From NCBI RefSeq assembly GCF_037031285.1, contig NZ_JAYEZO010000002.1, forward strand, positions 992,001-1,056,000: DNA of 64,000 nt. The letters run 5' to 3'. This document shows positions 1 to 64,000 of the stretch, one piece after another. Positions within the stretch are counted from its first letter, which is position 1. Each line of letters opens with the position of its first letter. The stretch is from Halobellus sp. LT62. Its GTDB lineage: Archaea; Halobacteriota; Halobacteria; Halobacteriales; Haloferacaceae. The notes under the pieces were generated by a model, which saw nothing but the letters and a program-made list of their open reading frames with translations, did no database searches and was not told the DNA's origin. A program made the position numbers and the translations under genes.

Positions 1-1008
1 GGCCGTCTGTGAGCGCCACTTTCGACGGGCGCTCGGGTTGTTGATCCAGTAGCGGACGCCGAGCACGACCGCCGAGTCGTCGAGCCGCTTGAACACCACC
101 TGTGGCGTGGGCACGTTCATCGGATCGTCGAGCTTCGCGACGGCCTTCTTCGCGATGTCGGCGGCGTTCTCGGGGTCGGCGTCGTAGTCGATGCCGACTT
201 CCACCTCGATGCGGAGTCGGCCCTTTCGGCTGCGGTTGACGAGGCTCTCCGAGGAGACCACGTCGTTGGGGATCATCACGTACTCGCCGTCGAACGTCTG
301 CATCCGGGTGTTGACGATCGTGATGTCGGTGACGATGCCCTCGTAGTCGCCGACTTGGATCCAGTCACCGATCTCGAACGGCCGTGAGAACATCAGGACG
401 AATCCCGCGAGCATCGCACCGAGCGTTTGTCTGGCGGCCATCCCGACGACGATACCGAGGAATCCAGCACCGACGAGGAATCCGCCGACGTTGACGTCCC
501 ACAGCGAGAGGATGATCGTGAGCGCGAGGAGGTAGAGCGCGACCTGCCCGAGGCGATACGCGATTTCCCGCTCGTGCTCGCCGACCGACGACCGAGTCTC
601 TGCGAGCTGGTCGACGAGTTGCTTTATCAGCCCGGTCATCGTGTACGCGCCGATCAGAAACAGCGCGGAGACGCCGAACCTGACGATCGTTTCGGGGCCG
701 TAGCTCGTCCCGAAAACCGCGAAGAGATCGTCTGAGAGGCCCCAAATCCCGACGATCGCCAGCCCTGCGGTGGCGGCGACGATCATCGTTCCGACGGTGA
801 CGATCACGTGCCACGCGGTCGATTCCAAGCGATCGGGGGCCGTCTTGTGGAGCCAGTCCGTCCGAGCCAGAAACGCCATTACGGCGACGCTGATCGCGAA
901 GGTGACCGCGATTCGACCGGTGAACGTCGGCACCAACTCCGAGAGCGCCGAAAGCGCGTCTCCGACGCCTTCGACTCCTCCGAATCCCGTTTGAAGTATT
1001 CCAGCCAT
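1..1008 (-). CDS. MscS-family mechanosensitive ion channel (3' end cut by window edge)
   Basis: Reading from ATG at 1006-1008 the frame stays open for 336 codons to base 1 with no stop, so the C terminus lies outside the window. Hydrophobic segments occupy roughly residues 15-40, 60-85, 95-120 and 145-190. They are followed by a soluble beta-rich part with the MscS signature: a Gly/Ala-rich pore helix (GFLGIVVGMAARQTLG), then FSRPFEIGDWI and IPNDVVSSESLVNRS. The family releases solutes on hypo-osmotic shock through a plasma-membrane heptamer, a plausible need in a halophile. It starts 9 bases after the ksgA stop on the same strand, so it is probably the last gene of the rpl21e-rpoF-DUF655-ksgA run. 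Confidence 0.88.
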   Translation of the reverse strand, partial: MAGILQTGFGGVEGVGDALSALSELVPTFTGRIAVTFAISVAVMAFLARTDWLHKTAPDRLESTAWHVIVTVGTMIVAATAGLAIVGIWGLSDDLFAVFGTSYGPETIVRFGVSALFLIGAYTMTGLIKQLVDQLAETRSSVGEHEREIAYRLGQVALYLLALTIILSLWDVNVGGFLVGAGFLGIVVGMAARQTLGAMLAGFVLMFSRPFEIGDWIQVGDYEGIVTDITIVNTRMQTFDGEYVMIPNDVVSSESLVNRSRKGRLRIEVEVGIDYDADPENAADIAKKAVAKLDDPMNVPTPQVVFKRLDDSAVVLGVRYWINNPSARRKWRSQTA

Positions 1009-1017
1009 ACTCGTGAT

Positions 1018-1884
1018 TCAGCGACCGTGTTCGTCGGCAATCGCGGTCAGTTCGGCGAACTCGGCGGGCGTGAGCGATCCCGCTCGCGCGCGGAGCAAGT
1101 CCTCGTCGACGCTCTCGATCGCCTCGATGACGGCCTCTGGATCGGCGAGCCCCGAGATGTGGGCGGTGTTCCGGATCCCGTTTCTGATCGTCTTGCGCCG
1201 CTGGGTGAAAAGCGCCTTCACGAAATCGAAGAAGAACGTCTCGTCGTCGACGGCGTACTCCGGCGCTCTCGGTCGCAGCCGAACGATCGCGCTCTCGACG
1301 GCCGGTGCGGGATCGAACGCCGTCGGCGGAACGATCTCGACGACCTCGACGTCCGCGTAGTGTTGCGCACTCACCGATAGCCGGCCGTACGCGTCGGTCC
1401 CGGGCTCGGCTGCCATCCGCTCGCCGAACTCCCGCTGGAACATCAACACGAGCGGGCGCTCGGCGGGGAGCAGCCGAAACGTGATCTCCGAGGAGATCCC
1501 GTACGGGAGATTCGAGACCGACGCCGAAAAGTCGGGCAGGTCGACGTCGAGCGCGTCGCCCTCGACGATCTCTAATCGCCCGACTTCGACGTCCTCTCGG
1601 AATTCCTCGCGGAGGAACGCCGAGAGCGACGGGTCGCGCTCGACGACGGTCACCCTGTCGGCGACGCGGAGCAGTCGGTCGGTGAGCGCACCCGTCCCGC
1701 CGCCGATCTCCAGCAGTCGCGTCGCGTCGGCGTCGTCGGGGAGGTAGCTCGGAATCCGATCGAGCACCCGGTCATCGACCAGAAAGTGTTGGTCGCGATC
1801 GGGATCGCCGCGCACGCCGGCCCGGCGGCGCAGGTCGTCCGGATCCCGGAGGTCGGACGCGGCGTCGGCCCTCGAATCTGTCAT
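1018..1884 (-). CDS. ksgA: 16S rRNA adenine dimethyltransferase KsgA/Dim1
   Basis: 288-residue S-adenosylmethionine-dependent methyltransferase that dimethylates two adjacent adenines in the 3' hairpin of 16S rRNA during small-subunit maturation. Visible motifs are GDPDRDQHFLVDD at the N terminus, the SAM-binding LEIGGGTGALTDRLL, and the catalytic-site SVSNLPYGISS (the family N-L/I-P-Y/F). The start was moved to ATG 1882-1884 (MTDSRAD) because the preceding in-frame codons are unlike the family and overlap the upstream intergenic region. It follows the DUF655 gene on the same strand, a common haloarchaeal pairing. Confidence 0.95.
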   Translation of the reverse strand: MTDSRADAASDLRDPDDLRRRAGVRGDPDRDQHFLVDDRVLDRIPSYLPDDADATRLLEIGGGTGALTDRLLRVADRVTVVERDPSLSAFLREEFREDVEVGRLEIVEGDALDVDLPDFSASVSNLPYGISSEITFRLLPAERPLVLMFQREFGERMAAEPGTDAYGRLSVSAQHYADVEVVEIVPPTAFDPAPAVESAIVRLRPRAPEYAVDDETFFFDFVKALFTQRRKTIRNGIRNTAHISGLADPEAVIEAIESVDEDLLRARAGSLTPAEFAELTAIADEHGR

Positions 1885-1972
1885 TGCCCCCCGTTGCGCC
1901 CGGGAGAGTGTAAACGTCTCGGGTCGTCGATCGTCGGAGAACAATTCGCCGTCGCGCTCGCAAAACGGCTGT

Positions 1973-2629
1973 TCAGGCGTCGCGCCCGACGAACGCCTTG
2001 TACTTCAGGTCGTCGTCGCGCAACTCCTCGATGATGCGCTCGATGAGGACCTCTTTCGGGCGATGGAGCCCCGAAACCCGGTCTTCGAGGTCCTCGAAGC
2101 TCTCGAAGGGGCCGCGCTTGCGCTGATCGAGCACGTTGTTCCGGAGTTTCTTCCCGATTCCGGGGAGGAGATTCAGCTGGTGCAGCCGAAGCGTGATCGG
2201 CTGCGCGTCGTTGTAGAAGTCGACGAACCGGCGCTCGTTCGTATCGATGATCTCCTCGATGGCGTATTCGAGTTCCGCGCCGGCGGTGTTCGAGAGGTCG
2301 TCGTACATCACCTGCTTGAATCCCGACACCACGTCCCGAGCCTCCGTCGGGCCGATCACGATGCGGTCGCCGATCGAGACGTCCGCGTCGTCCGCGAGCG
2401 TGATCTCGAAGAGGCGGAAGTCCCGCTCACCGATCGCGTACGCGAGCGGCGACTTCCGGTGTCGCGGGCGGTCGTCGTCCGCGCGGCCGTGCGGGAGATG
2501 ATCTAAGACGACCGCGTAGCGCACCTCCCGCTCGTCAGCGTCGCCCCCGTCGTTCGAATCGGGGACGTGGTCGGAACCGTCCGACGACTCCGTCACCTCG
2601 TCGGCGTCTCCGCTCTCGGTCGTAGTCAT
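1973..2629 (-). CDS. DUF655 family protein with helix-hairpin-helix
   Basis: 218 residues. The first ~35 are acidic and Ser/Asp-rich and look disordered. A beta-rich part follows (VRYAVVLDHLPHG, DRIVIGPTEARDVVSGF). The C-terminal half holds a helix-hairpin-helix motif (LLPGIGKKLRNNVLDQRKRG), which suggests nucleic-acid binding. DUF655 proteins are archaeal and usually sit with rpl21e, rpoF and ksgA, as here; a role in RNA or ribosome metabolism is inferred from that context. The precise activity is unknown. Confidence 0.88.
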   Translation of the reverse strand: MTTTESGDADEVTESSDGSDHVPDSNDGGDADEREVRYAVVLDHLPHGRADDDRPRHRKSPLAYAIGERDFRLFEITLADDADVSIGDRIVIGPTEARDVVSGFKQVMYDDLSNTAGAELEYAIEEIIDTNERRFVDFYNDAQPITLRLHQLNLLPGIGKKLRNNVLDQRKRGPFESFEDLEDRVSGLHRPKEVLIERIIEELRDDDLKYKAFVGRDA

Positions 2630-2700
2630 AGACTGACGTACGGTGAGGGTCTATTTAAACAATTGGCCGACGGACCCGCCGTGCGTCGGTATCGATCGCG

Positions 2701-3057
2701 CTAGACGTACTTCGCGACGACGTTCAGCACGTCGTCGAGTTCGTCGCCGTCGAGCGCGTAGCGTTCCTGTGCGTACACCGCGCGGAGTTCGTCTCGGCTC
2801 TGTGGCAGGAGATCAGTGATCTTGATCGCCGTCTCGATGTCGACCTTCTCCAGTTCGAGAAGCTCCTCGACGAGGTCGCGAGACTCTTCGGGATCGAGAT
2901 GAGCGAACCGGTTCACGTGCTCGATGGCGCGAGCGAGTTCGTACCGCAACTCGCGCTCCTCGTCGGCGGCGCGCTCGGCCTCGACGTCTTCGAGGAGCGT
3001 TTTGACCTCTGAGACGGTCAAATACTCCTCGTCGACTTTCTCTTTGAAGATGGTCAT
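2701..3057 (-). CDS. rpoF: DNA-directed RNA polymerase subunit Rpo4 (RpoF)
   Basis: 118 residues, matching archaeal Rpo4/Rpb4-like proteins: a short N-terminal segment (EKVDEEYLTVSEVK) and a helical HRDC-like C-terminal domain. Rpo4 pairs with Rpo7 to form the stalk of archaeal RNA polymerase, which contacts nascent RNA and helps open the promoter. The gene begins 12 bases after the rpl21e stop, so the two are almost certainly co-transcribed. Confidence 0.93.
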   Translation of the reverse strand: MTIFKEKVDEEYLTVSEVKTLLEDVEAERAADEERELRYELARAIEHVNRFAHLDPEESRDLVEELLELEKVDIETAIKITDLLPQSRDELRAVYAQERYALDGDELDDVLNVVAKYV

Positions 3058-3069
3058 CGGCGTACGATG

Positions 3070-3360
3070 TTACTCCTGAGCGCGCAGGTGGGCGGGGCGG
3101 GCGATGAGCGTCTTCTCTTTGCCGCCGTCGACGATACTGACCTTGAACGCGCGGCCCTGCTTTCCGACGACTTCGCCGGTGTGGCCGTTGAACCGCGGGT
3201 GGAAGCGACCTTCGCGGACGCTTGGGTCGATTTTCAGGTGGACCTTCTGACCCTCGTCGAACTCCTGGATCGCGCGCTGCGGCGGGGAGGTTCCTCGCTC
3301 GCGCGGTTTGTTCGATAGCTTTCCTCGCGTACCGTGAAGTGGACCGTTGGAACTCGGCAT
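3070..3360 (-). CDS. rpl21e: 50S ribosomal protein L21e
   Basis: 96-residue basic protein with the L21e hallmarks: a conserved N terminus ([17 protein letters not shown]) and the SH3-like core with [17 protein letters not shown]. The start is ATG 3358-3360; an upstream in-frame ATG at 3402 would add 14 residues absent from the family and lie on the promoter. First gene of the minus-strand run into rpoF. Confidence 0.96.
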
Positions 3361-3387
3361 AGTCGTTGATGGCTGTACTTCCGACGC

Positions 3388-3398
3388 GGTTATAAAAC
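3388..3398 (-). promoter_or_regulatory. TATA box of the rpl21e operon
   Basis: On the minus strand the sequence reads gttttataacc, centred about 33 bases before the rpl21e ATG. It is the only AT-rich element in this gap and matches the archaeal TATA consensus, implying a leader of only a few bases. Confidence 0.6.
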
Positions 3399-3539
3399 GC
3401 ACGTTCCCGTTCGACGAGCGCCGCCGCCGAGAGACGTCGCTAGCGGGTTCGACACCGTGCGATTAGTTCACAGACTGTGGCTCACGGAGTTCGGCGCGTC
3501 TCGGCAAAATCTAAACCATCGGGTGTCGTACGCCCGGTT

Positions 3540-3800
3540 ATGGCACTAGAATCTGCAAGCGGCGGACAACTTCCGGAACGCTCGGCGAGCGGCGACGGCG
3601 AATCGATGCATCAGGACTCCAGCTCGCGGCTCGAACAGTTCGGCGTCGGCGTCTCCGTGAGTATCCTTCTCGGCGCGGTCGTCGGCGTCGCCGCAACCGC
3701 ATCCGTCGACGCGGGCGGGCTCCCGCTGCTCGTCGTGCTCGGAATCGGCTTCATCCTCTCGCCGCTCGTCGGGCTGCTCTTTCTCCGTCGCGCGGAGTGA
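3540..3800 (+). CDS. Small two-helix membrane protein, unknown function
   Basis: 86 residues from ATG 3540. The N-terminal 35 residues are polar, then two hydrophobic helices follow (about residues 39-58 and 61-82), ending in a short basic tail FLRRAE. GTG at 3477 would extend it by 21 residues, but the ATG fits the hydrophilic-then-membrane layout better. It is transcribed opposite to both neighbours. I do not recognise a family; small haloarchaeal membrane proteins of this layout are common. Confidence 0.6.
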   Translation: MALESASGGQLPERSASGDGESMHQDSSSRLEQFGVGVSVSILLGAVVGVAATASVDAGGLPLLVVLGIGFILSPLVGLLFLRRAE

Positions 3801-3970
3801 CTGTTCCGTCGGGAATATCTCTTCCGTCGGGAATCTAGCCGATCCGCCGATGGCGTCAGCGAAACGGACCCGAACGCACTCAGCCGCGGCTCGGCGAAGT
3901 GAGAGCCAACGGAGAAAACGTCAGCGCAGTCGTCGACGAGTGCCGACAGCTATGACCGGAACTGACGCGG

Positions 3971-4237
3971 TTAGATGCGGCCGACGTTCTCGACGGCGAC
4001 GCTCTCGACGCCGTCGACGCCGATGAACGCGTCTTCGACCGCTTCGGTGCCGCCCGCGTCGTCGGGGACGATCACGGTCGGGAGCAGCGCGACCAGCCCG
4101 AACGCGACGTCGTCGCGCTCGAAGCCGTTGATCTTCGCGCCCTCGGGCAGCGACTGTTCGAGTCGCTCCTGAAGCTCGTCGAGGTCGATTTCGGGGCTGT
4201 TCGGCATGACCTTGATCTTGGCTGCGACTTTTCCCAT
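3971..4237 (-). CDS. ef1B: Translation elongation factor aEF-1beta
   Basis: 88 residues, the normal size of archaeal EF-1beta, which is the nucleotide exchange factor that reloads aEF-1alpha with GTP. The sequence is a complete ferredoxin-like domain: [17 protein letters not shown], then [25 protein letters not shown] and the C-terminal [15 protein letters not shown]. It follows the zinc-ribbon gene by three bases and shares its promoter. Confidence 0.95.
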
Positions 4238-4240
4238 CGT

Positions 4241-4420
4241 TCAGGGTCCCATAAACCCGCAGTCGGGGCACTCATAGAGGTTGCTCTGCTTTCGGCACTT
4301 CGCACACCGCGAGATCTCGTGGCCACAGTCCGGACAGTTGAACGTCGCCGCGCTCATGCCGGAGATGTTGATGCCACAGGACACGCACTGTCTGGCGTGT
4401 CGCTGCTCGGACTGGCTCAT
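4241..4420 (-). CDS. 59-residue double zinc-ribbon protein (HVO_2753-type)
   Basis: The frame runs from ATG 4418-4420 to TGA 4241-4243. It contains four CxxC-type pairs: CVSC near residue 12, CPDC near 29, CAKC near 39 and CPDC near 51, the last followed by the terminal GFMGP. This matches the small haloarchaeal zinc-finger protein of Haloferax volcanii (HVO_2753), reported to affect biofilm and swarming and to sit next to aEF-1beta. It ends three bases before the aEF-1beta ATG and has its own TATA element, so the two form an operon. The exact molecular role is not established. Confidence 0.9.
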
Positions 4421-4438
4421 ACTCTACACGACCCGGTC

Positions 4439-4454
4439 GCGACTTTTAACGGTT
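4439..4454 (-). promoter_or_regulatory. Core promoter of the zinc-ribbon/aEF-1beta operon
   Basis: Minus-strand aaccgttaaaagtcgc, with the TTAAAA box about 24-29 bases before the ATG at 4420. The same 16 bases occur before rpl11 (9098-9113). This is the expected BRE/TATA position for a leaderless haloarchaeal transcript. Confidence 0.7.
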
Positions 4455-4492
4455 GTCTTTCCCGATCACCCGACTCCTCTCGGTGCGCCCGC

Positions 4493-5776
4493 CTACCATC
4501 CCAGCGCGATCGGCCCGAAGAGCACGCCCATCAGATGGACGCGCCGCGCGCCCACTCGCGGCGGCAACAGGCCGACGGCCGCGGCGAGACAGAAGACGGC
4601 CCCACCGAGCACGCCCGCGAAGCCGACCGAGAGCGCGAACAGCAGTCCCAACACGCCGAGGACGAGCGGGCGTCGCGGGAGCCGACGGACAACGAGCAGA
4701 TAGCGCTCGCCGACGGTCAGGAGGACCGCGATTCCCAGACCCGCCGCGAAGACGATCACGAGCAGCATCTCCAAGAGTGGTATCGGAGCCGTCGCTCCCA
4801 TCGACGCGCTCGGCGGGGCCGACGGCGAACCCGCTCCCGCGAGCGACGAGAGCGCGACAGTGACGCCGCTGCGCGGCGCGCCGAGCACCGCGAGCGAGGC
4901 GACCGCGAACACCGCCGTCGCCGTGTCGGCACCGCTGGTCGCGACGACGTAGGCCCGATCGGAGCCACGACCCGCGGGACCGCTGCCACCGGCCCCGCCG
5001 AGCGCCAAGACCGCCGCGACGCCCGCGGAAACGCCCGGCAGGTAGCCGACGAGCGCGCCGCCGCCGACGCCGGAGAGCGCGGCTCGCAGCGTCTCACTCC
5101 CGGAGAGCCCGAGCGTCGTCCCCTCCTGCGGGGGAATCGCCCCGTCGGCATCGACCGCGTCCAACAGGATCGGCGCGCCGAACAGCCCGCCGAAGATCGG
5201 CGCGAGCATCGACGCCGCGCCCCTCGGCGTCAGCGCCCCCGTCGCCGGGAGATCGAGCGTCAGAAAACCCAGTGCCGTCGCGACACACAGACAGAGCACG
5301 CCGCCGAGTCGCGCGCGGCGGGTCGGCTCGGCGAGCACGAGGAGCGCCGCGACGAGGGCCAACAGGATCGGAAGCGCGGCGAGCAGCCACTCGCGCCCGG
5401 CGGCGACGACGCGCGAGAGCGGCAGCGCGACCGCGACGGAGCCGAGGAGCGCGACGCCGCTCCCGACGGCCGACAGTCGGATCGCCTCCCGCCCGCGGCC
5501 CGCCAAGACGAGCCGGTGGCCGGGCAGCGCGCCCGGCGCGGTCGCGGCGTCGGGCACGCCGAGGACGAGTCCGGGAACGATCGAGAGGAAGGTGTGAACC
5601 ACGCCCGCCGCGAGGATCGCCGCGCCGACGGCGACCGGCGGGCCGTCGATACCGGGGGCGATCCCGACGAGGAGAAACGCGACGCTGTTGACGTGCAGTC
5701 CCGGGAGCAGGCCGGTCAGCGTTCCCAGTGCCACGCCGCAGAGCGCGAACGCGAGGGTAATCGTTGGCGACGCCAT
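4493..5776 (-). CDS. TctA-like multi-pass membrane protein (COG1784 type)
   Basis: 427 residues, almost wholly hydrophobic, with about ten to twelve predicted helices. The N-terminal LTGLLPGLHVNSVAF and the internal VGYLPGVSAGVAAVLALGG are the paired Gly/Pro-rich repeats typical of tripartite tricarboxylate transporter permeases (TctA/DUF112). Archaeal members of this branch usually lack TctB and the periplasmic TctC, and none is present nearby, so the transported substrate is unknown. It stands alone on the minus strand between the zinc-ribbon operon and the L12 gene. Confidence 0.8.
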   Translation of the reverse strand: MASPTITLAFALCGVALGTLTGLLPGLHVNSVAFLLVGIAPGIDGPPVAVGAAILAAGVVHTFLSIVPGLVLGVPDAATAPGALPGHRLVLAGRGREAIRLSAVGSGVALLGSVAVALPLSRVVAAGREWLLAALPILLALVAALLVLAEPTRRARLGGVLCLCVATALGFLTLDLPATGALTPRGAASMLAPIFGGLFGAPILLDAVDADGAIPPQEGTTLGLSGSETLRAALSGVGGGALVGYLPGVSAGVAAVLALGGAGGSGPAGRGSDRAYVVATSGADTATAVFAVASLAVLGAPRSGVTVALSSLAGAGSPSAPPSASMGATAPIPLLEMLLVIVFAAGLGIAVLLTVGERYLLVVRRLPRRPLVLGVLGLLFALSVGFAGVLGGAVFCLAAAVGLLPPRVGARRVHLMGVLFGPIALGW

Positions 5777-5968
5777 CGCGACGGAGTGGCCTCGTTCTCC
5801 TATTTGAACGTTCGTGCGAGCACGTGCGATGATGCGCGCGCTACTGCGGTGACCTCTCTGGACGGACAGCGTCGCGGCTGTTCCCGTGGCGTCGAAAGAA
5901 ATCGGATCGAAAGACGAGTCGGCGCGACGTCCGGATCGGACGCTCGGCGTCTTCGGCGGTTTCCGAAC

Positions 5969-6307
5969 TCAGCCGAAGAGGTTGCCGAGGCCCTCGCCGG
6001 AGGCCTCTTCGTCCTCGTCCTCTTCGTCGGCGTCGCCTTCGTCGGCTTCCTCGGCCTCGTCGGCCTCGTCTTCGCCGTCGTCAGCGGTCTCGACCTCGCC
6101 ACCGGCACTGCCCGCGGCGGGCGCGGGAGCGGCGGCGGCCGTCTCGACGGCCTCCTCGATGTCGACGTCCTCGAGTGCGGCGACGAGCGCCTTCACCCGG
6201 GACTCTTCGACGTCCACACCGGCGGCCTCGAGGACCGCGGTGATGTTCTCTTCGTTGATCTCTTCGCCCGATTCGTTCAGGGTGAGAGCTGCGTAAACGT
6301 ATTCCAT
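5969..6307 (-). CDS. rpl12: 50S ribosomal protein P1 (L12)
   Basis: 112 residues. The helical N-terminal dimerisation domain ([22 protein letters not shown]) is followed by an Ala/Pro hinge and a long Asp/Glu tail ending in GEGLGNLFG, the conserved factor-binding peptide. Several copies bind P0 to form the ribosomal stalk that recruits translation factors. It lies 18 bases after L10 in the L1-L10-L12 operon. Confidence 0.96.
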
Positions 6308-6325
6308 TGTCGTATTTCCTCGTAG

Positions 6326-7375
6326 TTATCCGAACATCGCGCCGAGGCCTTCGGCACCGTCTCCGTCGTCGTCGTCGTCGTCGGTGTCGTCGGCGTCGGC
6401 ATCTGCTTCCGTGTCTTCGTCAGCCGATTCGTCCTCGCTCTCGTCGGCCGCCTCCTCGGCGGCCGGTTCGGGCGCTTCGACGCCCCGGAGCTCCTCCGGG
6501 AGCGCCTCCTCGTCGTCGATCTGGGCGGCGAGCGCGCGAACCTGCGCGTCGGCCTTCGCGACGAGATCGGGCACCACGTCGGGGTCCTCGATGGCGGCGA
6601 AGAGGCCAAGGGCCTTCGCATTGCCGGCGGCCTTCGCAAGCAGCGTCGGCGCGGTCTGCGCCGTCGGGTAGCTCGCGTTGACCGAGAGGTTCCGAGCGGC
6701 CGCGGCGGCGGACTGGATGTCCGCGCGGTACTCGTCGATGTCGATCGCGAGCTCGTCGGGCTCGAAGAGGACGCCTTCGGAGAAGACGCCGCGGAGGTCG
6801 AGACCGACTTCCTTCGGCTCGATGCCGAGCTCGGAGAGCACGCCTTCGAGTTCCTCGGAGACGGGTTCGCCGGCTTCGAGGACCTTCGAGTCCTCCGTGA
6901 CTTGGATCGAGCCGTCCATGATGCGCGCGGCGGCTCCGACCTGCTGGAGTTCGCCCACGAACGGGCCGGGGTCGACGCCCGTGTCACCCTCGGGGATGAC
7001 GACGTCGTTGGGCGCGATCTCGCCGGCGCTGATCGGTGCGGGCGTCTTCGACGCTTCGAGCTGTTTGTACAGCCCGAAGGGGTTGTCGTTCGTGCCCACG
7101 AGCGCGACCTGTCCCGAGACGTATCCGACGAGCTCTTCGAGCCCGTCGTCGACGTCTTCGAGCGCGCGGACGGTGAGCGTGTTACGGCTCATCCGCAGTT
7201 CCGCGCTGCCGTGGAGTTCGCGGCGCATACTCTGCAGCTGCCGGCTCGGAATGCCGGCGACGTCGACGACGCCGACCGACTCGTAGCCTTCGAGGAAGTC
7301 GACCAGTTCGCCGACCTCCGCTTTTTTCCACTGGGGGATCGTCTCGGTTCGTCGGGCGGAGGCACTTTCGCTCAT
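6326..7375 (-). CDS. rpl10: 50S ribosomal protein L10 (P0)
   Basis: 349 residues, the length of archaeal P0. The N terminus ([16 protein letters not shown]) and RNA-binding core ([24 protein letters not shown]) are typical. The C-terminal third carries helices for P1 dimers and an acidic tail ending [10 protein letters not shown], which parallels the end of L12. It overlaps the end of L1 by four bases, consistent with translational coupling. Confidence 0.96.
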
Positions 7376-8010
7376 GCCTCGACCTCCACGGACGGTCCCA
7401 TCGTCGTCTTCACGTACATCGAATCGATGTTGAGCGGACCCTTTTCGAGGTTCGCCTCGAGACGACGGACGATGACGTCGATGTTATCCGCGATTTCCTC
7501 GGAATCCATATCCTGTGCACCAACGCGGGTGTGGAACGTCCGGCGATCGCGGGAACGGAGTTGCACCGTGTTCTTCATTCTATTCACTGTCTCGACGATG
7601 TCGTCGTCCGGCTGAAGCGGTGTCGGCATCTTACCGCGCGGACCGAGAACCGTCCCCAAGAAGCGGCCGATGTCCTGCATCATGCTGGCTTCGGCCACGA
7701 AGAAGTCGGTCTCGTCGGCGAGGTCTTTTGCCGCGTCGGTGTCGTCTCCGAGCTCCTCGAGGTCGTCGCCGTCCAGAACCTGGTCGGCGACCTCCTCGGC
7801 TCGAAGCGCGGTCTCACCGCTCGCGAAGACGACGATCTGCGTCTCCTGTCCGGTGCCGGACGGGAGAACGACAGACTCGTCGACACGTTTCGATGGGTCG
7901 TTTAAGTCGAGATCGCGCAGGTTCACGGCGAGGTCGACCGTCTCGCGGAAGTTCCGCGGCGGTGCCTCGTCGAGTGCGCGAGAGACTGCGTCAACTATCG
8001 TATCTGCCAT
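7372..8010 (-). CDS. rpl1: 50S ribosomal protein L1
   Basis: 212 residues, the archaeal L1 length. Recognisable segments are [36 protein letters not shown] and [22 protein letters not shown]1 forms the mobile stalk at the exit site and is also the classical translational repressor of its own operon in archaea. First gene of the L1-L10-L12 operon, with a strong Shine-Dalgarno sequence, unlike most genes here. Confidence 0.96.
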
Positions 8011-8090
8011 TATTCACCTCCGTAGTACGCAGGATTGCTCCTACGGGTCAGTGAAACAGGCGTCTGCCTGCCTCGTCGAATCGAACGGGT
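8011..8090 (-). promoter_or_regulatory. Leader of the L1 operon with Shine-Dalgarno and hairpin
   Basis: A GGAGGTG box (complement of 8015-8021) sits four bases before the L1 ATG. Upstream, the complement of 8057-8070 forms a hairpin with arms CAGGC/GCCTG and a four-base loop, followed by TTTCACTGA. Most genes here appear leaderless, so a structured leader is notable. Archaeal L1 represses its own mRNA through such leaders; that this hairpin is the binding site is inference. Confidence 0.45.
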
Positions 8091-8273
8091 ATGCCGGCCT
8101 TAAGTCCGTCGAAGCAGTTTCCGCGTACCGCCGGTTTTCGGGGTCGAGACGGCCGATCCGTGGGAACAGTCGACACGGTTCCAACGGCCCATCTGTCGGG
8201 GTCAATCGTCCCCACACGGAACGACGTTCACGCTCGCCGACACGCATTTTGCCGTAGACGACGACTCTCCACT

Positions 8274-8483
8274 ATGGCGCTCAGTGCCCGGAACAGACTC
8301 TCAGGAACCGTGAAATCCGTTAAGACCGACGAGATAATGGCGGAGGTCGTCGTCGAACTCGGCGACGGCCAGACGATCACGTCGACGATCACGCGCGGGT
8401 CCGCCGATCGTCTCGGGCTCAGCGAATCCGACGAGGTCGACGCCGTGATCAAGGCCAGCGAAGTGATGGTCGACAAGGAATAG
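8274..8483 (+). CDS. TOBE-domain (Mop-like) molybdate/tungstate-binding protein
   Basis: 69 residues forming a single TOBE/Mop domain: ALSARNRLSGTVKSVKTDEI, then VVVELGDGQTITSTITRGSADRLGL and VDAVIKASEVMV. Stand-alone Mop proteins bind oxyanions such as molybdate or tungstate and serve for storage or regulation. ATG 8274 was chosen because the frame upstream is low-complexity and unlike the family. It is transcribed against both flanking ribosomal operons. Ligand and role are inferred from the domain only. Confidence 0.88.
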   Translation: MALSARNRLSGTVKSVKTDEIMAEVVVELGDGQTITSTITRGSADRLGLSESDEVDAVIKASEVMVDKE

Positions 8484-8602
8484 GCCCGTCTCGATGTCGC
8501 GCTCGCGGTCGACATCGCGCTCGACGTCGCGATCGCTTGTACTTTCGAGAACGCCGCAAAGAGAACACTGGTCGTCGTCAACTGCGTGACGACGAAATCC
8601 GC

Positions 8603-9079
8603 TTACTCCGCGAAGACGTCGTCGTACTCGCCGTCGTCCATCCGCTTTTTGAACTCGCGCGGGTTGTTGCCCTCGATGGTGACGCCGAGTGAGGTGCACG
8701 TTCCGACGACCTCTTTCGAGGCGTTAAACGGATCGTACGCGAGCAGGTCCGAAGACTTCTGCTCGGCGATCTTCTTCACCTGCTCGACCGTCAGGTCGGC
8801 GACGAAGTCCTTCTGCGGTTCGCCCGATCCGGTCTCGAATCCGGCCTCGTCTTTTATCAGTTCCGCCGTCGGCGGGACGCCAACGGAGATCGTAAAGGAG
8901 CCGTCGTCCTCGTACTCGACGGTCACGGGGACTTCCATCCCGTCGAACGCGGCCGTCTCGTCGTTGATCTGCTGAACGACGTCCTGCACGTTCACAGGAG
9001 TCGGTCCGAGTTCCGGACCGAGCGGCGGGCCGGGGTTGGCCTCCCCGCCGGGAACGAGTACTTCGATAGTTCCAGCCAT
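8603..9079 (-). CDS. rpl11: 50S ribosomal protein L11
   Basis: 158 residues. The N-terminal domain has the Pro-rich GEANPGPPLGPELGPTPVNVQ, and the C-terminal rRNA-binding domain includes VKKIAEQKSSDLLAYD and VGTCTSLGVTIEG. L11 with its rRNA site forms part of the GTPase-associated centre at the stalk base. It has its own promoter at 9098-9113, separate from the L1-L10-L12 operon. Confidence 0.96.
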   Translation of the reverse strand: MAGTIEVLVPGGEANPGPPLGPELGPTPVNVQDVVQQINDETAAFDGMEVPVTVEYEDDGSFTISVGVPPTAELIKDEAGFETGSGEPQKDFVADLTVEQVKKIAEQKSSDLLAYDPFNASKEVVGTCTSLGVTIEGNNPREFKKRMDDGEYDDVFAE

Positions 9080-9097
9080 ACCTCACAACACCCTGCG

Positions 9098-9113
9098 GCG
9101 ACTTTTAACGGTT
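9098..9113 (-). promoter_or_regulatory. Core promoter of rpl11
   Basis: The 16 bases gcgacttttaacggtt (plus strand) place TTAAAA 23-29 bases before the L11 ATG. They are identical to the promoter at 4439-4454, and the flanking tctttc also matches. Confidence 0.7.
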
Positions 9114-9164
9114 TTCTTTCGGTCGAACGGCGTGTTACGGTTGGGCACGGTCGACACGGGGACG

Positions 9165-9246
9165 GCACGACCGACGCGGGACCGCACGGCCCGCACGACC
9201 GACGCGGGGACCGCACGGAAGAAGCGCAGACCGCACGACCAACGCG
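9165..9246. repeat. Short dispersed direct repeat, about 25 bases, two full copies and a partial
   Basis: gcacgaccgacgcggg followed by accgcacgg occurs at 9165-9189, again at 9193-9218 with one extra g, and partially at 9233-9246. The array lies between rpl11 and the M42 peptidase gene. Protein coding in this gap is not supported. Confidence 0.6.
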
Positions 9247-9252
9247 CCGATC

Positions 9253-10311
9253 CTACAGGTCTACCCCGAACGGCGCGGCGTCGGCGGCCCGGTCCGCGAC
9301 GGACCCGAGTAGTTCGGCGGCGGCGTCGAGGTCGTCGGTGTCGATCACCTCGACGGGCGTGTGCATATAGCGGTTCGGGATGCCGAGGTTCAGCGCCGGA
9401 ATGCCGCTGCGCGCGGTGTAGAACGCGTCGGCGTCGGTGCCGGTTCGCGTGCCCGTCGCCTGCAGTTGCACGTCGATCTCGGCGGCGTCTGCCGACTCGC
9501 GCGCGAGGTCGACGAGCGAGGGGTGGTTCGCGCTGCCGCGGGAGACGACCGGCCCCTCGCCGAGTTCGACGGGGCCGCTGCGCTTGCCCGGGATGTCGGG
9601 GTTGTCGGTCGCGTGCGTCACGTCGACGGCGATCGCGGCGTCGGGATCGAGGCCGAAGCCGATCATCTTCGCGCCCTGCACGCCGACTTCCTCCTGTACC
9701 GTACTCACGGCGTAGACCGTGGCGTCGACGTCGGCTTCGACGGCGGCGCGGAGGCCCTCCGCGGCCGACCAGATGCCGACACGGTTGTCCATCCCTCTCG
9801 CGGCCATTCGCGTGCCGTGCAGCGCTCGGACCCGCGTCTCGACGGTCACGGGATCGCCGACTTCGACGAGTTCCCGCGCGTCGTCCCCGTCGTCGGCACC
9901 GACGTCGACGAACTGGGCGTCGATATCCTCATAGGACTCCTCCTCGCGCTCACGGAGGTGGATCGCGGTCTGCCCGACGACGCCCGCAACCGGCGTCTCC
10001 GCGTGGACCGTCACGTGCTGGCCCTTCGAGACCGTCCGATCCGCGCCGCCGATCGGGCTGATCCGGAGGAACCCGTCCTCGGTGATGTCGCGGACGATGA
10101 ACCCGATCTCGTCGGCGTGGCCGGTGAACGCGATCGAGACGTCGGAGCCGCCTTGGTGAACGGCGACCGCGTTGCCGTACGCGTCCGTCCACACGTCGTC
10201 GGCGAAGTCGCGAACGTAGTCGAGCCACACCCGCTGGCCGACGGCCTCGAAGCCGGACGGGCTCGGTGTCGTCAGAAGATCCGTCAGAAACGCGCGCCTG
10301 TCGTCGTCCAT
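9253..10311 (-). CDS. M42 family metallopeptidase (aminopeptidase)
   Basis: 352 residues. Co-catalytic metal ligands and neighbours are visible: IAFTGHADEIGFIV, ARGMDNRVGIWSA, VSTVQEEVGVQGAK, AVDVTHATD and the late GIPNRYMHTPVE. M42 enzymes are cytoplasmic, often dodecameric, di-metal aminopeptidases that trim peptides released by the proteasome. ATG 10309-10311 is preferred over an in-frame GTG at 10335, which lies next to the 22-base tandem repeat. Confidence 0.93.
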   Translation of the reverse strand: MDDDRRAFLTDLLTTPSPSGFEAVGQRVWLDYVRDFADDVWTDAYGNAVAVHQGGSDVSIAFTGHADEIGFIVRDITEDGFLRISPIGGADRTVSKGQHVTVHAETPVAGVVGQTAIHLREREEESYEDIDAQFVDVGADDGDDARELVEVGDPVTVETRVRALHGTRMAARGMDNRVGIWSAAEGLRAAVEADVDATVYAVSTVQEEVGVQGAKMIGFGLDPDAAIAVDVTHATDNPDIPGKRSGPVELGEGPVVSRGSANHPSLVDLARESADAAEIDVQLQATGTRTGTDADAFYTARSGIPALNLGIPNRYMHTPVEVIDTDDLDAAAELLGSVADRAADAAPFGVDL

Positions 10312-10339
10312 ACCATCGCTGCGATTGCCTGACACGTGA

Positions 10340-10426
10340 ATCCACCGGGTTCCCTCCGCTATTCACAGGGTTTCCCTCCGCTATCCACTGGGGTACCCTC
10401 CACCATTCACCGGGTTTCCTTTTCGT
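10340..10426. repeat. Tandem repeat, four degenerate units of about 22 bases
   Basis: Units begin attcac or atccac and continue with (g)gggtttccctccgct: 10340-10360, 10361-10382, 10383-10404 and 10405-10426. The array lies upstream of the M42 gene and upstream of the divergent small membrane-protein gene. Its period of roughly two helical turns could place binding sites on one DNA face. Confidence 0.65.
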
Positions 10427-10502
10427 TCCTTTCGCGGGTCCAAACGCGGTCGCCGTAACCTCCGCAACGGTTTTCCGTTCTGTCGGCGTATCGAAAGGTG
10501 AG

Positions 10503-10814
10503 ATGACAGAGAAATCCTTCACGCTCTTCGAGATCCATCTGCACGACGGCCTCAGCTTCAGCGCGACCAACACCGCCCCCGCGATCGGCGGGTCGTCGTC
10601 CGAGTCCGACGAGGGGATGTCGGAAGATGTCGACGACTCCTCGGAATCGACCGATTCGGGGAAGAACACACCGTTTAGTGACGGCGTGGGCAGGCTCCCG
10701 ATCGGCGGATTCATCGCGCTCGTCCTGCTCGTCGCGCTCGCGGCCGCGGCGAAGCACTTCCGCGGCGAGGACTCCGACGCGCTCGCGGAACTCGACGACG
10801 TCGGCGAGGAGTGA
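10503..10814 (+). CDS. Small single-pass membrane protein, unknown function
   Basis: 103 residues. The N terminus (MTEKSFTLFEIHLHDGLSFSATNTAP) is folded-looking, then a Ser/Asp/Glu-rich linker, one hydrophobic helix around residues 66-85, and an acidic tail. The start is the ATG at 10503; earlier in-frame codons cross the tandem repeat. No family recognised; the pattern recurs in haloarchaeal proteins of unknown role. Confidence 0.7.
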   Translation: MTEKSFTLFEIHLHDGLSFSATNTAPAIGGSSSESDEGMSEDVDDSSESTDSGKNTPFSDGVGRLPIGGFIALVLLVALAAAAKHFRGEDSDALAELDDVGEE

Positions 10815-10927
10815 CTGACCCGGCGTCGACGAGGAGAGAAACACTTCGCGTCGCCGGAGGGACGAGGGGCCCCAACCGATTCTCCGCGGTCGGATAGCTT
10901 AAGCGGCCGCCACGAAATGCCTCCCGT

Positions 10928-12004
10928 ATGACTGTCTCAAGCGCCCCCGGGAAGGTGTATCTCTTCGGGGAACACGCGGTCGTCTACGGCGAGCCAGCGG
11001 TACCCTGCGCCATCGAACGCCGCGCCACCGTCACCGCCGACGCCCGCGCGGACGACCACATCAGAGTCGAGGCCCGGGACCTGAGCCTCGACGGCTTCAC
11101 CGTCGAGTACACCGGCGACACCGGCTACCGACCCGACGTCGACGTCCCGGCGGGGCTCGTCGACGCCGCGGTGGGGTACGTCGACGCCGCGGTCGAACAG
11201 GCACGCGACGCCGCTGGCGCGCCCGACGCGGGATTCGACATCACCGTCGAGAGCGAGATCCCGCTCGGCGCGGGGTTGGGATCCTCGGCCGCCGTCGTCG
11301 TCGCCGGGATCGACGCGGCCACGCGCGAGTTGGGCGTCGAACTCGCCTCCGAGGAGGTGGCCGACCGCGCCTACCGCGCGGAGTACGACGTGCAGGACGG
11401 CCAAGCCTCGCGCGCGGACACGTTCTGCTCGGCGATGGGCGGCGCGGTCAGAGTCGAGGGCGACGACTGCCGCCGGATCGACGCGCCGAACCTCCCCTTC
11501 GTCGTCGGCTTCGACGGCGGCGCGGGCGACACCGGCGAACTCGTCGCGAGCGTCCGCGCACTCCGCGAGGAGTACGGGTTCGCCGCCGACACCGTCGAGA
11601 GCATCGGTGACATCGTCCGAACGGGCGAGTCGCTGCTCGCCGAGGCCGACCCCGACGCGGAGCCCGAATCGGAACTGCTCGACGAACTCGGTCGACTGAT
11701 GAACTTCGATCACGGGCTGCTGGAAGCGCTCGGCGTCTCCTCGCGCACGCTCGACAATATGGTGTGGGCCGCTCGCGAGGCGGGCGCACACGGCGCGAAG
11801 CTCACCGGCGCGGGCGGCGGCGGCTGCATCGTCGCGCTCGACGAGACGCCGGAGACGCGCACCGCGCTTCGGTACACCGCCGAGTGCAAGGACGCGTTCC
11901 GCGCCGAGTTGGACCGCGAGGGCGTTCGCGTGGAGACGTCCGGAGGCGGCGGCCTGAACGCGAAACCCAGCGACGGCGCGAACCGGGGGGCCGATCGACG
12001 ATGA
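10928..12004 (+). CDS. mvk: Mevalonate kinase
   Basis: 358-residue GHMP kinase that phosphorylates mevalonate at C5, entering the archaeal isoprenoid route to lipid side chains. All three GHMP motifs are present: SAPGKVYLFGEHAVVYG at the start, the ATP-binding IPLGAGLGSSAAVVVAG near residues 112-128, and KLTGAGGGGCIVAL near 290. A TATA-like cttaag lies about 30 bases upstream. The last codons overlap the isopentenyl phosphate kinase start by four bases, so the two are coupled. Confidence 0.96.
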   Translation: MTVSSAPGKVYLFGEHAVVYGEPAVPCAIERRATVTADARADDHIRVEARDLSLDGFTVEYTGDTGYRPDVDVPAGLVDAAVGYVDAAVEQARDAAGAPDAGFDITVESEIPLGAGLGSSAAVVVAGIDAATRELGVELASEEVADRAYRAEYDVQDGQASRADTFCSAMGGAVRVEGDDCRRIDAPNLPFVVGFDGGAGDTGELVASVRALREEYGFAADTVESIGDIVRTGESLLAEADPDAEPESELLDELGRLMNFDHGLLEALGVSSRTLDNMVWAAREAGAHGAKLTGAGGGGCIVALDETPETRTALRYTAECKDAFRAELDREGVRVETSGGGGLNAKPSDGANRGADRR

Positions 12005-12738
12005 CGACCGTTCTCAAACTCGGTGGCAGCGTCGTCACCGACAAGGAGACGCCGGAGACGGTCGACGACGACGCGCTCGATCGAGTCGTCGACAGCGTCG
12101 CCGACGCGGACGTCTCGCGCCTCGTGCTCGTCCACGGCGCGGGGAGTTTCGGTCACCACCACGCGGACAAACACGGCGTGACTCCCGCAGAAGGAAGCCG
12201 CGACGCCGCGGGGATCTGGGCGATTCACGACTCGATGCGGCGGCTCAACGACGGAATCGTCGGTCGGCTGCAGGACGCCGGCGTTGCGGCCCTCCCTGTC
12301 CATCCGCTCTCGGCGGGCGCGCGGGACGCGGATTCGACGCTATCCCTTCCGGTCGACTCGACGGCGACGATGCTCTCGGAGGGGTTCGTCCCCGTGCTCC
12401 ACGGCGACGTCATCGCGCAGTCGGGCGCGGGCGCGACGATCATCAGCGGCGACGAGTTAGTCGCGCACTTCGCTCGGGCGCTCGACGCCGACCGCGTCGG
12501 CCTCTGCTCCACCGTTCCGGGCGTCTACGACGAGTCGGGCGAAGTCCTCTCGCGGATCACCCGATTCAGGGACGTCGCAGAGGCGCTCGGCGGGGCCGAC
12601 TCGACCGACGTGACTGGCGGAATGGCGGCGAAAATACGCGCGCTGCTCGATCTCGGTGCGCCGGCGTCCGTGTTCGGCCCCGACGACCTCGACGGGTTCC
12701 TCGCCGGGCGGTCGGTCGGGACCGTCGTGGACGGCTGA
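12001..12738 (+). CDS. ipk: Isopentenyl phosphate kinase
   Basis: 245-residue amino-acid-kinase-fold enzyme that converts isopentenyl phosphate to isopentenyl diphosphate, the last step of the alternative archaeal mevalonate pathway. The N-terminal VLKLGGSVVTDK, the histidine-rich substrate site VHGAGSFGHHHADKHG (residues 44-59) and the later DVTGGMAAKI are characteristic. ATG overlaps the mvk stop (ATGA), which fixes the start. Confidence 0.95.
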   Translation: MTTVLKLGGSVVTDKETPETVDDDALDRVVDSVADADVSRLVLVHGAGSFGHHHADKHGVTPAEGSRDAAGIWAIHDSMRRLNDGIVGRLQDAGVAALPVHPLSAGARDADSTLSLPVDSTATMLSEGFVPVLHGDVIAQSGAGATIISGDELVAHFARALDADRVGLCSTVPGVYDESGEVLSRITRFRDVAEALGGADSTDVTGGMAAKIRALLDLGAPASVFGPDDLDGFLAGRSVGTVVDG

Positions 12739-12751
12739 GATTCGAACGGAA

Positions 12752-13147
12752 TTACGTCCCCGGCACGCCGAGCGCCGAGACCGAGCCCAGCCCGATCAGT
12801 TCGAGCGCCGCGAGTGCGACGACCGCGGCGGCCCACGCGGCCGCGCCGGTGACGCCGGCCTTCACCCAGCCGCCGGGATAGCGCCAGCGAATGACGGCGA
12901 TCCAGCCGATGAGCCCGAACAGCGAGCCGAAAAGCGGGATCCACGACAGGAGCGCCCAAGCCACAGCGCCCAACAGCGCCGTGAGCACCGCGTGTTCGAA
13001 AGTCAAGCCGCCGGGTTCCCCCCGCGAAATGACGTGTTTGGCCGCGACGTGGATCGCGCCGCCGCCGATGAGCAGGCTGACGGCGAAGACGACGACGCCG
13101 TCGAGCGGATCGAACCGACCGAACTGCAGCGGGATATCGAGGTACAT
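12752..13147 (-). CDS. Four-helix membrane protein, unknown function
   Basis: 131 residues with about four hydrophobic helices (residues 15-35, 48-70, 72-90, 98-120) and little loop sequence. It ends 14 bases from the convergent ipk stop. I recognise no catalytic motif or family; the composition and start (MYLDIPLQFGRFDPLDG) look like a real haloarchaeal membrane protein. Confidence 0.72.
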   Translation of the reverse strand: MYLDIPLQFGRFDPLDGVVVFAVSLLIGGGAIHVAAKHVISRGEPGGLTFEHAVLTALLGAVAWALLSWIPLFGSLFGLIGWIAVIRWRYPGGWVKAGVTGAAAWAAAVVALAALELIGLGSVSALGVPGT

Positions 13148-13394
13148 CGGTATTCACTGATTCCTCCGGCACTCTCTCGCCGTCCTTCGGCAATGAATGG
13201 GGCTGTCGGTGAACGCCACTTTCGGCCCATTTCGCCGCACTTTATCCGGTTTAGGCGAATTCGCCGCGGAATCGTCAAACGGACGATCCCTCGACCCGCG
13301 GTGGGATGAACGGAAACCCCGCTCGAGATCGATGCAGAACCCGCTCGAACAGCACGGATGAATCCAGAGTCGGCCCAGTCTCGTCCAAACCGGT

Positions 13395-13628
13395 TCAGCC
13401 GAGCAGTCCGAAGAGACCGAGTACCCACCGAGCGACCTCCGACAGGGTGAACGCGATCTCTTCTAGGCGGGAGAGCACCCGCCCAGACCACAGGGCGGCG
13501 ACGATCGCGATCGAAATTCCGGCGAGCCAGACCAGCGTCTCCAACGCCGTTCCGCTCACGGCGAGCGGCGAGACGAACGCCGCGACGCCTCCGCCGACGA
13601 GCGTGTCGCCAACAGGCGACGCCGTCAC
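13395..13628 (-). CDS. Small membrane protein, unknown function
   Basis: 77 residues with two hydrophobic stretches (about 10-26 and 30-48) and an amphipathic C-terminal helix ending VLGLFGLLG. The plus-strand frame across the same bases is longer (122 codons) but gives a low-complexity Ser/Arg/Thr sequence, so the minus frame is preferred. It lies just downstream of the CNNM-type gene on the same strand. Function unknown. Confidence 0.5.
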   Translation of the reverse strand: MTASPVGDTLVGGGVAAFVSPLAVSGTALETLVWLAGISIAIVAALWSGRVLSRLEEIAFTLSEVARWVLGLFGLLG

Positions 13629-13674
13629 GGTGGACGAGGGTGTCGGCGATCGGAACCGTCCGGTGGAAACGTAA

Positions 13675-14787
13675 TCAAGGCTCGGACTCGTCGTTGGGAT
13701 CCGATTCAGACTCCTCCTCGGCTCTCGTGGGGTTGCGTCGATCGAGCGGATCTTCGAGCTCGCCCATCACCGCTTCGAGGGCGTCGGTCGCGGTGAGCAG
13801 GCCGACGACCCCGCCGTCCTCGATGACGAGCGCTAGCTCCTGATCCTCCGCTTGGAACTGATCGAACGCGTCGCTGACGTTCGTCCCCGCCGCGAGCGTC
13901 ATCGGCGGTGCGGCGATCTCGGAGAACGACAGGTCGCCGGATTTTAGCTCCTCGAAGTGGTCGATAATCGACGGCGCGTACACGATGCCGCGGAAATCGC
14001 TCAGGTCGTCGCCGACGAGCGGGAACCGCGTGTGCGGCGTGCTCCGAATCCGCTCGAAGTTCTCCTCGGGCGATACCGCCGTCGAGAGCGCGACGATGTC
14101 GTCGGCCGGGACGATGAGTTCACTGATCGGGAGTTCGTCCACGTCGAGCGCGCTGAGGACTTCCTCCCGTCGCTCTTCGGGGAGTTCACCCTCTTCGAGC
14201 AGCGAGTGGATACGGTTTCGCAGCTGTGCCCGCGATTCGAGCACCTCCTCTTCGGTTTCGAGCCACGCGCCGGTCATCTCGATGCCGAACAGTTTGAGCG
14301 TCCCCTTCGCGACCCAGTCACCGAGCGTAATGAGCGGAGAGATGAGCCAGTTGAACCAGTACAGCGGGGCCGCCCCGTACCGACAGACCATCCGTGAGCG
14401 CTCGACGCCGAGATACGTCGGCGTCTGCTCGCCGTGGGTGAGGTGTAGGAGGTTAATGATTCCGAAGGCGATGATCGCACCCGCACCCACCGATGCCAGC
14501 GGCGTGCTGGCGAAATACGGCTCGAACAGCGCGGCCAGCGCGGGTTCGGCGACGATACCCACGGCGATGCTCGAGGCCGTGATTCCAACCTGACACGTCG
14601 TCAGGTAGATCTCTAGGCTCTGTGTCATCTCCCACGCCCGTTCGAGGGCGGGGCTTCCGTCGATGAACTCCTGTTCGCTGAACTGCCGCGCACGCGTCAG
14701 CGCGAACTCGATAGCGACGAAGAAGCCGTTCGTCAAGATGAGTGCGAGTCCCGCGATCAGACGAAAGCTAAGCTCGATCGGCGTCAT
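13675..14787 (-). CDS. CNNM/CorC-type membrane protein with DUF21 and CBS domains
   Basis: 370 residues. The first ~190 form the DUF21 transmembrane domain (NGFFVAIEFALTRAR, TCQVGITASSIAVGIVAEPAL), followed by a linker and a CBS pair (SELIVPADDIVAL, TRFPLVGDDLSDFRGIV; LALVIEDGGVVGLLTATDALEAVMGE). The C-terminal CorC_HlyC domain of many homologues is missing and replaced by an acidic tail. The family is linked to magnesium or other divalent-cation efflux. ATG 14785-14787 fixes the start at MTPIELSF. Confidence 0.9.
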   Translation of the reverse strand: MTPIELSFRLIAGLALILTNGFFVAIEFALTRARQFSEQEFIDGSPALERAWEMTQSLEIYLTTCQVGITASSIAVGIVAEPALAALFEPYFASTPLASVGAGAIIAFGIINLLHLTHGEQTPTYLGVERSRMVCRYGAAPLYWFNWLISPLITLGDWVAKGTLKLFGIEMTGAWLETEEEVLESRAQLRNRIHSLLEEGELPEERREEVLSALDVDELPISELIVPADDIVALSTAVSPEENFERIRSTPHTRFPLVGDDLSDFRGIVYAPSIIDHFEELKSGDLSFSEIAAPPMTLAAGTNVSDAFDQFQAEDQELALVIEDGGVVGLLTATDALEAVMGELEDPLDRRNPTRAEEESESDPNDESEP

Positions 14788-14896
14788 CGAATCGTGCCAA
14801 CGGGCCACTCTCCCAAATAAGCAGGGAAGACCGACCACCGTGCGGAATCGGTAGTCGTCGTCTCGAGCAGACTAACGATTACGTGGCTGTACTGGT

Positions 14897-15658
14897 TCAG
14901 GACAGAGATATCCGGAGTTCGTATTCGTTTGTCACGCCGAGGAGAATCTGCGGTAACTCGTCTGTGAGCCGATCGCCAGTCAGTCGATTGGATGGGCCGG
15001 AGACGCTGAAGGCGCCGACGACGTCGCCAGCGTCGTTCTTAACCGGGGCTCCGATGGCATTGACGCCCTCGATTTGCTCTTCTTTGTTGTACGCGTAGCC
15101 TCGCTCTCGAATATCCTCGATTGATTGACACAGCGCCGTTCGCGAGGTGATCGTCTGCTCCGTTTTTTTCTCCAGTCCGTTGTCGAGAATTCGGGTGACT
15201 CGCTCGTCGGGGAGGTGAGCGAGCAGCGCCTTGCCACCCGCAGTTGCGTGAAGCGGAATCCGTTTGCCGATCGTCGACTGTACCCAGACGCTGTGGTGTC
15301 CCGGTGACGTATAGAGGTAGATCCCCTGTAGCCCCTCTTCGACGATGAACGTCGATCTACACCCACTCTCTTCTGCGAGCATCTCCGTATATTTCTCCGC
15401 ATTCGTGTAGACCTCCTTTCGCGTGCGGGCCTGCTCACCGAACGAGAGGAATTTCAGTGCAAGGTAGTAGGAATCGCCCTCTTTGACGAGATATCCCTCG
15501 TCAATCAGCGTTTTCAGGTACCGATGTACGGTGCTCGAACTCACGTCCAGATATTCTCCGAGATCAGCGGGCTTTGCGCCGTTATTGGTATAAATCCACT
15601 CTAATATATCGAATGTCTGTTCGACTGTAGTCAAATTTTCTCGGTTTGTTTTTGTCAT
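14897..15658 (-). CDS. IclR family transcriptional regulator
   Basis: 253 residues. An N-terminal winged helix (TTVEQTFDILEWIYTNNGAKPADLGEYLDVSSSTVHRYLKTL) is followed by the IclR effector-binding domain with GKRIPLHATAGGKALLAHLP and the C-terminal GVNAIGAPVKNDAGDVVGAFSVSGP. IclR proteins bind a small-molecule effector and usually control an adjacent catabolic operon. It is divergent from the ABC importer operon, and a TCCCGTATA box overlaps its own TATA region, so it probably regulates itself and the cluster. Confidence 0.94.
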   Translation of the reverse strand: MTKTNRENLTTVEQTFDILEWIYTNNGAKPADLGEYLDVSSSTVHRYLKTLIDEGYLVKEGDSYYLALKFLSFGEQARTRKEVYTNAEKYTEMLAEESGCRSTFIVEEGLQGIYLYTSPGHHSVWVQSTIGKRIPLHATAGGKALLAHLPDERVTRILDNGLEKKTEQTITSRTALCQSIEDIRERGYAYNKEEQIEGVNAIGAPVKNDAGDVVGAFSVSGPSNRLTGDRLTDELPQILLGVTNEYELRISLS

Positions 15659-15965
15659 ATGTTTGGAACGGAAGATCCCGTATATAGTTACTTCCGTATG
15701 CTGGGATTAATAACTATGCCTAAAATACACTCAGGTTCAGTCAGATACTACGCTACTATACCGCTTTTATCGATGTAATCGCTACTACCATCGTAACTGA
15801 CTGTCTTAAATCTGTCCCGTATACCGGGCTACTAATTATATATTCCCGTATATTATTATATTCATCGTATAAGAGACTGAATTTTTTGTTCCAATTTCAG
15901 ATAATAAATCTGCTATTAATGATAATCTATTTGTTATTAGGGCCGGTGGGTGACATCAGGTACCA
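15659..15965. promoter_or_regulatory. AT-rich divergent control region with repeated TCCCGTATA boxes
   Basis: 307 bases, far richer in A+T than the surroundings. TCCCGTATA occurs exactly at 15676-15684, 15815-15823 and 15844-15852, with a variant TTCCGTATG at 15692-15700. The first overlaps the minus-strand aactatata TATA region for iclR. ttgttattag at 15931-15940 could be the TATA element of the substrate-binding protein gene. The boxes are candidate IclR operators; no protein gene is seen here. Confidence 0.6.
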
Positions 15966-17612
15966 ATGACTGATCGTAAAATTTCGCGAAGAAAAGTGCT
16001 CGCTGCGACCGGAACTGCGATTCCGGTCGGGTTGGCGGGATGTTCGAGCGACAACTCGGGCGATGACGGGGCGAACTCGGGCGACTCCTCCAGTGGGGAG
16101 ACCGATTCCGACTCCGATACCCAAGGGTCGTCGTCGTCGGCAACGACGTTAAATATCGGGCAGGCGCTCCAGCCGACCCGATTCGACCCGATCCTACAGT
16201 ACTCGAATCCGGACGCACTGGTGGGCAATCGAATCTTCAGTGGCCTCTACACCTACGCGGAGGGAACGGATACGACCACGGACCTCGCAACGTCCGAACC
16301 CGAGATCACGCGGGATAACACGCGATACGTTATTCCCATTCGGGAAGACGCGAGTTTCCACAACGGGGATCCAGTTACTGCCGAAGACGCAGCGTATTCG
16401 TTTACCGCGCCGCTCGAGGAGGAAACACCGCTCGCAGGAATCTTCTCCGTCATCGATTCCGCGACGGTAGTCGACGAGCACACGGTGCAGTTCGACCTCT
16501 CGAATCCGTTTGCGATGTTCAACGAGCTGCTCACCCACCAGATCGTTCCGCGAGCGGTTCGCGAGGACGATCCGGAGGCGTTCAACACCGAACAACCCAT
16601 CGGCTCTGGACCGTTCCAATTCGTCGATTGGGAACAGAACTCCTACGTCACGCTCGAACGGTGGGACGATTACTGGGGCGAACCGCAACCGGAAGTCGAC
16701 GCGGTCGAATTCGTTCCGGTCACCGAATCGACGACCCGAATCACGGAACTGGAGACCGGGAACCGAGATATCGTCGAGACGATCCCACCGAGGCTCTGGA
16801 CGACGGTTCAAGACATGGAGGACGCCAGTCTCGAAGCAGTCGAGGCGATCGGTTACTTCTACGTCGCGTTCAATATGAACGAGGGGCCGACGACCGACCA
16901 GCGGGTCCGCGAAGCGATCGATTACAGTTTCTCGATGGACGATGCGGTCGAGCGGTTCATCGAACCTGCCGGTGTGCGGCAGTACTGCCCCCTACCGACA
17001 CCGGTCGTCGAAGACTGGGGAATATCCGTTGATCAGTGGAAGGATATTCCGAACGATAAGGATATCGAACAGGCACAGCAACTCTTCTCGGAGGCTGGCG
17101 TCCCATCTGATTGGAGCTGCAAGATTATCGTCCCGCCGGACGACAACCGTGAAAACATCGGTATTTCCATCGCCAACGGAATCCAAGAGGCCGGATACGA
17201 CGCGAACGTCGAGCGCCTCGATTGGGGCACGATGCTCAGTCAGGCGTACACGGGGAACGCCGACGACTACAACATGTACGTTCTCGGGTGGGTCCGGTAT
17301 TCGGACCCCGACGACATTATGTACAATCTCTTCCACACTGACGCGACCGGCGCAAACCAAGGCGTCTACTATGAGAACGAAGAAGTCATGGAGCAACTCG
17401 CCCAGGCGCGTAGCTCCGTCGACCGAGAGACCCGCAAGCAACTGTACACTGACGTAATCACGACAGTTCTCGAAGATAAGGTCCATCTCCCGGCGTTCAA
17501 CTACAAGAACTCCTATGGAGTCCGCTCCCGAGTAGAGGGATTCGACGTTCATCCGGTCTCGCCGATCAATCCACGGATTGTAACCAAAGACGGAACCATC
17601 TCGCTTCAATAG
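15966..17612 (+). CDS. ABC transporter substrate-binding lipoprotein (SBP_bac_5 family)
   Basis: 548 residues. The N terminus has a twin-arginine signal (KISRRKVLAATG) ending in a lipobox LAGC with Cys26, then a Ser/Asp/Gly linker of haloarchaeal type, so the protein is Tat-exported and lipid-anchored outside the cell. The rest is a dipeptide/oligopeptide-binding fold (IGQALQPTRFDPILQYSNPDA; GSGPFQFVDWEQNSYVTLER; YNLFHTDATGANQG). It feeds the DppB/C/D/F-like transporter encoded next. The ligand cannot be read from sequence; the enzymes downstream suggest an amide or peptide-like compound. Confidence 0.95.
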   Translation: MTDRKISRRKVLAATGTAIPVGLAGCSSDNSGDDGANSGDSSSGETDSDSDTQGSSSSATTLNIGQALQPTRFDPILQYSNPDALVGNRIFSGLYTYAEGTDTTTDLATSEPEITRDNTRYVIPIREDASFHNGDPVTAEDAAYSFTAPLEEETPLAGIFSVIDSATVVDEHTVQFDLSNPFAMFNELLTHQIVPRAVREDDPEAFNTEQPIGSGPFQFVDWEQNSYVTLERWDDYWGEPQPEVDAVEFVPVTESTTRITELETGNRDIVETIPPRLWTTVQDMEDASLEAVEAIGYFYVAFNMNEGPTTDQRVREAIDYSFSMDDAVERFIEPAGVRQYCPLPTPVVEDWGISVDQWKDIPNDKDIEQAQQLFSEAGVPSDWSCKIIVPPDDNRENIGISIANGIQEAGYDANVERLDWGTMLSQAYTGNADDYNMYVLGWVRYSDPDDIMYNLFHTDATGANQGVYYENEEVMEQLAQARSSVDRETRKQLYTDVITTVLEDKVHLPAFNYKNSYGVRSRVEGFDVHPVSPINPRIVTKDGTISLQ

Positions 17613-17642
17613 TAGCGCGCCCAATATCAGATCTACTCGAAA

Positions 17643-18644
17643 ATGAGTCTGCTTCGATATGTCGTGCGGAGGCTGGCGCAATCTGTCTTCACGCTTCTCG
17701 GCGTTGTTACGCTCACGTTTCTGCTCATCAATGCAGCACCGGGCGACCCAGTTCGAATCTTCATCGGGCCGAGTGCCGACGCGGCGACTGTAGAGGCCAT
17801 TCGAACGCAGTTTGGACTCAACCAACCGCTACACGTGCGCTATTTCAAGTACCTCCTCAACGTGCTCCAAGGGGATCTCGGCCAGAGCATCAACTACCGA
17901 GTGCCAGTGACCCAAAAGATCCTCGAACGGTTGCCAGCGACACTTCTTCTCGTCGCCTCGAGTTTCACGTTCGCGATTCTCACCGCGGTTCCGATCGGCG
18001 TTCTGTCCGCGAAAAACCGAAATCAACTCTCAGATCACGTGTTCCGCATTCTCGGACTCATCGGGGTTAGCACCCCGAGTTTCTGGGTTGGTCTGCTACT
18101 TATCATCGTTTTCACCTACCACCTCGGGCTCTTCCCAGCGACCGGGCTCGTGATGCCGTGGGCGGATCCAGCCTCAGTCGACAACGCAACGACCCGTCTG
18201 GACGTCCTCTATGAGGCCGGGATGCACCTCCTGATGCCGACGCTGACGCTCGGCACGCTACAGATGGCCGCGATTATGCGAATCGAACGATCCTCGATGC
18301 TCGAAGTCCTCAACCAAGAATACGTGACGCTCGCCAGAGCGTTCGGCGTGAAAGAGCGAACGATGCTCCGAAAACACGCGTTCAAGAACGCACAGCTCCC
18401 CGTCTTGACCGTCATCGGACTGCAACTGACAACCGCGCTCGGGGGTTCTGTACTCACAGAGACAGTCTTCAGTATCAGTGGAATGGGTACGTTGATCGTC
18501 ACAAGCGTCAACGCCCGGGATTACCCGCTTATCCTCGGGGGGACGTTGTTTTACGCGTCCCTGTTCGTCATCGGCGTCCTCATTACGGATCTCCTGTACG
18601 CGTATCTCGACCCACGGATCTCCTACGGGGGTGCTGACAACTAA
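17643..18644 (+). CDS. ABC transporter permease, DppB-like
   Basis: 333 residues with six predicted helices. Typical DppB features are the N-terminal RYVVRRLAQSVFTLLGVVTLTFLLI, the GDPV motif, the long periplasmic loop, and the cytoplasmic coupling EAA loop (EYVTLARAFGVKERTMLRKHAFKNA). It forms a heterodimer with the next gene product. Its stop overlaps the next ATG (TAATG), indicating coupling. Confidence 0.94.
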   Translation: MSLLRYVVRRLAQSVFTLLGVVTLTFLLINAAPGDPVRIFIGPSADAATVEAIRTQFGLNQPLHVRYFKYLLNVLQGDLGQSINYRVPVTQKILERLPATLLLVASSFTFAILTAVPIGVLSAKNRNQLSDHVFRILGLIGVSTPSFWVGLLLIIVFTYHLGLFPATGLVMPWADPASVDNATTRLDVLYEAGMHLLMPTLTLGTLQMAAIMRIERSSMLEVLNQEYVTLARAFGVKERTMLRKHAFKNAQLPVLTVIGLQLTTALGGSVLTETVFSISGMGTLIVTSVNARDYPLILGGTLFYASLFVIGVLITDLLYAYLDPRISYGGADN

Positions 18645-19591
18645 TGAGCGACGCTGATGAAGGTTCCGTGTCGACAGACGTTCCTCGAACAGGATGGAGA
18701 GAGATAACGGAACAGCTCCGGAGTAACTCGACGTCGCGATGGGGAACGTATATCATCGCTGTCGTCCTCGCCGTGGCGGTCTGGGTGTTCATCGACGGTG
18801 TACTCTTGGATTATCACTTCGCCGAAAAGTACTGGTACAGTCCGGTGACCGCGCCTCCGGGATCACCGAGCTTGGCTCCCCCCGTCGGCATCACGAACCA
18901 GTTCGGGACCGGAACGTGGGCACACCCGCTCGGAACGGACCACCGCGGTCGCGACATCTTAGCACGCCTCGTGTACGGGACGCGTGTCGCGATCCAAGTC
19001 GGAATCGTCGCCACCGGCATCGGAGCCGTCGCCGGAACGGTCATCGGCGCTGTCTCCGGTTACTACGGCGGCTGGGTCGATGACGTTCTCCAGCGGTTCG
19101 TCGAGACGTTCTACGCGATCCCGTTTATCGTGCTGATGATCGCGATTATGTCCACGTTCGGCCGCGATCTCTGGATCGCCATCGTCGGCGTCAGCGTCAT
19201 CACGATGCCGATCTTCGCACGGCTGATTCGATCAGAGGTACTCAGCGTCCGCGAGGAGGAGTACATCGAGGCCGCGAAGGCCGCGGGACTCCGTGATCGC
19301 GACATCATTCGTCGACACGTGATCCCGAACAGTCTAGCTCCCGTGTTGGTACAGGCGACGCTTCAAGTCGGCGTGAACATCCTCATCGTCGCCGCGCTAT
19401 CGTTCCTCGGCTTCGGTGCGCAACCCCCAACGCCGTCGTGGGGCGCGATGTTGGCACAATCGCGAGAGTATATGTTACCGGACCCGTGGTTCAGCCTTTG
19501 GCCTGGACTCGCTATTCTGGTGACCGTGGTCGGGTTCAACCTCGTCGGAGACGGTCTCCGCGACGCCTTCGATCCGCGATTGGACGACTGA
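18644..19591 (+). CDS. ABC transporter permease, DppC-like
   Basis: 315 residues. A polar N-terminal tail precedes a first membrane helix (residues ~30-52), then HPLGTDHRGRDILARLVYGTRV, the DppC/OppC N-terminal signature, and the EAA loop EYIEAAKAAGLRDRDIIRRHVIPNS. The C terminus ends GLRDAFDPRLDD as in the family. Partner of the preceding permease; the ATPase gene follows after 22 bases. Confidence 0.94.
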   Translation: MSDADEGSVSTDVPRTGWREITEQLRSNSTSRWGTYIIAVVLAVAVWVFIDGVLLDYHFAEKYWYSPVTAPPGSPSLAPPVGITNQFGTGTWAHPLGTDHRGRDILARLVYGTRVAIQVGIVATGIGAVAGTVIGAVSGYYGGWVDDVLQRFVETFYAIPFIVLMIAIMSTFGRDLWIAIVGVSVITMPIFARLIRSEVLSVREEEYIEAAKAAGLRDRDIIRRHVIPNSLAPVLVQATLQVGVNILIVAALSFLGFGAQPPTPSWGAMLAQSREYMLPDPWFSLWPGLAILVTVVGFNLVGDGLRDAFDPRLDD

Positions 19592-19613
19592 GTAATCAAG
19601 AGATACGACAACT

Positions 19614-20714
19614 ATGAGCCACAATCCACTACTAACGGTCGAAAATCTGAAGACGCAATTCTTCACGAAATCGGGGACGGTTCAGGCGGTTGACGGCGTT
19701 TCCTTCAGCGTCGAGCGCGGCGAGATCGTCGGCCTCGTCGGCGAATCCGGCGCTGGAAAAAGCGTTGCCGTCCAGAGCATCCTCCGGCTCGTCGAATCGC
19801 CCGGGCGTATCGTCGGCGGTGAGATAACGTTTGACGACAAAACCATCGTCGGATTCGAGGAAGAACGAGACGAGAACGGCGAGCCGATCGAACGCGAGGA
19901 GATGCTCTCCGATTCCGAGATGCGCGCTGAGATTCGCGGGAGCGAGATCGCGCTCATCTTCCAAGATCCGATGGAGAGCCTCAATCCCGTGTTCACGGTC
20001 GGCGAGCAACTCTGTGAAGTCATCGAGATCAACCGAGATCTCTCTAAGAGAGAGGCTCGCAGCCGTTCGATCGAAATCCTCCGCGAAGTCGGTATTCCGC
20101 AGCCCGAAGAGCGGTTTGACGATTACCCGCATCAGTTCTCGGGAGGAATGCGACAGCGCGTCCTGATCGCGATGGCGCTCGGATGTGAACCGAAACTCAT
20201 CATCGCCGACGAGCCGACGACCGCGCTCGACGTCACGGTCGAAGGGCAGATCCTCGATCTCGTCTACGATCTGCAAAAGCGGTACGATACGAGCTTCCTC
20301 TGGGTCACCCACGACATGGGGATCGTCGCGGAGATTTGCGACCGGGTCAACGTGATGTACCTCGGCGAGGTCATCGAGCGCGCGAATGTGGATGACCTGT
20401 TTTACAACCCGCAGCATCCCTACACCAAAGCGCTGTTAGATTCGATTCCGCGTCCCGATCAGTCCACGGATACATTACGACCGCTCGAGGGATCGATGCC
20501 GGAACCGATCGATCCGCCGTCCGGATGTCGGTTCCACGATCGCTGTTCCGAGGCGCGAGCCGTATGCACTCAAACGCACCCGGATCTCCGTCTCGTTACT
20601 GACCACGAACAGTGGGCGGCCTGTCTCAAACACGACGCGTTCGAGGCAGACTACGAAACGAGTCCGGAACTCTCCTCGGAGGGGCTCTCAACGGTCGGTG
20701 GTTCCGATGAGTAG
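19614..20714 (+). CDS. ABC transporter ATP-binding protein, DppD-like
   Basis: 366 residues. Walker A is GESGAGKS at 43-50, the signature is FSGGMRQRV and Walker B is [12 protein letters not shown], followed by WVTHDMG. The C terminus has the oligopeptide-transporter extension with paired cysteines ([18 protein letters not shown]). An insertion between Walker A and the Q-loop ([19 protein letters not shown]) is charged and typical of haloarchaeal DppD. It overlaps the DppF-like gene by eight bases. Confidence 0.94.
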
Positions 20715-22020
20715 CATAGAAGCGAATCCGCTCGTCCGTGTCTCGGGGCTGTCCAAGCACTTCGACAATTCGAGCGGACTGTTCGGCGGGTACGAATTCT
20801 CGCCGAATGGGCTGAGCTTCCCGTTCGAGTACGATCCGGAACTCGTCCGCGCGGTCGACGACGTCTCTTTCGAGATCGAACGCGGTGAGACGTTAGGGCT
20901 GGTCGGTGAATCCGGCTGTGGCAAATCCACACTTGCTCGCGTCATCTTACGACTCCTCCAACCGACCGAAGGGGACATCTATTTCGGCGGCGAGAACCTC
21001 GCGGAACTGAGCGACGAGGAACTCCGGCGGCGTCGAAAGGACATTCAGATAATCTTCCAAGACCCACAGTCGAGCCTCGATCCGCGGATGAAGGTCGGTT
21101 CGATCATCGAAGAACCGATGGAGGGTCACGGAATGTACGACGCTTCCGGCCGGGAGGAACGAGCGAAGGAGCTCCTAAATTCCGTCGGACTAGAACCCCA
21201 GTACTATCATCGGTATCCGCACGAGTTCTCCGGTGGACAACGCCAGCGGATCAATCTCGCCCGTGCCCTCTCGGTCAACCCCGAATTCGTCATCCTCGAC
21301 GAACCGACAAGCGCCCTCGACGTCTCGATTCAGGCGCAGATCCTGAATACGTTACAGGATCTCCAAGAGGAGTTCGACCTCACGTACCTGTTCATCAGCC
21401 ACGACCTATCGGTCATTCGCCATATAAGTGACCGTGTCGCCGTGATGTACCTCGGTGAAATCGTCGAGATCGGAGCCGCCGAGCGGATATTCGAAGAACC
21501 GAAACATCCGTACACGCGGGCACTACTGTCCGCGATTCCGGTTCCGGACCCTCGGAATCGGGGAGAGCGAAGCGTTCTCCACGGCGACGTGCCAAGCCCG
21601 ATCAACCCCCCGAGCGGTTGCCGGTTCCGCACGCGCTGTCCCTCGCTCATCCTTCCCGAGACAGACGAGCTAACCGAGGACGAGTGGAGCGATGTCAGAG
21701 AGTTCATCCGCGCCGTCGAACGCCGTTCGTTCGAAGCCAATGACACCGAGACGGTACGAGAAGCATTTCTCAACGGATCGCTCTCCGATCCCACGTGCGA
21801 GGAGGTCGTGCACGACGCGATCGAATCTGTCGTCGATGGCCGGTGGACGGACGCGATTACGCTCCTCGATCGACAGTTCGCCGAGAGGAGCATCTGTGCG
21901 AAGGAGAGTCCGTCCCTCGAACCCCCCGGCGGGAACGATACGACCCGAAAGGTATCGTGCCATCTGCATTCTTCCACTGCTGCAGAACGTTCGTCTGGAC
22001 ACCTAGGAGGGGAGAGATAG
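20707..22020 (+). CDS. ABC transporter ATP-binding protein, DppF-like, with long C-terminal extension
   Basis: 437 residues from ATG 20707, which overlaps the DppD-like stop; an earlier in-frame GTG is less likely. Walker A is GESGCGKS at 67-74, the signature is FSGGQRQRI and Walker B is [12 protein letters not shown]. Compared with bacterial DppF (about 330 residues) it has an N-terminal insert and about 100 extra residues after CRFRTRCPS, where the usual second cysteine pair is split by an acidic helical stretch ([21 protein letters not shown]) and a late KVSCHLH. Such extensions occur in haloarchaeal homologues; the role is unknown. Confidence 0.92.
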
Positions 22021-22073
22021 CGAAGGCGTCCCCGCACAGACTGCACCGTCACCGAACATAGATACGTCCAACA

Positions 22074-23489
22074 ATGACCAAAGACACGATACACGAACGA
22101 ATCGAAGAACGTCGAACCGAACTCGTCTCGCTCACTCGCACCATCTGGGAAAATCCAGAGCTCGGGCTCCAAGAGACCGATTCCGCGGGTCTCCTCGCGA
22201 ACACGCTCGCCGAGGAGGGATTCACCGTTGAGCGTGGTATCGGTGGAATGCCGACGGCGTTCGCTGCTTCCTACGGAACCGGAGACCCGACTATCGGAAT
22301 CCTCGGCGAATACGATGCACTTCCCGGACTCTCGCAAAAAGTGGGGGCGCAACGAGAACCCGTTGAGGTCGGAGCCCCCGGACACGGATGCGGGCATAAC
22401 CTCTTCGGCGTCGGCAGTCTCGGTGCCGCAATCGCGATCAAGGAGGCGATCGAGAGCGGTGAAATCGACGGGACGATTCGCTATTACGGTTGTCCTGCGG
22501 AGGAAACGCTCGTTGGCAAGGTCTATATGGCCCGCTCTGGCGTTTTCGACGACCTCGATGCGGCGCTAACGTGGCATCCGAGCCAGGTATCGGCACCGTG
22601 GAAGGCACGGTCGCTCGCGATGAACTCTCTGGAGTATACGTTCACTGGGCAGTCAGCCCACGCGGCAGATTCGCCGGAATCTGGACGGAGTGCACTCGAC
22701 GCAGTCGAACTGATGAACCTCGGCGTCGAGTTTATGCGAGAACACATCTCTGAGGACGCCCGCATCCACTATTCGATTACGAACGGCGGCGGTGCACCAA
22801 ACGTCGTTCCGGCCGAGGCCTCGGTTTGGTACTTCGTCCGTGCGTCGACGCGGTCGGGCGTCGACCGGATCACCGACTGGCTCGACGACATCGCCGACGG
22901 TGCCACGTTGATGTCGCAAACGACCGTCGACCGCCAGTTCCTAACCGGCTGCTACGACTACATCGCGAACGACACGCTTTCGGACGTACTTCTCTCGAAT
23001 ATGCGCGAACTCGGAGAGATACCGTATACGGAGGCGGACCGGGAATTTGCGGCTGAGCTCAGAGACACGCTCGACGAAGCAACGATCGAGAGTCGACTCA
23101 GCGTACTTTCAGAACCTGTGCGTTCGGCTGCGAGAGACCAAGCGCTCTACTCGGAACCGATGGAATCGTTCGATGAGGGAACCGTGCTAAGCGGCTCAAC
23201 CGACGTGGGTGACGTCAGTTGGATCACGCCCGTCGCACAGTTTTGGTGCGCATCTTGGCCCGCCGGAACGCCCTCCCACACGTGGCAGGCAGTCGCCGCG
23301 AACGGCGACTTCGCGGCAACGTCCGCGGTTTACGCCGCGAAAGTTCTCGCAGGAAGCGCATACGATCTGTTCACGACTCCGTCGTTGATCGAGACGGCGA
23401 ACGAGGAGTTACGATCGACTCGCCCGCACGAGTACGAGAGTCCGCTTCCGGAAACCGCTGAACCACCTATGGAGATGGATGTGAACTGA
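22074..23489 (+). CDS. M20 family amidohydrolase, AbgB-like
   Basis: 471 residues, close to the length of AbgB (p-aminobenzoyl-glutamate hydrolase subunit B). Metal-site motifs are GEYDALPGLSQ around 79-88 and GHGCGHNLFGVG at 103-114. Later come GQSAHAADSPESGRSALDAVELM of the lid domain, and SGSTDVGDVSWITPVAQFW near the C terminus. M20 amidohydrolases cleave amide bonds of N-acyl or N-aminobenzoyl amino acids in the cytoplasm. An AbgA partner is not present. It begins 53 bases after the transporter ATPase, pointing to hydrolysis of the imported compound. Confidence 0.9.
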   Translation: MTKDTIHERIEERRTELVSLTRTIWENPELGLQETDSAGLLANTLAEEGFTVERGIGGMPTAFAASYGTGDPTIGILGEYDALPGLSQKVGAQREPVEVGAPGHGCGHNLFGVGSLGAAIAIKEAIESGEIDGTIRYYGCPAEETLVGKVYMARSGVFDDLDAALTWHPSQVSAPWKARSLAMNSLEYTFTGQSAHAADSPESGRSALDAVELMNLGVEFMREHISEDARIHYSITNGGGAPNVVPAEASVWYFVRASTRSGVDRITDWLDDIADGATLMSQTTVDRQFLTGCYDYIANDTLSDVLLSNMRELGEIPYTEADREFAAELRDTLDEATIESRLSVLSEPVRSAARDQALYSEPMESFDEGTVLSGSTDVGDVSWITPVAQFWCASWPAGTPSHTWQAVAANGDFAATSAVYAAKVLAGSAYDLFTTPSLIETANEELRSTRPHEYESPLPETAEPPMEMDVN

Positions 23490-23490
23490 T

Positions 23491-23622
23491 ATGCATACTG
23501 TAGAAACTACCTCTCTTACGACGGCTGTACAGCATCACACACCGGTCGAAACCGCGGTCGAGGGTATCCTCCGATCGATCGTTCGATTCGACAACGGCCC
23601 GGAGATGACCGACAATGAGTGA
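23491..23622 (+). CDS. Possible 43-residue protein in operon spacer
   Basis: An ATG two bases after the stop of the M20 gene opens a 43-codon frame that overlaps the start of the creatininase-family gene by eight bases. The product begins MHTVETTSLTTAV and ends DNGPEMTDNE; it has a short amphipathic centre and no known motif. The tight joins at both ends fit translational coupling, but a frame this short could be chance. It would fill the whole spacer. Confidence 0.35.
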   Translation: MHTVETTSLTTAVQHHTPVETAVEGILRSIVRFDNGPEMTDNE

Positions 23623-24349
23623 CTGCGGCCAGTACCGTCTCGATCAGATGACGTGGGAGGATGCCGAGGAGGCGTTCAAAACCGCTGACTACGTCGTCCT
23701 CCCGTGTGGAAGCACCGAGCAGCACTCGTTGCACCTTCCGACGTCAGTCGATACGCTTCGGTCGTTTCACCTCACGAACGAACTCGCGGAGCGTGCACCG
23801 GCTCACGACCTCGAGTTGCTGTTGCTTCCACCGCTCCAATACGGATACTCAGAGCATCACCTTCCCTTCTCGGGGACGATTACACTCGATGCCGACACGT
23901 ACCGCGACGTGATCGTCGACATCGGTCGATCGGTGAAGCGACACGGAGCAGAGCGGTTCCTGATTACGAACTTTCACGCGGGGAATATCGAGCCACACAA
24001 ACTGGCTATCGATCAGCTCCAACGACAGCACGAGCTACCGACGCGGTACGTGAACTGGACCGACTTCGCACGAGAGAAACTCGAAGAGCGCTTCGGCGAT
24101 AAGTGGGGTCACGCCGGCGAACACGAGACGAGCATCATCGAACACTATCGCCCGGATCTGGTTCGGCAGGAGAAAAAGCGACCACAGACACTACACGATC
24201 TCGCAGAATCGGAACAGTTCCAATATTTCGATGACTTGACTCTGGAGGGTGGGCTCGGTGATCCCACTGACTCCGATCCCGAGTTCATCGCAGACATAAT
24301 TGCGGAAACCACCGATAAAGTCCTCCGAGACCTCGAAATACAGGGATAA
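23615..24349 (+). CDS. Creatininase family amidohydrolase
   Basis: 244 residues. The family metal-binding pattern is visible: GSTEQHSLHLPTSVD at 32-46 (E35, H37, D46), GYSEHHLPFSGTITL at 77-91, and HAGEHETS at 166-173. The usual NGHGGN loop reads NFHAGN (119-124), keeping Asn, His and Asn but replacing two glycines. The family hydrolyses cyclic or linear amides (creatinine, formamides in flavin/F420 synthesis, others). Its place between an M20 amidohydrolase and a deacetylase-fold enzyme suggests a step in an amide catabolic route; the substrate is not assignable. Confidence 0.88.
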   Translation: MSDCGQYRLDQMTWEDAEEAFKTADYVVLPCGSTEQHSLHLPTSVDTLRSFHLTNELAERAPAHDLELLLLPPLQYGYSEHHLPFSGTITLDADTYRDVIVDIGRSVKRHGAERFLITNFHAGNIEPHKLAIDQLQRQHELPTRYVNWTDFAREKLEERFGDKWGHAGEHETSIIEHYRPDLVRQEKKRPQTLHDLAESEQFQYFDDLTLEGGLGDPTDSDPEFIADIIAETTDKVLRDLEIQG

Positions 24350-24350
24350 G

Positions 24351-24449
24351 ATGATCACCGAAACCACTGCAACCGAACGGTCTACGCCTCCGACGGCGGT
24401 GTGCAACGTACGACTGAGCGAATCCGCGGCGGAACGGAGAGTGCGATGA
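24351..24449 (+). CDS. Possible 32-residue protein in operon spacer
   Basis: ATG one base after the creatininase-family stop opens 32 codons ending in TGA that overlaps the deacetylase ATG (ATGA). The product starts MITETTATERSTPPTAV and is polar, ending in an Arg-rich tail. It mirrors the arrangement of the 23491 ORF one gene earlier. It may act only to couple translation. No homology recognised. Confidence 0.3.
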   Translation: MITETTATERSTPPTAVCNVRLSESAAERRVR

Positions 24450-25273
24450 GTCGGGCCACCGTCTGTCTCACCGTCGACTTCGATGCGGTCTCCTCGTGGA
24501 TCCATTCGTTCGGTGAGGCCGATAGCCCGACAAACCTCTCCCGGGGCGTATTCGGTGCCGACGTGGGTGCACCGCGGTTGCTCGAACTCTTCGATGCGCA
24601 CGATATTACGACCACGTGGTTCGTCCCCGGTCACACTATCGAGAGCTTCCCGGACGTCGTCGAAGCGGTATGGGCCGACGGAACCGGACACGATATCCAA
24701 CACCACGGATGGTCTCACACCCGCCCTCGGACGTACCCCGATAAAACGAGCGAACGAGCGGACATCGAGCGCGGAATCGAAGCGATCGAAGACCTCACGG
24801 GGCGTCAGCCGGTCGGCTATCGTTCCCCTTCGTGGGATTTCTCGGCCAATACGCTGTCGTTGCTCCGAGAGTTCGGGTTCGAGTGGGATTCGAGCCAAAT
24901 GGCGTCCGAATTCGAGCCCTATCGGCTTCGCGACGGGTGGCGAGCACCGGCGGATGCTCCGTACGAGCGGGGCGAGAAAACGGAAATCGTCGAAGTTCCC
25001 GTCTCGTGGCAGCGTGATGATTTCCCGGCCTTCGCCTTCAATCGCCAACGAGGCTACGCAAACGAGTCGGCCGTCTTCGAGATGTGGGAGGCCCAGTTCG
25101 ACTGGATGTATCAGAACGTCGAAAACGGGATCTACACGTTGACGATGCACCCGCAGATTATGGGATATTCTCACCGGGTTCAGCGTCTCGAGTCGCTTAT
25201 CGAGACTATCGACGCGTATCCAGACGTCGAATTCGCCACGATCGAGTCGGCGATCTCCGAGAGAGAGTCCTGA
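24446..25273 (+). CDS. Polysaccharide deacetylase (CDA1/PuuE-like) family hydrolase
   Basis: 275 residues with a NodB-type fold. Motif 1 is LTVDFDAVSSW (D11, D13), motif 2 is HHGWSH (H87 and H91, the HxxxH metal pair), and motif 3 is GYRSPSW at 124-130. There is no signal peptide, so it acts in the cytoplasm, unlike secreted chitin or peptidoglycan deacetylases. Cytoplasmic members include PuuE-type allantoinases and other amide or imide hydrolases, which suits the neighbouring amidohydrolases. ATG 24446 was chosen over an upstream in-frame start because it aligns with motif 1 spacing. Confidence 0.88.
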   Translation: MSRATVCLTVDFDAVSSWIHSFGEADSPTNLSRGVFGADVGAPRLLELFDAHDITTTWFVPGHTIESFPDVVEAVWADGTGHDIQHHGWSHTRPRTYPDKTSERADIERGIEAIEDLTGRQPVGYRSPSWDFSANTLSLLREFGFEWDSSQMASEFEPYRLRDGWRAPADAPYERGEKTEIVEVPVSWQRDDFPAFAFNRQRGYANESAVFEMWEAQFDWMYQNVENGIYTLTMHPQIMGYSHRVQRLESLIETIDAYPDVEFATIESAISERES

Positions 25274-25423
25274 CCTATTTCAGTCCGATGGGACTTCGTA
25301 CGTCGTCGGCTGCTTGCAAACGCTTCTCTCGGTACTCAGAGGTGTTATCGTAAATCCTCATAGAGTTCTCGCCACCCCGCGTGATGAGAATCTATGGACA
25401 GGTACGATAGTTCCTCTCAGAGC

Positions 25424-26149
25424 TCACACGAGATCCGAACCACCATCGACGTTCACGACGCTCCCTGTCATATACGCGCCACCGTCCCCGCATAAAAAGT
25501 GGACAACTCGCGCAACTTCATCCGGTTCGCCGAGACGACCGGCGGGTAGTCGCTCGACGAACGCGGCTAGTTCCGCTTCAGACCAGAGACCGGAGTCAGT
25601 CGCCAACGGTGTGTCGATAAGCCCCGGGACGACGCAGTTCACCCGCACAGCGGGCGCGAGTTGTTTCGCGAGCCCCTTCGTGAGACCGAAGATTCCCGCT
25701 TTCGACGCGGAGTAATGAACCCCCGCGCTCGCGCTCCCACGCTGGCCGGCTGTCGAGGAGATATTGACGATTGAGCCCTCCCCCCGCTCGTACATTCGGG
25801 GACCGACCGCGTGAACGACGTTGTACTGCCCCGTGAGGTTGATCTCGAGAACTTCGTGCCACTCCTCGGGCGTGAGGTCCGCGAGCCACGCATACCGGGA
25901 GACCGCAGCGTTATTCACTACCGCGACGCAGTTGTTCGACTCCTCGATGTCGTCAACGACGCGACGAACCGCGTCGTGATCGCGGACGTCCACAGTGTAG
26001 GTCGACACCGATTCGCCGAATTCATCGTGCAGGGATGGGTCGATATCGAGCGCGGCGACGCGATCGACCGATCCGTCGTCGAGAAACCGGTCAACTACGG
26101 CGCGACCGATTCCGGAAGCGGCACCGGTAACGAGGGCACACGTGGACAT
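25424..26149 (-). CDS. SDR family NAD(P)-dependent oxidoreductase
   Basis: 241 residues. The cofactor motif TGAASGIG is at 8-15, NNAAVS at about 87-92, catalytic Ser in VNISSTAGQ, YSASK, and VVPGLIDTPLA, all classical SDR. Asp36 in ALDIDPS at the end of beta-2 favours NAD over NADP. The C terminus ends VVNVDGGSDLV as in FabG/glucose-dehydrogenase-like members. It converges on the deacetylase gene and may oxidise a product of the same pathway; that link is inference. Confidence 0.93.
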   Translation of the reverse strand: MSTCALVTGAASGIGRAVVDRFLDDGSVDRVAALDIDPSLHDEFGESVSTYTVDVRDHDAVRRVVDDIEESNNCVAVVNNAAVSRYAWLADLTPEEWHEVLEINLTGQYNVVHAVGPRMYERGEGSIVNISSTAGQRGSASAGVHYSASKAGIFGLTKGLAKQLAPAVRVNCVVPGLIDTPLATDSGLWSEAELAAFVERLPAGRLGEPDEVARVVHFLCGDGGAYMTGSVVNVDGGSDLV

Positions 26150-26453
26150 ACCGTAGATTCGAACTCGACTATCTTAATTAACGCCTATGAGCAGTTCTGG
26201 CCACGTTGGCATCGGAACGCAGCGCGTTCTGGGTGACGAACGGGAGCTTCGCTCTCGGTGGTGCCCCCGATCCCGGTTCGAGGGGTGGCCGTCCGTCGGG
26301 AATGCGCGGTACGAATGTCGTCGAACAGACGCATAACAGAGATTCCCGTGGGTCGTTTGACGTGCCATCCGAACGATTTCGGATTCTCGCTCGAAACGGG
26401 AGTCATCAAGCAGCTCATACGAACTTGTGTAACTTAGATCCCGCAGCGCATCC
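26150..26453. other. Intergenic region between SDR and sensor kinase genes
   Basis: 304 bases. An AT-rich ttaattaa at about 26175-26182 lies 26-33 bases before the SDR ATG on the minus strand and is its likely TATA element. The rest is GC-rich; a minus-strand frame reads YELLDDSRFERESEIVRMARQ but has no family I recognise and no clear start, so no gene is called. Confidence 0.5.
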
Positions 26454-27839
26454 CTACGCCGTTCCTCGGTCGATGTCGACGCCGGTGATCTCGAAGCGTG
26501 CTCCGCCGTGGTCGCTTGAAACGGCCGCAATCTCCCAGTCGTGCATATCGGCGATGCCATCGACGATCGATAGACCGTAGCCGGAACTGCTCTCGTCGGT
26601 CGAAAAGCCGGAGTCGAAGATTTCATCGCGGAGGGCCGACGGAATTCCGCTCCCGTTATCCTCGACGTAGAACCCCTTCGAGAGCGCACCGACGCGAATT
26701 TCAGTCGCGTCTCCGTGATCGAGCGCGTTCCAAAACAGGTTCTCGAAGAGCCGACGCAGTTGACTCTCGTAGGCCTTAAAGCTCGCCTCCTCCTCGACGA
26801 TGAGCTCTCCCTGTTTGGCTGACACGGTTTCCCAAGCCTGTCCGGCGCTTTCGGACAGCGATATGTCTGTGAGATCCAACTCGTCGCCCCGGGCGACGTG
26901 TAACAGCTCGTCGATGAGGTTTCGCATTCGGTTGTGGGCCTGTGCGACCTCTTCGAGGTACTCGAAATCACCCGTCTCTTGCGCCAGTTGGAGGTGTCCC
27001 TCCGCGATGTTGAGCGGGTTCCGAAGGTCGTGAGAGACGGTGTTAGCGAACGACTCCAGTACCTCGTTTCGATACTGGACCTCGTTTTCCCGCTCTTTCT
27101 TCTCTGAGATGTCTCGCGAATGCACGAACAGTCCCGAATCGACCGGGTACGCGCGAATCTCCACCCAATAACCGTGAGGCTCGTACTGTAACTCGAATTC
27201 CATCTCCTCGCGCGTTTCCATCACAGTCTCGAAGTTGTCGTAGATCTCGGTCTCGACGGCTTCGGGAAACACCTCCCAGAACTCCGCGCCGACCACCTCG
27301 TCGGGGGATAGGCCGGTCCGCTCGGCGATCTGCTGGTTCCAGTAGGTGACAGTCCACTCCTCGTCGAGGCTGTAGAATCCGTCAGTCTGCTCGTACAACT
27401 GGACGAGGCGGTCCTGTGCGATCTGTGCCCGGTGCTCGGAGCGGCGTTGGCTGACTAGGTTCTGAACTCGGTTCGCCAGCAGTTCGTAGGACTCGACGCC
27501 GTCTTTCTGGAGGTAGTTGGTGACGCCCGCCTTGATGGCGTCAGACGCGATCTGTTCGTTTCCCTGTCCAGTGAACAGAATAAAAGGGAGGTTCGGGTAC
27601 GTCTCTCTGACCGTTTCGAGAACGTCGAGACCGTCCATCCCCGGCATCTGATAGTCGCTGACGAGACAGTCGATCGGTTCGGAGTCCAGCCGGTCGATCG
27701 CGGTACGGGGATCCGTCTCCGTGTGTACCGTGATCCGGTCGTCGGTCTTTTCGACGTACGTCTTCACGAGATCACTGAACTTCGGATGGTCGTCGATATG
27801 TAATACCTGAATCGAAGTGTCGCCGGGTATCTCGCTCAT
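26454..27839 (-). CDS. Hybrid sensor: receiver-PAS-histidine kinase
   Basis: 461 residues, no membrane segments. A receiver domain occupies 8-125 with phospho-acceptor D62 (CLVSDYQMPGMDG). A PAS domain spans about 145-250 (WTVTYWNQQIAERTGLSPDEVVG). The HisKA box has H270 in VSHDLRNPLNIAEG, and the HATPase has N371 (N box), DNGSGIP and GYGLSIV. Receiver-first kinases like this are common in haloarchaea. It is divergent from a winged-helix gene 95 bases away and resembles the 968-residue kinase at 29204. ATG 27837-27839 gives the start. Confidence 0.94.
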   Translation of the reverse strand: MSEIPGDTSIQVLHIDDHPKFSDLVKTYVEKTDDRITVHTETDPRTAIDRLDSEPIDCLVSDYQMPGMDGLDVLETVRETYPNLPFILFTGQGNEQIASDAIKAGVTNYLQKDGVESYELLANRVQNLVSQRRSEHRAQIAQDRLVQLYEQTDGFYSLDEEWTVTYWNQQIAERTGLSPDEVVGAEFWEVFPEAVETEIYDNFETVMETREEMEFELQYEPHGYWVEIRAYPVDSGLFVHSRDISEKKERENEVQYRNEVLESFANTVSHDLRNPLNIAEGHLQLAQETGDFEYLEEVAQAHNRMRNLIDELLHVARGDELDLTDISLSESAGQAWETVSAKQGELIVEEEASFKAYESQLRRLFENLFWNALDHGDATEIRVGALSKGFYVEDNGSGIPSALRDEIFDSGFSTDESSSGYGLSIVDGIADMHDWEIAAVSSDHGGARFEITGVDIDRGTA

Positions 27840-27934
27840 ACTTTGGTTATGCGTGTTCTCATTTGAATAAAAACTTTGGTACGAGACTGGTACCCCACGC
27901 CACATTCAACCGGCTTCAGCACGAATCTCCGAGG

Positions 27935-28603
27935 ATGACCGCACAAGGGGATGTAACTGATACTGGGGCGTATATCTCCAGCTCGAAGTACCGGTTACAC
28001 GTCTTGGAAGCCCTCGACGCGCTCGACCGCGCGACGCCGAAAGAGATCGCAGAACGCGTCGGGGACCGACGGCCACACGTCTCCCGCGCCATCTCCGAAC
28101 TCCGAGAGAGGGACGTAGTGGAGTTGCAGGTTCCGGAGAGCCGGTCGGTCGGGCGGTACTACGGTCTCACGGAGAAGGGGGCAACCGCCTACGAAGAGGT
28201 GCAAAACCGGATCAGCGACGTCGACTGGACGGTCACGGAACCCGCCGATGAGGACGTTCGCGCGGTCGTGCGGCTGGCGCGAGAGGAGTTCGGCGACTGG
28301 TTGCGCCTTGTCGCCCTGTACGACGGTGCGCAAGTCCGCATTTGCCACGCGGACCCAGACGTTCTGGCGAGTTACTCCGAGGACGAATTCGAGCGGGGGC
28401 TCCGGACGGTCGTATTAGAGCACTCGCTGGATTCGCTGGCGGTTTCGACCGAGGAGTGCTGGTCGAAGGTGCTGCACTTCGAGAACTTCTCGGTCGTCAA
28501 GGTCCTCGTCGAAGAGGACACGCAGCTGTCGATCTCCTTTTCGAACGCCACCGACGTCTCCGTTCCGTCGTTCAGCGAGTCCGTCGTCGAACTCTTCGAG
28601 TAG
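27935..28603 (+). CDS. Winged-helix DNA-binding protein with C-terminal sensor-like domain
   Basis: 222 residues. The N-terminal winged helix is SSKYRLHVLEALDALDRATPKEIAERVGDRRPHVSRAISELRERDVVEL, followed by the wing with YGLTEKGATAYEEV. The C-terminal ~120 residues are alpha/beta and unassigned. In the divergent spacer to the kinase, GGTAC occurs twice (ggtacgagactggtacc), a possible operator. A joint signalling role with the kinase is inference from the divergent arrangement. Confidence 0.85.
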   Translation: MTAQGDVTDTGAYISSSKYRLHVLEALDALDRATPKEIAERVGDRRPHVSRAISELRERDVVELQVPESRSVGRYYGLTEKGATAYEEVQNRISDVDWTVTEPADEDVRAVVRLAREEFGDWLRLVALYDGAQVRICHADPDVLASYSEDEFERGLRTVVLEHSLDSLAVSTEECWSKVLHFENFSVVKVLVEEDTQLSISFSNATDVSVPSFSESVVELFE

Positions 28604-28749
28604 AGAAACTCACGTGTATCGGATGGACGAGTGCGGTACTGGCCACCGAACGACCCGCAAGACCCGGACGGCGGACAGTTCGGTGGCGCGAACGGACACG
28701 AGCGCGTGGTCGGCGATCGACGCAGTCGCTCGCGTAGCGCAAAAGGCCG

Positions 28750-28767
28750 ATGTCGCCCAAGACACTA
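28750..28767. repeat. Left copy of 18-base direct repeat flanking the kinase island
   Basis: atgtcgcccaagacacta, identical to 32309-32326. The two copies enclose 3.5 kb with lower GC and the 968-residue kinase gene. It may be a target duplication, an att-like site or a recombination scar; no integrase or transposase gene lies between the copies. Confidence 0.75.
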
Positions 28768-28916
28768 CCGGACGAAAATCTACTAGTAGGCTTAGTGGAA
28801 CTGAAATCGAACACTCTGGATCCAATACGTCACAACAGCCTGAACCCGATATTGCGGATAGGTCTCTGTGAGGGAACCGAGTTCAAGTGAGCTATGGCCT
28901 GTCGTATAATGTTCTA

Positions 28917-29081
28917 CGCTCTTGGGTGAGAGATTGTTGATGGAGAGCTGTCTGGTGGTTTCGTGCCGAGTGCGTTCGGGTGTTGAGGAGACAACCCCCG
29001 GTTACTACGGGCTGAACCGGGTGGTCAACCGTCCCGAATCAACCCTTCCCGCCACGATCAACAATCCTCTACACAAGAGCG
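28917..29081. mobile_element. MITE-like element with imperfect 25-base inverted ends
   Basis: The left end 28918-28941 starts gctcttgggtgagagattg and the right end 29057-29080 is its inverse with 19 of 24 positions matching (right end inverted: gctcttgtgtagaggattg...). Between them lies a perfect 7-bp hairpin, CCCGGTT at 28997-29003 with AACCGGG at 29015-29021. There is no transposase. The size and ends fit a non-autonomous insertion-sequence derivative; an RNA with stable fold is an alternative. Confidence 0.5.
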
Positions 29082-29203
29082 ATCGGAATTTATCTAACCA
29101 CAGTGGATACGTAGCCATAACCGGATTCTTATCTAATATGTGTGTTATTTGCTACTGATTAACATACATTCTTATATCGGGGGTTTCTCAGGCAGAAGTA
29201 TGT

Positions 29204-32110
29204 ATGAGCGAGACAGCTGATACAATTCGCGTTCTCCATGTTGATGACGAGCCAGGCCTCGTCGATATGGCCGCTACATTTCTCGAACGCGAGGACAACC
29301 GAATTGATGTTCGGACAGCGAATAGCCCCACCGACGGATTGGAAATATTGGGCGATTACGAGCTTGACTGTATTGTCTCCGACTACGATATGCCACAAAC
29401 AAACGGTATTGAGTTTCTTGAAGCTGTCCGTGAAGAGTATCCGGAGCTTCCATTTATTCTCTATACAGGCAAGGGGTCAGAAGAAATTGCAAGCGAAGCG
29501 ATTTCGTCAGGTGTGACTGACTATCTTCAGAAAGAATCCGGAACCAGCCAATACACCGTCCTCGCACATCGGATTCAGAACGTTGTCGAGCAGTATCAGG
29601 CCCGGCAAGCGGTCGAACAAACCGAACAAAAACTCACTCAACTTGCTGAGAAAAGCGATGATATTCTGTTCATGTTTAACGAGGACTGGAGCGAACTCCT
29701 CTTTACTAATTCGGCGTTCGAAGACATCTGGGGTATCTCCGTCGAACAAGTCGAAGAGAACTCAGAGGCATTCATCGAGTACATCCATCCCGAAGACAGG
29801 GACGATGTCCGACGCTCGATGGAACAAATCTCCAAGGGACAGCCCGATGAGATTGAATACCGTATCATTCCGCCCGATGGCGACCAACGGTGGGTACGAG
29901 CGCAAAGCAAGCCGATTTTCGACAGCGAGGGGTCCATCACACGTATCGTGGGCTACGTCCGTGACATCACCGAGCAAAAGGAACACACCCGTCGCTTTGA
30001 GGCAATCTTCAACAATACGTACACATTCGTTGGATTATTGGAACCGGATGGAACGCTCATCGAAGCAAACGATACCGCCCTCTCGTTCGGTGGCTTGGAT
30101 CGAGACGATGTCATCGGGAACAAGATGTGGGAAGCAACGTGGTTCGAATATTCTCAAGAAACCAAAGACCGTGCACGCAAAGCCGTCAAAAGCGCCGCAC
30201 AGGGAGAGTTCGTCCGCCATGAACTTCCGGTCAAAGGTGCCGGTAGAGAAGCGATCATCGACTTCTCAGTGCGCCCAGTATTGAATGACGAAGGCGAGGT
30301 TACCTTACTCATCCCCGAAGGACGCGATATTACCGAACGCAAAGAACACGAACAGAAGCGTCAGCAAATCATCGACCGAATGAACGATGCAGTCATCGAA
30401 GTCGATTCCAACTGGGAGATCACGGTGGTCAACGATCCCGTTGAAGAGTTCACCGGGCAAGATGAGTCGGAACTTCTCGGGCAAGATTTCTGGGATGTGT
30501 TCGCTGAGGCACGCGGGACTGAGTTTGAGAGAAAATACCGACAAGCGATGGAAACCCGGGAAGGAACCACTATCGTTGAGTACTATTCCGGTGTGGACGA
30601 ATGGTTCGATATTGACGTATATCCGAACGATGACGGTGGGCTTGCGTTCTATTTCCTCTCGGTAACGGAACACAAACAGCGCGAAAAGGAACTCGAACGG
30701 ACGCGTGATTTCTTCAACGAAGCAGAGCGATTGGGGAATTTGGGTGCTTGGGAATTTAGCGCGTCCGGAGAATTGGTGTGGACAGACGGAACGCGACGGA
30801 TTCATAAAGTGGATGATAAGTTTGAGCCAACGTTGGACGAGGGAGTTCAGTTTTTCCACCCCGAAGACCGGGAGACAATCGAACAGGCAGTCGAAAGCGC
30901 ACTTGAGAGCGGAGCATCATACGATCGAGAAGCCCGCCTGATTACCGCAAACGACAACCAGCGGTGGGTTCGAACGAGAGGCCACGTTCTTGCGGACACG
31001 GATCAGCCGACAGTTCGCGGATACATTCAGGACATCACCGAACAAAAAGAGCGAGAAGAGCAGCTCCAGAAGACGAACGCCCAACTGGAGAACGCGATTG
31101 AGGCGGGCGCAGTCGGGACGTGGGAGTGGCACATTCCCGAGAATCGGCTCGTCGTCGGCAACGAGTTCGCCAAGCGATTCGGCGTCGATCCTGACGTGGC
31201 TCAGGACGGTGTCGAACTTGACCGATTCATCTCCTCGATCCACGAGGACGACCGTGAGTGGGTCGAACAAGAGATCGAGGCAGCGATGGACGCGTGCGGA
31301 GAATACGAGGCGGAGTATCGCGTTTGGAATATTGATGACGAACTCAAGTGGGTGCTCGCACGAGGGTACGTCGAATGTGACGATGATGGGACACCAATCA
31401 CGTTCCCCGGAGTTCTCGTTGATATTACCGAACGAAAGCAAATCGAACAGGAGCTACACCAGCAGAACGAACGCTTGGATGAGTTCGCAAGTGTCGTCAG
31501 TCACGATCTTCGAAGCCCGCTGAGTGTCGTTGAGGGACGATTAGAACTCGCACAAGAAGAGTGTGAAAGCGAGCATCTTGATGTGATCGGTACTGCGACA
31601 GATCGGATGGATCGTATCATCGAGGATGTGCTCTGGCTAGCTCGGGCGAAACAGGAGATTGGATCTGTAGAACCGACTGTGATGCAAACTACTGTTGACG
31701 CCGCGTGGAATCTGGTGGCCGACGATGTAGATCAGGCTGAGCTACTCTATGCGGATGAAAAACGCCCCCTGCCCACAATCAAGGCGGATGAGAATCGGCT
31801 CAGCCAACTCCTAGAAAATCTACTCAGGAACGCGATTGAACACGGTGGGACGGATGTAACAGTTACCGTTGGCCCATTAGAGAATGGGTTCTATGTCGAA
31901 GATGATGGCCCCGGAATCCCTCAGGATAAGCGTGAGGACGTGTTCGCTGCTGGCTACTCAACCGACAAGGAAGGAACCGGCTTTGGACTGAATATCGTCA
32001 ATCAAGTTGCCGAGGAACATAACTGGGAGATCCGTGTGACGGACGGCCGTGATGGGGGCGCACGGTTCGAAATTACCGGTGTTGAAGATAATCAAAAGAC
32101 TGCTGAATAA
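29204..32110 (+). CDS. Multi-PAS receiver-histidine kinase, 968 residues
   Basis: Soluble hybrid sensor. The receiver occupies about 8-125 with D60 (CIVSDYDMPQTNG). At least five PAS domains follow, several ending in the conserved DITE(Q/R)KE or similar boundary (YVRDITEQKEH, EGRDITERKEHE, FLSVTEHKQRE, YIQDITEQKERE, LVDITERKQIE). The HisKA phospho-site is H767 in VVSHDLRSPLSVVEG, and the ATPase has NLLRNAIEHGG, DDGPGIP and GTGFGLNIV. The receiver and kinase core resemble the neighbouring 461-residue kinase. Base composition is AT-richer than the surroundings, with a GC-richer stretch near 31050-31420 (the last PAS), hinting at mosaic origin. Confidence 0.93.
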   Translation: MSETADTIRVLHVDDEPGLVDMAATFLEREDNRIDVRTANSPTDGLEILGDYELDCIVSDYDMPQTNGIEFLEAVREEYPELPFILYTGKGSEEIASEAISSGVTDYLQKESGTSQYTVLAHRIQNVVEQYQARQAVEQTEQKLTQLAEKSDDILFMFNEDWSELLFTNSAFEDIWGISVEQVEENSEAFIEYIHPEDRDDVRRSMEQISKGQPDEIEYRIIPPDGDQRWVRAQSKPIFDSEGSITRIVGYVRDITEQKEHTRRFEAIFNNTYTFVGLLEPDGTLIEANDTALSFGGLDRDDVIGNKMWEATWFEYSQETKDRARKAVKSAAQGEFVRHELPVKGAGREAIIDFSVRPVLNDEGEVTLLIPEGRDITERKEHEQKRQQIIDRMNDAVIEVDSNWEITVVNDPVEEFTGQDESELLGQDFWDVFAEARGTEFERKYRQAMETREGTTIVEYYSGVDEWFDIDVYPNDDGGLAFYFLSVTEHKQREKELERTRDFFNEAERLGNLGAWEFSASGELVWTDGTRRIHKVDDKFEPTLDEGVQFFHPEDRETIEQAVESALESGASYDREARLITANDNQRWVRTRGHVLADTDQPTVRGYIQDITEQKEREEQLQKTNAQLENAIEAGAVGTWEWHIPENRLVVGNEFAKRFGVDPDVAQDGVELDRFISSIHEDDREWVEQEIEAAMDACGEYEAEYRVWNIDDELKWVLARGYVECDDDGTPITFPGVLVDITERKQIEQELHQQNERLDEFASVVSHDLRSPLSVVEGRLELAQEECESEHLDVIGTATDRMDRIIEDVLWLARAKQEIGSVEPTVMQTTVDAAWNLVADDVDQAELLYADEKRPLPTIKADENRLSQLLENLLRNAIEHGGTDVTVTVGPLENGFYVEDDGPGIPQDKREDVFAAGYSTDKEGTGFGLNIVNQVAEEHNWEIRVTDGRDGGARFEITGVEDNQKTAE

Positions 32111-32616
32111 GCGCTGTGTATTCGGCACGGACATTCAAATCTATCAGATGTCAGTACTCCCGGCAGATCTCATTCCAGGCTCGTTATCATCGGTAATTTC
32201 CGTGATCCGTCAAGAAAGAGAGGATACTACGGGTGAATCTCATTCAACGGTAGACTCTGACTGAAGCTATCCATATTATTTGCAGATAATTCTAATAGTA
32301 TACATAAAATGTCGCCCAAGACACTAACGACCGGCCTCATCCCGTGGCGGCGTGCCGCGTCGGCCGGGAAACCCTCGTGTCGGGCGGTCCGTCTTTCGGG
32401 CGCGGACGATCCGCTGATGTCGCACACCCGGGTTCGCCGCCGGATCATCGCTCCCGTAGCGGGAGAACTCGAGGCGGGGACTAAGGGTGCGCACCGGAAC
32501 GAGGGGTCGAACGCGTAAGATCGTTCCGGATACACGGACGGGATCGGAACCGACGGTTCTCGACGGCGAACCGGGGTACCGAAAAGTATACTCCCGGGTA
32601 CTTGAGACTGAAACCC
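32111..32616. other. Intergenic region at the right edge of the AT-rich insertion
   Basis: 506 bases. 32111-32308 is AT-rich non-coding DNA following the kinase. The right copy of the 18-base repeat is at 32309-32326, after which the sequence becomes GC-rich. A short plus-strand frame from 32309 crosses the repeat and looks like non-coding shadow. aaaagtata at 32582-32590 is the likely TATA element of the GMC oxidoreductase gene. Confidence 0.6.
32309..32326. repeat. Right copy of 18-base direct repeat flanking the kinase island
   Basis: Identical to 28750-28767 and in the same orientation. To its left the sequence is AT-rich (tctaatagtatacataaa), to its right GC-rich, so it coincides with a composition boundary. 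Confidence 0.75.
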
Positions 32617-34209
32617 ATGACAAACGCGAACGAATCGTACGACTACGTCGTCGTCGGTGCGGGGACCGCGGGCTGTACGGTCGCGACCCGGCTCTCGGTG
32701 GATCCCTCCCGGAGCGTCCTCGTGTTGGAAGCGGGCGAACCCGACCACAGACGGTCGATCCACGTGCCGAGCGAGGTCGGGAACCTGTTCAAATCCGCGG
32801 TGGATTGGGAGTACTACACCGAACCCCAAGACGCGATGCACGGCCGGGAGCTCTACTGGCCGCGCGGGAAGACTCTCGGCGGCTCCAGTTCGATCAACGC
32901 GATGATCTATATCCGCGGGCATCCCTCCGATTTCGACGAGTGGGCCGAGATGGGTAACGAGGGCTGGGGCTACGACGACCTCCTCCCGTACTTCAAGCGG
33001 AACGAGAACAACCAGCGCCACCGAAGCGAGTACCACGGCGTCGGCGGACCGCTGAACGTCGCCGACCTCCAATCGCCCTACGAGCTCTCGCGGGTCTTCG
33101 TCGAGGCGGGCGTCGAAGCCGGTCACCCGCGCAACGGCGACTTCAACGGCGGACGTCAGGAGGGCGTTGGCCTGTTTCAGGTGACCCAGAAGGACGGCGA
33201 GCGACACAGCGCCGCGCGGGCGTACCTCAAACCCGCGTTGGTCGAGCGGTCGAACTTGTCGGCACAGACCGGCGCGCAGGTGACCTCGCTGCGGTTCGAC
33301 GGCGACAGGGTCGTCGGCGTCGAGTACGAACGAAACGGCGAACGGCAGACCGTGAAGGCCAACGAGGAAGTGATCGTCTCGGGCGGCACGATCAACTCCC
33401 CGCAACTCCTGATGCTCTCGGGGATCGGTCCCGCTGAAGAACTCGAAACCCACGACATTGAAGTTACAAAGCAGCTCCCCGGCGTCGGGCGCAACCTCCA
33501 AGATCACCTGTTCGCGACGGTGCAGTACGAGGCGGAAAACGCGGTGACGCGGGAAGGCGTCGGCGACCTCGAGGACATCGTCGAGTATCACACCCAGCGC
33601 AGCGGTCGGATGACCTCCAACGGGGGCGAGGGCGGGGCGTTCATTCGAACCCAGTCGGACCTCGACCGCCCCGACGTGGAGTTCCACTTCGGTCCGGGAT
33701 TCTTTATGCGACACGGCTACGAGAACCCCGACGAGGGGCGGGGCTTCTACATCGGCGCGACGCAACTTCGACCGGAGAGCCGCGGCCAGATTACGCTTCG
33801 CTCTGACGACCCGTTCGACGACCCGGCGATCGACCCGCGTTATCTGGCCGAAGACGCGGATCTCGATACGATGATTCGAGGCATTCGTGAGGCCCGGCGC
33901 GTCGGGCAGGCCGAGCCGTTCGACGAGTACCGCGTCAGGGAGGTGTGGCCCGGGGAAGACCGCCAGACTGACGAGGAGATCGGCGAGTTCGTCAAGCGGA
34001 AAGCGCAGACAGTCTATCACCCGGTCGGCACGTGTAAGATGGGGAGCGACGAGACGGCCGTCGTCGACGACCGACTCCGCGTCCACGGGCTCTCGGGGCT
34101 CCGCGTCGTCGACGCGTCGGTGATGCCGCGGATCGTCGGCGGCAACACGAACGCGGCGACGTTTGCGATCGCCGAGCGGGCGGCGGATCTGATCGTCGCC
34201 GACGAGTAG
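32617..34209 (+). CDS. GMC family FAD-dependent oxidoreductase (choline dehydrogenase-like)
   Basis: 530 residues. The FAD-binding YDYVVVGAGTAGCTVATRLS is at 8-27, followed by the GMC signatures LYWPRGKTLGGSSSINAMIYIRG and GGTINSPQLLMLSGIGP, and the C-terminal YHPVGTCKMG with the catalytic-site His, then VVDASVMPRIVGGNTNAATFAIAERAADLI. The family oxidises alcohols such as choline to aldehydes; the specific substrate is not evident and no betaine aldehyde dehydrogenase is nearby. Start at ATG 32617, about 30 bases after a TATA element; an earlier TTG is unlikely. Confidence 0.94.
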   Translation: MTNANESYDYVVVGAGTAGCTVATRLSVDPSRSVLVLEAGEPDHRRSIHVPSEVGNLFKSAVDWEYYTEPQDAMHGRELYWPRGKTLGGSSSINAMIYIRGHPSDFDEWAEMGNEGWGYDDLLPYFKRNENNQRHRSEYHGVGGPLNVADLQSPYELSRVFVEAGVEAGHPRNGDFNGGRQEGVGLFQVTQKDGERHSAARAYLKPALVERSNLSAQTGAQVTSLRFDGDRVVGVEYERNGERQTVKANEEVIVSGGTINSPQLLMLSGIGPAEELETHDIEVTKQLPGVGRNLQDHLFATVQYEAENAVTREGVGDLEDIVEYHTQRSGRMTSNGGEGGAFIRTQSDLDRPDVEFHFGPGFFMRHGYENPDEGRGFYIGATQLRPESRGQITLRSDDPFDDPAIDPRYLAEDADLDTMIRGIREARRVGQAEPFDEYRVREVWPGEDRQTDEEIGEFVKRKAQTVYHPVGTCKMGSDETAVVDDRLRVHGLSGLRVVDASVMPRIVGGNTNAATFAIAERAADLIVADE

Positions 34210-34243
34210 CGAGGGTCTCTTGGCTTCCGGGATTTTGCGGGCC

Positions 34244-35629
34244 TTACACCGTGTACTCGGACTCGGTGAGTTGGACGTACTTGCCGTTTCGGAACCGGAA
34301 CTTCGTGCGCTTGTAGGTCGTGACGAGCCGGGCAGCGCCGAAGCCCGCCCGGATGTTGCTCGTGTCGAACAGCCCGTACCCGCCGCTGTTGTCGAGGAGC
34401 TTCCGCGCCGTCGAAAACGCCCAGTCCCAGTCGTCCGGCCCGTAGTCGTGGACGACGTCAGCCATCGCGACGTTGCGGAGCACCTCGTCGCCGATGGCGT
34501 CCTTCCAGCGGTCGTTGTACGGCGAGAGGTCGCCCGCGGCGGCGAGTTCGCCCGCGATCGCACCCGTCCGGACCGCCGTGTGATCGCCGCCCTCGTGGAA
34601 GGCGGAGGTCGCGCCCATCGCGCCGCCGACGACGGCGATTCCCGCGCCGGTCGGGGAGTCGATCGGGCGGGTCGAGGAGATGGCGTACGTCTCGGTACCC
34701 TCCGATTTGCCGCGGTCCTCGACGAGCGGGAAGTCCTCGTCGATGTCGTACTCGTCGCCGTACTCCATTTCGAGCAGACGTCGAACGTACGTTTTCCCGT
34801 TCGGGATCCGTTCGTCCTCCGGGCGGAGGAGGGGATAGTCGTCTCTGTCCTCGACGTCGTCGATGTCCATCCCGATGGGCATCGTCAGGCCGATCCGGGC
34901 GACGTTGTCGTCATTCGGGAAGATCCACGGGTAGGCGGTGTGGCCGGGCATGTGGCCCCACCAGAACTTGATCGCGCCCGCGACTTCCTCGAACACGTCC
35001 TCGGGGAGGCGGCGGTGCTCTTGGTAGGCGATGTGGTTCGTCTCCCGCGTTGAGAGGCGCTCGCTCACGTCGAACGGGAGGTACGCGTCGAGCACGCCGC
35101 TGGTCACCTGCCGCTGCGGGCCGTCCGCAAGGATCAGGAAGTCCGCGCCGACCGCGTCGCCGTCGGCTAGTTCGAGTCGGTGCCGCGGGCCCTCGTTGGC
35201 GTCGAGGTCCGTTTCGACGTTCCGAACCGACGTCCCGACGCGGTACTCCGCCCCCGCCTCCTCCGCGCGGTCGCGCAGGAAGTCGTCGAAACGGGCCCGC
35301 TGCATACAGAAGCCGAACTCGTCGTACGACGACTCGATCCCCGTCGAGCGCATCGTTAGCGTCTCGTTCGGGCCGATGAACTCCGCTCTATCCAGCTCGC
35401 CGAGGACGACGTCATCGGGCATCTCGTCGGGGTGAATGCCCATAATATCGACCCAGTAATCGAGAATCCCCGCGGCGTCCGTCGAATCGGGACCTAATCT
35501 GTCGGGACGGTCCGTCCGCGGGACGCCCTTTTCGAGCACGACCGCCGACGCCCCGGCCGACGCGGCGGCGTGTCCGGCCGACGACCCCGCGGGGCCGCCG
35601 CCGACGATGGCTACGTCGAATCGCTTCAT
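34244..35629 (-). CDS. FAD-dependent oxidoreductase of the geranylgeranyl reductase type
   Basis: 461 residues. The Rossmann motif VAIVGGGPAGSSAGHAAASAGASAVVLEKG is at 6-35. FGFCMQRARFDDFLRDRAEEAGAEY, DFLILADGP and the second FAD motif GIAVVGGAMGATSAFHEGGDHTAVRTG follow, as in geranylgeranyl reductases that saturate archaeal lipid chains or related quinone side chains. It is larger than the ~400-residue core enzyme, so the exact substrate is uncertain. It converges with the GMC gene, 34 bases apart. Confidence 0.85.
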   Translation of the reverse strand: MKRFDVAIVGGGPAGSSAGHAAASAGASAVVLEKGVPRTDRPDRLGPDSTDAAGILDYWVDIMGIHPDEMPDDVVLGELDRAEFIGPNETLTMRSTGIESSYDEFGFCMQRARFDDFLRDRAEEAGAEYRVGTSVRNVETDLDANEGPRHRLELADGDAVGADFLILADGPQRQVTSGVLDAYLPFDVSERLSTRETNHIAYQEHRRLPEDVFEEVAGAIKFWWGHMPGHTAYPWIFPNDDNVARIGLTMPIGMDIDDVEDRDDYPLLRPEDERIPNGKTYVRRLLEMEYGDEYDIDEDFPLVEDRGKSEGTETYAISSTRPIDSPTGAGIAVVGGAMGATSAFHEGGDHTAVRTGAIAGELAAAGDLSPYNDRWKDAIGDEVLRNVAMADVVHDYGPDDWDWAFSTARKLLDNSGGYGLFDTSNIRAGFGAARLVTTYKRTKFRFRNGKYVQLTESEYTV

Positions 35630-35751
35630 ATGGCTACAGCGACCCCGACCCAGTATTATACTGTCGTTAACTTTCTGTCGTTATGGTGATATATTCTGTC
35701 ACCCATTCGGCCCGAAAAGGTAATTGCGGCTCATTCGAAGCGCGGACAACG

Positions 35752-35871
35752 ATGGCAGCCGAGAGTCGAATGACGGTCTTAGAGAAGCGCGAAGCGGCCG
35801 AGGGGATGACGCTCGCGGAGCGACCGATTCCGACGCTCGGAGCGGGCGTGAAGATCGTGTTACACCCCTAG
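35752..35871 (+). pseudogene. Truncated N-terminal remnant of a zinc alcohol dehydrogenase-like gene
   Basis: The 39-codon frame from ATG 35752 includes TVLEKREAAEGMTLAERPIPTLGAG then VKIVLHP and a stop. This resembles the first strand pair of the GroES-like domain of medium-chain dehydrogenases (typically ...LAERPIPTPGPGEVLVKV). A Glu codon appears lost and the remaining ~300 residues are absent. The stop overlaps the end of the DUF1405 gene by four bases. Similarity is by eye and short. Confidence 0.4.
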
Positions 35872-36557
35872 CGACGGTTGGATTGACTGTCGGTTTTCTC
35901 TTCTAACCGCCGGACGCGTATCGCGAGTGCGAGAAACGTCGCGAGTACCGTCAGACCGACAGCCGCGGCAGCAGCAACGTCGTGGGCTCGGACGCCGTGA
36001 TCGCCGGCACTGACGAGCTTCGGGCCGAAGTACGTGTGGTGGTAGTCTCCCACGAGCGGGAGGAAGTAATCCACCACATCGTTGAAGCTGAACCACAGTG
36101 TGGCGACGCCGACGGCTGGGACGGTGAACTCGGCGTACCGATAGATTATGAACGCCTGTAGCCCCATCCCGAGGTGACTGACGAGTAAAAACCAGTGGTA
36201 GGGATCACCGGTTGCGAACACGTCGTTGATCGCGATTTGGACGACGACCACCCAGAAGCCGTACTTCAGGTTTCCGACGAAGGCCAATGCGTGAATCCAA
36301 TTTCGGTTCTTTCCGACCTTCCACGAGACGATACTTGCGACCATAAACAACGTCGCCAGTGGGCTGTCGGGCACTGCGGGCCAGATTATGAGCTGACTAT
36401 TGAGGAGTTGAAACCGGTAGTACCAGAATCCGAACACGGTGCCCGCGAGATTGACGGCGACGACCACCCACGCGAGGCGGAGTGCGACCTCCTCGACCCG
36501 GTCGGGAAACGGTGCGAGATAGGCCGGAAGGTCGTTTGTGGAGGGCATCTGAGCCAT
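35868..36557 (-). CDS. DUF1405 family membrane protein
   Basis: 229 residues with about six to seven helices. Diagnostic stretches are GFWYYRFQLLNSQLIIWPAVPDSPLATLFMV, KYGFWVVVVQ, LVSHLGMGLQAFIIYRYAEF and FNDVVDYFLPLVGDYHHTYF, which match DUF1405. Members occur in Bacillus and haloarchaea; the function is unknown. ATG 36555-36557 was taken as the start, with a second ATG three codons later equally possible. Confidence 0.9.
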   Translation of the reverse strand: MAQMPSTNDLPAYLAPFPDRVEEVALRLAWVVVAVNLAGTVFGFWYYRFQLLNSQLIIWPAVPDSPLATLFMVASIVSWKVGKNRNWIHALAFVGNLKYGFWVVVVQIAINDVFATGDPYHWFLLVSHLGMGLQAFIIYRYAEFTVPAVGVATLWFSFNDVVDYFLPLVGDYHHTYFGPKLVSAGDHGVRAHDVAAAAAVGLTVLATFLALAIRVRRLEEKTDSQSNRR

Positions 36558-36873
36558 CGTGTTTCGGTTTATGTGCAAAGTCGGTAAGTGGCTCGGAACC
36601 GATCTTCGATCGGCACCGACTCGAAGGGGTTGTTCGCGACTTCCACCTGAGGGTCACAGTTCTCTCGCGGCTGCTCACGCCAGAGCGCAGGCACGCGAGT
36701 AAGACGAGACGCTGGTCGTCAGTGCAGACGACGATTGCGCCAATCTCCCCGTCACAATGGATCTGTTTCGGGGTCGAAACGACGGGGTTTGAACGCCTCA
36801 CAGAACGTGCTCGGCGATGAGTAAGAATAGCAGCGATTGCTCGGGTTTCCGATTTGTGTGAGAAGTCGGTAGC
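36558..36873. other. Intergenic region, possible decayed coding sequence
   Basis: 316 bases. A minus-strand frame from about 36801 reads PVVSTPKQIHCDGEIGAIVV and on through LVLLACLRSGVSSRERTVTL before losing protein-like character and running into the DUF1405 gene. I do not recognise it; it may be a remnant. agtcggta occurs near both ends. No firm gene is called. Confidence 0.35.
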
Positions 36874-37089
36874 CTACTCGCCTCCCGCGAACGGTCCCGC
36901 GACGGTCTCGATCTTCTCCGGAGCGTCGTCGAGCAGCTCGTCTACTTTCTCGCCGTCGGTTCCGACCGGCCGCTTGACGACGGTCGCGATGTCGCCGCGC
37001 TCGGCGGTCGCCAGCACGTGATCACCGACCACGTCGACGTCGATCACCGCGGGCGGCTTCGAGATCGTCGTGACCTCACGCGTCTCCAT
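36874..37089 (-). CDS. Small acidic protein, unknown function
   Basis: 71 residues starting METREVTTISKPPAVIDVDVVGDHVLATAERGD. The alternating hydrophobic pattern suggests a small beta-sheet protein with a helical acidic middle (KVDELLDDAPEKI). No family recognised; composition and codon use match the genome, so it is probably real. Confidence 0.6.
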   Translation of the reverse strand: METREVTTISKPPAVIDVDVVGDHVLATAERGDIATVVKRPVGTDGEKVDELLDDAPEKIETVAGPFAGGE

Positions 37090-37343
37090 CGCCGCCTCCC
37101 CCGCAGAGTGCGCGGTCTTCTGCGGCGTGGTCGAGTCGGCCGCCGATGCCCTCGCAGAAACGCGAGTTTCCGTCTCCGAGACTCACACCACCGTCCGCGA
37201 CGAGCGGTTCCTGCTCGCATTCTCTCACGTCAGAGTGTAAATTCGAACGGTGATTCACTCGATTTATCAAATTTACAGACTGGGTGAATTCGGGGCTTGA
37301 TCCGCAGTGAGAGCGAATATTCACTCGGAAGGATCGTGTAACT

Positions 37344-37433
37344 ATGGTTTCAGAGTTAGCAATCGGAATCGGCGTATCTGCCCTCGTCATCGCCTTATTT
37401 GCGGCCATCATCGAATCTCTCGGGTTCTACTGA
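37344..37433 (+). CDS. 29-residue single-helix membrane miniprotein
   Basis: ATG 37344 to TGA 37431-37433. The product starts MVSELAIGIGVSALVIALF and ends IIESLGFY: one membrane helix with a short charged tail. An AT-rich cgatttatcaaattta precedes it by about 70-85 bases and could hold a promoter. Size and layout are like other archaeal membrane miniproteins; function unknown. Confidence 0.45.
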   Translation: MVSELAIGIGVSALVIALFAAIIESLGFY

Positions 37434-37466
37434 TCGACTTCTCGCTTGGATTTCGAATTTCCGTTC

Positions 37467-38240
37467 TCAGACATCTTCCTCATCCCACGGTTTGCACGGC
37501 GCGTCGTTCGGGTGGATGCACTCGCAGATCGCACGGGTGATGATCGTCCCGCTCGGTACCTCGCTGTCGTCGCTCTGTGTTGTCGCCGTCGGTCAGACCC
37601 CGGGTTCGTGTCGCTGTCCTCTCGCCAGTATTCCAGCACGTGGGACGGATTCGAGACGTCGTGCTCCCACTGTCGCGTTCGACCGGTCTCGACGAGCAGC
37701 GCCTCCGAGGCCTCGCAGCTGCAGCAGTTGCAGGCGATCACCCGCCGCTCGTCGGTATCCCGATCGAACGGTGTCAGCGATCGCGCCGCAGCACCCCGCG
37801 TCGACGTTGTCGGCCGCGGCGGTCTCCGCGTTTTCGCGATCGAAAACTTGGATTCTCGTTCCGTCGTCAGCCGTGTCGTTCAGAACGAGCGCTTTGCGAA
37901 TCGTACAGAGATGCGCACACGGTTCAGAATCGTCACTGTACTTCCGTGCCGGGCAGCGCTCTTGCTCGGAGTAGTCGACGCCCTCTTCCGGCTGTCGACA
38001 ACCGCCCGTGAGTACGCCGTGGTCGCGTTCCAGTTGGACCTCGTGAGTCACCTTCGAGTCCGGCAGTGCCACGAGCCAGCGGTTGTAGACGACGCGCTCG
38101 ATCAGCGCAGGTTCTGGGTCGGCACGACGTCAGCTTTCCGAGTTGCTGTCGCGTTCGTCCTCGAAGTCGAGGGGCGTCACGACGACCACCTCGGTTTCGT
38201 GGCGGCGAGAGCGGTCGCTTTCCGATCGATTGTATATGAA
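37467..38240 (-). pseudogene. Decayed SWIM-type zinc-finger protein gene
   Basis: Read on the minus strand: VVVTPLDFEDERDSNSES then an in-frame TGA (38130-38132), then RVVYNRWLVALPDSKVTHEV through CPARKYSDDSEPCAHLCTIRKALVLND in the same frame. Near 37770 the protein-like sequence moves to another frame (DTDERRVIACNCCSCEASEALLVETG...), and near 37590 it returns to the first (SGTIITRAICECIHPNDAPC, then KPWDEEDV and stop). TPLDFED and CAHLCTIRKA resemble haloarchaeal SWIM-finger proteins. One stop plus two opposite frameshifts argue for a pseudogene or sequencing errors. No start codon other than GTG is seen. Confidence 0.55.
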
Positions 38241-38246
38241 TTATTA

Positions 38247-38317
38247 TGGGACCGCTGAGAGTCGAACTCAGGTCCTACCGACCCCATCGGCAGAGGATAC
38301 CACTACCCCACGGTCCC
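38247..38317 (-). tRNA. tRNA-Pro (anticodon GGG)
   Basis: Seven-base acceptor stem GGGACCG/CGGTCCC, D arm with GGGTAGTGGTATCC, anticodon stem TGCCG/CGGTA with loop ATGGGGT (anticodon GGG), T arm CTGAG-TTCGACT-CTCAG, discriminator A. 71 bases, no intron. CCA is not encoded. Confidence 0.95.
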
Positions 38318-38421
38318 GAAGTGCATTCGATTGGATGCGAGTGTGACCGTTAAGTCCTTCGTTTCGACGCGTGCGAGCGACGCACTCGCACGCCTTGCGA
38401 AGGCCGTTCCAGTTCCGGTTG

Positions 38422-39312
38422 CTACACCAAGACCCGTTCGAGCGAGACGACCTCACCCGATTCAGCCGTCGGATCGCCGACCAAGCGACCGAGACACACG
38501 GCTGCGCCATCAGGTGTGACGCACGCGACGAGCGACCCCGGGTCGGCCGCGAGGACCGCCTCGTCGACGTCGACGATCCCCGGGGCGTACACAGGCGCGC
38601 CCTCGGCGACCTGCTCGGCCGCGGAGAACGCGACGGTGAGTCGGGGAAGATGTCTCAGCGATCGCTCGGCGGGCTCGACGACCTCACGGAGGGCGGACTC
38701 GTCGCCCTCGCGAGCGAAGGCGAGCGCGTCGGTCAGATCCGCGGTCGAGACGAGATCGGCGTCGTCGAAGGGGTCGGTCGCGGTGCGACGGAGGTCGCCC
38801 ATGTGTGCGCCGGTGCCCGCTGCGAGCCCGAGATCGTGACAGAGCTTTCGGACGTACGTGCCGCTCTCACAGCGGATCCGGACGAGCGCCTGCCGCTCGC
38901 GGACCTCCAGCAGTTCGAGTTCGTGAATCGTCCGCGTGCGCAGGCGACGCGCGACGGCGCTCTTTCTCGGCGGCTTCTGGTAGATCTCGCCTTCGAACTC
39001 CGCGAGGACCGCATCGAGATCCGCGGGCGCGGGGCCGTGGAGTTCCAAGACCGCGACGTACTCTTTCGTCCCTTCGAGAAACACCTGCGCGAGCCGCGTC
39101 GCATCGCCGAGGAGAATCGGCAGACAGCCGGTCACCTTCGGATCGAGCGTCCCCGCGTGGGCCGCGCGGTCGACGCCCGCGATATCCCGCGCCCACGCGG
39201 AGACTTGATGTGCAGACGGTCCCGGCGGTTTATCGAGGTTGACGACCCCGAACGACAGCAGTTCCTCGATCGACCGCTCCCCGGGCGGACCGCGGAGTGC
39301 CGACATCGTCAC
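38422..39312 (-). CDS. cbf5: Pseudouridine synthase Cbf5 (H/ACA RNP catalytic subunit)
   Basis: 296 residues. The catalytic motif is AAHAGTLDPKVTGCLP with the active-site Asp; the substrate loop EYVAVLELHG and the KPP motif (YQKPPRKSAVARRLR) follow. The C-terminal ~80 residues form the PUA domain (SAAEQVAEGAPVYAPGI). Archaeal Cbf5 works with Nop10, Gar1 and L7Ae on guide RNAs to modify rRNA. Last gene of the adk-DUF106-cmk-cbf5 run, starting 34 bases after cmk. Confidence 0.95.
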   Translation of the reverse strand: MTMSALRGPPGERSIEELLSFGVVNLDKPPGPSAHQVSAWARDIAGVDRAAHAGTLDPKVTGCLPILLGDATRLAQVFLEGTKEYVAVLELHGPAPADLDAVLAEFEGEIYQKPPRKSAVARRLRTRTIHELELLEVRERQALVRIRCESGTYVRKLCHDLGLAAGTGAHMGDLRRTATDPFDDADLVSTADLTDALAFAREGDESALREVVEPAERSLRHLPRLTVAFSAAEQVAEGAPVYAPGIVDVDEAVLAADPGSLVACVTPDGAAVCLGRLVGDPTAESGEVVSLERVLV

Positions 39313-39346
39313 CGCCTCCCGTTCGCCGGTTGGGGCCCAGTCATCG

Positions 39347-39925
39347 TCAGAAGTCGTAGGTGACGCCTTCGACGGGGTACTTCCCCTCGTCGGTGCTCGG
39401 ATCGTACGCGCCCACGGCGGCGGTCAGGATGTCCGGAACGTCCTCCGCGCTCCAGCGCGCCGTATTGAGCGCGATATCGTAGATGGAGAGATCGGTGATG
39501 TCGATGTTGTAGTACTCCCGATAGCGCAGCGCCTCGCTCTCCTCGCGTTCGCGAGTCTCTTCGAGCGCCCGTTCGGGCGATTTGTCCTCGCGGTCGGCGA
39601 TCCGCGCGGCGCGAACCGACAGCGGCGCGTCGAGCCAGAGTCTGAAGTCGGCGGCGTCGCCCGCGAGCCACCCCGCAAGGCGCGACTCCAGCAACACATC
39701 GTCGCGTTCGAGCGCGATGCTCCGCAGTCGTTTGTCCAGATCGCGATCGATCTGATCGTCCTCCTCGGCGAGTTTATTGAACTCCACCGCCGTCATTCCG
39801 CGCTCGTCGGCGAGCGCGCGGAAGATGTCCCCGCCGCTGACGTGTTCGAGATCGAACGCCTCGGCGAGGGCGGTGACGGTCGTACTCTTCCCGGCCCCGG
39901 GCGGGCCAGAAACGGTTACCAACAT
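39347..39925 (-). CDS. cmk: Cytidylate kinase
   Basis: 192 residues. The P-loop [20 protein letters not shown] is at the N terminus, with [18 protein letters not shown] binding the nucleotide and [34 protein letters not shown] typical of archaeal CMP kinases. It phosphorylates CMP/dCMP. In the conserved block with adk, the YidC-like gene and cbf5. Confidence 0.95.
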
Positions 39926-40051
39926 ACTCCCTCTGCGGGAAGGCGAGTAAAAGAGGTTGTCTTTGCGATTCGTCCAACGGGAGTCGATGCGGGCGACGTG
40001 GCGGTCGGCCCGCGTGTCGCAAGCGCCGCCGGAGATTCGAGGACCGGCCGA

Positions 40052-40984
40052 TCAGGACGATGTCGGCGAGATGTCGATGTTCAGGCTCTTGCGGATGATC
40101 TGCGTGAACCCCATCGAGCAGAGGAAGTACCAGACAATCCACGCCTGAATCGGCCCGATAACCGACTCCGTCCACTCGACTTCGCCGACGAGCGGCAGCA
40201 CGAGCGAGTCCAGCGCGACCTGCGCGCTGGCGTTCTGCCCGACGCCGATCGACCAGTACATCCACAGGAACACCGGGATGGTAAAGAACATAATCCACAC
40301 CATCGGACGGAACTGCTCTTTGAACATCCCGAGTTGGTCGCCCATCGCTTCCATCTGCTCCTCTTGGATGGCGTCGAGGGCGTCGTCGTCGCCCGCCTCT
40401 TTCGCCTCTTTCCGGCGTTCCTGAATGTCTTTCATCCGGTCTTGATACGCGGACATCTTGTCCATATCCATCAGGTTCGCCTGCAGGAGCGTCGAGTACA
40501 ACCCGGTCGCGAGCGCGAGGATCATCACGACGGCGTAGAAGGGAAGCAGTTCCTGCAGCGGGCTGAGCGGGACGTCCATCGCGGTCCCGATGAGGTCCCG
40601 AAGCGGCTTCCACGAGTAGCCGACGAAGAGGCCGACCGTGACGAGCGCCGCGCCCTTGTCGTACTTCGACCAAGAGGACTCGTCGTCGTCCGGAATCTCC
40701 GTGACGCTCCCGGCGGCCGATCCCGACGAGTCCGACGTGGACGCGGGTTCGAGCCCCGCCCGAGTCGCCTCGGCGTCGGCCACGCGGAACCCTTCGTCGC
40801 CCTCGACGAGAATCTCCTTTTCGATGAGACGGCCCCACTGCCCGGACGTGAGATCACCTTTCACGTCCAACCACGTGACGTCTCTCTCGCCGTCGTCGGT
40901 CCGATCGAGGACCGTCTCGACGGCCTCACGCATCTCGTCGTCCTTCGAGACGAGGGTGCGAACTTTCGATTCGATTCGTGGCAT
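40052..40984 (-). CDS. DUF106 membrane protein (archaeal YidC/Oxa1-like insertase)
   Basis: 310 residues. A soluble N-terminal extension (~130 residues, with a charged and Ser-rich stretch) precedes membrane helices at about 150-170 and 175-200. A cytoplasmic coiled coil follows (QDRMKDIQERRKEAKEAG...QEEQMEAMGDQLGMFKEQFRPM), then two or three more helices ending IIRKSLNIDISPTSS. This is the Oxa1-superfamily layout of archaeal DUF106 proteins, thought to insert membrane proteins. It lies between adk and cmk, the usual archaeal neighbourhood. Confidence 0.9.
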   Translation of the reverse strand: MPRIESKVRTLVSKDDEMREAVETVLDRTDDGERDVTWLDVKGDLTSGQWGRLIEKEILVEGDEGFRVADAEATRAGLEPASTSDSSGSAAGSVTEIPDDDESSWSKYDKGAALVTVGLFVGYSWKPLRDLIGTAMDVPLSPLQELLPFYAVVMILALATGLYSTLLQANLMDMDKMSAYQDRMKDIQERRKEAKEAGDDDALDAIQEEQMEAMGDQLGMFKEQFRPMVWIMFFTIPVFLWMYWSIGVGQNASAQVALDSLVLPLVGEVEWTESVIGPIQAWIVWYFLCSMGFTQIIRKSLNIDISPTSS

Positions 40985-41179
40985 CTTCCCTGAGGTAGCC
41001 CCCCATCGGTTATGAACCTTTTACTCTCCGCGTGCTAGCGGTCGGCAGTCGCTCGACGCTGTCAACAGTTCGGAAAAATGTCCTGTCCGACCGATGACTC
41101 GTTCAATCCGGTAGATGACTCGTCCAATCCGGCAGTGAGCCTTTGACCGGTCGACGGCTCGAATCAGCTTCGGTCCTCG

Positions 41180-41818
41180 CTACTCGTCGACGACGTCGAC
41201 GATCGCTTGGAAGACTTCCTCGGGCGTTCCCTCGCCATCGACCTCGACGAGGACGCCTTCGTCGCGGTAGTGCTCGATCACGGGCGCGGTGTTCTCCTCG
41301 TAGACGCGGAGTCGCTCGCGGACGGTCTCCTCGGTGTCGTCGTCGCGCTGGACGAGTTCCGCGCCGCACTCATCGCAGACGCCCTCCTCCTCGGGCGGCT
41401 CGAACTCGACGTGATAGCTCGCCCCGCAGTCCGGACAGACGCGGCGACCGGTCAGTCTGTCGACGAGTTCGTCGGTGTCGACTGCGAGGTAGACGACGGC
41501 GTCGAGGTCGGTCATCTCCGAGAGCTCCTCGGCCTGTTCGAGGTTCCGGGGGTAGCCGTCGAGGACGTAGCCGTCGGCGCTCGTGAGCGCCTCCTCGACG
41601 ATGGCGTTGACGACCTCGTCGGGGACGAGTTCGCCGGCGTCCATGTACTCGCCCGGCGTGTCGTACTCGGTGTCCATCTCGCTGATGTCCATCTCCTTGT
41701 TGGCGCGGAGCGCGTCCCCGGTCGTCACGTGTTCGAGGTCGAACTCGGCGGCGAGGCGCTTCGACTGCGTTCCCTTCCCGGCACCCGGCGGGCCGAGAAG
41801 CAAGATGTGCTTGCCCAT
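41180..41818 (-). CDS. adk: Adenylate kinase
   Basis: 212 residues. P-loop GPPGAGKGT at 9-17, AMP-binding [13 protein letters not shown] and [12 protein letters not shown], and a LID domain with four cysteines ([13 protein letters not shown]...GVCDECG) predicted to bind zinc. It interconverts 2 ADP with ATP and AMP. First gene of the minus-strand block adk-DUF106-cmk-cbf5. Confidence 0.96.
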
Positions 41819-41963
41819 ATCGCCTCAGTCTGCGTCCGGCCGTATAACGTTGAAGAAATGCGCCCGCGCTACCGCGTTCTCCACCACCGGCTTCTCCGCT
41901 GACGGCGGCGGATCGTCGATCGAGGCGCGACGGCTTCTTGAGGAACCGCGGCAACTGCCAGAT

Positions 41964-42362
41964 ATGACGAGATTCGACGCCGACGACTCGCGGGAGCGAC
42001 AGAAGCTGTTCGCGGAGGCGATCACAGCGCACCGGACGCGCGGAAGCGCGTTCACGACGGTCGAGGCCGATCACGATCCCGACCTCGACGGTGAGGACTC
42101 GCCCGCGCCGTGGGTCCAGTTCGCCGACAAGACGTTCAACCTCGACGTCGTCGGCGACGAACTGGATCGCCTGAAGGACGTCGTCGACGACTTCCCGGCG
42201 TTCCGGATCGACCAGCTCGAATCGCCTGACGAGGCCGAGGCCACGAACGTCCGGATCACGGCTCGCTCGGACGCGAACCACCTCGCTGCGTTCGCCGATC
42301 GGGTGTTCAGAGAGGTGTACGAACGCGACGAGGACTACCGCGCGTGGGTGACAGCCGTGTGA
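41964..42362 (+). CDS. Conserved haloarchaeal protein, unknown function
   Basis: 132 residues from ATG 41964. Features are EAITAHRTRGSAFTTVEA, APWVQFADKTFNLDVVGDELDRLKDVVDDFP and NVRITARSDANHLAAFADRVFREVYE, an alpha/beta protein without catalytic motifs I know. Divergent from adk. The upstream part of the same frame overlaps adk and is not part of the gene. Confidence 0.75.
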   Translation: MTRFDADDSRERQKLFAEAITAHRTRGSAFTTVEADHDPDLDGEDSPAPWVQFADKTFNLDVVGDELDRLKDVVDDFPAFRIDQLESPDEAEATNVRITARSDANHLAAFADRVFREVYERDEDYRAWVTAV

Positions 42363-42701
42363 CGTCGAGAACAGATCGAGAACAGATCCGCCCTCACTCG
42401 GAGGACAGGACGTGACGAGAATGCTCTCTGCGATAACGAGACGAAAATACGACACCCTCCGAGGTGACGAAGCGGCAACATACCGGTTCGTTTCTCGGAA
42501 CTGAGTGAGAACCACTATACCTGATGACGACCTATGCCCGTCGTATGATTACACACGGAGTGCCTCGACTCACCAGTCGACCACCGTCTCAGACTGGGAC
42601 TCGACCCGCACGCGGTCCGCCGGTACCGACCGCTACGAGGTGCACCGACACCAGCGGTTGCAGGGACACAGTGGGACGAGAGACACCACCACGCGCAACC
42701 A
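42363..42701. other. Intergenic region before the UspA gene
   Basis: 339 bases. gagaacagatc occurs twice at the start. Short frames here are Arg/Thr-rich and not convincing. I see no clear RNA gene or mobile element. Confidence 0.45.
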
Positions 42702-43220
42702 ATGACTGAGAGCGAACCCCTGTTCGCCCGGCCGATACTGCCGGTCGCGAACGAGGACGACGCCGCCCGGACGGCGGCGGTCGCGCTTCCGCACGTGGCC
42801 GCGGCGGGCGGGCGGGCGACCGCACTTCACGTGATCGAGAAGGCGGGCGGCGCGCCGGACAAAGCGCCGCTCGAACAGCGAGAGGAGATGGCCGACGCGA
42901 TATTCGAGCGCGTTCGCACGGCCGGAGCCGACGCCGGCGTCGAGGTCGAAACCGACCTCCGCTACGGGACCGACGTCGCCGAGACGATTCTCGAAGCGGC
43001 CGAGGATCTCGATGCGACCGCGATCGTGTTCACCCCGCGCGGGGGCAAAGCGTGGTGGGACATTTTCAGCGGCGACACGCGCGAGACGCTGACCACCGAG
43101 AGCGAGATTCCGGTCGTCGTCCTCCCGAGCCGCGAGGATGACGGGGCCGACGAAACGGCGGATGATGCCGATGGATCGATGGATGATGCCGATGGCGGAA
43201 CGACGGGTGACGACGCGTGA
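42702..43220 (+). CDS. Universal stress protein (UspA family)
   Basis: 172 residues. One Usp domain: ARPILPVANEDDAARTAAVALPHVAAAGGRATALHVI at the start and AEDLDATAIVFTPRGGKAWWDIFSGDTRETL near the nucleotide site, though the usual G-x9-GS motif is altered. The last ~35 residues are an Asp/Gly-rich tail. The stop overlaps the next gene's GTG start, so it is co-translated with the transporter whose C terminus also carries Usp domains. Confidence 0.88.
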   Translation: MTESEPLFARPILPVANEDDAARTAAVALPHVAAAGGRATALHVIEKAGGAPDKAPLEQREEMADAIFERVRTAGADAGVEVETDLRYGTDVAETILEAAEDLDATAIVFTPRGGKAWWDIFSGDTRETLTTESEIPVVVLPSREDDGADETADDADGSMDDADGGTTGDDA

Positions 43221-45472
43221 GCGGAGAGGAGGAACTCGCCAAAGACCTCGGCCCCCTCGCCGCGCTCACCATCGGCGTCGGGACGATGATCGGCGCGGGG
43301 ATCTTCGTCCTCCCCGGCGACGCGATCCTTCGGGCCGGCTCGTTCGCCTCGATCGCCTTCGTGCTCGGTGGCATCATCGCGATGTTCACGGCGCTCTCGG
43401 CCAGCGAACTCGGCACAGCGATGCCCCGATCCGGCGGCGCGTACTACTACGTCAACCACGCGCTCGGGCCGTTACTCGGGTCGGTCGCCGGGTGGGCGAA
43501 CTGGCTCGGGCTCGCGTTCGCCAGCGCGTTCTATATGGTCGGGTTCGGACGGTACATCTCACGGATATTCGGCGTCAGCGGCACTCTGGGAGTCGGTCCG
43601 ATCGGACTCGACGTGGTGACGATCGCGGCGCTCGTCGGCGGTGCGTTCTTCGTGCTGATCAACTACGTCGGGGCGAAAGAAACCGGACGACTGCAGAATA
43701 TCATCGTGATCCTTCTGGTCGCGATCCTCGCGGTGTTCACGCTTCTGGGAACGCTGCAGGCCGATCCGGCAAACCTCCCCGCACCCAGTACGGTCGGTGA
43801 GACGCTCGGAACGACCGGGTTCATCTTCGTCTCGTACCTCGGGTTCGTGCAGATCACGAGCGTCGCAGAAGAGATCAAAGATCCGGGGAAGAACCTCCCG
43901 CGGGCGGTGATCGGCAGCGTCGTCCTCGTCACGGTGATCTACGCGCTGGTCCTCGTCGTGATGAGTGCGGCCGTCCCGCAGGGATTCATCGCCGATCTCG
44001 TCACGAACGTCGCGCCGGGCGAGACACAACCGATCGCGGTCGTCGAAGTCGGTCGGCAGGTCCAAGGCGCACTGATGGGCGGTGCGCTGCTGTTCGGGGG
44101 GCTCCTCGCGACTGCGTCCAGCGCCAACGCGTCCATCCTCGCGTCTTCCCGGATCAACTTCGCGATGGGCCGAGACCGGATCGTGACGCCTGCGCTGAAC
44201 GAGATCCACCCGCGCTTCGGGACGCCGTACCGATCGATCGCCATCACGGGCGGCCTCATCCTACTTTTCATTCTGGTGGGCGACATCGCGCTGCTCTCGG
44301 GGGCCGCCTCGGGACTCCACCTGATCATCTACGGGCTCTTGAACATCGCTCTCGTCGCGATGCGCTACGTGAACCCCGAGGAGTACCAGCCCGACTTCAC
44401 GGTTCCGCTGTACCCGCTGTTGCCGATACTGGGAACCGTGTTTTCGTTCGCGCTATTGGCGTACGTCGAATCCAGCGCGCGGCTGCTGTCGTTCGGCATC
44501 GCTCTCGCGGCCATCGTCTGGTATCTCGTGTACGCTCGCGGGGAAACGACGAAGCAAGGGATCCTCGGCAAGTACATCCTGCACCGCTCCGAGGAGATGC
44601 CCGACGCGGCAGTCTCGGCCGCGACCTCCGTTCAACCCGACGGCGGCGACTACCGGGTGATGGTCCCGCTTGCGAACCCCGAGCACGAGACCGACCTAAT
44701 CACGCTCGGGAGTGCGATCGCCAAACAGCGGAACGGCACGCTCGTCGCCGTCCACATCGAGACGGTCCCTGATCAAACGGCGCTGGAATCGGCGCGAGAG
44801 AAGATGGACCTCTCGGCGTCGCGCTCGCTTCTCGATCGCGCCCGAGCGGACGCGGAGACGCTCGACGTGCCGGTCGAAACGCACACGGTGCTCTCACACC
44901 AGAGCTTCGAGGGCATCTTCGACGCCGCGACCACGTACGACGCCGACCTGACGGTGATGGGCTGGGGACCGGACCCCCACGGCGCGCCGGGCCGCGCCGA
45001 GAGCGCCATCGACGAACTCGCGTCGTCGCTCCCCTGTGACTTCCTCGTGCTGAAGGACCGCGGGTTCGACCCCTCCGAGATCCTGCTCCCGACAGCCGGC
45101 GGCCCGGACTCGGAGCTGTCCGCGGCAATCGTCGGCGCGCTTCAACAGGAGTACGACGCCGACGTGTCGCTCTTACACGTCGCCGACGACGAGGAGGCCG
45201 GACGGGCCTTCCTCGAAGAGTGGGCGGTCGAGAACGGCCTTCCGGACGCGAACCTGATCGTCGAGACCGGGGACGTCGAGGAAGCGATCGAACGCCACGC
45301 CGCCGACGCGTCAATGCTCGTCGTCGGTGCGACCGAGCGCGGCCTGCTCTCGCGACTCGTCCGCGGGACGCTCGTCCTCGACGTCATCGAGGACGTCGAG
45401 TGCTCGGTGCTGCTCGCCGAAAAGGCACGCAAGCGGTCGCTGTGGGAGCGACTGCTCGGCGATAGTCGGTAG
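43217..45472 (+). CDS. APC-family amino-acid permease fused to two UspA domains
   Basis: 751 residues. Residues 1-450 are an APC transporter with about twelve helices (LTIGVGTMIGAGIFVLPGDAI, SGGAYYYVNHALGPLLGSVAG, TASSANASILASSRINFAMGRD). Two cytoplasmic Usp domains follow, starting near 478 (YRVMVPLANPEHETDLI) and 620 (ILLPTAGGPDSELSAAI), the second with VVGATERGLLSRLVRGTLVLDVI. Fusions of this kind are known in haloarchaea; the Usp part probably senses nucleotide or stress state. Start is GTG 43217, overlapping the preceding stop (GTGA). Confidence 0.93.
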   Translation: MSGEEELAKDLGPLAALTIGVGTMIGAGIFVLPGDAILRAGSFASIAFVLGGIIAMFTALSASELGTAMPRSGGAYYYVNHALGPLLGSVAGWANWLGLAFASAFYMVGFGRYISRIFGVSGTLGVGPIGLDVVTIAALVGGAFFVLINYVGAKETGRLQNIIVILLVAILAVFTLLGTLQADPANLPAPSTVGETLGTTGFIFVSYLGFVQITSVAEEIKDPGKNLPRAVIGSVVLVTVIYALVLVVMSAAVPQGFIADLVTNVAPGETQPIAVVEVGRQVQGALMGGALLFGGLLATASSANASILASSRINFAMGRDRIVTPALNEIHPRFGTPYRSIAITGGLILLFILVGDIALLSGAASGLHLIIYGLLNIALVAMRYVNPEEYQPDFTVPLYPLLPILGTVFSFALLAYVESSARLLSFGIALAAIVWYLVYARGETTKQGILGKYILHRSEEMPDAAVSAATSVQPDGGDYRVMVPLANPEHETDLITLGSAIAKQRNGTLVAVHIETVPDQTALESAREKMDLSASRSLLDRARADAETLDVPVETHTVLSHQSFEGIFDAATTYDADLTVMGWGPDPHGAPGRAESAIDELASSLPCDFLVLKDRGFDPSEILLPTAGGPDSELSAAIVGALQQEYDADVSLLHVADDEEAGRAFLEEWAVENGLPDANLIVETGDVEEAIERHAADASMLVVGATERGLLSRLVRGTLVLDVIEDVECSVLLAEKARKRSLWERLLGDSR

Positions 45473-45501
45473 CTGTCGGAGAGAAACGACGACGGAGCCG
45501 C

Positions 45502-45822
45502 TCAGGCTTCGTTCGCGTCGACGAACTGCTCGGCCCCTTCGTAGAACCACTGGTCGTTCTCGCGCATCGCGCGGCCGACCGCCTTGTGCATCGCGACGAG
45601 GTCCTCGAACTCCGCTTCCTCGATGTTCTCGAAGATCTCTCGGAGCGGGACAACGCGCTCGTAGTCCAGCCGAACCGGGTCGTCGCCGTACTCCGCGACG
45701 AACTCATCGCGCGAGAGCGGGAAGTCCTCGTTCTCGTCGATCTTCTTCGCGATCACGGCGTGGCCGTACTTGCGTCTACCCTCCGAACCCTGCTCGCCGT
45801 CGGGGTCGTGTGGCCAGTCCAT
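45502..45822 (-). CDS. DUF5785 family haloarchaeal protein
   Basis: 106 residues. MDWPHDPDGEQGSEGRRKYGHAVIAKKIDENEDFPL at the N terminus and a helical remainder (LREIFENIEEAEFEDLVAMHKAVGRAMREN). I assign DUF5785 from memory of the N-terminal pattern. Function unknown. ATG 45820-45822 fits this pattern; upstream codons of the frame do not. Convergent with the transporter. Confidence 0.75.
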   Translation of the reverse strand: MDWPHDPDGEQGSEGRRKYGHAVIAKKIDENEDFPLSRDEFVAEYGDDPVRLDYERVVPLREIFENIEEAEFEDLVAMHKAVGRAMRENDQWFYEGAEQFVDANEA

Positions 45823-45884
45823 ACCCGCGTGTTGGGAGGGCGCGGCAAAGCCGTTACGCATCTGTCGGCGAAGTGCCTCCGGAA

Positions 45885-46155
45885 GCGGGCGGGACTGGGA
45901 TTTGAACTCACTCGCAAATCACAGATTCGCTCGCTGCTCAAATCCCAGTGTGTCCGATTTAGTTGTTCACGAGTGCGCCGCAGACGTAGCTGCGGCGCGA
46001 GTGAGCCTCGCAAAATGCGGTGGGACTGGGATTTGAACCACAGTCGCTCTGCTCACTGCGTTCGCGACGCTCCCTGATTCAAATCCCATTCGTGACCGAA
46101 TAGTCACTCACGAGTGGCGAGCGCACGAGGCGCTCGCGAGTGTTCGTGACAATAT
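45885..46155. repeat. Two degenerate repeat units derived from the 3' part of tRNA-Ser
   Basis: gggactgggatttgaac recurs at 45891-45907, 46022-46038 and within the true tRNA gene (46161-46177); the second and third copies share 25 identical bases (46015-46039 and 46154-46178) 139 bases apart. In each unit the copy is followed by its own inverse (45894-45905 with 45938-45949; 46027-46037 with 46078-46088), then a perfect GC-rich hairpin (45975-45998 and 46117-46137). Confidence 0.75.
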
Positions 46156-46156
46156 G

Positions 46157-46240
46157 CGGTGGGACTGGGATTTGAACCCAGGAATCCGTGAGGATACCTG
46201 CTTTCAAGGCAGGCGCAATAGGCCGCTCTGCCATCCCACC
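46157..46240 (-). tRNA. tRNA-Ser (anticodon UGA)
   Basis: Acceptor GGTGGGA/TCCCACC, anticodon stem CCTGC/GCAGG with loop CTTGAAA (anticodon TGA), long class II variable arm (TATCCTCACGGATTC), T arm CTGGG-TTCAAAT-CCCAG, discriminator G. 84 bases, no intron, CCA not encoded. A TATA-like ctttat lies upstream near 46286-46293 on the minus strand. Confidence 0.96.
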
Positions 46241-46403
46241 CGTAGTGGTCACCCCGCGACGGGATGCGTCTCGACATCCACCACCGATAAAGTTGAAGCT
46301 ATCGCTCTCCGATTCTCGCTCGAAACACGCGATAGACACTGACAGGAATCCAACGAGGAACTCGGCGGGTCGACCGCTCGCCCGACTCGACAATTGTGGG
46401 CCG

Positions 46404-46709
46404 CTAATCAAGCGTAACCCACGTCAGAAACCCGATTGCGAACGCCTCTAGGATGTGGAAAACGACCATCGCCTGCCACGCGGGATCGGGGACGCTGGTG
46501 CTGAACCACACCCTGAGGACGGGATCGAGCAGGTACACGTAGAGGGCAAACCCGTTTTCGACGAACAGCAACAGTGCGAACACCAACATCCCCAGCGTCT
46601 GGCGGGACCGCAACTGGTGATAATTGCGTCCCCAAATCGCCAACAGGACGGCTAACAAGACCAAGTTTACCCCGGTCGCCAGCCGCGCGATATCTATCCA
46701 GATGCTCAT
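46404..46709 (-). CDS. DUF7521-type small membrane protein
   Basis: 101 residues with three hydrophobic helices (about 8-28, 38-60, 76-98). Recognisable segments are RLATGVNLVLLAVLLAIWGRNY and RQTLGMLVFALLLFVENGFALYVY. Haloarchaeal proteins of this type usually follow an ArsR-like winged-helix gene, as here. The ATG overlaps the stop of a 20-codon ORF. Function unknown. Confidence 0.82.
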   Translation of the reverse strand: MSIWIDIARLATGVNLVLLAVLLAIWGRNYHQLRSRQTLGMLVFALLLFVENGFALYVYLLDPVLRVWFSTSVPDPAWQAMVVFHILEAFAIGFLTWVTLD

Positions 46710-46768
46710 CGGAATTCCTCCGGTCGCCCGGTGTTCGTCTCGTCGTCCTCGATCGGGTTCGTGTTCAT
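46706..46768 (-). CDS. 20-residue linker ORF between HTH and membrane protein
   Basis: ATG 46766-46768 overlaps the winged-helix stop (ATGA), and its TGA 46706-46708 overlaps the membrane-protein ATG (ATGA). The peptide starts MNTNPIEDDETN and ends RPEEFR; it is acidic and polar. The exact end-to-end overlaps make it a strong candidate for a translated coupling peptide even though it is very short. Confidence 0.5.
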   Translation of the reverse strand: MNTNPIEDDETNTGRPEEFR

Positions 46769-47043
46769 GAGTCGAGTTGATTGATGATTGTTTCGACGGT
46801 TTCCCAGTGGTTCCGCGCCGGCGGTGACGGGAGGTACACCGCACCGTAGTCGTCGCCGCTGGCCCTCACGACGTCGTTGTCGACCATCACCTCGAGGTGG
46901 TGACGGATCGTATCGTAGTTGAGATCCAACTCCTCTGCGAGCTGGTTCGGGTTACGGGGCCGCTCGTCGAGTGCGCGGAGGATACGAACTCGGTTCGGAC
47001 CGCCTCGCGTCCCGGCTAGCACGTACCAGAGGACGGCCTCCAT
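46765..47043 (-). CDS. ArsR-like winged-helix DNA-binding protein
   Basis: 92 residues. MEAVLWYVLAGTRGGPNRVRILRAL, then the helix-turn-helix NPNQLAEELDLNYDTIRHHLEVMVDNDVV and the wing ASGDDYGAVYLPS. It is a stand-alone winged helix with no sensor domain. First gene of the overlapping three-ORF cassette; the membrane protein encoded third may sense the signal or sequester the regulator, which is speculation. Confidence 0.88.
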   Translation of the reverse strand: MEAVLWYVLAGTRGGPNRVRILRALDERPRNPNQLAEELDLNYDTIRHHLEVMVDNDVVRASGDDYGAVYLPSPPARNHWETVETIINQLDS

Positions 47044-47107
47044 TGCGTGCAGTCGATGAAATCCCCGACCGTAAAGGTATCGTCACGACCGGTTGGTCCC
47101 CGGTCGA

Positions 47108-48418
47108 TCAGTTCTGAACGATGAACTGCCCTGCGATCTCCGTGACTTCCTCCATCGTCTGCGGCTCGTCGACGCCGTTGGGGAACGGTGACATACCGTT
47201 CAGTTCGTTGAGGAAGTTCGCGTGCCGGGCTTCGACGCTGTGGATTCCGATTGCAGCGTTGAAGACGGCGTCATTCGAGACAGTCGGTGCCGCGCCCTTG
47301 TAGGCGGCGACGCCGGTGTTTTCGAGCGCTCTTGCAACGCCGAAGAACTCGCTCGGCGTCTCGTAACCGAAGTCGTACTCGGCCTCTTCGACCGGGTCCC
47401 CACCGAGTTCGTTCACGGTGTCAGTGATCGCCTGCACGTGAGCCGCCTCGTGTTCGCCGACGGTTCGGAGGTGATCCGGCACGTTCATCCGGACGCGGTC
47501 GCCGAACTCCGAGAGGACGTCGGCGTTCATCAGTTCGTCGTCGCTGAACTCCTCGAGACCATCGCGATAGAACGCGTTTTCGAGGTGCTCCAACGTCAGC
47601 GCGTAGTTGAGGACGTCGAGATCGCTCGTATCGTCCTCGACGGTCCGATCCGGTTCGGGGCGCGAGTCGTCGGTCTCGTACACGCTCGGGTCGACTTCGC
47701 TGGTGACGAACTGTCCGGCGATTTCGAGCACTTCGTCGATGGATTGCGCCTCGTCGACGACATCGGGGAACGGCGTTTCGCCGTTGACCATATTCAGGAA
47801 GCCCGCGTGACGCGCCTCAACGCTGTGAATCCCCGCCGCCGCGGCCAAAATGTCGTTGTTGACGACTTGCGGTGCCGCCCCGGCGTAGGCGGCGACGCCG
47901 GTGTTTTCCAGCGCCATCGCGACTTGGAAGAACTCTGTGGGGGTGGTGTATCCGAAATTGTACTCACCTTCCTCTACCGGGGTTCCGTTGAGGGCTTCCA
48001 CCGTGTCGGTGAGCGCTGAGACGTGGGCGGCCTCGTGGGCACCGACCGTGCGCAGGTAGTCGGGGACTTCCATCCGGATGCGGTCGCCGAACTCAGAGAG
48101 CACGTCGGCGTTCATTAGCTCGTCATCGCTGAACTCCTCGAGGCCGTCGCGGTAGAACGCGTTTTCGAGGTGTTCCAACGTCAGTGCGTAGTTGAGAATC
48201 GGGACGTCCGGTGCTGGCATCGGCGCTTCCGTCGTCTGTTCGGTCGGCTCTTCGGTCGGCATCGCCGTGGGGGACTCAGTCTGTTCGGTCGTCGACATCG
48301 CGTCGTCGCTGCCATCGTCGCCCATACAGCCCGCGAGTGCGATTGAGCCGAGTGCTGCGGTTGCCCCGAGGAAGCCGCGGCGGGTCTTGCTATCTTCGGT
48401 GTTGTCGGTTGGATTCAT
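47108..48418 (-). CDS. Tat-exported lipoprotein with two tandem ferritin-like domains
   Basis: 436 residues. The N terminus has TRRGFLGATAALGSIALAGC: twin arginine, hydrophobic stretch and lipobox, so the protein is exported folded and lipid-anchored. A Thr/Glu/Pro linker precedes two highly similar ~150-residue ferritin-like domains, each starting LNYALTLEHLENAFYRDGLEEF and containing HEAAHV and IHSVEARHA, which supply the Glu/His residues typical of a di-iron helical bundle. Homologues are called ferritin-like or desiccation-related. ATG 48416-48418 was chosen because the signal follows at once. Confidence 0.9.
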   Translation of the reverse strand: MNPTDNTEDSKTRRGFLGATAALGSIALAGCMGDDGSDDAMSTTEQTESPTAMPTEEPTEQTTEAPMPAPDVPILNYALTLEHLENAFYRDGLEEFSDDELMNADVLSEFGDRIRMEVPDYLRTVGAHEAAHVSALTDTVEALNGTPVEEGEYNFGYTTPTEFFQVAMALENTGVAAYAGAAPQVVNNDILAAAAGIHSVEARHAGFLNMVNGETPFPDVVDEAQSIDEVLEIAGQFVTSEVDPSVYETDDSRPEPDRTVEDDTSDLDVLNYALTLEHLENAFYRDGLEEFSDDELMNADVLSEFGDRVRMNVPDHLRTVGEHEAAHVQAITDTVNELGGDPVEEAEYDFGYETPSEFFGVARALENTGVAAYKGAAPTVSNDAVFNAAIGIHSVEARHANFLNELNGMSPFPNGVDEPQTMEEVTEIAGQFIVQN

Positions 48419-48523
48419 TGCTCCACTTCGTTCGAGCCACGACATCCGTAAGAGCATTTTCCGAAATCTGACACAAATGGCTCGGGGAAGCATTGGAACT
48501 CTGTCGGGATTCTCTCCCAAATT

Positions 48524-48553
48524 CATCCAAAATAGATGTCTGCATCCAAAATA
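48524..48553. promoter_or_regulatory. Direct repeat upstream of the ferritin-like gene
   Basis: catccaaaata occurs at 48524-48534 and 48543-48553, 19 bases apart (about two helical turns), 106-135 bases before the ATG at 48418. On the minus strand it reads TATTTTGGATG. Candidate regulator site or promoter element. Confidence 0.4.
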
Positions 48554-48694
48554 ACCGCCCTTGAGACGCTAAAGCGACACTGAATCAGTTTGAGGCCACG
48601 AAGACGGTCGACGAATCCGCGACGAGACGGTCGAAATAATAAACGCTTGATCACTGATACGTCAGACAGTCTCGTCGGTATCGACCCGGACAGG

Positions 48695-49456
48695 TCAGTC
48701 CCGCACCACTCGCAGTTCGTCGTCCGCGTCGCCGACGACGGCCAGTCCGTTGTCGACGACGAACTCCGCCGTTCGCTCGGGGACGACCCGTCCGGCCTGC
48801 CAGCGGGAGCGGATCGTCGAGACGAGCGTCGCGAGGTCCGAGCCGGCCCGGACGGTCGGCTGCATCTGCATAAATCCGACGTCGCGGTCGGCGTCGTTCG
48901 CGCGGTCGACGAGCGTCTCCATCTCGGGAGAGACGAACGCGCCGTCGAAGTCGATCGGCGCTTTGAATCCCGCGAAGTAGACGCGCCCGTCCGTCGACGG
49001 ACCGAGCACCACGTCGTTCGTTCGGAGCTTCATCGCCGCTGAATCGATCGTCGAGCGGAGCACGAAGGGGGCGTCGCCGCGGACGACCGCCGCGGACTGG
49101 ACGCCCTCATCGCGCAGGAGATGTGTGACGGTGTTTCCCGCCCGCGCGGAGAACGACGAGCCGACCTGCACCTCGAATCGGGCCGCCTCGGGCGATTCGA
49201 GCGCGTCGTCGGCGACGGCTCGAATCGACTCTTCGGGCGACTCGTCGGGGTCGACGGCCGGCTCTGGAAGCAGGTCGTCCGGGCGGTAGTTCACGAGTAG
49301 TTCGCCGCCCGATCGCTCGACGGCGCGGAGGGTGTCTCCCAGCATCGCCTCGACGAGGTCGGCGGCCTCCGATTCGGAGAGCGGGCTCGTCTGCGCGAGC
49401 CGCGAGAGCGAGTGCCCCGGACGCGGCGGATCGACCAGAACGGCGACGACTGTCAT
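48695..49456 (-). CDS. DUF2064-like glycosyltransferase-A-fold protein
   Basis: 253 residues. TVVAVLVDPPRPGHSLSRLAQTSPLSESEAADLVEAML at the N terminus, then SAAVVRGDAPFVL and VLGPSTDGRVYFAGFKAPIDF, in the positions of DUF2064 (TIGR04282-type) nucleotidyl/glycosyltransferase-like proteins, although the usual DxD region reads GDAP. The exact activity is unknown. ATG 49454-49456 fixes the start. It ends divergently from nothing nearby and shares the strand with the uracil-DNA glycosylase. Confidence 0.65.
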   Translation of the reverse strand: MTVVAVLVDPPRPGHSLSRLAQTSPLSESEAADLVEAMLGDTLRAVERSGGELLVNYRPDDLLPEPAVDPDESPEESIRAVADDALESPEAARFEVQVGSSFSARAGNTVTHLLRDEGVQSAAVVRGDAPFVLRSTIDSAAMKLRTNDVVLGPSTDGRVYFAGFKAPIDFDGAFVSPEMETLVDRANDADRDVGFMQMQPTVRAGSDLATLVSTIRSRWQAGRVVPERTAEFVVDNGLAVVGDADDELRVVRD

Positions 49457-49533
49457 ACCCGCCTTCGGCGTCCGTCGCTCTTGAACCCGGCGTTTCTCGT
49501 TCTCGCGGGGACGTCGGCCCGGCAATCGGTGGT

Positions 49534-50175
49534 CTACCGTCCCCGACGACCCTTCGTCTGCCGGTAGTCACGAGAAAAGATGTTTTCGAGGAGGTGCTCG
49601 ACGAACGCCGCGGTCTGCTCGTCGGTCTGACGCTCCAGTTCGACCATCGGAACGAGCTCGAACCCGCGGCCGCGGATCGTCGTCGCGTGCGCCTCCTCGA
49701 CGTCGACGTCGCCGGGGCGGTTCGTCGTGTAGTCAGTCGCGAGCGCGTCGAGCGTACGCTGACCGATCGGAACGATGATCTCGGGGTTGATCATCCGGAT
49801 CTCGGCGTTCAGGTAGGGCTCACACGTCTGGATCTCCGCGTCGGTCGGCCGCCGATCGGGATGGCGACAGCGCGTGAGGTAGGTGAGAAAGACGTTTTGG
49901 AGATCGGGCTCGTCGGCATCCGGCTCCGAGCGCGCGAAGCCGAGCTCGCCGAGGATCGACTGGAGGCGTTCGCCCGCCTCGTCGCCGGTGAACGGGACGC
50001 CGGTCCGGTCGGCCCCCGCGTGCGGTCGCTCCGCGACGAAGAGGAACTCGCCGCCGACGTCGCCGTAGCCGTGCACGACGTTCGTTCTGACGTCGCAGAG
50101 GTCCTCGCAGTTCGTGCACGACGCGTCCATACTGAACGGGTTCGCCAGCGAGTCCTGTTCGGCGTCCATACTCAC
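49534..50175 (-). CDS. Uracil-DNA glycosylase family protein (Fe-S type)
   Basis: 213 residues. Cysteines in CTNCEDLC and in TRCRHPDRRPTDAEIQTCEPYL match the four ligands of the [4Fe-4S] cluster in family 4/5 glycosylases. FVAERPHAGADRTGVPFTGDEAGERL is the active-site region, where family 4 has GEAPG(x)DE. The enzyme removes uracil from deaminated DNA. The start could be ATG 50175 or the second ATG at 50169; the first overlaps the mrp stop by four bases. Confidence 0.9.
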   Translation of the reverse strand: MSMDAEQDSLANPFSMDASCTNCEDLCDVRTNVVHGYGDVGGEFLFVAERPHAGADRTGVPFTGDEAGERLQSILGELGFARSEPDADEPDLQNVFLTYLTRCRHPDRRPTDAEIQTCEPYLNAEIRMINPEIIVPIGQRTLDALATDYTTNRPGDVDVEEAHATTIRGRGFELVPMVELERQTDEQTAAFVEHLLENIFSRDYRQTKGRRGR

Positions 50176-51305
50176 TCCCCGGCGTGCGGCTCCGACGGCG
50201 ACGGGCCGTCCGTGGAGGTACCGGCGGAGCCCTCTCGCTGCGATCCCGACCGCTGCGATGCGTTCCGATCAGACGCGTCGCGCCGTCGAACGACGCCAGC
50301 CATATCCGCGACGTTCTCGGTCATCACGCGGAACGCGTCGGCGGTCTCGCCCTCGTCGAGGACGACCGGCTCGCCGCCGTCGCCGCCAGTCCGAACCGAG
50401 GGATCGAGCGGGAGCGAACCGAGGAACGGCAGGTCGTTTTCGGCCGCGAACGCCTCGCCGCCGCCCGCGCCGAAGATGTCGTGCGCGGAACCGCAGTCGG
50501 GACACCGGAACGACGACATGTTCTCGACGATGCCGAGGACGTTCGTGTCGTGTTTGCCGAACATCTCCAAGCCCTTGCGCGCGTCGTCGATGGCGACGTC
50601 CTGCGGCGTCGTGACGATCACCGCGCCGGTGAGTGGCAGCGTCTGGAGGACGGTCAACTGCGTGTCGCCGGTCCCCGGCGGCAGATCGAGGACCAGATAG
50701 TCGAGATCGCCCCACTCGACGTCCTCGACGAGTTGGGTGAGCAGCTGATGCACCATCGGGCCGCGCCAGATGACCGGGTCGTCCTCACCGACGAGAAAGG
50801 CCATCGACATCAGCTTCATCCCGTACTTCTCGGGCGGGACGATCGTCTGCTCGCCCGTCGCCTGCGGGGCCTCCTCGGCGGCGACCATCCGCGGGACGTT
50901 CGGTCCGTACACGTCGGCGTCGAACAGGCCGACGCGCGCGCCGAGTTTCGAGAGCCCTGCCGCGAGGTTGACCGCGACGGTCGACTTCCCCACGCCGCCC
51001 TTCCCGCTCGCGACGGCGATCACGTTCTCGACGCCCGGGAGGACGTCCTCGTCCGGCGAGACGGCCGAGGGGATTCGCGCGGTGAGGTCGACGTCGTAGC
51101 CGGTGTCGGCCAGCGCGTCCCGGACGTCGCCCGCGATAGCGCTTTCGGCGGGCGAGTAGGGCGCGCCGAGCGCGAGCGAGATGCGGACCCGCTCGGCCTC
51201 GTCGTCGACGTCGACGGCGTTGACGAGCCCCAGCGAGACGATGTCGTCGCCGAGATCGGGGTCCGATACCGACCGGAGGCGCTCGCGGACGGCTTCCTCG
51301 TTCAT
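50172..51305 (-). CDS. Mrp/NBP35-type P-loop iron-sulfur carrier
   Basis: 377 residues. A DUF59 (MIP18-like) domain occupies 1-80 (VSDPDLGDDIVSLGLV), followed by an ATPase with P-loop GKGGVGKS at 101-108, DADVYGPNVPRM, and LDYLVLDLPPGTGDTQLTV. The paired cysteines CPDC (FRCPDCGSAHDIFG) bind a bridging Fe-S cluster. It carries clusters to target apoproteins. An extra Ser/Arg-rich tail of ~40 residues lies at the C terminus. Neighbouring Fe-S proteins (glycosylase, MoaA) are possible clients. Confidence 0.94.
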   Translation of the reverse strand: MNEEAVRERLRSVSDPDLGDDIVSLGLVNAVDVDDEAERVRISLALGAPYSPAESAIAGDVRDALADTGYDVDLTARIPSAVSPDEDVLPGVENVIAVASGKGGVGKSTVAVNLAAGLSKLGARVGLFDADVYGPNVPRMVAAEEAPQATGEQTIVPPEKYGMKLMSMAFLVGEDDPVIWRGPMVHQLLTQLVEDVEWGDLDYLVLDLPPGTGDTQLTVLQTLPLTGAVIVTTPQDVAIDDARKGLEMFGKHDTNVLGIVENMSSFRCPDCGSAHDIFGAGGGEAFAAENDLPFLGSLPLDPSVRTGGDGGEPVVLDEGETADAFRVMTENVADMAGVVRRRDASDRNASQRSGSQREGSAGTSTDGPSPSEPHAGE

Positions 51306-51456
51306 ACCCGGTGGTCGGTGAGAACAGCCGATAAGGGTTTTGAACGTTGTTCCGCTTTCTCAACGGTTCCCCCTCGGCTTCGATGTAATGACAGACGGTT
51401 ACATACCCGCCCGAAACGACGGCGAATTTATCTGCGTCCCCACGAAGTCTCGCGTA

Positions 51457-52428
51457 ATGCTCGAAGACGACTTCGGGCGCGAGGTGTCTGGCGTTCGCGT
51501 CTCTCTGACGGACCGATGCAACTTCGACTGCGTCTACTGTCACAACGAGGGGCTCGGCGACACCCGCGGCCCGATGGACGCCCAGGACGACGAGATGACC
51601 GCCGACGAGGTCGTTCGGTTCCTCGAAGTGGTCTCGGAGTTCGGGGTCGGGAAGGTGAAGTTCACCGGCGGCGAGCCGATGCTGCGCGGTGACCTCGAGG
51701 AGATCATCGAGCGCACGCCGGACTCGATGGAGGTCTCGCTCACGACGAACGGGACGTTCCTGCCGGGGCGGGCGGCGGCACTCAAAGAAGCGGGTCTCGA
51801 ACGGGTCAACGTTTCCCAAGACGCGCTCGACCGCGAGGCGTTCGCGGAGATCACCAAATCCGGCGCGTACGACAAGGTGATCGAGGGCGTCGAAGCCGCA
51901 CTCGACGCCGGACTCGACCCGGTGAAGCTGAATATGGTCGTCTTCGAACACACCGCGGGCTACGTCGAGGGGATGGTCGACCACGTCGCCGAGAACCCGG
52001 GCCTCCAGCTCCAGCTCATCGAATATATGCCCGAGTTGACGGGGCGTCCCGAGTGGAACATCGACATCGAACGCGTTCACAACTGGCTCGAAGAGAAGGC
52101 CGATCGCGTCGAAACCAGAGAGATGCACAACCGTCGCCGCTACTACGTGGGTGAGGGGATGGTCGAGATCGTCGACCCCGTCGAGAACCCGAACTTCTGT
52201 GCGAACTGCCACCGCGTGCGCGTCACCCACGAGGGCTATCTAAAGGGCTGTCTCAACCGCAACGACGACCTGCGTCCGATGGGTGAAATGAGCAGAGAGG
52301 AGATCCGCGAGACGTTCCGCGAGACGGTCGCAAACCGGGTGCCGTACTACGGCGAGTATATGATCAAAGAGGAGGGCGAGTGGGTCGTCAACGACGAGTA
52401 CATCGACGCGCCCGTTACGCACTCCTGA
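51457..52428 (+). CDS. moaA: GTP 3',8-cyclase MoaA (molybdenum cofactor synthesis)
   Basis: 323 residues. Radical-SAM cluster motif CNFDCVYC at 21-28, [15 protein letters not shown], and the C-terminal second cluster [18 protein letters not shown]. It converts GTP to the 8-cyclo intermediate of pyranopterin. ATG 51457 was chosen because it follows tttatc at 51426-51431 by about 26-31 bases, a leaderless promoter, and [20 protein letters not shown] is the family N terminus. An in-frame ATG at 51340 would start before the promoter. Confidence 0.95.
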
Positions 52429-52452
52429 AGGGTCGTTTCCGTTTTCTAAACG

Positions 52453-52812
52453 TCAGTCGAGGGGCGATTCGAGAAACGCATCGATCGCGTCGCCGCCCTG
52501 AAAGCCGTCGGCCAGTCTGCCGACGAGTTCGCCGCCCTCGAAGAGCAGAAGCGTCGGGGCGCTCGTGATCGCGAACCGATCGATCAGCGACGGGTCGTCG
52601 CGGGGGTTGATCGTCGCGACCGCGAGATCCTCGTGTGCGCGAGCGACGTTGCCGACGACGGGTTCGATGCTCGCACAGAGTGTACAACCCTCCGTGTAGA
52701 AGTCGACGAGGACGCGGTCGTGAGACTGGACGAACTCGTCGAGATCAGCCTCGCTGTCGAGGGCGACGGGGCGTTCCGGTGTCGCGTCAGTGGTCGAAGC
52801 GTCGGTACTCAT
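52453..52812 (-). CDS. Thioredoxin family protein with CTLC active site
   Basis: 119 residues. A thioredoxin fold follows a 20-residue polar N terminus: RVLVDFYTEGCTLCASIEPVV with Cys43 and Cys46 (CTLC rather than CGPC), NPRDDPSLIDRFAI and the cis-Pro loop SAPTLLLFEGG. The altered dipeptide between the cysteines suggests different redox properties from classical thioredoxin. Convergent with moaA, 24 bases apart. Confidence 0.92.
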   Translation of the reverse strand: MSTDASTTDATPERPVALDSEADLDEFVQSHDRVLVDFYTEGCTLCASIEPVVGNVARAHEDLAVATINPRDDPSLIDRFAITSAPTLLLFEGGELVGRLADGFQGGDAIDAFLESPLD

Positions 52813-53065
52813 AAGTCACCGTTCGACGTCGAAGCCCATATACTGATTGCAGCGTGTCGGAACCGGTGCACACCCGGTACGTCGTGACGTACCACGGGCC
52901 ACAGGCCGTACCGCCGCCGTTCGGACGCGCCGAGCGGTGTGCGGACGGCTCGCACCCGACCGGCCTATCGTGACGTTTAAGTAGCAACCACGGGTTGTTC
53001 TGACTGCAATACGCTGTAGGGAGGCCGGCTCCCGAGTCCGGAAGGGCGACAGTACAAGATCGCGC

Positions 53066-53151
53066 GTTGCGGTAGCCAAGCCTGGCCCAAGGCGCAGGGT
53101 TGCTAACTCTGTGGCGTCACTGCCTCCGGGGTTCGAATCCCCGCCGCAACG
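53066..53151 (+). tRNA. tRNA-Ser (anticodon GCU)
   Basis: Acceptor GTTGCGG/CCGCAAC, anticodon stem CAGGG/CTCTG with loop TTGCTAA (anticodon GCT), long variable arm, T arm GGGG-TTCGAAT-CCCC, discriminator G. 86 bases, no intron. It begins the ribosomal operon, 22 bases before rps13. Confidence 0.96.
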
Positions 53152-53173
53152 CTCACCAGACTGCTAACAAGTC

Positions 53174-53710
53174 ATGAGTGCAGAAGAACCACAGGACGAC
53201 GCTCCCGAGGAGGAGGAAGACCTCCGATACTTCGTCCGGATCGGTCAGACCGACCTTGACGGAACGAAGACGGTAGAGCGGAGTCTCAGCGACATGAAAG
53301 GAATCGGCAAGCGCACGGCGCGCATCGTTGCCGACGCCGCGGACGTGGACCGACACGCGACGTTCGGTCTGCTCGAGGACGACGAGATCGACTCCGTCGT
53401 CGAGGTCGTCGAGAGCTTCGACGAACACGTCCCCGAGTGGATGGCCAACCGCCGAAGCGACTTCTTCAGCGGAGCGACCACCCACGAGACCGGCTCGGAC
53501 CTCGAAGAGAAGCGCCGCCACGACATCAACCGCATGAAAATGATCGACTCCTACAAGGGCGTCCGCCACCAGCGCGGACAGAAGGTCCGCGGACAGCGGA
53601 CGAAGTCCACCGGCCGCACTGAGGGAACGATCGGCGTCAACGTCGAGGCGATCAAAGAGGAGGCGGCCGAGGAGGCCGCCGCCGCCGCCGAGGAAGGCGA
53701 CGAGGAATAA
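53174..53710 (+). CDS. rps13: 30S ribosomal protein S13
   Basis: 178 residues. LRYFVRIGQTDLDGTKTVERSLSDMKGIGKRTARIVADAA contains the helix-hairpin-helix, and the C-terminal YKGVRHQRGQKVRGQRTKSTGRTEGTIGVN is the rRNA-binding tail. An acidic N-terminal stretch and a Glu/Ala-rich C terminus are haloarchaeal additions. First protein gene of the alpha-type operon. Confidence 0.96.
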   Translation: MSAEEPQDDAPEEEEDLRYFVRIGQTDLDGTKTVERSLSDMKGIGKRTARIVADAADVDRHATFGLLEDDEIDSVVEVVESFDEHVPEWMANRRSDFFSGATTHETGSDLEEKRRHDINRMKMIDSYKGVRHQRGQKVRGQRTKSTGRTEGTIGVNVEAIKEEAAEEAAAAAEEGDEE

Positions 53711-53713
53711 CCA

Positions 53714-54241
53714 ATGGCGACCGGAAACAACACCAAGCGGTACGAGACGCCGAACCACCCGTTCCAAGGCGAGCGAATCGTCCAAGAGGGTGACCTTCTC
53801 GGCCGCTACGGCCTGAAGAACAAAGAGGAGCTCTGGCGCGCCCAGTCGGAGCTTCGTAACTACCGACGCGAGGCCCGACGCCTCATCGGCGACGCCCAGG
53901 GCGACTTGGACGCCGCCGAGGCGGCCGGCGAGGAGTTCCTCACCCGGCTCCGCCGCTACGGCGTCCTCTCGGAGGGCGACGACATCAGTCGCGTCCTCGG
54001 GCTCGACGTCACCGACATTCTCGAACGCCGACTGCAGACCGTCGCGTACCGGAAGGGGCTCGCGAGTACGCCCCAGCAGGCGCGGCAGTTCATCGTCCAC
54101 GGGCACGTCGTCGTCGACGACGCGCGCGTCACGCGCCCGTCGAAGACGGTCGAAGTCACCGAAGAGGACAGCATCGCGTTCGACGAGCGGAGTCCGCTCG
54201 CGGACGAGCTACACCCCGAGCGCGCGGAGGGGCAGGAGTAA
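53714..54241 (+). CDS. rps4: 30S ribosomal protein S4
   Basis: 175 residues. KRYETPNHPFQGERIVQEGDLLGRYGLKNKEELWRA and the S4 domain VAYRKGLASTPQQARQFIVHGHVVVDDARVTRPS. A primary 16S rRNA binder. Begins three bases after the S13 stop. Confidence 0.96.
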   Translation: MATGNNTKRYETPNHPFQGERIVQEGDLLGRYGLKNKEELWRAQSELRNYRREARRLIGDAQGDLDAAEAAGEEFLTRLRRYGVLSEGDDISRVLGLDVTDILERRLQTVAYRKGLASTPQQARQFIVHGHVVVDDARVTRPSKTVEVTEEDSIAFDERSPLADELHPERAEGQE

Positions 54242-54244
54242 CCC

Positions 54245-54640
54245 ATGAGCGAATCCGAAGTAACCCAAGACAAGTGGGGTATCGCGCACGTCCACGCGTC
54301 GTTCAACAACACGCTCATCACGGTCACGGATCTGACCGGCGCGGAGACGATCGTGAAGTCCTCCGGCGGTGCGGTCGTGAAACAGAACCGCGACGAGGCG
54401 TCGCCGTACGCGGCGATGCAGATGGCCGAGTCCGTCGCAGAGGAGATCAAAGCGGCGGGCATCGAGGGCCTGCACGTTCGCGTCCGCGGCCCGGGCGGGA
54501 ACGACAACAAGAGCCCCGGCCCCGGCGCGCAGGCGACGATCCGCGCGCTGGCACGCGCCGGACTCGAGATCGGCCGCATCGAGGACGTCACGCCGATCCC
54601 GCACGACGGAACGCGAGCGCCGAAAAACAGCCGACTCTGA
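54245..54640 (+). CDS. rps11: 30S ribosomal protein S11
   Basis: 131 residues. [37 protein letters not shown] and the conserved C terminus [26 protein letters not shown]. It lies on the platform of the small subunit. Three bases after rps4. Confidence 0.97.
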
Positions 54641-54650
54641 GGACTCACAA

Positions 54651-55433
54651 ATGACGAACGATTTCGAGGTCGAGTTCATCGAACGCGGCGACCGGGAAGC
54701 CCGGTTCCTCGTCCGCGACGCGTCGCCAGCCGTCGCTAACGGCATCCGCCGAGCGATGGTGGCCGACGTCCCGACGTTCAGCATCGATACCGTGCGGTTC
54801 GTCGAGAACACCTCGGTTATGTTCGACGAGATGATCGGGCTTCGGCTGGGACTCGTCCCGCTGACCACGCCGCTCGACGACTTCGAGGTCGGCGACGCCG
54901 TCACCCTCGCACTCGACGTGCAGGGTCCGGCGACGGCGTACTCCGGCGACATCGAGTCGTCGGACGCGCTCGTCCAACCGGCCGACGAGAACATCCCCAT
55001 CATCGAGCTGAAAGAGGACCAACACCTCCAGTTCGAGGCCGACGCGGTCCTCGACAGGGGGAAGTCGCACGCCAAACATCAGGGCGGTGTCTCCGTCGGC
55101 TACCGACACCTCCAGCGCGTGGAGACCGCCGGCGACGCCGGCGAGTTCGAGTCCCAAGAACCGAACATCCTCCGCGGTGTGATCGAGGAGGCGGCCGCAG
55201 CGGACGCCGACGACGAGAGCGCCACGGACGGCGACCTCGTCCTCACCGACGAGTTCGACAACGACCTCACGAACCGGTATCCGGGGAAAGAGGTCGAGGT
55301 AAGCGACGTGTCAGACGCGTTCGTCTTCCACGTGGAGACAGACGGGTCGTTCACCGCCGAGGAGCTCGTGCTTCGCGCCGCCGGATCGCTCGGCGACCGC
55401 GCAGCGGAACTCGAAGAGAAAGTCGCGATATAG
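54651..55433 (+). CDS. rpoD: DNA-directed RNA polymerase subunit Rpo3 (RpoD)
   Basis: 260 residues. [31 protein letters not shown] is the conserved alpha-like dimerisation segment, with [16 protein letters not shown]. Rpo3 pairs with Rpo11 as the polymerase assembly platform. There is no cysteine at all in the sequence, so the [4Fe-4S] cluster found in Sulfolobus-type Rpo3 must be absent here. A disordered Asp/Ala/Glu segment ([17 protein letters not shown]) replaces the middle part. In the ribosomal operon between S11 and tRNA-Leu. Confidence 0.95.
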
Positions 55434-55606
55434 TACAATGTCTGTCCCTTCAACCAACGCCCGACGTTCGCCCGTCGCACCAGCGGCGTCTCCGTCGTCT
55501 TCGACGACCGGGAGCGTCGCTCGCGCCGCGATGATCGCGGTGTCGCGCGGTCGGCGTCGCCAGATCGAAAGGAGTTTGAAGGGGCACGCAGTAGATCGGA
55601 GTGCGA

Positions 55607-55691
55607 GCAGGGATAGCCAAGTCTGGCCAACGGCGCAGCGTTCAGGGCGCTGTCCCATAGGGGTCCGCAGGTTCAAATCCTGCTCCCTGCA
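55607..55691 (+). tRNA. tRNA-Leu (anticodon CAG)
   Basis: Acceptor GCAGGGA/TCCCTGC, anticodon stem CAGCG/CGCTG with loop TTCAGGG (anticodon CAG), long variable arm, T arm GCAGG-TTCAAAT-CCTGC, discriminator A. 85 bases, no intron. It is embedded in the ribosomal-protein operon between rpoD and rpl18e, a conserved haloarchaeal arrangement. Confidence 0.96.
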
Positions 55692-55750
55692 CTCCGAATT
55701 CTCTCAGGCGACTGGCCGACGCCAGTCGCACCTCTCTCAGGAGACAGATA

Positions 55751-56101
55751 ATGAGTAAGACGAATCCGAGACTCAACAGTCTCATCGCCGAGCTGAAGGC
55801 GGTCTCTCGCGAGTCCGGTGCCAACATCTGGCAGGACGTCGCGGACCGTCTGGAGAAGCCGCGGCGCACCCACGCGGAGGTCAACCTCGGGCGTATCGAA
55901 CGGTACGCGCGCGAGGACGAGACCGTCGTCGTCCCCGGCAAAGTGCTGGGGAGTGGGGCGCTGCAAAAGAACGTTACAGTCGCGGCGGTCGACTTCTCGT
56001 CGTCCGCTCGAACGAAGATCGAACAGGTCGGGGACACCGTGGCGCTCGAACGCGCCATCGAGGAGAACCCCGAGGGAAGCAACGTGCGGGTGATCCGATG
56101 A
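55751..56101 (+). CDS. rpl18e: 50S ribosomal protein L18e
   Basis: 116 residues. [44 protein letters not shown] and [21 protein letters not shown] match archaeal L18e (related to bacterial L15). Overlaps rpl13 by four bases. Confidence 0.95.
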
Positions 56102-56535
56102 GCCTCGCAGAGTTCGACGCCGACGTCGTCGTCGACGCGCGAAACTGCATCGTCGGCCGCGTCGCCAGCGAGGTCGCCCAGCGGGCGATCGCCGGCGAGA
56201 CGGTCGCCATCGTCAACGCCGAGGACGCCGTCATCACGGGGTCTGAGGACGACGTGATGGCGACGTACAAGAAGCGCGCTGACGTGGGTTCGGACCGCGG
56301 ACCGCACTACCCGACGCGGCCGGACGGCATCTTCAAGCGCGCCGTGCGCGGAATGGTTCCGCACAAGAAACAGCGCGGTCGCGAAGCGCTCTCGAACGTC
56401 CGCGTCTACGTGGGCAACCCGTTCGACGAGGACGGCGAGGCGCTCGATGAGACCACGCTGGATCGACTCTCGAACATCAAGTTCCTCACGCTCGGAGAGA
56501 TATCCGAGAACTTGGGGGCGAAAGTCACATGGTAA
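56098..56535 (+). CDS. rpl13: 50S ribosomal protein L13
   Basis: 145 residues. [22 protein letters not shown], then [28 protein letters not shown], typical of archaeal L13. Its end overlaps rps9 by seven bases, indicating coupled translation. Confidence 0.96.
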
Positions 56536-56927
56536 CGAACACCTCTGGTAAGAAGAAGACGGCCGTCGCCCGCGCCACCGTGCGCGAGGGCGAGGGTCGC
56601 GTCCGAATCGACTCCCAGCCGGTCGAGCTCGTCGAACCGGAGATGGCCCGCCTGAAGATGCTGGAACCGTTCCGCATCGCCGGCGAGGATCTCCGGTCGC
56701 AGGTCGACATCGACATCAGCGTCTCCGGCGGCGGCTTCGCCGGACAGGCCGACGCCGCGCGGACGGCGATCGCCCGCGGGCTGGTTCAGCACCTCAACGA
56801 CGCCGAACTCCGCGACGCGTACATGGAGTTCGACCGCTCGCTGCTCGTCAACGACGTGCGTCAGTCCGAGTCCAAGAAGTGGGGCGGACCGGGCGCGAGA
56901 GCGCGCTATCAGAAGTCCTACCGCTGA
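56529..56927 (+). CDS. rps9: 30S ribosomal protein S9
   Basis: 132 residues. [50 protein letters not shown] and the C terminus [18 protein letters not shown] that reaches into the P-site tRNA region. In the alpha-type operon before rpoN. Confidence 0.97.
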
Positions 56928-56939
56928 GGTGATCCAACT

Positions 56940-57134
56940 ATGATGATACCCGTCCGGTGTTTCACCTGCGGCAACGTCGTCGGCGAGCACTGGGACGAGT
57001 TCAAAGAGCGCGCCCGCGAGGGCGATGAGGACCCCGCCGCAGTGCTCGACGACCTCGGTGTCAATCGGCACTGCTGCCGACGGATGATGGTGTCGCACAA
57101 GGACCTCGTCGACGTCGTCGCCCCCTACCAATGA
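56940..57134 (+). CDS. rpoN: DNA-directed RNA polymerase subunit Rpo10 (RpoN)
   Basis: 64 residues. The zinc-bundle ligands are CFTCGN near the start and the adjacent CC in NRHCCRRMM, the Rpb10 CX2C...CC pattern. Two ATG codons (56940 and 56943) are possible; the family usually starts MM(I/V)PVRCF. Overlaps rpoK by four bases. Confidence 0.96.
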
Positions 57135-57313
57135 GCGGAAAAACACAGTACAACCGGTACGAGAAGGCCCGAATCCTCGGCGCACGAGCGCTGCAGGTAT
57201 CTTACGGCGCGCCCGTCCTCGTCGACACCGACCAGTCGGAACCGATCCTGGTCGCCGCCGAGGAGTACGACGCCGGGGTCCTCCCGTTCACGGTCAAGCG
57301 AGAGGGGAACTGA
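57131..57313 (+). CDS. rpoK: DNA-directed RNA polymerase subunit Rpo6 (RpoK)
   Basis: 60 residues. [25 protein letters not shown] is the conserved Rpb6/omega core that clamps the largest polymerase subunit. ATG overlaps the rpoN stop (ATGA). Confidence 0.95.
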
Positions 57314-57314
57314 G

Positions 57315-58520
57315 ATGACGCGTATCGCGAACGTCTCGCTCCGTCGCATCCTCGACTCGCGGGGGAACCCGACCGTCGAGGCCGACGTCCTGACCGAGTC
57401 GGGCGGCTTCGGCCGCGCGGCAGCCCCAAGCGGGGCGAGCACTGGCGAGTACGAGGCGATCGAACTCGATCCCGCGGAGGCCATCGCCGCGGCCCGAGAG
57501 CACGCGCTCCCGCGACTCGTCGGCGAGGTCTACGCCGGAAACCAGCGCGAGGTCGACGCCGCTCTGCACGCTGCGGACGGCTCCGACAACTTCTCGCAGA
57601 TCGGCGCGAACAGCGCCGTCGCCATCTCGATGGCGGCCGCGAAGGCCGGAGCTGACGTCCTCGGCGCGCCGCTGTACCAGCATTTAGGAGGTACCTTCCG
57701 TGGGGAGTCGTTCCCGACACCCCTCGGTAACGTCGTCGGCGGCGGCGAGCACGCCAAGGAGGCGACCCACATCCAGGAGTTCCTCGCCGCGCCCGTCGGC
57801 GCACCGAGCGTCTCCGAGGCCGTCTTCGCGAACGCGGCCGTCCACGCGCGCATCTCCGAGATCCTCGACGACCGCGGTGTTCCCGCGGCGAAGGGCGACG
57901 AGGGCGCGTGGGCCCCGCCGATTTCGGACGCGGAAGCGTTCGAGGTCGTCGACGAAGCCGTGGACGACGTGAGCGACGAACTCGGCTTCGAGATCGGCTT
58001 CGGTCTGGATATGGCCGCCGCCGAACTCTACGACGCCGACGAAGACGGCTACGTCTACGGCGACGAAGTCAAATCGACCGCCGAACAGGTCGACTACGTC
58101 GCAGAGATGGTCACCGAGTACGACCTCGTCTACGTCGAGGACCCCCTCGACGAGGACGACTACGAAGGCTTCGCGGAACTCACAGCGCGCGTCGGCGACC
58201 AGACGCTGGTCTGCGGCGACGACCTCTTCGTGACGAACGTCGAGCGCCTGCAGGCGGGCATCGACGCCGACGCCGCCAACTCGATCCTCATCAAGCCCAA
58301 CCAGATCGGCTCGCTGTCGGACGCCTTCGACGCGATCGAACTGGCGACCGAGAACGGCTACGAGACGGTCATCTCTCACCGCTCGGGCGAGACCGAGGAC
58401 ACCACCATCGCACACCTCGCCGTCGCCACCGACGCCGGTTTCATCAAGACCGGTACGGTCCAAGGCGAGCGAACCGCCAAACTCAACGAACTCATCCGCA
58501 TCGCGGACGACGCAGTATGA
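57315..58520 (+). CDS. eno: Enolase
   Basis: 401 residues, catalysing 2-phosphoglycerate to phosphoenolpyruvate. N-terminal [16 protein letters not shown] and [14 protein letters not shown]-like [16 protein letters not shown], Mg2+ ligands in [16 protein letters not shown] and [10 protein letters not shown], catalytic Lys in [13 protein letters not shown], and [21 protein letters not shown] glycolytic gene inside a ribosomal operon is the normal archaeal layout. Overlaps rps2 by four bases. Confidence 0.97.
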
Positions 58521-59326
58521 CTGAGAACGACAACGACGCGGTCGAAGTCGTCGACGACGATTCCGAGGTGGCCGAGGCGGCCGCCGAAGACGTCGAAGCG
58601 ACCGAGGCCGACGCTGAGACGACCGAACCGGTCGCCGAGGCCGCCGAGGAGGTCGACGCCGACGACGGCGCGGCCGCCGACGAGGCTGCCGAGGCCGAAG
58701 CAGACCCCGAGCCGACGTTCGACGAGGACGTGATGCCCGACGACGAGGCAGACCTCCTCATCCCCGTCGAGGACTACCTCTCTGCGGGCGTCCACATCGG
58801 GACCCAGCAGAAGACCGAGGACATGGAGCGGTTCATCCACCGCGTCCGCGACGACGGGCTGTACGTGCTGGACGTCAGCCAGACCGACTCGCGGATCCGG
58901 ACGGCCGCGGACTTCCTCGCGAACTACGACCCCGAGCAGATCCTGGTCACGAGCTCGCGGCAGTACGGCCGCTTCCCGGCGACGAAGTTCGCCGACGCAG
59001 TCGGCGCGCGCGCTCGCACCGGCCGGTTCATCCCGGGCACGCTGACGAACCCCGACTACGCCGGCTACATCGAGCCCGACGTCGTCGTCGTCACCGACCC
59101 GATCGGTGACGCCCAAGCGGTGAAGGAGGCCATCACGGTCGGCATTCCCGTCATCGCGATGTGCGACTCGAACAACCAGACCAGCAACGTCGACCTCGTC
59201 GTCCCGACGAATAACAAGGGTCGACGCGCGCTGTCGGTCGTCTACTGGCTGCTCGCCAACGAGACGCTCGACCGCCGCGGCACCGACACCGTCTACGCCC
59301 TCGAAGACTTCGAGGACGAGATCTAA
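58517..59326 (+). CDS. rps2: 30S ribosomal protein S2
   Basis: 269 residues. The first ~75 are an Asp/Glu/Ala-rich extension, followed by the S2 core [40 protein letters not shown] and later [39 protein letters not shown] and [21 protein letters not shown]. The start ATG overlaps the eno stop, which fixes it; longer readings in the same frame run into eno. Last gene of the operon. Confidence 0.95.
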
Positions 59327-59492
59327 CGACATTCGACGTCCGCAGAGACTTTTCTCGCTCCATACCAGACCACGCTCTGACAGCGACGCACTCGTCCCGT
59401 GACCGTCGTTGAGTCCGACGGTCACCTCGATCCGACGACCACAGTTCCGAGCCAGCCAAACGGTTATTCGCGTCTATCCCATAACTGTGCGT

Positions 59493-60647
59493 ATGCCGAA
59501 ACTCCTCGATCAACTCACCGTCGCAGAACTCGCTGCGGCGCTCGACGCCGGCGAAGACCTCACAGTCATCGATACCCGCCCGCCGGAGAGTTTTGAGGCG
59601 TGGCACGTCCCGGGGGCGATAAACGTCCCCTATCACCCGGTCGAGGGGCTCGGCGCGAACCTCGGCTGGGACGATGTCGACGACATCGTCGACGGGAAGC
59701 GAGTCGCCACTATCTGCGGGAAGGGTCTCTCCTCGACCTCGTTCGGCATCGAGCTGTCGACGCGCGGCTACGACGACGTCCAAGTCGTCAAAGGCGGGAT
59801 GGAAGACTGGAGCAAGCTCTACGACGTCGTCGAGGTCGAGACCGACGGGGACCTGTTCGTCGCGCAGATCCAGCGACGCGCGAAGGGCTGTCTGGGCTAC
59901 GTCGTCGGCGACGAGCGCGCGGGGGAGGCGCTCGTCGTCGATCCGACGCGCCAGCACCACGAGTTCGAGCTCGTCGCCGCCGACAACGGGCTGGTGATCA
60001 CGGGCGTCCTCGACACGCACGTCCACGCCGACCACGTCTCCGGCGGCCGCGCGCTGGCCGAGCGTCTCTCTGTCCCCTACTACCTGAGCGCCGACGCCGA
60101 CGAGCGCGGTGTCGCGTTCGAGTACGAGCCGATCGCCGACGGGGACACGCTCTCGGTCGGCGATATCGATCTCACGGTTCTCGCCGCCCCGGGGCACACC
60201 ACCGAGCTCGTGAACCTGCTCGTCGACGGGACGTACCTCCTCTCGGCGGACACGCTGTTCGTCGAGTCCGTCGGCCGCACGGAACTGGAGTTCGGCGAAG
60301 GGGGCGCAGAACGCGGCGCGAGGTTGCTCTACGAGACGCTCCACGAGCGGTACGGTTCGCTCTCTGAGGACGTGGTCGTCCTCCCGGGACACGTCTCCGT
60401 CGACGCCGACGGCCGCTTCGGCGTCGGTGCGCCCGGCAAGCTGATCTCGGCCACGCTCGGCGAGCTCCGATCGCAACTCGACCTGCTCGTCCTCGACGAG
60501 CCGGCGTTCGTCGAGCGGCTCACCGGCGACAGCAACGAGAAGCCGCCGAACTACCGGCTCGTCATCGACGTGAACCGCGGACGGCTCGAACTCGACGAGA
60601 GCGAGGCGACCGAGGTCGAGTTGGGACCGAACAACTGCGCGGCGTAG
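59493..60647 (+). CDS. Rhodanese-metallo-beta-lactamase fusion (persulfide dioxygenase-like)
   Basis: 384 residues. A rhodanese domain (about 5-115) with active-site loop TICGKGLSS carrying Cys75, then an ETHE1/glyoxalase-II-like domain with DTHVHADHVSGG (H176, H178, D180, H181), LAAPGHTTELVNLL, LLSADTLFVESVGRTEL and VVVLPGHVSVD. The bacterial order is often the reverse. Such enzymes oxidise persulfides to sulfite or thiosulfate using rhodanese transfer. The two domains together argue for a sulfur-handling role in the cytoplasm. Confidence 0.92.
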   Translation: MPKLLDQLTVAELAAALDAGEDLTVIDTRPPESFEAWHVPGAINVPYHPVEGLGANLGWDDVDDIVDGKRVATICGKGLSSTSFGIELSTRGYDDVQVVKGGMEDWSKLYDVVEVETDGDLFVAQIQRRAKGCLGYVVGDERAGEALVVDPTRQHHEFELVAADNGLVITGVLDTHVHADHVSGGRALAERLSVPYYLSADADERGVAFEYEPIADGDTLSVGDIDLTVLAAPGHTTELVNLLVDGTYLLSADTLFVESVGRTELEFGEGGAERGARLLYETLHERYGSLSEDVVVLPGHVSVDADGRFGVGAPGKLISATLGELRSQLDLLVLDEPAFVERLTGDSNEKPPNYRLVIDVNRGRLELDESEATEVELGPNNCAA

Positions 60648-60732
60648 GAACGGATATTTGCGCGGCGTAACGGAGTTCGCCGCATTCGACCGTCGGAACA
60701 AGGGTTTTGCGTACCGGACCCAACCACACCGT

Positions 60733-61743
60733 ATGGACCTCTTTCGGAGCGTTCGCGCGATCGCCGGGGCGTCTGAGAGCGGCGATGGCCGCCCCGGGTA
60801 CATCGACTGGGAGGCCGTCGCGACTGCCGCCAAGAGCGCGACCGACGCCGGGAATCTGGAGTTGACGCCCGCGGACCGTCAAGGCTACGCAGCGGACGTA
60901 CGCGACGCCCGCGAGCGACTGCGATCGGTGGGCGGCCTCGACTTCGACGTCCCCGAGACGATCGAGGTGCAGAACCGCCACCACTGGATCGACGCGAACG
61001 TCGCGACGTTCCGCCGGGTGATGCGTCCCGTCGAATCCGAGATGCGCGTCGCGTTCCCGAACGCGACGCGCGTGATCAACACCGGGTCGATGTCGTTCGT
61101 GCTCTCGTTTCTCGCCTCGCACGTCCTCGGGCAGTACGATCCGCTCTTGCTGGCCGACGGCGACGCGTCGTCTGCGGCAGGAGCCGGAGATACCGACGGC
61201 GACGCGGCCCACAGCCTCTTTTTCGTCCATCCGAACATCGTCGCCGCCGCGGCGGAACTCGACGTCGACTACCCGCGGTTCCGCCGGTGGATCGCGTTCC
61301 ACGAGGTCTCACACGCCGCGGAGTTCGGAGCCGCGCCGTGGCTCTCCGAACACCTCGAATCCCGGATGGAAGACGGGCTGGAGACGCTCGCGAGCGGCGG
61401 AATCGACCGCGAGGCGTTCCACGATCTCAACGTCGCGATGACCGCCGTCGAGGGCTACGCGGAGATGCTGATGGACCGCGCGTTCGACGCCGAGTACGCC
61501 GATCTCCGCGCGAAACTCGACGCGCGACGCCGCGGCGGCGGTCCGGTCGCTCGGATCGCGCGACGATTGCTCGGTCTCGGACTCAAGCGGCGGCAGTACG
61601 AACGCGGCGCGCGCTTCTTCCGATCCGTCGCCGACGAGCGCGGGGTCACCGCCGCGGCCGCCGTCTGGGAACGTCCGGAGAACCTCCCGACGAGCGCCGA
61701 GTTGGACGATCCCGCGCGATGGCTTCGGCGCGTCGACCCGTAG
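60733..61743 (+). CDS. Zinc-dependent metalloprotease-family protein (DUF2342 type)
   Basis: 336 residues. The metal-binding HEVSH (H190, E191, H194) lies in WIAFHEVSHAAEFGAAPWL, with a following ELE-like ELLATA-type region EGYAEMLMDRAF. This matches the coenzyme-F420-associated DUF2342 family (TIGR03624 type) of unknown substrate. A basic region (RRRGGGPVARIARRLLGLGLKRRQYERG) precedes the end. ATG 60733 is taken; upstream codons lie in the spacer. Confidence 0.85.
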   Translation: MDLFRSVRAIAGASESGDGRPGYIDWEAVATAAKSATDAGNLELTPADRQGYAADVRDARERLRSVGGLDFDVPETIEVQNRHHWIDANVATFRRVMRPVESEMRVAFPNATRVINTGSMSFVLSFLASHVLGQYDPLLLADGDASSAAGAGDTDGDAAHSLFFVHPNIVAAAAELDVDYPRFRRWIAFHEVSHAAEFGAAPWLSEHLESRMEDGLETLASGGIDREAFHDLNVAMTAVEGYAEMLMDRAFDAEYADLRAKLDARRRGGGPVARIARRLLGLGLKRRQYERGARFFRSVADERGVTAAAAVWERPENLPTSAELDDPARWLRRVDP

Positions 61744-61818
61744 CTCCGAGGTGTTGAGGCGGCCGGGGCCGACTCGCGACCGTCATACTCTTTCTCCCTC
61801 GGGGCGACGGTCGGACGT

Positions 61819-62376
61819 ATGCGCGTCAGAGACTGGCAGGACATCCTCGCGGACGTGACCGACGCCGACGTCGACCCCGACGGCTGGCGGGCCGTCGCGG
61901 GAGAGCGACGCCGCGGTCTCGGGGAGGACCTCTACCTCGGACATCCGAACGCGGGCGTCTACGCGCTCAAGACGTACGCGAAGAGCCCTGTCGAACTCCG
62001 CGGCGTCGGGAGCCGCGTCGCCCGCCGGATCGACGAGGACCTCGAACCGCTCTTGCCGCGGCAGGAACGCGACGAGCCCGCGCGGTTCGCCGTCAGGTCG
62101 CCCCCCGAGGACGAAGACCACGCGAAGTCGATGGCGAAGCGACTCGAAGAGGCGGTGAAGGTGCACGCCGACGCGCCGACGACGCCCGAGGACTTCTTCG
62201 ACGATATGATGGACGCCCTCGAGAGCCCGGCGTTCGGCCCGATGGACTACGAGTTCGACGGCCGACCGGAGCGCCTCGACGACCTCACAGACGAGTTCGC
62301 CGACGCCGACGAACTGCTCTCGAAGGACCTCGACGAACTCGTCGAGGAAGACGGCGTCGACAGAGGCTTCCAGTGA
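61819..62376 (+). CDS. Conserved haloarchaeal protein, unknown function
   Basis: 185 residues. MRVRDWQDILADVTDADVDPDGWRAVAGERRRGLGEDLYLGHPNAGVYALKTYAK-like N terminus (quoted in parts: RVRDWQDIL, DLYLGHPNAGVYALKTYAK, VGSRVARRIDEDL) and an acidic C-terminal half (EDFFDDMMDALESP). No catalytic motif recognised; occurs with the metalloprotease gene 76 bases upstream. Confidence 0.72.
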   Translation: MRVRDWQDILADVTDADVDPDGWRAVAGERRRGLGEDLYLGHPNAGVYALKTYAKSPVELRGVGSRVARRIDEDLEPLLPRQERDEPARFAVRSPPEDEDHAKSMAKRLEEAVKVHADAPTTPEDFFDDMMDALESPAFGPMDYEFDGRPERLDDLTDEFADADELLSKDLDELVEEDGVDRGFQ

Positions 62377-62411
62377 GCTCATTTATTCGATCCCACGGGC
62401 GGGTGTCGTGA

Positions 62412-62645
62412 GTGGTCGGTCCCAGCCTCACCGACGAGGATCGCGACGTCGCGAGCAAACGGCTCAAACTCGGATTCGTGGGGCTCGTCGGGATCTCCGG
62501 TGCGCTCATCGCCGTCCAAGGCGGCGGGTCCGAAGCGGTGATCGCGGCGGGCTTCGCGGCCGGTCTCGTCGTCGGCGCGGTGCTGTTGTGGTTTCTGCTC
62601 CGCTGGTGGGCGGAGTTCCTGCCCGCGCCGCGGAACGGTCGCTGA
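62412..62645 (+). CDS. Small two-helix membrane protein, unknown function
   Basis: 77 residues from GTG 62412. A charged N terminus (LTDEDRDVASKRLKLG) leads into two helices (about 20-38 and 43-65, GFAAGLVVGAVLLWFLLRWW). No family recognised. The start codon choice is uncertain because a GTG at 62408 lies in another frame. Confidence 0.65.
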   Translation: MVGPSLTDEDRDVASKRLKLGFVGLVGISGALIAVQGGGSEAVIAAGFAAGLVVGAVLLWFLLRWWAEFLPAPRNGR

Positions 62646-62717
62646 GTTTTCCACGTCCTGACCGCTAGAACCGCGCCGACCGATAGCGTCTTACCGCGCG
62701 ACGCGCAGGTACGCCAC

Positions 62718-64000
62718 GTGAAACTGCGCGGCCGCGTCGTCGACGTCGGCGACGAGCGCGAGGTGGAGACGAAGTACGGCTCGCGGACGCTCGCCGAGTT
62801 GACGCTCCGTCCGGAGAGTGATCACTCGGTGACGAACGACGACCAAGACGCTGCGACGAACGGCGGCCAAACGACACTCGACGATGCGGGCGACGACGAG
62901 ACAGACGAGCAGGCCGGAGACGGGGCCGACGAAACGCTCACACTGACACTCTGGGGGAAGTGGACCCACACCGTCGAGCACGCCGAGCCCGGAATGGAGC
63001 TGCTCGCGACCGACGTCGACACTTCGGAGTACCGCGGCGAGACGACGTACGCGACCACCGGCGACTCGCGGGTCGTCCTCGAACCCGGGTTCCTCGTCGA
63101 CGTGACCGACATCCGCTCGTGGGTGCAGTGCCCGCGGATGTATTATTTGAACAAGCTTTCGGGGATTCCGCTGAACTACCCGGTCGTCAAGGGGACGATC
63201 GTCCACGAGGTGTTCGGCGACCTTCTTCGGGACCGCGACCTCGACGACTCGATAGACGAACGGGTCGAAGAAGCGGGACTCGAGTTGGGACTGCTCGGCC
63301 ACGACGCCGGCGAGGTGCGCGACGAGGTGCGGCGCAACGCGGCCGCGATCGAGGGCTGGCTCGAGCAGGGAACGTTGACCGAGGAGGACGCTTGGCGCTC
63401 CGAATACACGCTCATCTCGCCGACGTTCGGGATCAAGGGTCGCGCGGACGCGCTCCGCCGCGGGACGCCGGTCGAACTCAAGACGGGGAAGAACACCAAC
63501 CGCGAGCCCCGTTTTCAGGACAAGATTCAGGCCGCCGCCTACGCGCTCGTGCTCGACGAGCGGGGCGTCCCGGCCGATACGGGGACGCTCCTGTACACCA
63601 AGAACACGGCGCTCGAACGCAACGAGGAGAGCGGGGATCTCTCGCCCGCGAAGGACTTCTCGATCGGCGACGGCTTACTCGACTTCGTCGTCCGCACGCG
63701 CAACGAGATCGCGGCGATGGAGTTCGATTCCTCCGTGCCCACTGGCTACGAGGCCGACGCGCGCTGTGAGTACTGCTTCGAGCAGGACACCTGTATGGTC
63801 GTCTCCGGGCGACTCGACCAGGAGTCGAAGGCGGGGAAGATCGGCTCGCCCGTCCCAGAGGAGGAGCGAGAGTACTTCGAGCGATTCTACCGCGCCACCG
63901 AGGCCGAGCGCCGCGAGGTCCACGCCGAATACCGCAAGCTCTGGGAGCAGTCCGCCGAGGAACGCGCCGACGACGACCGGGCGCTGATCGACCTCGAACC
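62718..64000 (+). CDS. Dna2/Cas4-like nuclease-helicase, 5' part (runs off window)
   Basis: Open from GTG 62718 for 427 codons with no stop. Residues 1-~140 form an OB-like N-terminal domain (KLRGRVVDVGDEREVETKYGSRTLAEL) split by a long Asp/Glu/Thr insert. A Cas4/Dna2-type PD-(D/E)XK nuclease follows: DIRSWVQCPRMYYLNKLSG with the first cysteine, GTIVHEVF, FGIKGRADALRRGTPVELKTGKN (the D...ExK core), and RCEYCFEQDTC with the remaining Fe-S cysteines. A helicase domain should follow outside the window. Acts on DNA ends or flaps. Confidence 0.88.
   Translation, partial: MKLRGRVVDVGDEREVETKYGSRTLAELTLRPESDHSVTNDDQDAATNGGQTTLDDAGDDETDEQAGDGADETLTLTLWGKWTHTVEHAEPGMELLATDVDTSEYRGETTYATTGDSRVVLEPGFLVDVTDIRSWVQCPRMYYLNKLSGIPLNYPVVKGTIVHEVFGDLLRDRDLDDSIDERVEEAGLELGLLGHDAGEVRDEVRRNAAAIEGWLEQGTLTEEDAWRSEYTLISPTFGIKGRADALRRGTPVELKTGKNTNREPRFQDKIQAAAYALVLDERGVPADTGTLLYTKNTALERNEESGDLSPAKDFSIGDGLLDFVVRTRNEIAAMEFDSSVPTGYEADARCEYCFEQDTCMVVSGRLDQESKAGKIGSPVPEEEREYFERFYRATEAERREVHAEYRKLWEQSAEERADDDRALIDLE

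Follow-up and report, generated by a model that had tools for sequence, protein, structure and literature searches.

Haloarchaea carry a widespread, clade-wide family of short DNA hairpins 3' of their tRNA genes. Two of these units, which are about 80-200 bp long and gene-less, follow the tRNA-Ser(UGA) gene in the 64,000-nt stretch of Halobellus sp. LT62 DNA analysed here (the window; Table 1). A unit starts with a trailer hairpin. The T loop and T stem follow in inverted form, then comes a shared core that forms a stem itself, and the last part repeats the host tRNA directly, from G52-G53 to the mature 3' end. The arms match the tRNA that they follow, and the cores are common to different tRNAs. 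As the best explanation, to which we give roughly even chances, we propose that the units are tRNA-addressed, cargo-less hairpin cassettes that are gained and exchanged at the DNA level by T-arm recombination. Among the readings offered in a preliminary description of the locus, that of a tRNA-derived short mobile repeat is likewise the best supported, since units occur behind many tRNAs and throughout the clade, with precise gain or loss at orthologous sites.

At the tRNA-Ser(UGA) locus, tail copies, inverted T arms and GC hairpins were all located, so that both structured units noted in the preliminary description are real. The perfect GC hairpin ascribed to each unit is present, and the 25-base block reported as identical to the tRNA gene is exact when the sequence is read directly (46015-46039 = 46154-46178). 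The arrangement of the parts was refined: the tRNA tail had been placed first, followed by the inverted T arm and the hairpin, whereas the order in tRNA sense is GC hairpin, inverted T arm, core stem-loop and tRNA tail. The tail copies follow each other at start-to-start distances of 139 and 131 nt. From T54 to the end, the direct repeat of unit 1 is identical to the host tRNA at 21/21 positions; that of unit 2 has diverged further (18/21). The two units also differ in their cores. The class A core of unit 1 recurs 3' of many other tRNAs, and the class B core of unit 2 is also found behind the Arg gcg, Phe, Ala cgc and Glu ttc tRNAs of the same genome. Folding is much stronger than in dinucleotide shuffles: tRNA-Ser(UGA) together with both units folds as RNA with z = -8.75, unit 1 as DNA with z = -4.86, and unit 2 as RNA with z = -5.45. 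Elsewhere in the window, a minus-strand ORF of 472 residues (47108-48526) has a lipoprotein-like start and two halves that are close mutual copies, with the NYALTLEHLENAFYRDGLEEFSDDELMNADVLSEFGDR motif repeated.

Table 1. Parts of the tRNA-Ser(UGA) locus and its two hairpin units (positions within the window).
Feature	Position	Strand	Basis
tRNA-Ser(UGA) gene, host tRNA	46240-46156/46157	-	ARAGORN; Rfam RF00005, 56.9 bits
Unit 1 trailer with perfect GC hairpin (8 bp, 46137-46117)	46090..46155	-	sequence, folding
Unit 1 left arm, inverted host T loop (7 nt) and T stem	46078..46089	-	
Unit 1 core, class A (TCAGGGAGC...GCGACTGTGG, final GG assigned to the direct repeat), own inner stem	46040..46077	-	
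Unit 1 direct repeat, host tRNA from G52-G53 to mature 3' end	46017..46039	-	
Unit 2 trailer with perfect GC hairpin (9 bp, 45998-45975)	45949..46016	-	
Unit 2 left arm, inverted T loop and T stem	45937..45948	-	
Unit 2 core, class B (GCAGCGAGC...GCGAGTGAG)	45909..45936	-	
Unit 2 direct repeat, tRNA tail	45886..45908	-	

The units are not restricted to this locus. A BLAST search of the region against its own genome revealed ten more sites, every one of them just 3' of a tRNA gene (isotypes Gly, Arg, Phe, Ala, Glu, Ser and Thr), and the arms at these sites track the T arm of the local tRNA, including the variants TTCAATTCCC, TTCGAATCCC and TTCAAATCTCC. A scan of every detected tRNA gene in three genomes from three haloarchaeal families gave full units at 17 of 43 genes in Halobellus sp. 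LT62, at 22 of 43 in G114 and at 19 of 42 in G326. Core motifs are conserved across families. Nearly every Halobacteriales genome sampled has 1-22 matches to a generic pattern (GGATTYGAA, 14-44 nt, TTCRAATCC), compared with about 0 for a reversed-pattern control, and such matches are essentially missing from about 240 other genomes of the phylum. For class A units in named genomes, 80 of 87 sit 3' of a tRNA on the same strand, at a distance of 35-386 nt and with 25 kinds of tRNA represented; of the remaining seven, five are at contig or fragment ends and two adjoin an integrase (tyrosine recombinase) gene. The search for the unit at other loci and in related genomes, suggested in the preliminary description, has thus returned copies genome-wide and clade-wide. 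A simple local duplication confined to this strain, which had been considered there as well, is ruled out by the copies behind many tRNAs throughout the genome and the clade.

Two apparent extensions of this range were dismissed. 'Actinarchaeum halophilum', which seemed to take the units beyond Halobacteria, resolves taxonomically to Halocatena halophila, a haloarchaeon. A match in a methanogen (G216, L372) was judged to be something different, as the repeat begins upstream of the T stem. That locus has three near-identical tandem partial copies of tRNA-Ala, about 177 bp apart and separated by structured spacers, directly 3' of tRNA-Ala(UGC).

In total, we collected 232 distinct units over 35 tRNA types, located 3' of the tRNA and on the same strand. 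Their boundaries are exact. The direct repeat matches the host tRNA in 98% of the units at G53 and in 92% at G52, but in only 16% at position 51; at the other end, mismatches amount to 0-10% through the tail up to the mature 3' end and then rise to 40-65% in the trailer. Since a tail identity of at least 80% was required for inclusion, the low mismatch within the tail is partly due to selection, which does not explain the sharp edges. The inverted arm, too, follows the host: for T-loop variants, e.g. TTCGAAT and TTCAATT, most units have the matching left heptamer. Past the T loop, outward pairing extends over a mean of 3.09 contiguous bp, compared with 2.25 (sd 0.05) when the right arms are shuffled among units, and the excess falls on T-stem positions 2-5, with none left at position 6. 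At 100 informative positions, the left arm agrees with a copy of the 5' strand of the T stem in 44 cases and with an inverted copy of the 3' strand in 28. Within the 132 class A units, the second pair of the inner stem is Watson-Crick in 98%, with three pair types, against 50% in shuffled combinations, and tandem G-A oppositions recur in this stem. The units thus fold as an imperfect hairpin whose outer and inner arms are paired. Special apex loops (GNA triloops) turned out to be no general feature.

It is important to note that neither gene decay nor termination accounts for this architecture, in agreement with the preliminary description. A decayed gene or pseudo-tRNA is ruled out because the tail alone is copied, with exact bounds, and an inverted arm is present; a mere terminator is ruled out because it requires neither T-arm copies nor host matching.

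Several variants of the theme were seen. In a second class of units, found 3' of tRNA-Arg and tRNA-Gly genes (L004, L005, L025, L026, L274, L275), the tail repeat starts later, at the 3' strand of the T stem (e.g. GTGACTCCCATCGTGCCCG, CGGGACTCCCGTCGCGCCCG), and inverted arm and inner stem are again present. A further module, CCCACTTTTTCCGAGGGGCTGC...GCAAAAACTTGGGGAAAAAGACCGCTA, lies behind several tRNAs (L270, L356, L346, L349 and L283, in G114 and G046); it has the look of a terminator hairpin and is at times itself flanked by tail repeats. Finally, a one-base insertion in the T-loop copy (TTCAAcATCCC or TTCAcAATCC) recurs behind different tRNAs in class A right arms (L073, L076, L082, L085, L086, L091), with a related variant at L027, L033 and L271. 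This recurrence suggests that part of the T loop belongs to the shared core.

tRNA genes are classic docking sites of mobile DNA. The preliminary description accordingly offered tandem attachment scars as one reading, and it holds true that the repeat has the bounds of a classical tRNA attachment block, i.e. from the T loop to the mature 3' end. The units would then be what remains of gene-bearing elements (viruses, plasmids) after integration at the T loop and subsequent loss of the element body. Among the known archaeal and bacterial att sublocations is the T stem-loop (PMC8371274), and Phage_integrase genes lie beside several tRNAs of this genome. None of these genes, however, is tied to units. 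Where gene-bearing elements have integrated, they sit between the tRNA and its resident units and do not carry the hairpin. At tRNA-His (G000 C2:478471-491597, L141), two complete tRNA-His copies are separated by an integrated element of about 13 kb that has a gene for a tyrosine recombinase, and the hairpin units come after the far copy. One of the two integrase-adjoining class A units immediately follows a partial tRNA-Arg tail, an arrangement that displacement of a resident unit from its tRNA by an integrated element would produce.

The lack of cargo also speaks against such scars. Downstream of 289 tRNAs, most of them picked because they bear units, the spacing of tail copies is mostly a tight 60-180 nt and no gene-sized cargo was seen between them; the few wider gaps correspond to structured non-coding segments, tandem tRNA genes or one 1.2-kb case. 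Moreover, an attR scar makes neither a host-matched inverted left arm nor a conserved inner stem. The class A unit gave no match in plasmid or phage collections and the two core patterns none in 2.9 million IMG/VR contigs, in which the generic pattern had just two chance matches, inside phage coding sequence. A viral or plasmid origin was rejected on these grounds, and we regard attachment scars of gene-bearing elements as improbable. At another locus (L144, positions 9456 and 10870), the final 13-14 bases of the tRNA-Arg(UCG) tail occur twice in tandem, 1.4 kb apart, distant from the tRNA and with similar flanks; the two copies probably reflect stacked integrations.

Comparison of related genomes revealed that the arrays turn over. 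In 13 congeners, the tRNA-Ser(UGA) locus has no unit, a truncated remnant, or one or two units, and the order of the cores varies: A-B here, C plus a truncated A, B-C plus a decayed remnant, and C-B. The clearest case is tRNA-Glu(CUC) in the sister species G046 and G114, where the tRNAs are identical and a 101-bp unit is present in one species and absent from the other. The flank that directly follows the tRNA in the empty species follows the unit tail in the other, aligned from the first base. For tRNA-Gly(GCC), the species differ in which of two segments, both flanked by tail repeats, comes first. Cores are exchanged on their own: among 14 comparable pairs of units with the same trailer, seven share the core and seven have different cores.

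The arrays are also polar. Where an array has at least two units, the first tail copy after the tRNA preserves the tRNA sequence better than the last in 54 cases and worse in 11 (p = 6e-8). The same bias was obtained with a strict threshold (27 vs 6 arrays, p = 3e-4) and in genomes taken without reference to units (18 vs 6 arrays, p = 0.02), the arrays being phylogenetically non-independent in all these tests. The farther a tail copy lies from the tRNA, the more it has thus decayed, which is the pattern that entry of new units beside the gene would leave. Part of the polarity could result from gene conversion by the tRNA that weakens with distance. Likewise, presence or absence between 20-bp direct repeats can be produced by deletion and not just by gain, and units can also be lost through repeat-to-repeat deletion of the kind reported for short direct repeats in haloarchaea (PMC3119063).

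How cassettes of this kind might move can be sketched as follows. New units would enter at the tRNA through recombination within the T-loop sequence (TTCRANT), whereby entry would restore the tRNA tail and displace the older tail outward. The inverted left arm may allow a single strand (or a cruciform) to fold into a double-stranded, T-arm-like site, as integron attC hairpins do. Cores would spread among tRNAs by exchange between arms, and the arms might then be re-matched to the new host by hairpin-templated copying (correction of an imperfect palindrome) or by selection. Further observations count against the cassette explanation: cores are swapped without the trailer, which an integron-like move of whole cassettes does not predict; the match of the left arm is partial, fading between T-stem positions 3 and 5 and absent beyond; and the units are linked to no recombinase. 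A more far-reaching version would be a dedicated haloarchaeal system that recombines folded, single-stranded, attC-like T-arm hairpins, with tRNA genes as parallel integron-like entry points, polarised gene-less arrays and arms rewritten for each host tRNA. We hold this version to be conceivable, if doubtful.

The same observations can be explained by an account without any dedicated system. The units would then be by-products that hairpins induce during replication at tRNA genes. Template switching at short homologies (TTCAAATC) would duplicate the tail, fold-back copying would create the inverted arm, gene conversion would spread the cores, and deletion at short direct repeats would remove units. 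This accounts for the host-matched inverted arms with their variable match length and for core swaps independent of the trailers, and it is consistent with the lack of any linked recombinase. A precedent comes from Haloquadratum, where repeat-mediated deletion at short direct repeats includes a 22-bp partial tRNA duplication (PMC3119063). Hard to explain in this way are the sharp shared bounds (G52-G53 to the mature 3' end) together with the fixed orientation, the conservation of core motifs across families, and the restriction to Halobacteria, with hardly any units in the other genomes of the phylum. On balance, we consider such by-products a serious but rather unlikely source of the units.

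A role at the RNA level, which includes the source of small RNAs raised in the preliminary description, was also weighed. The units could be putative structured 3' trailers that are transcribed with the tRNA and regulate its maturation or yield small RNAs; the left arm, for example, would be able to pair with the T arm of the tRNA itself. The constant 3' position in tRNA orientation fits this idea, as do the compensated pairs in the inner and outer stems and the strong predicted fold, in which, at minimum energy, the T arm of the tRNA is modelled as paired to the first left arm. However, units are missing from about every second tRNA of a unit-bearing genome and from orthologous tRNAs in sister species, cores are freely exchanged, and Rfam recognises above threshold only the tRNA itself, with no family for the units. 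We thus judge an RNA-level role to be quite improbable. Both plain attachment scars and a function solely as RNA fit less well than hairpin cassettes.

From a broader perspective, tiny tail-copying hairpin arrays are found throughout an archaeal class, at as many as half of the tRNA genes of a genome, and turn over between sister species. Should a recombinase drive this turnover, the arrays would amount to a cassette system that has many points of entry and for which no enzyme is known; otherwise, they would offer a clear example from nature of how hairpins drive duplication and palindromes are corrected. In either case, the annotation of haloarchaeal att sites and proviruses is affected, because tail repeats are no proof of an integrated element. 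The empty and filled tRNA-Glu loci of the sister species provide a test case for the mechanism. We found no published description of the units in open-access text, subscription journals being outside the search, and the family has apparently been described nowhere in the literature.

Among known systems, integrons build tandem arrays at a fixed entry point, with the newest member nearest to it and an order that changes between strains, and their attC sites are folded imperfect hairpins with conserved arms and a variable loop. The arrays described here are similarly tandem, with the newest unit apparently nearest the tRNA, an imperfect hairpin and a shifting order. They differ in that the units have neither a cargo gene nor a linked integron integrase, that each genome offers many entry points (the tRNA genes), and that cores are exchangeable without the rest of the cassette. 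REP and PATE palindromes, which IS200/IS605 Y1 transposases mobilise, are likewise short, gene-less hairpins repeated in the genome; yet they are not tied to tRNA genes and have no host-tRNA arms. With the attR scars of archaeal tyrosine-recombinase elements (PMC8371274) the units share a direct repeat of the tRNA 3' part from the T loop. Unlike these scars, they add an inverted arm and a core stem, lack cargo, lie behind up to half of the tRNA genes, and were not found in the viruses or plasmids searched.

SMR-A of Haloquadratum walsbyi comprises about 110 bp with prominent inverted repeats, no coding capacity and no reported target duplication; it strongly prefers to insert in palindromes of other elements, and its mobilisation has been called enigmatic (PMC3119063). 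The units resemble SMR-A in being haloarchaeal, short and gene-less, in having inverted repeats and in targeting a palindrome, the T arm. However, SMR-A has fixed terminal inverted repeats and IS605-type or PATE palindromes as targets, whereas the target of the units is the tRNA T arm, their arms correspond in sequence to the host tRNA, and every unit is bounded by a directly repeated tRNA tail. SMR-A (HqIRS42/43/55) is set apart here by its description rather than by sequence comparison. The parts of the units thus have precedents in att blocks, attC-like hairpins and short mobile repeats, and no tested family fits all their defining features. Their nearest published relatives are SMR-A and the repeat-mediated deletions of Haloquadratum (PMC3119063).
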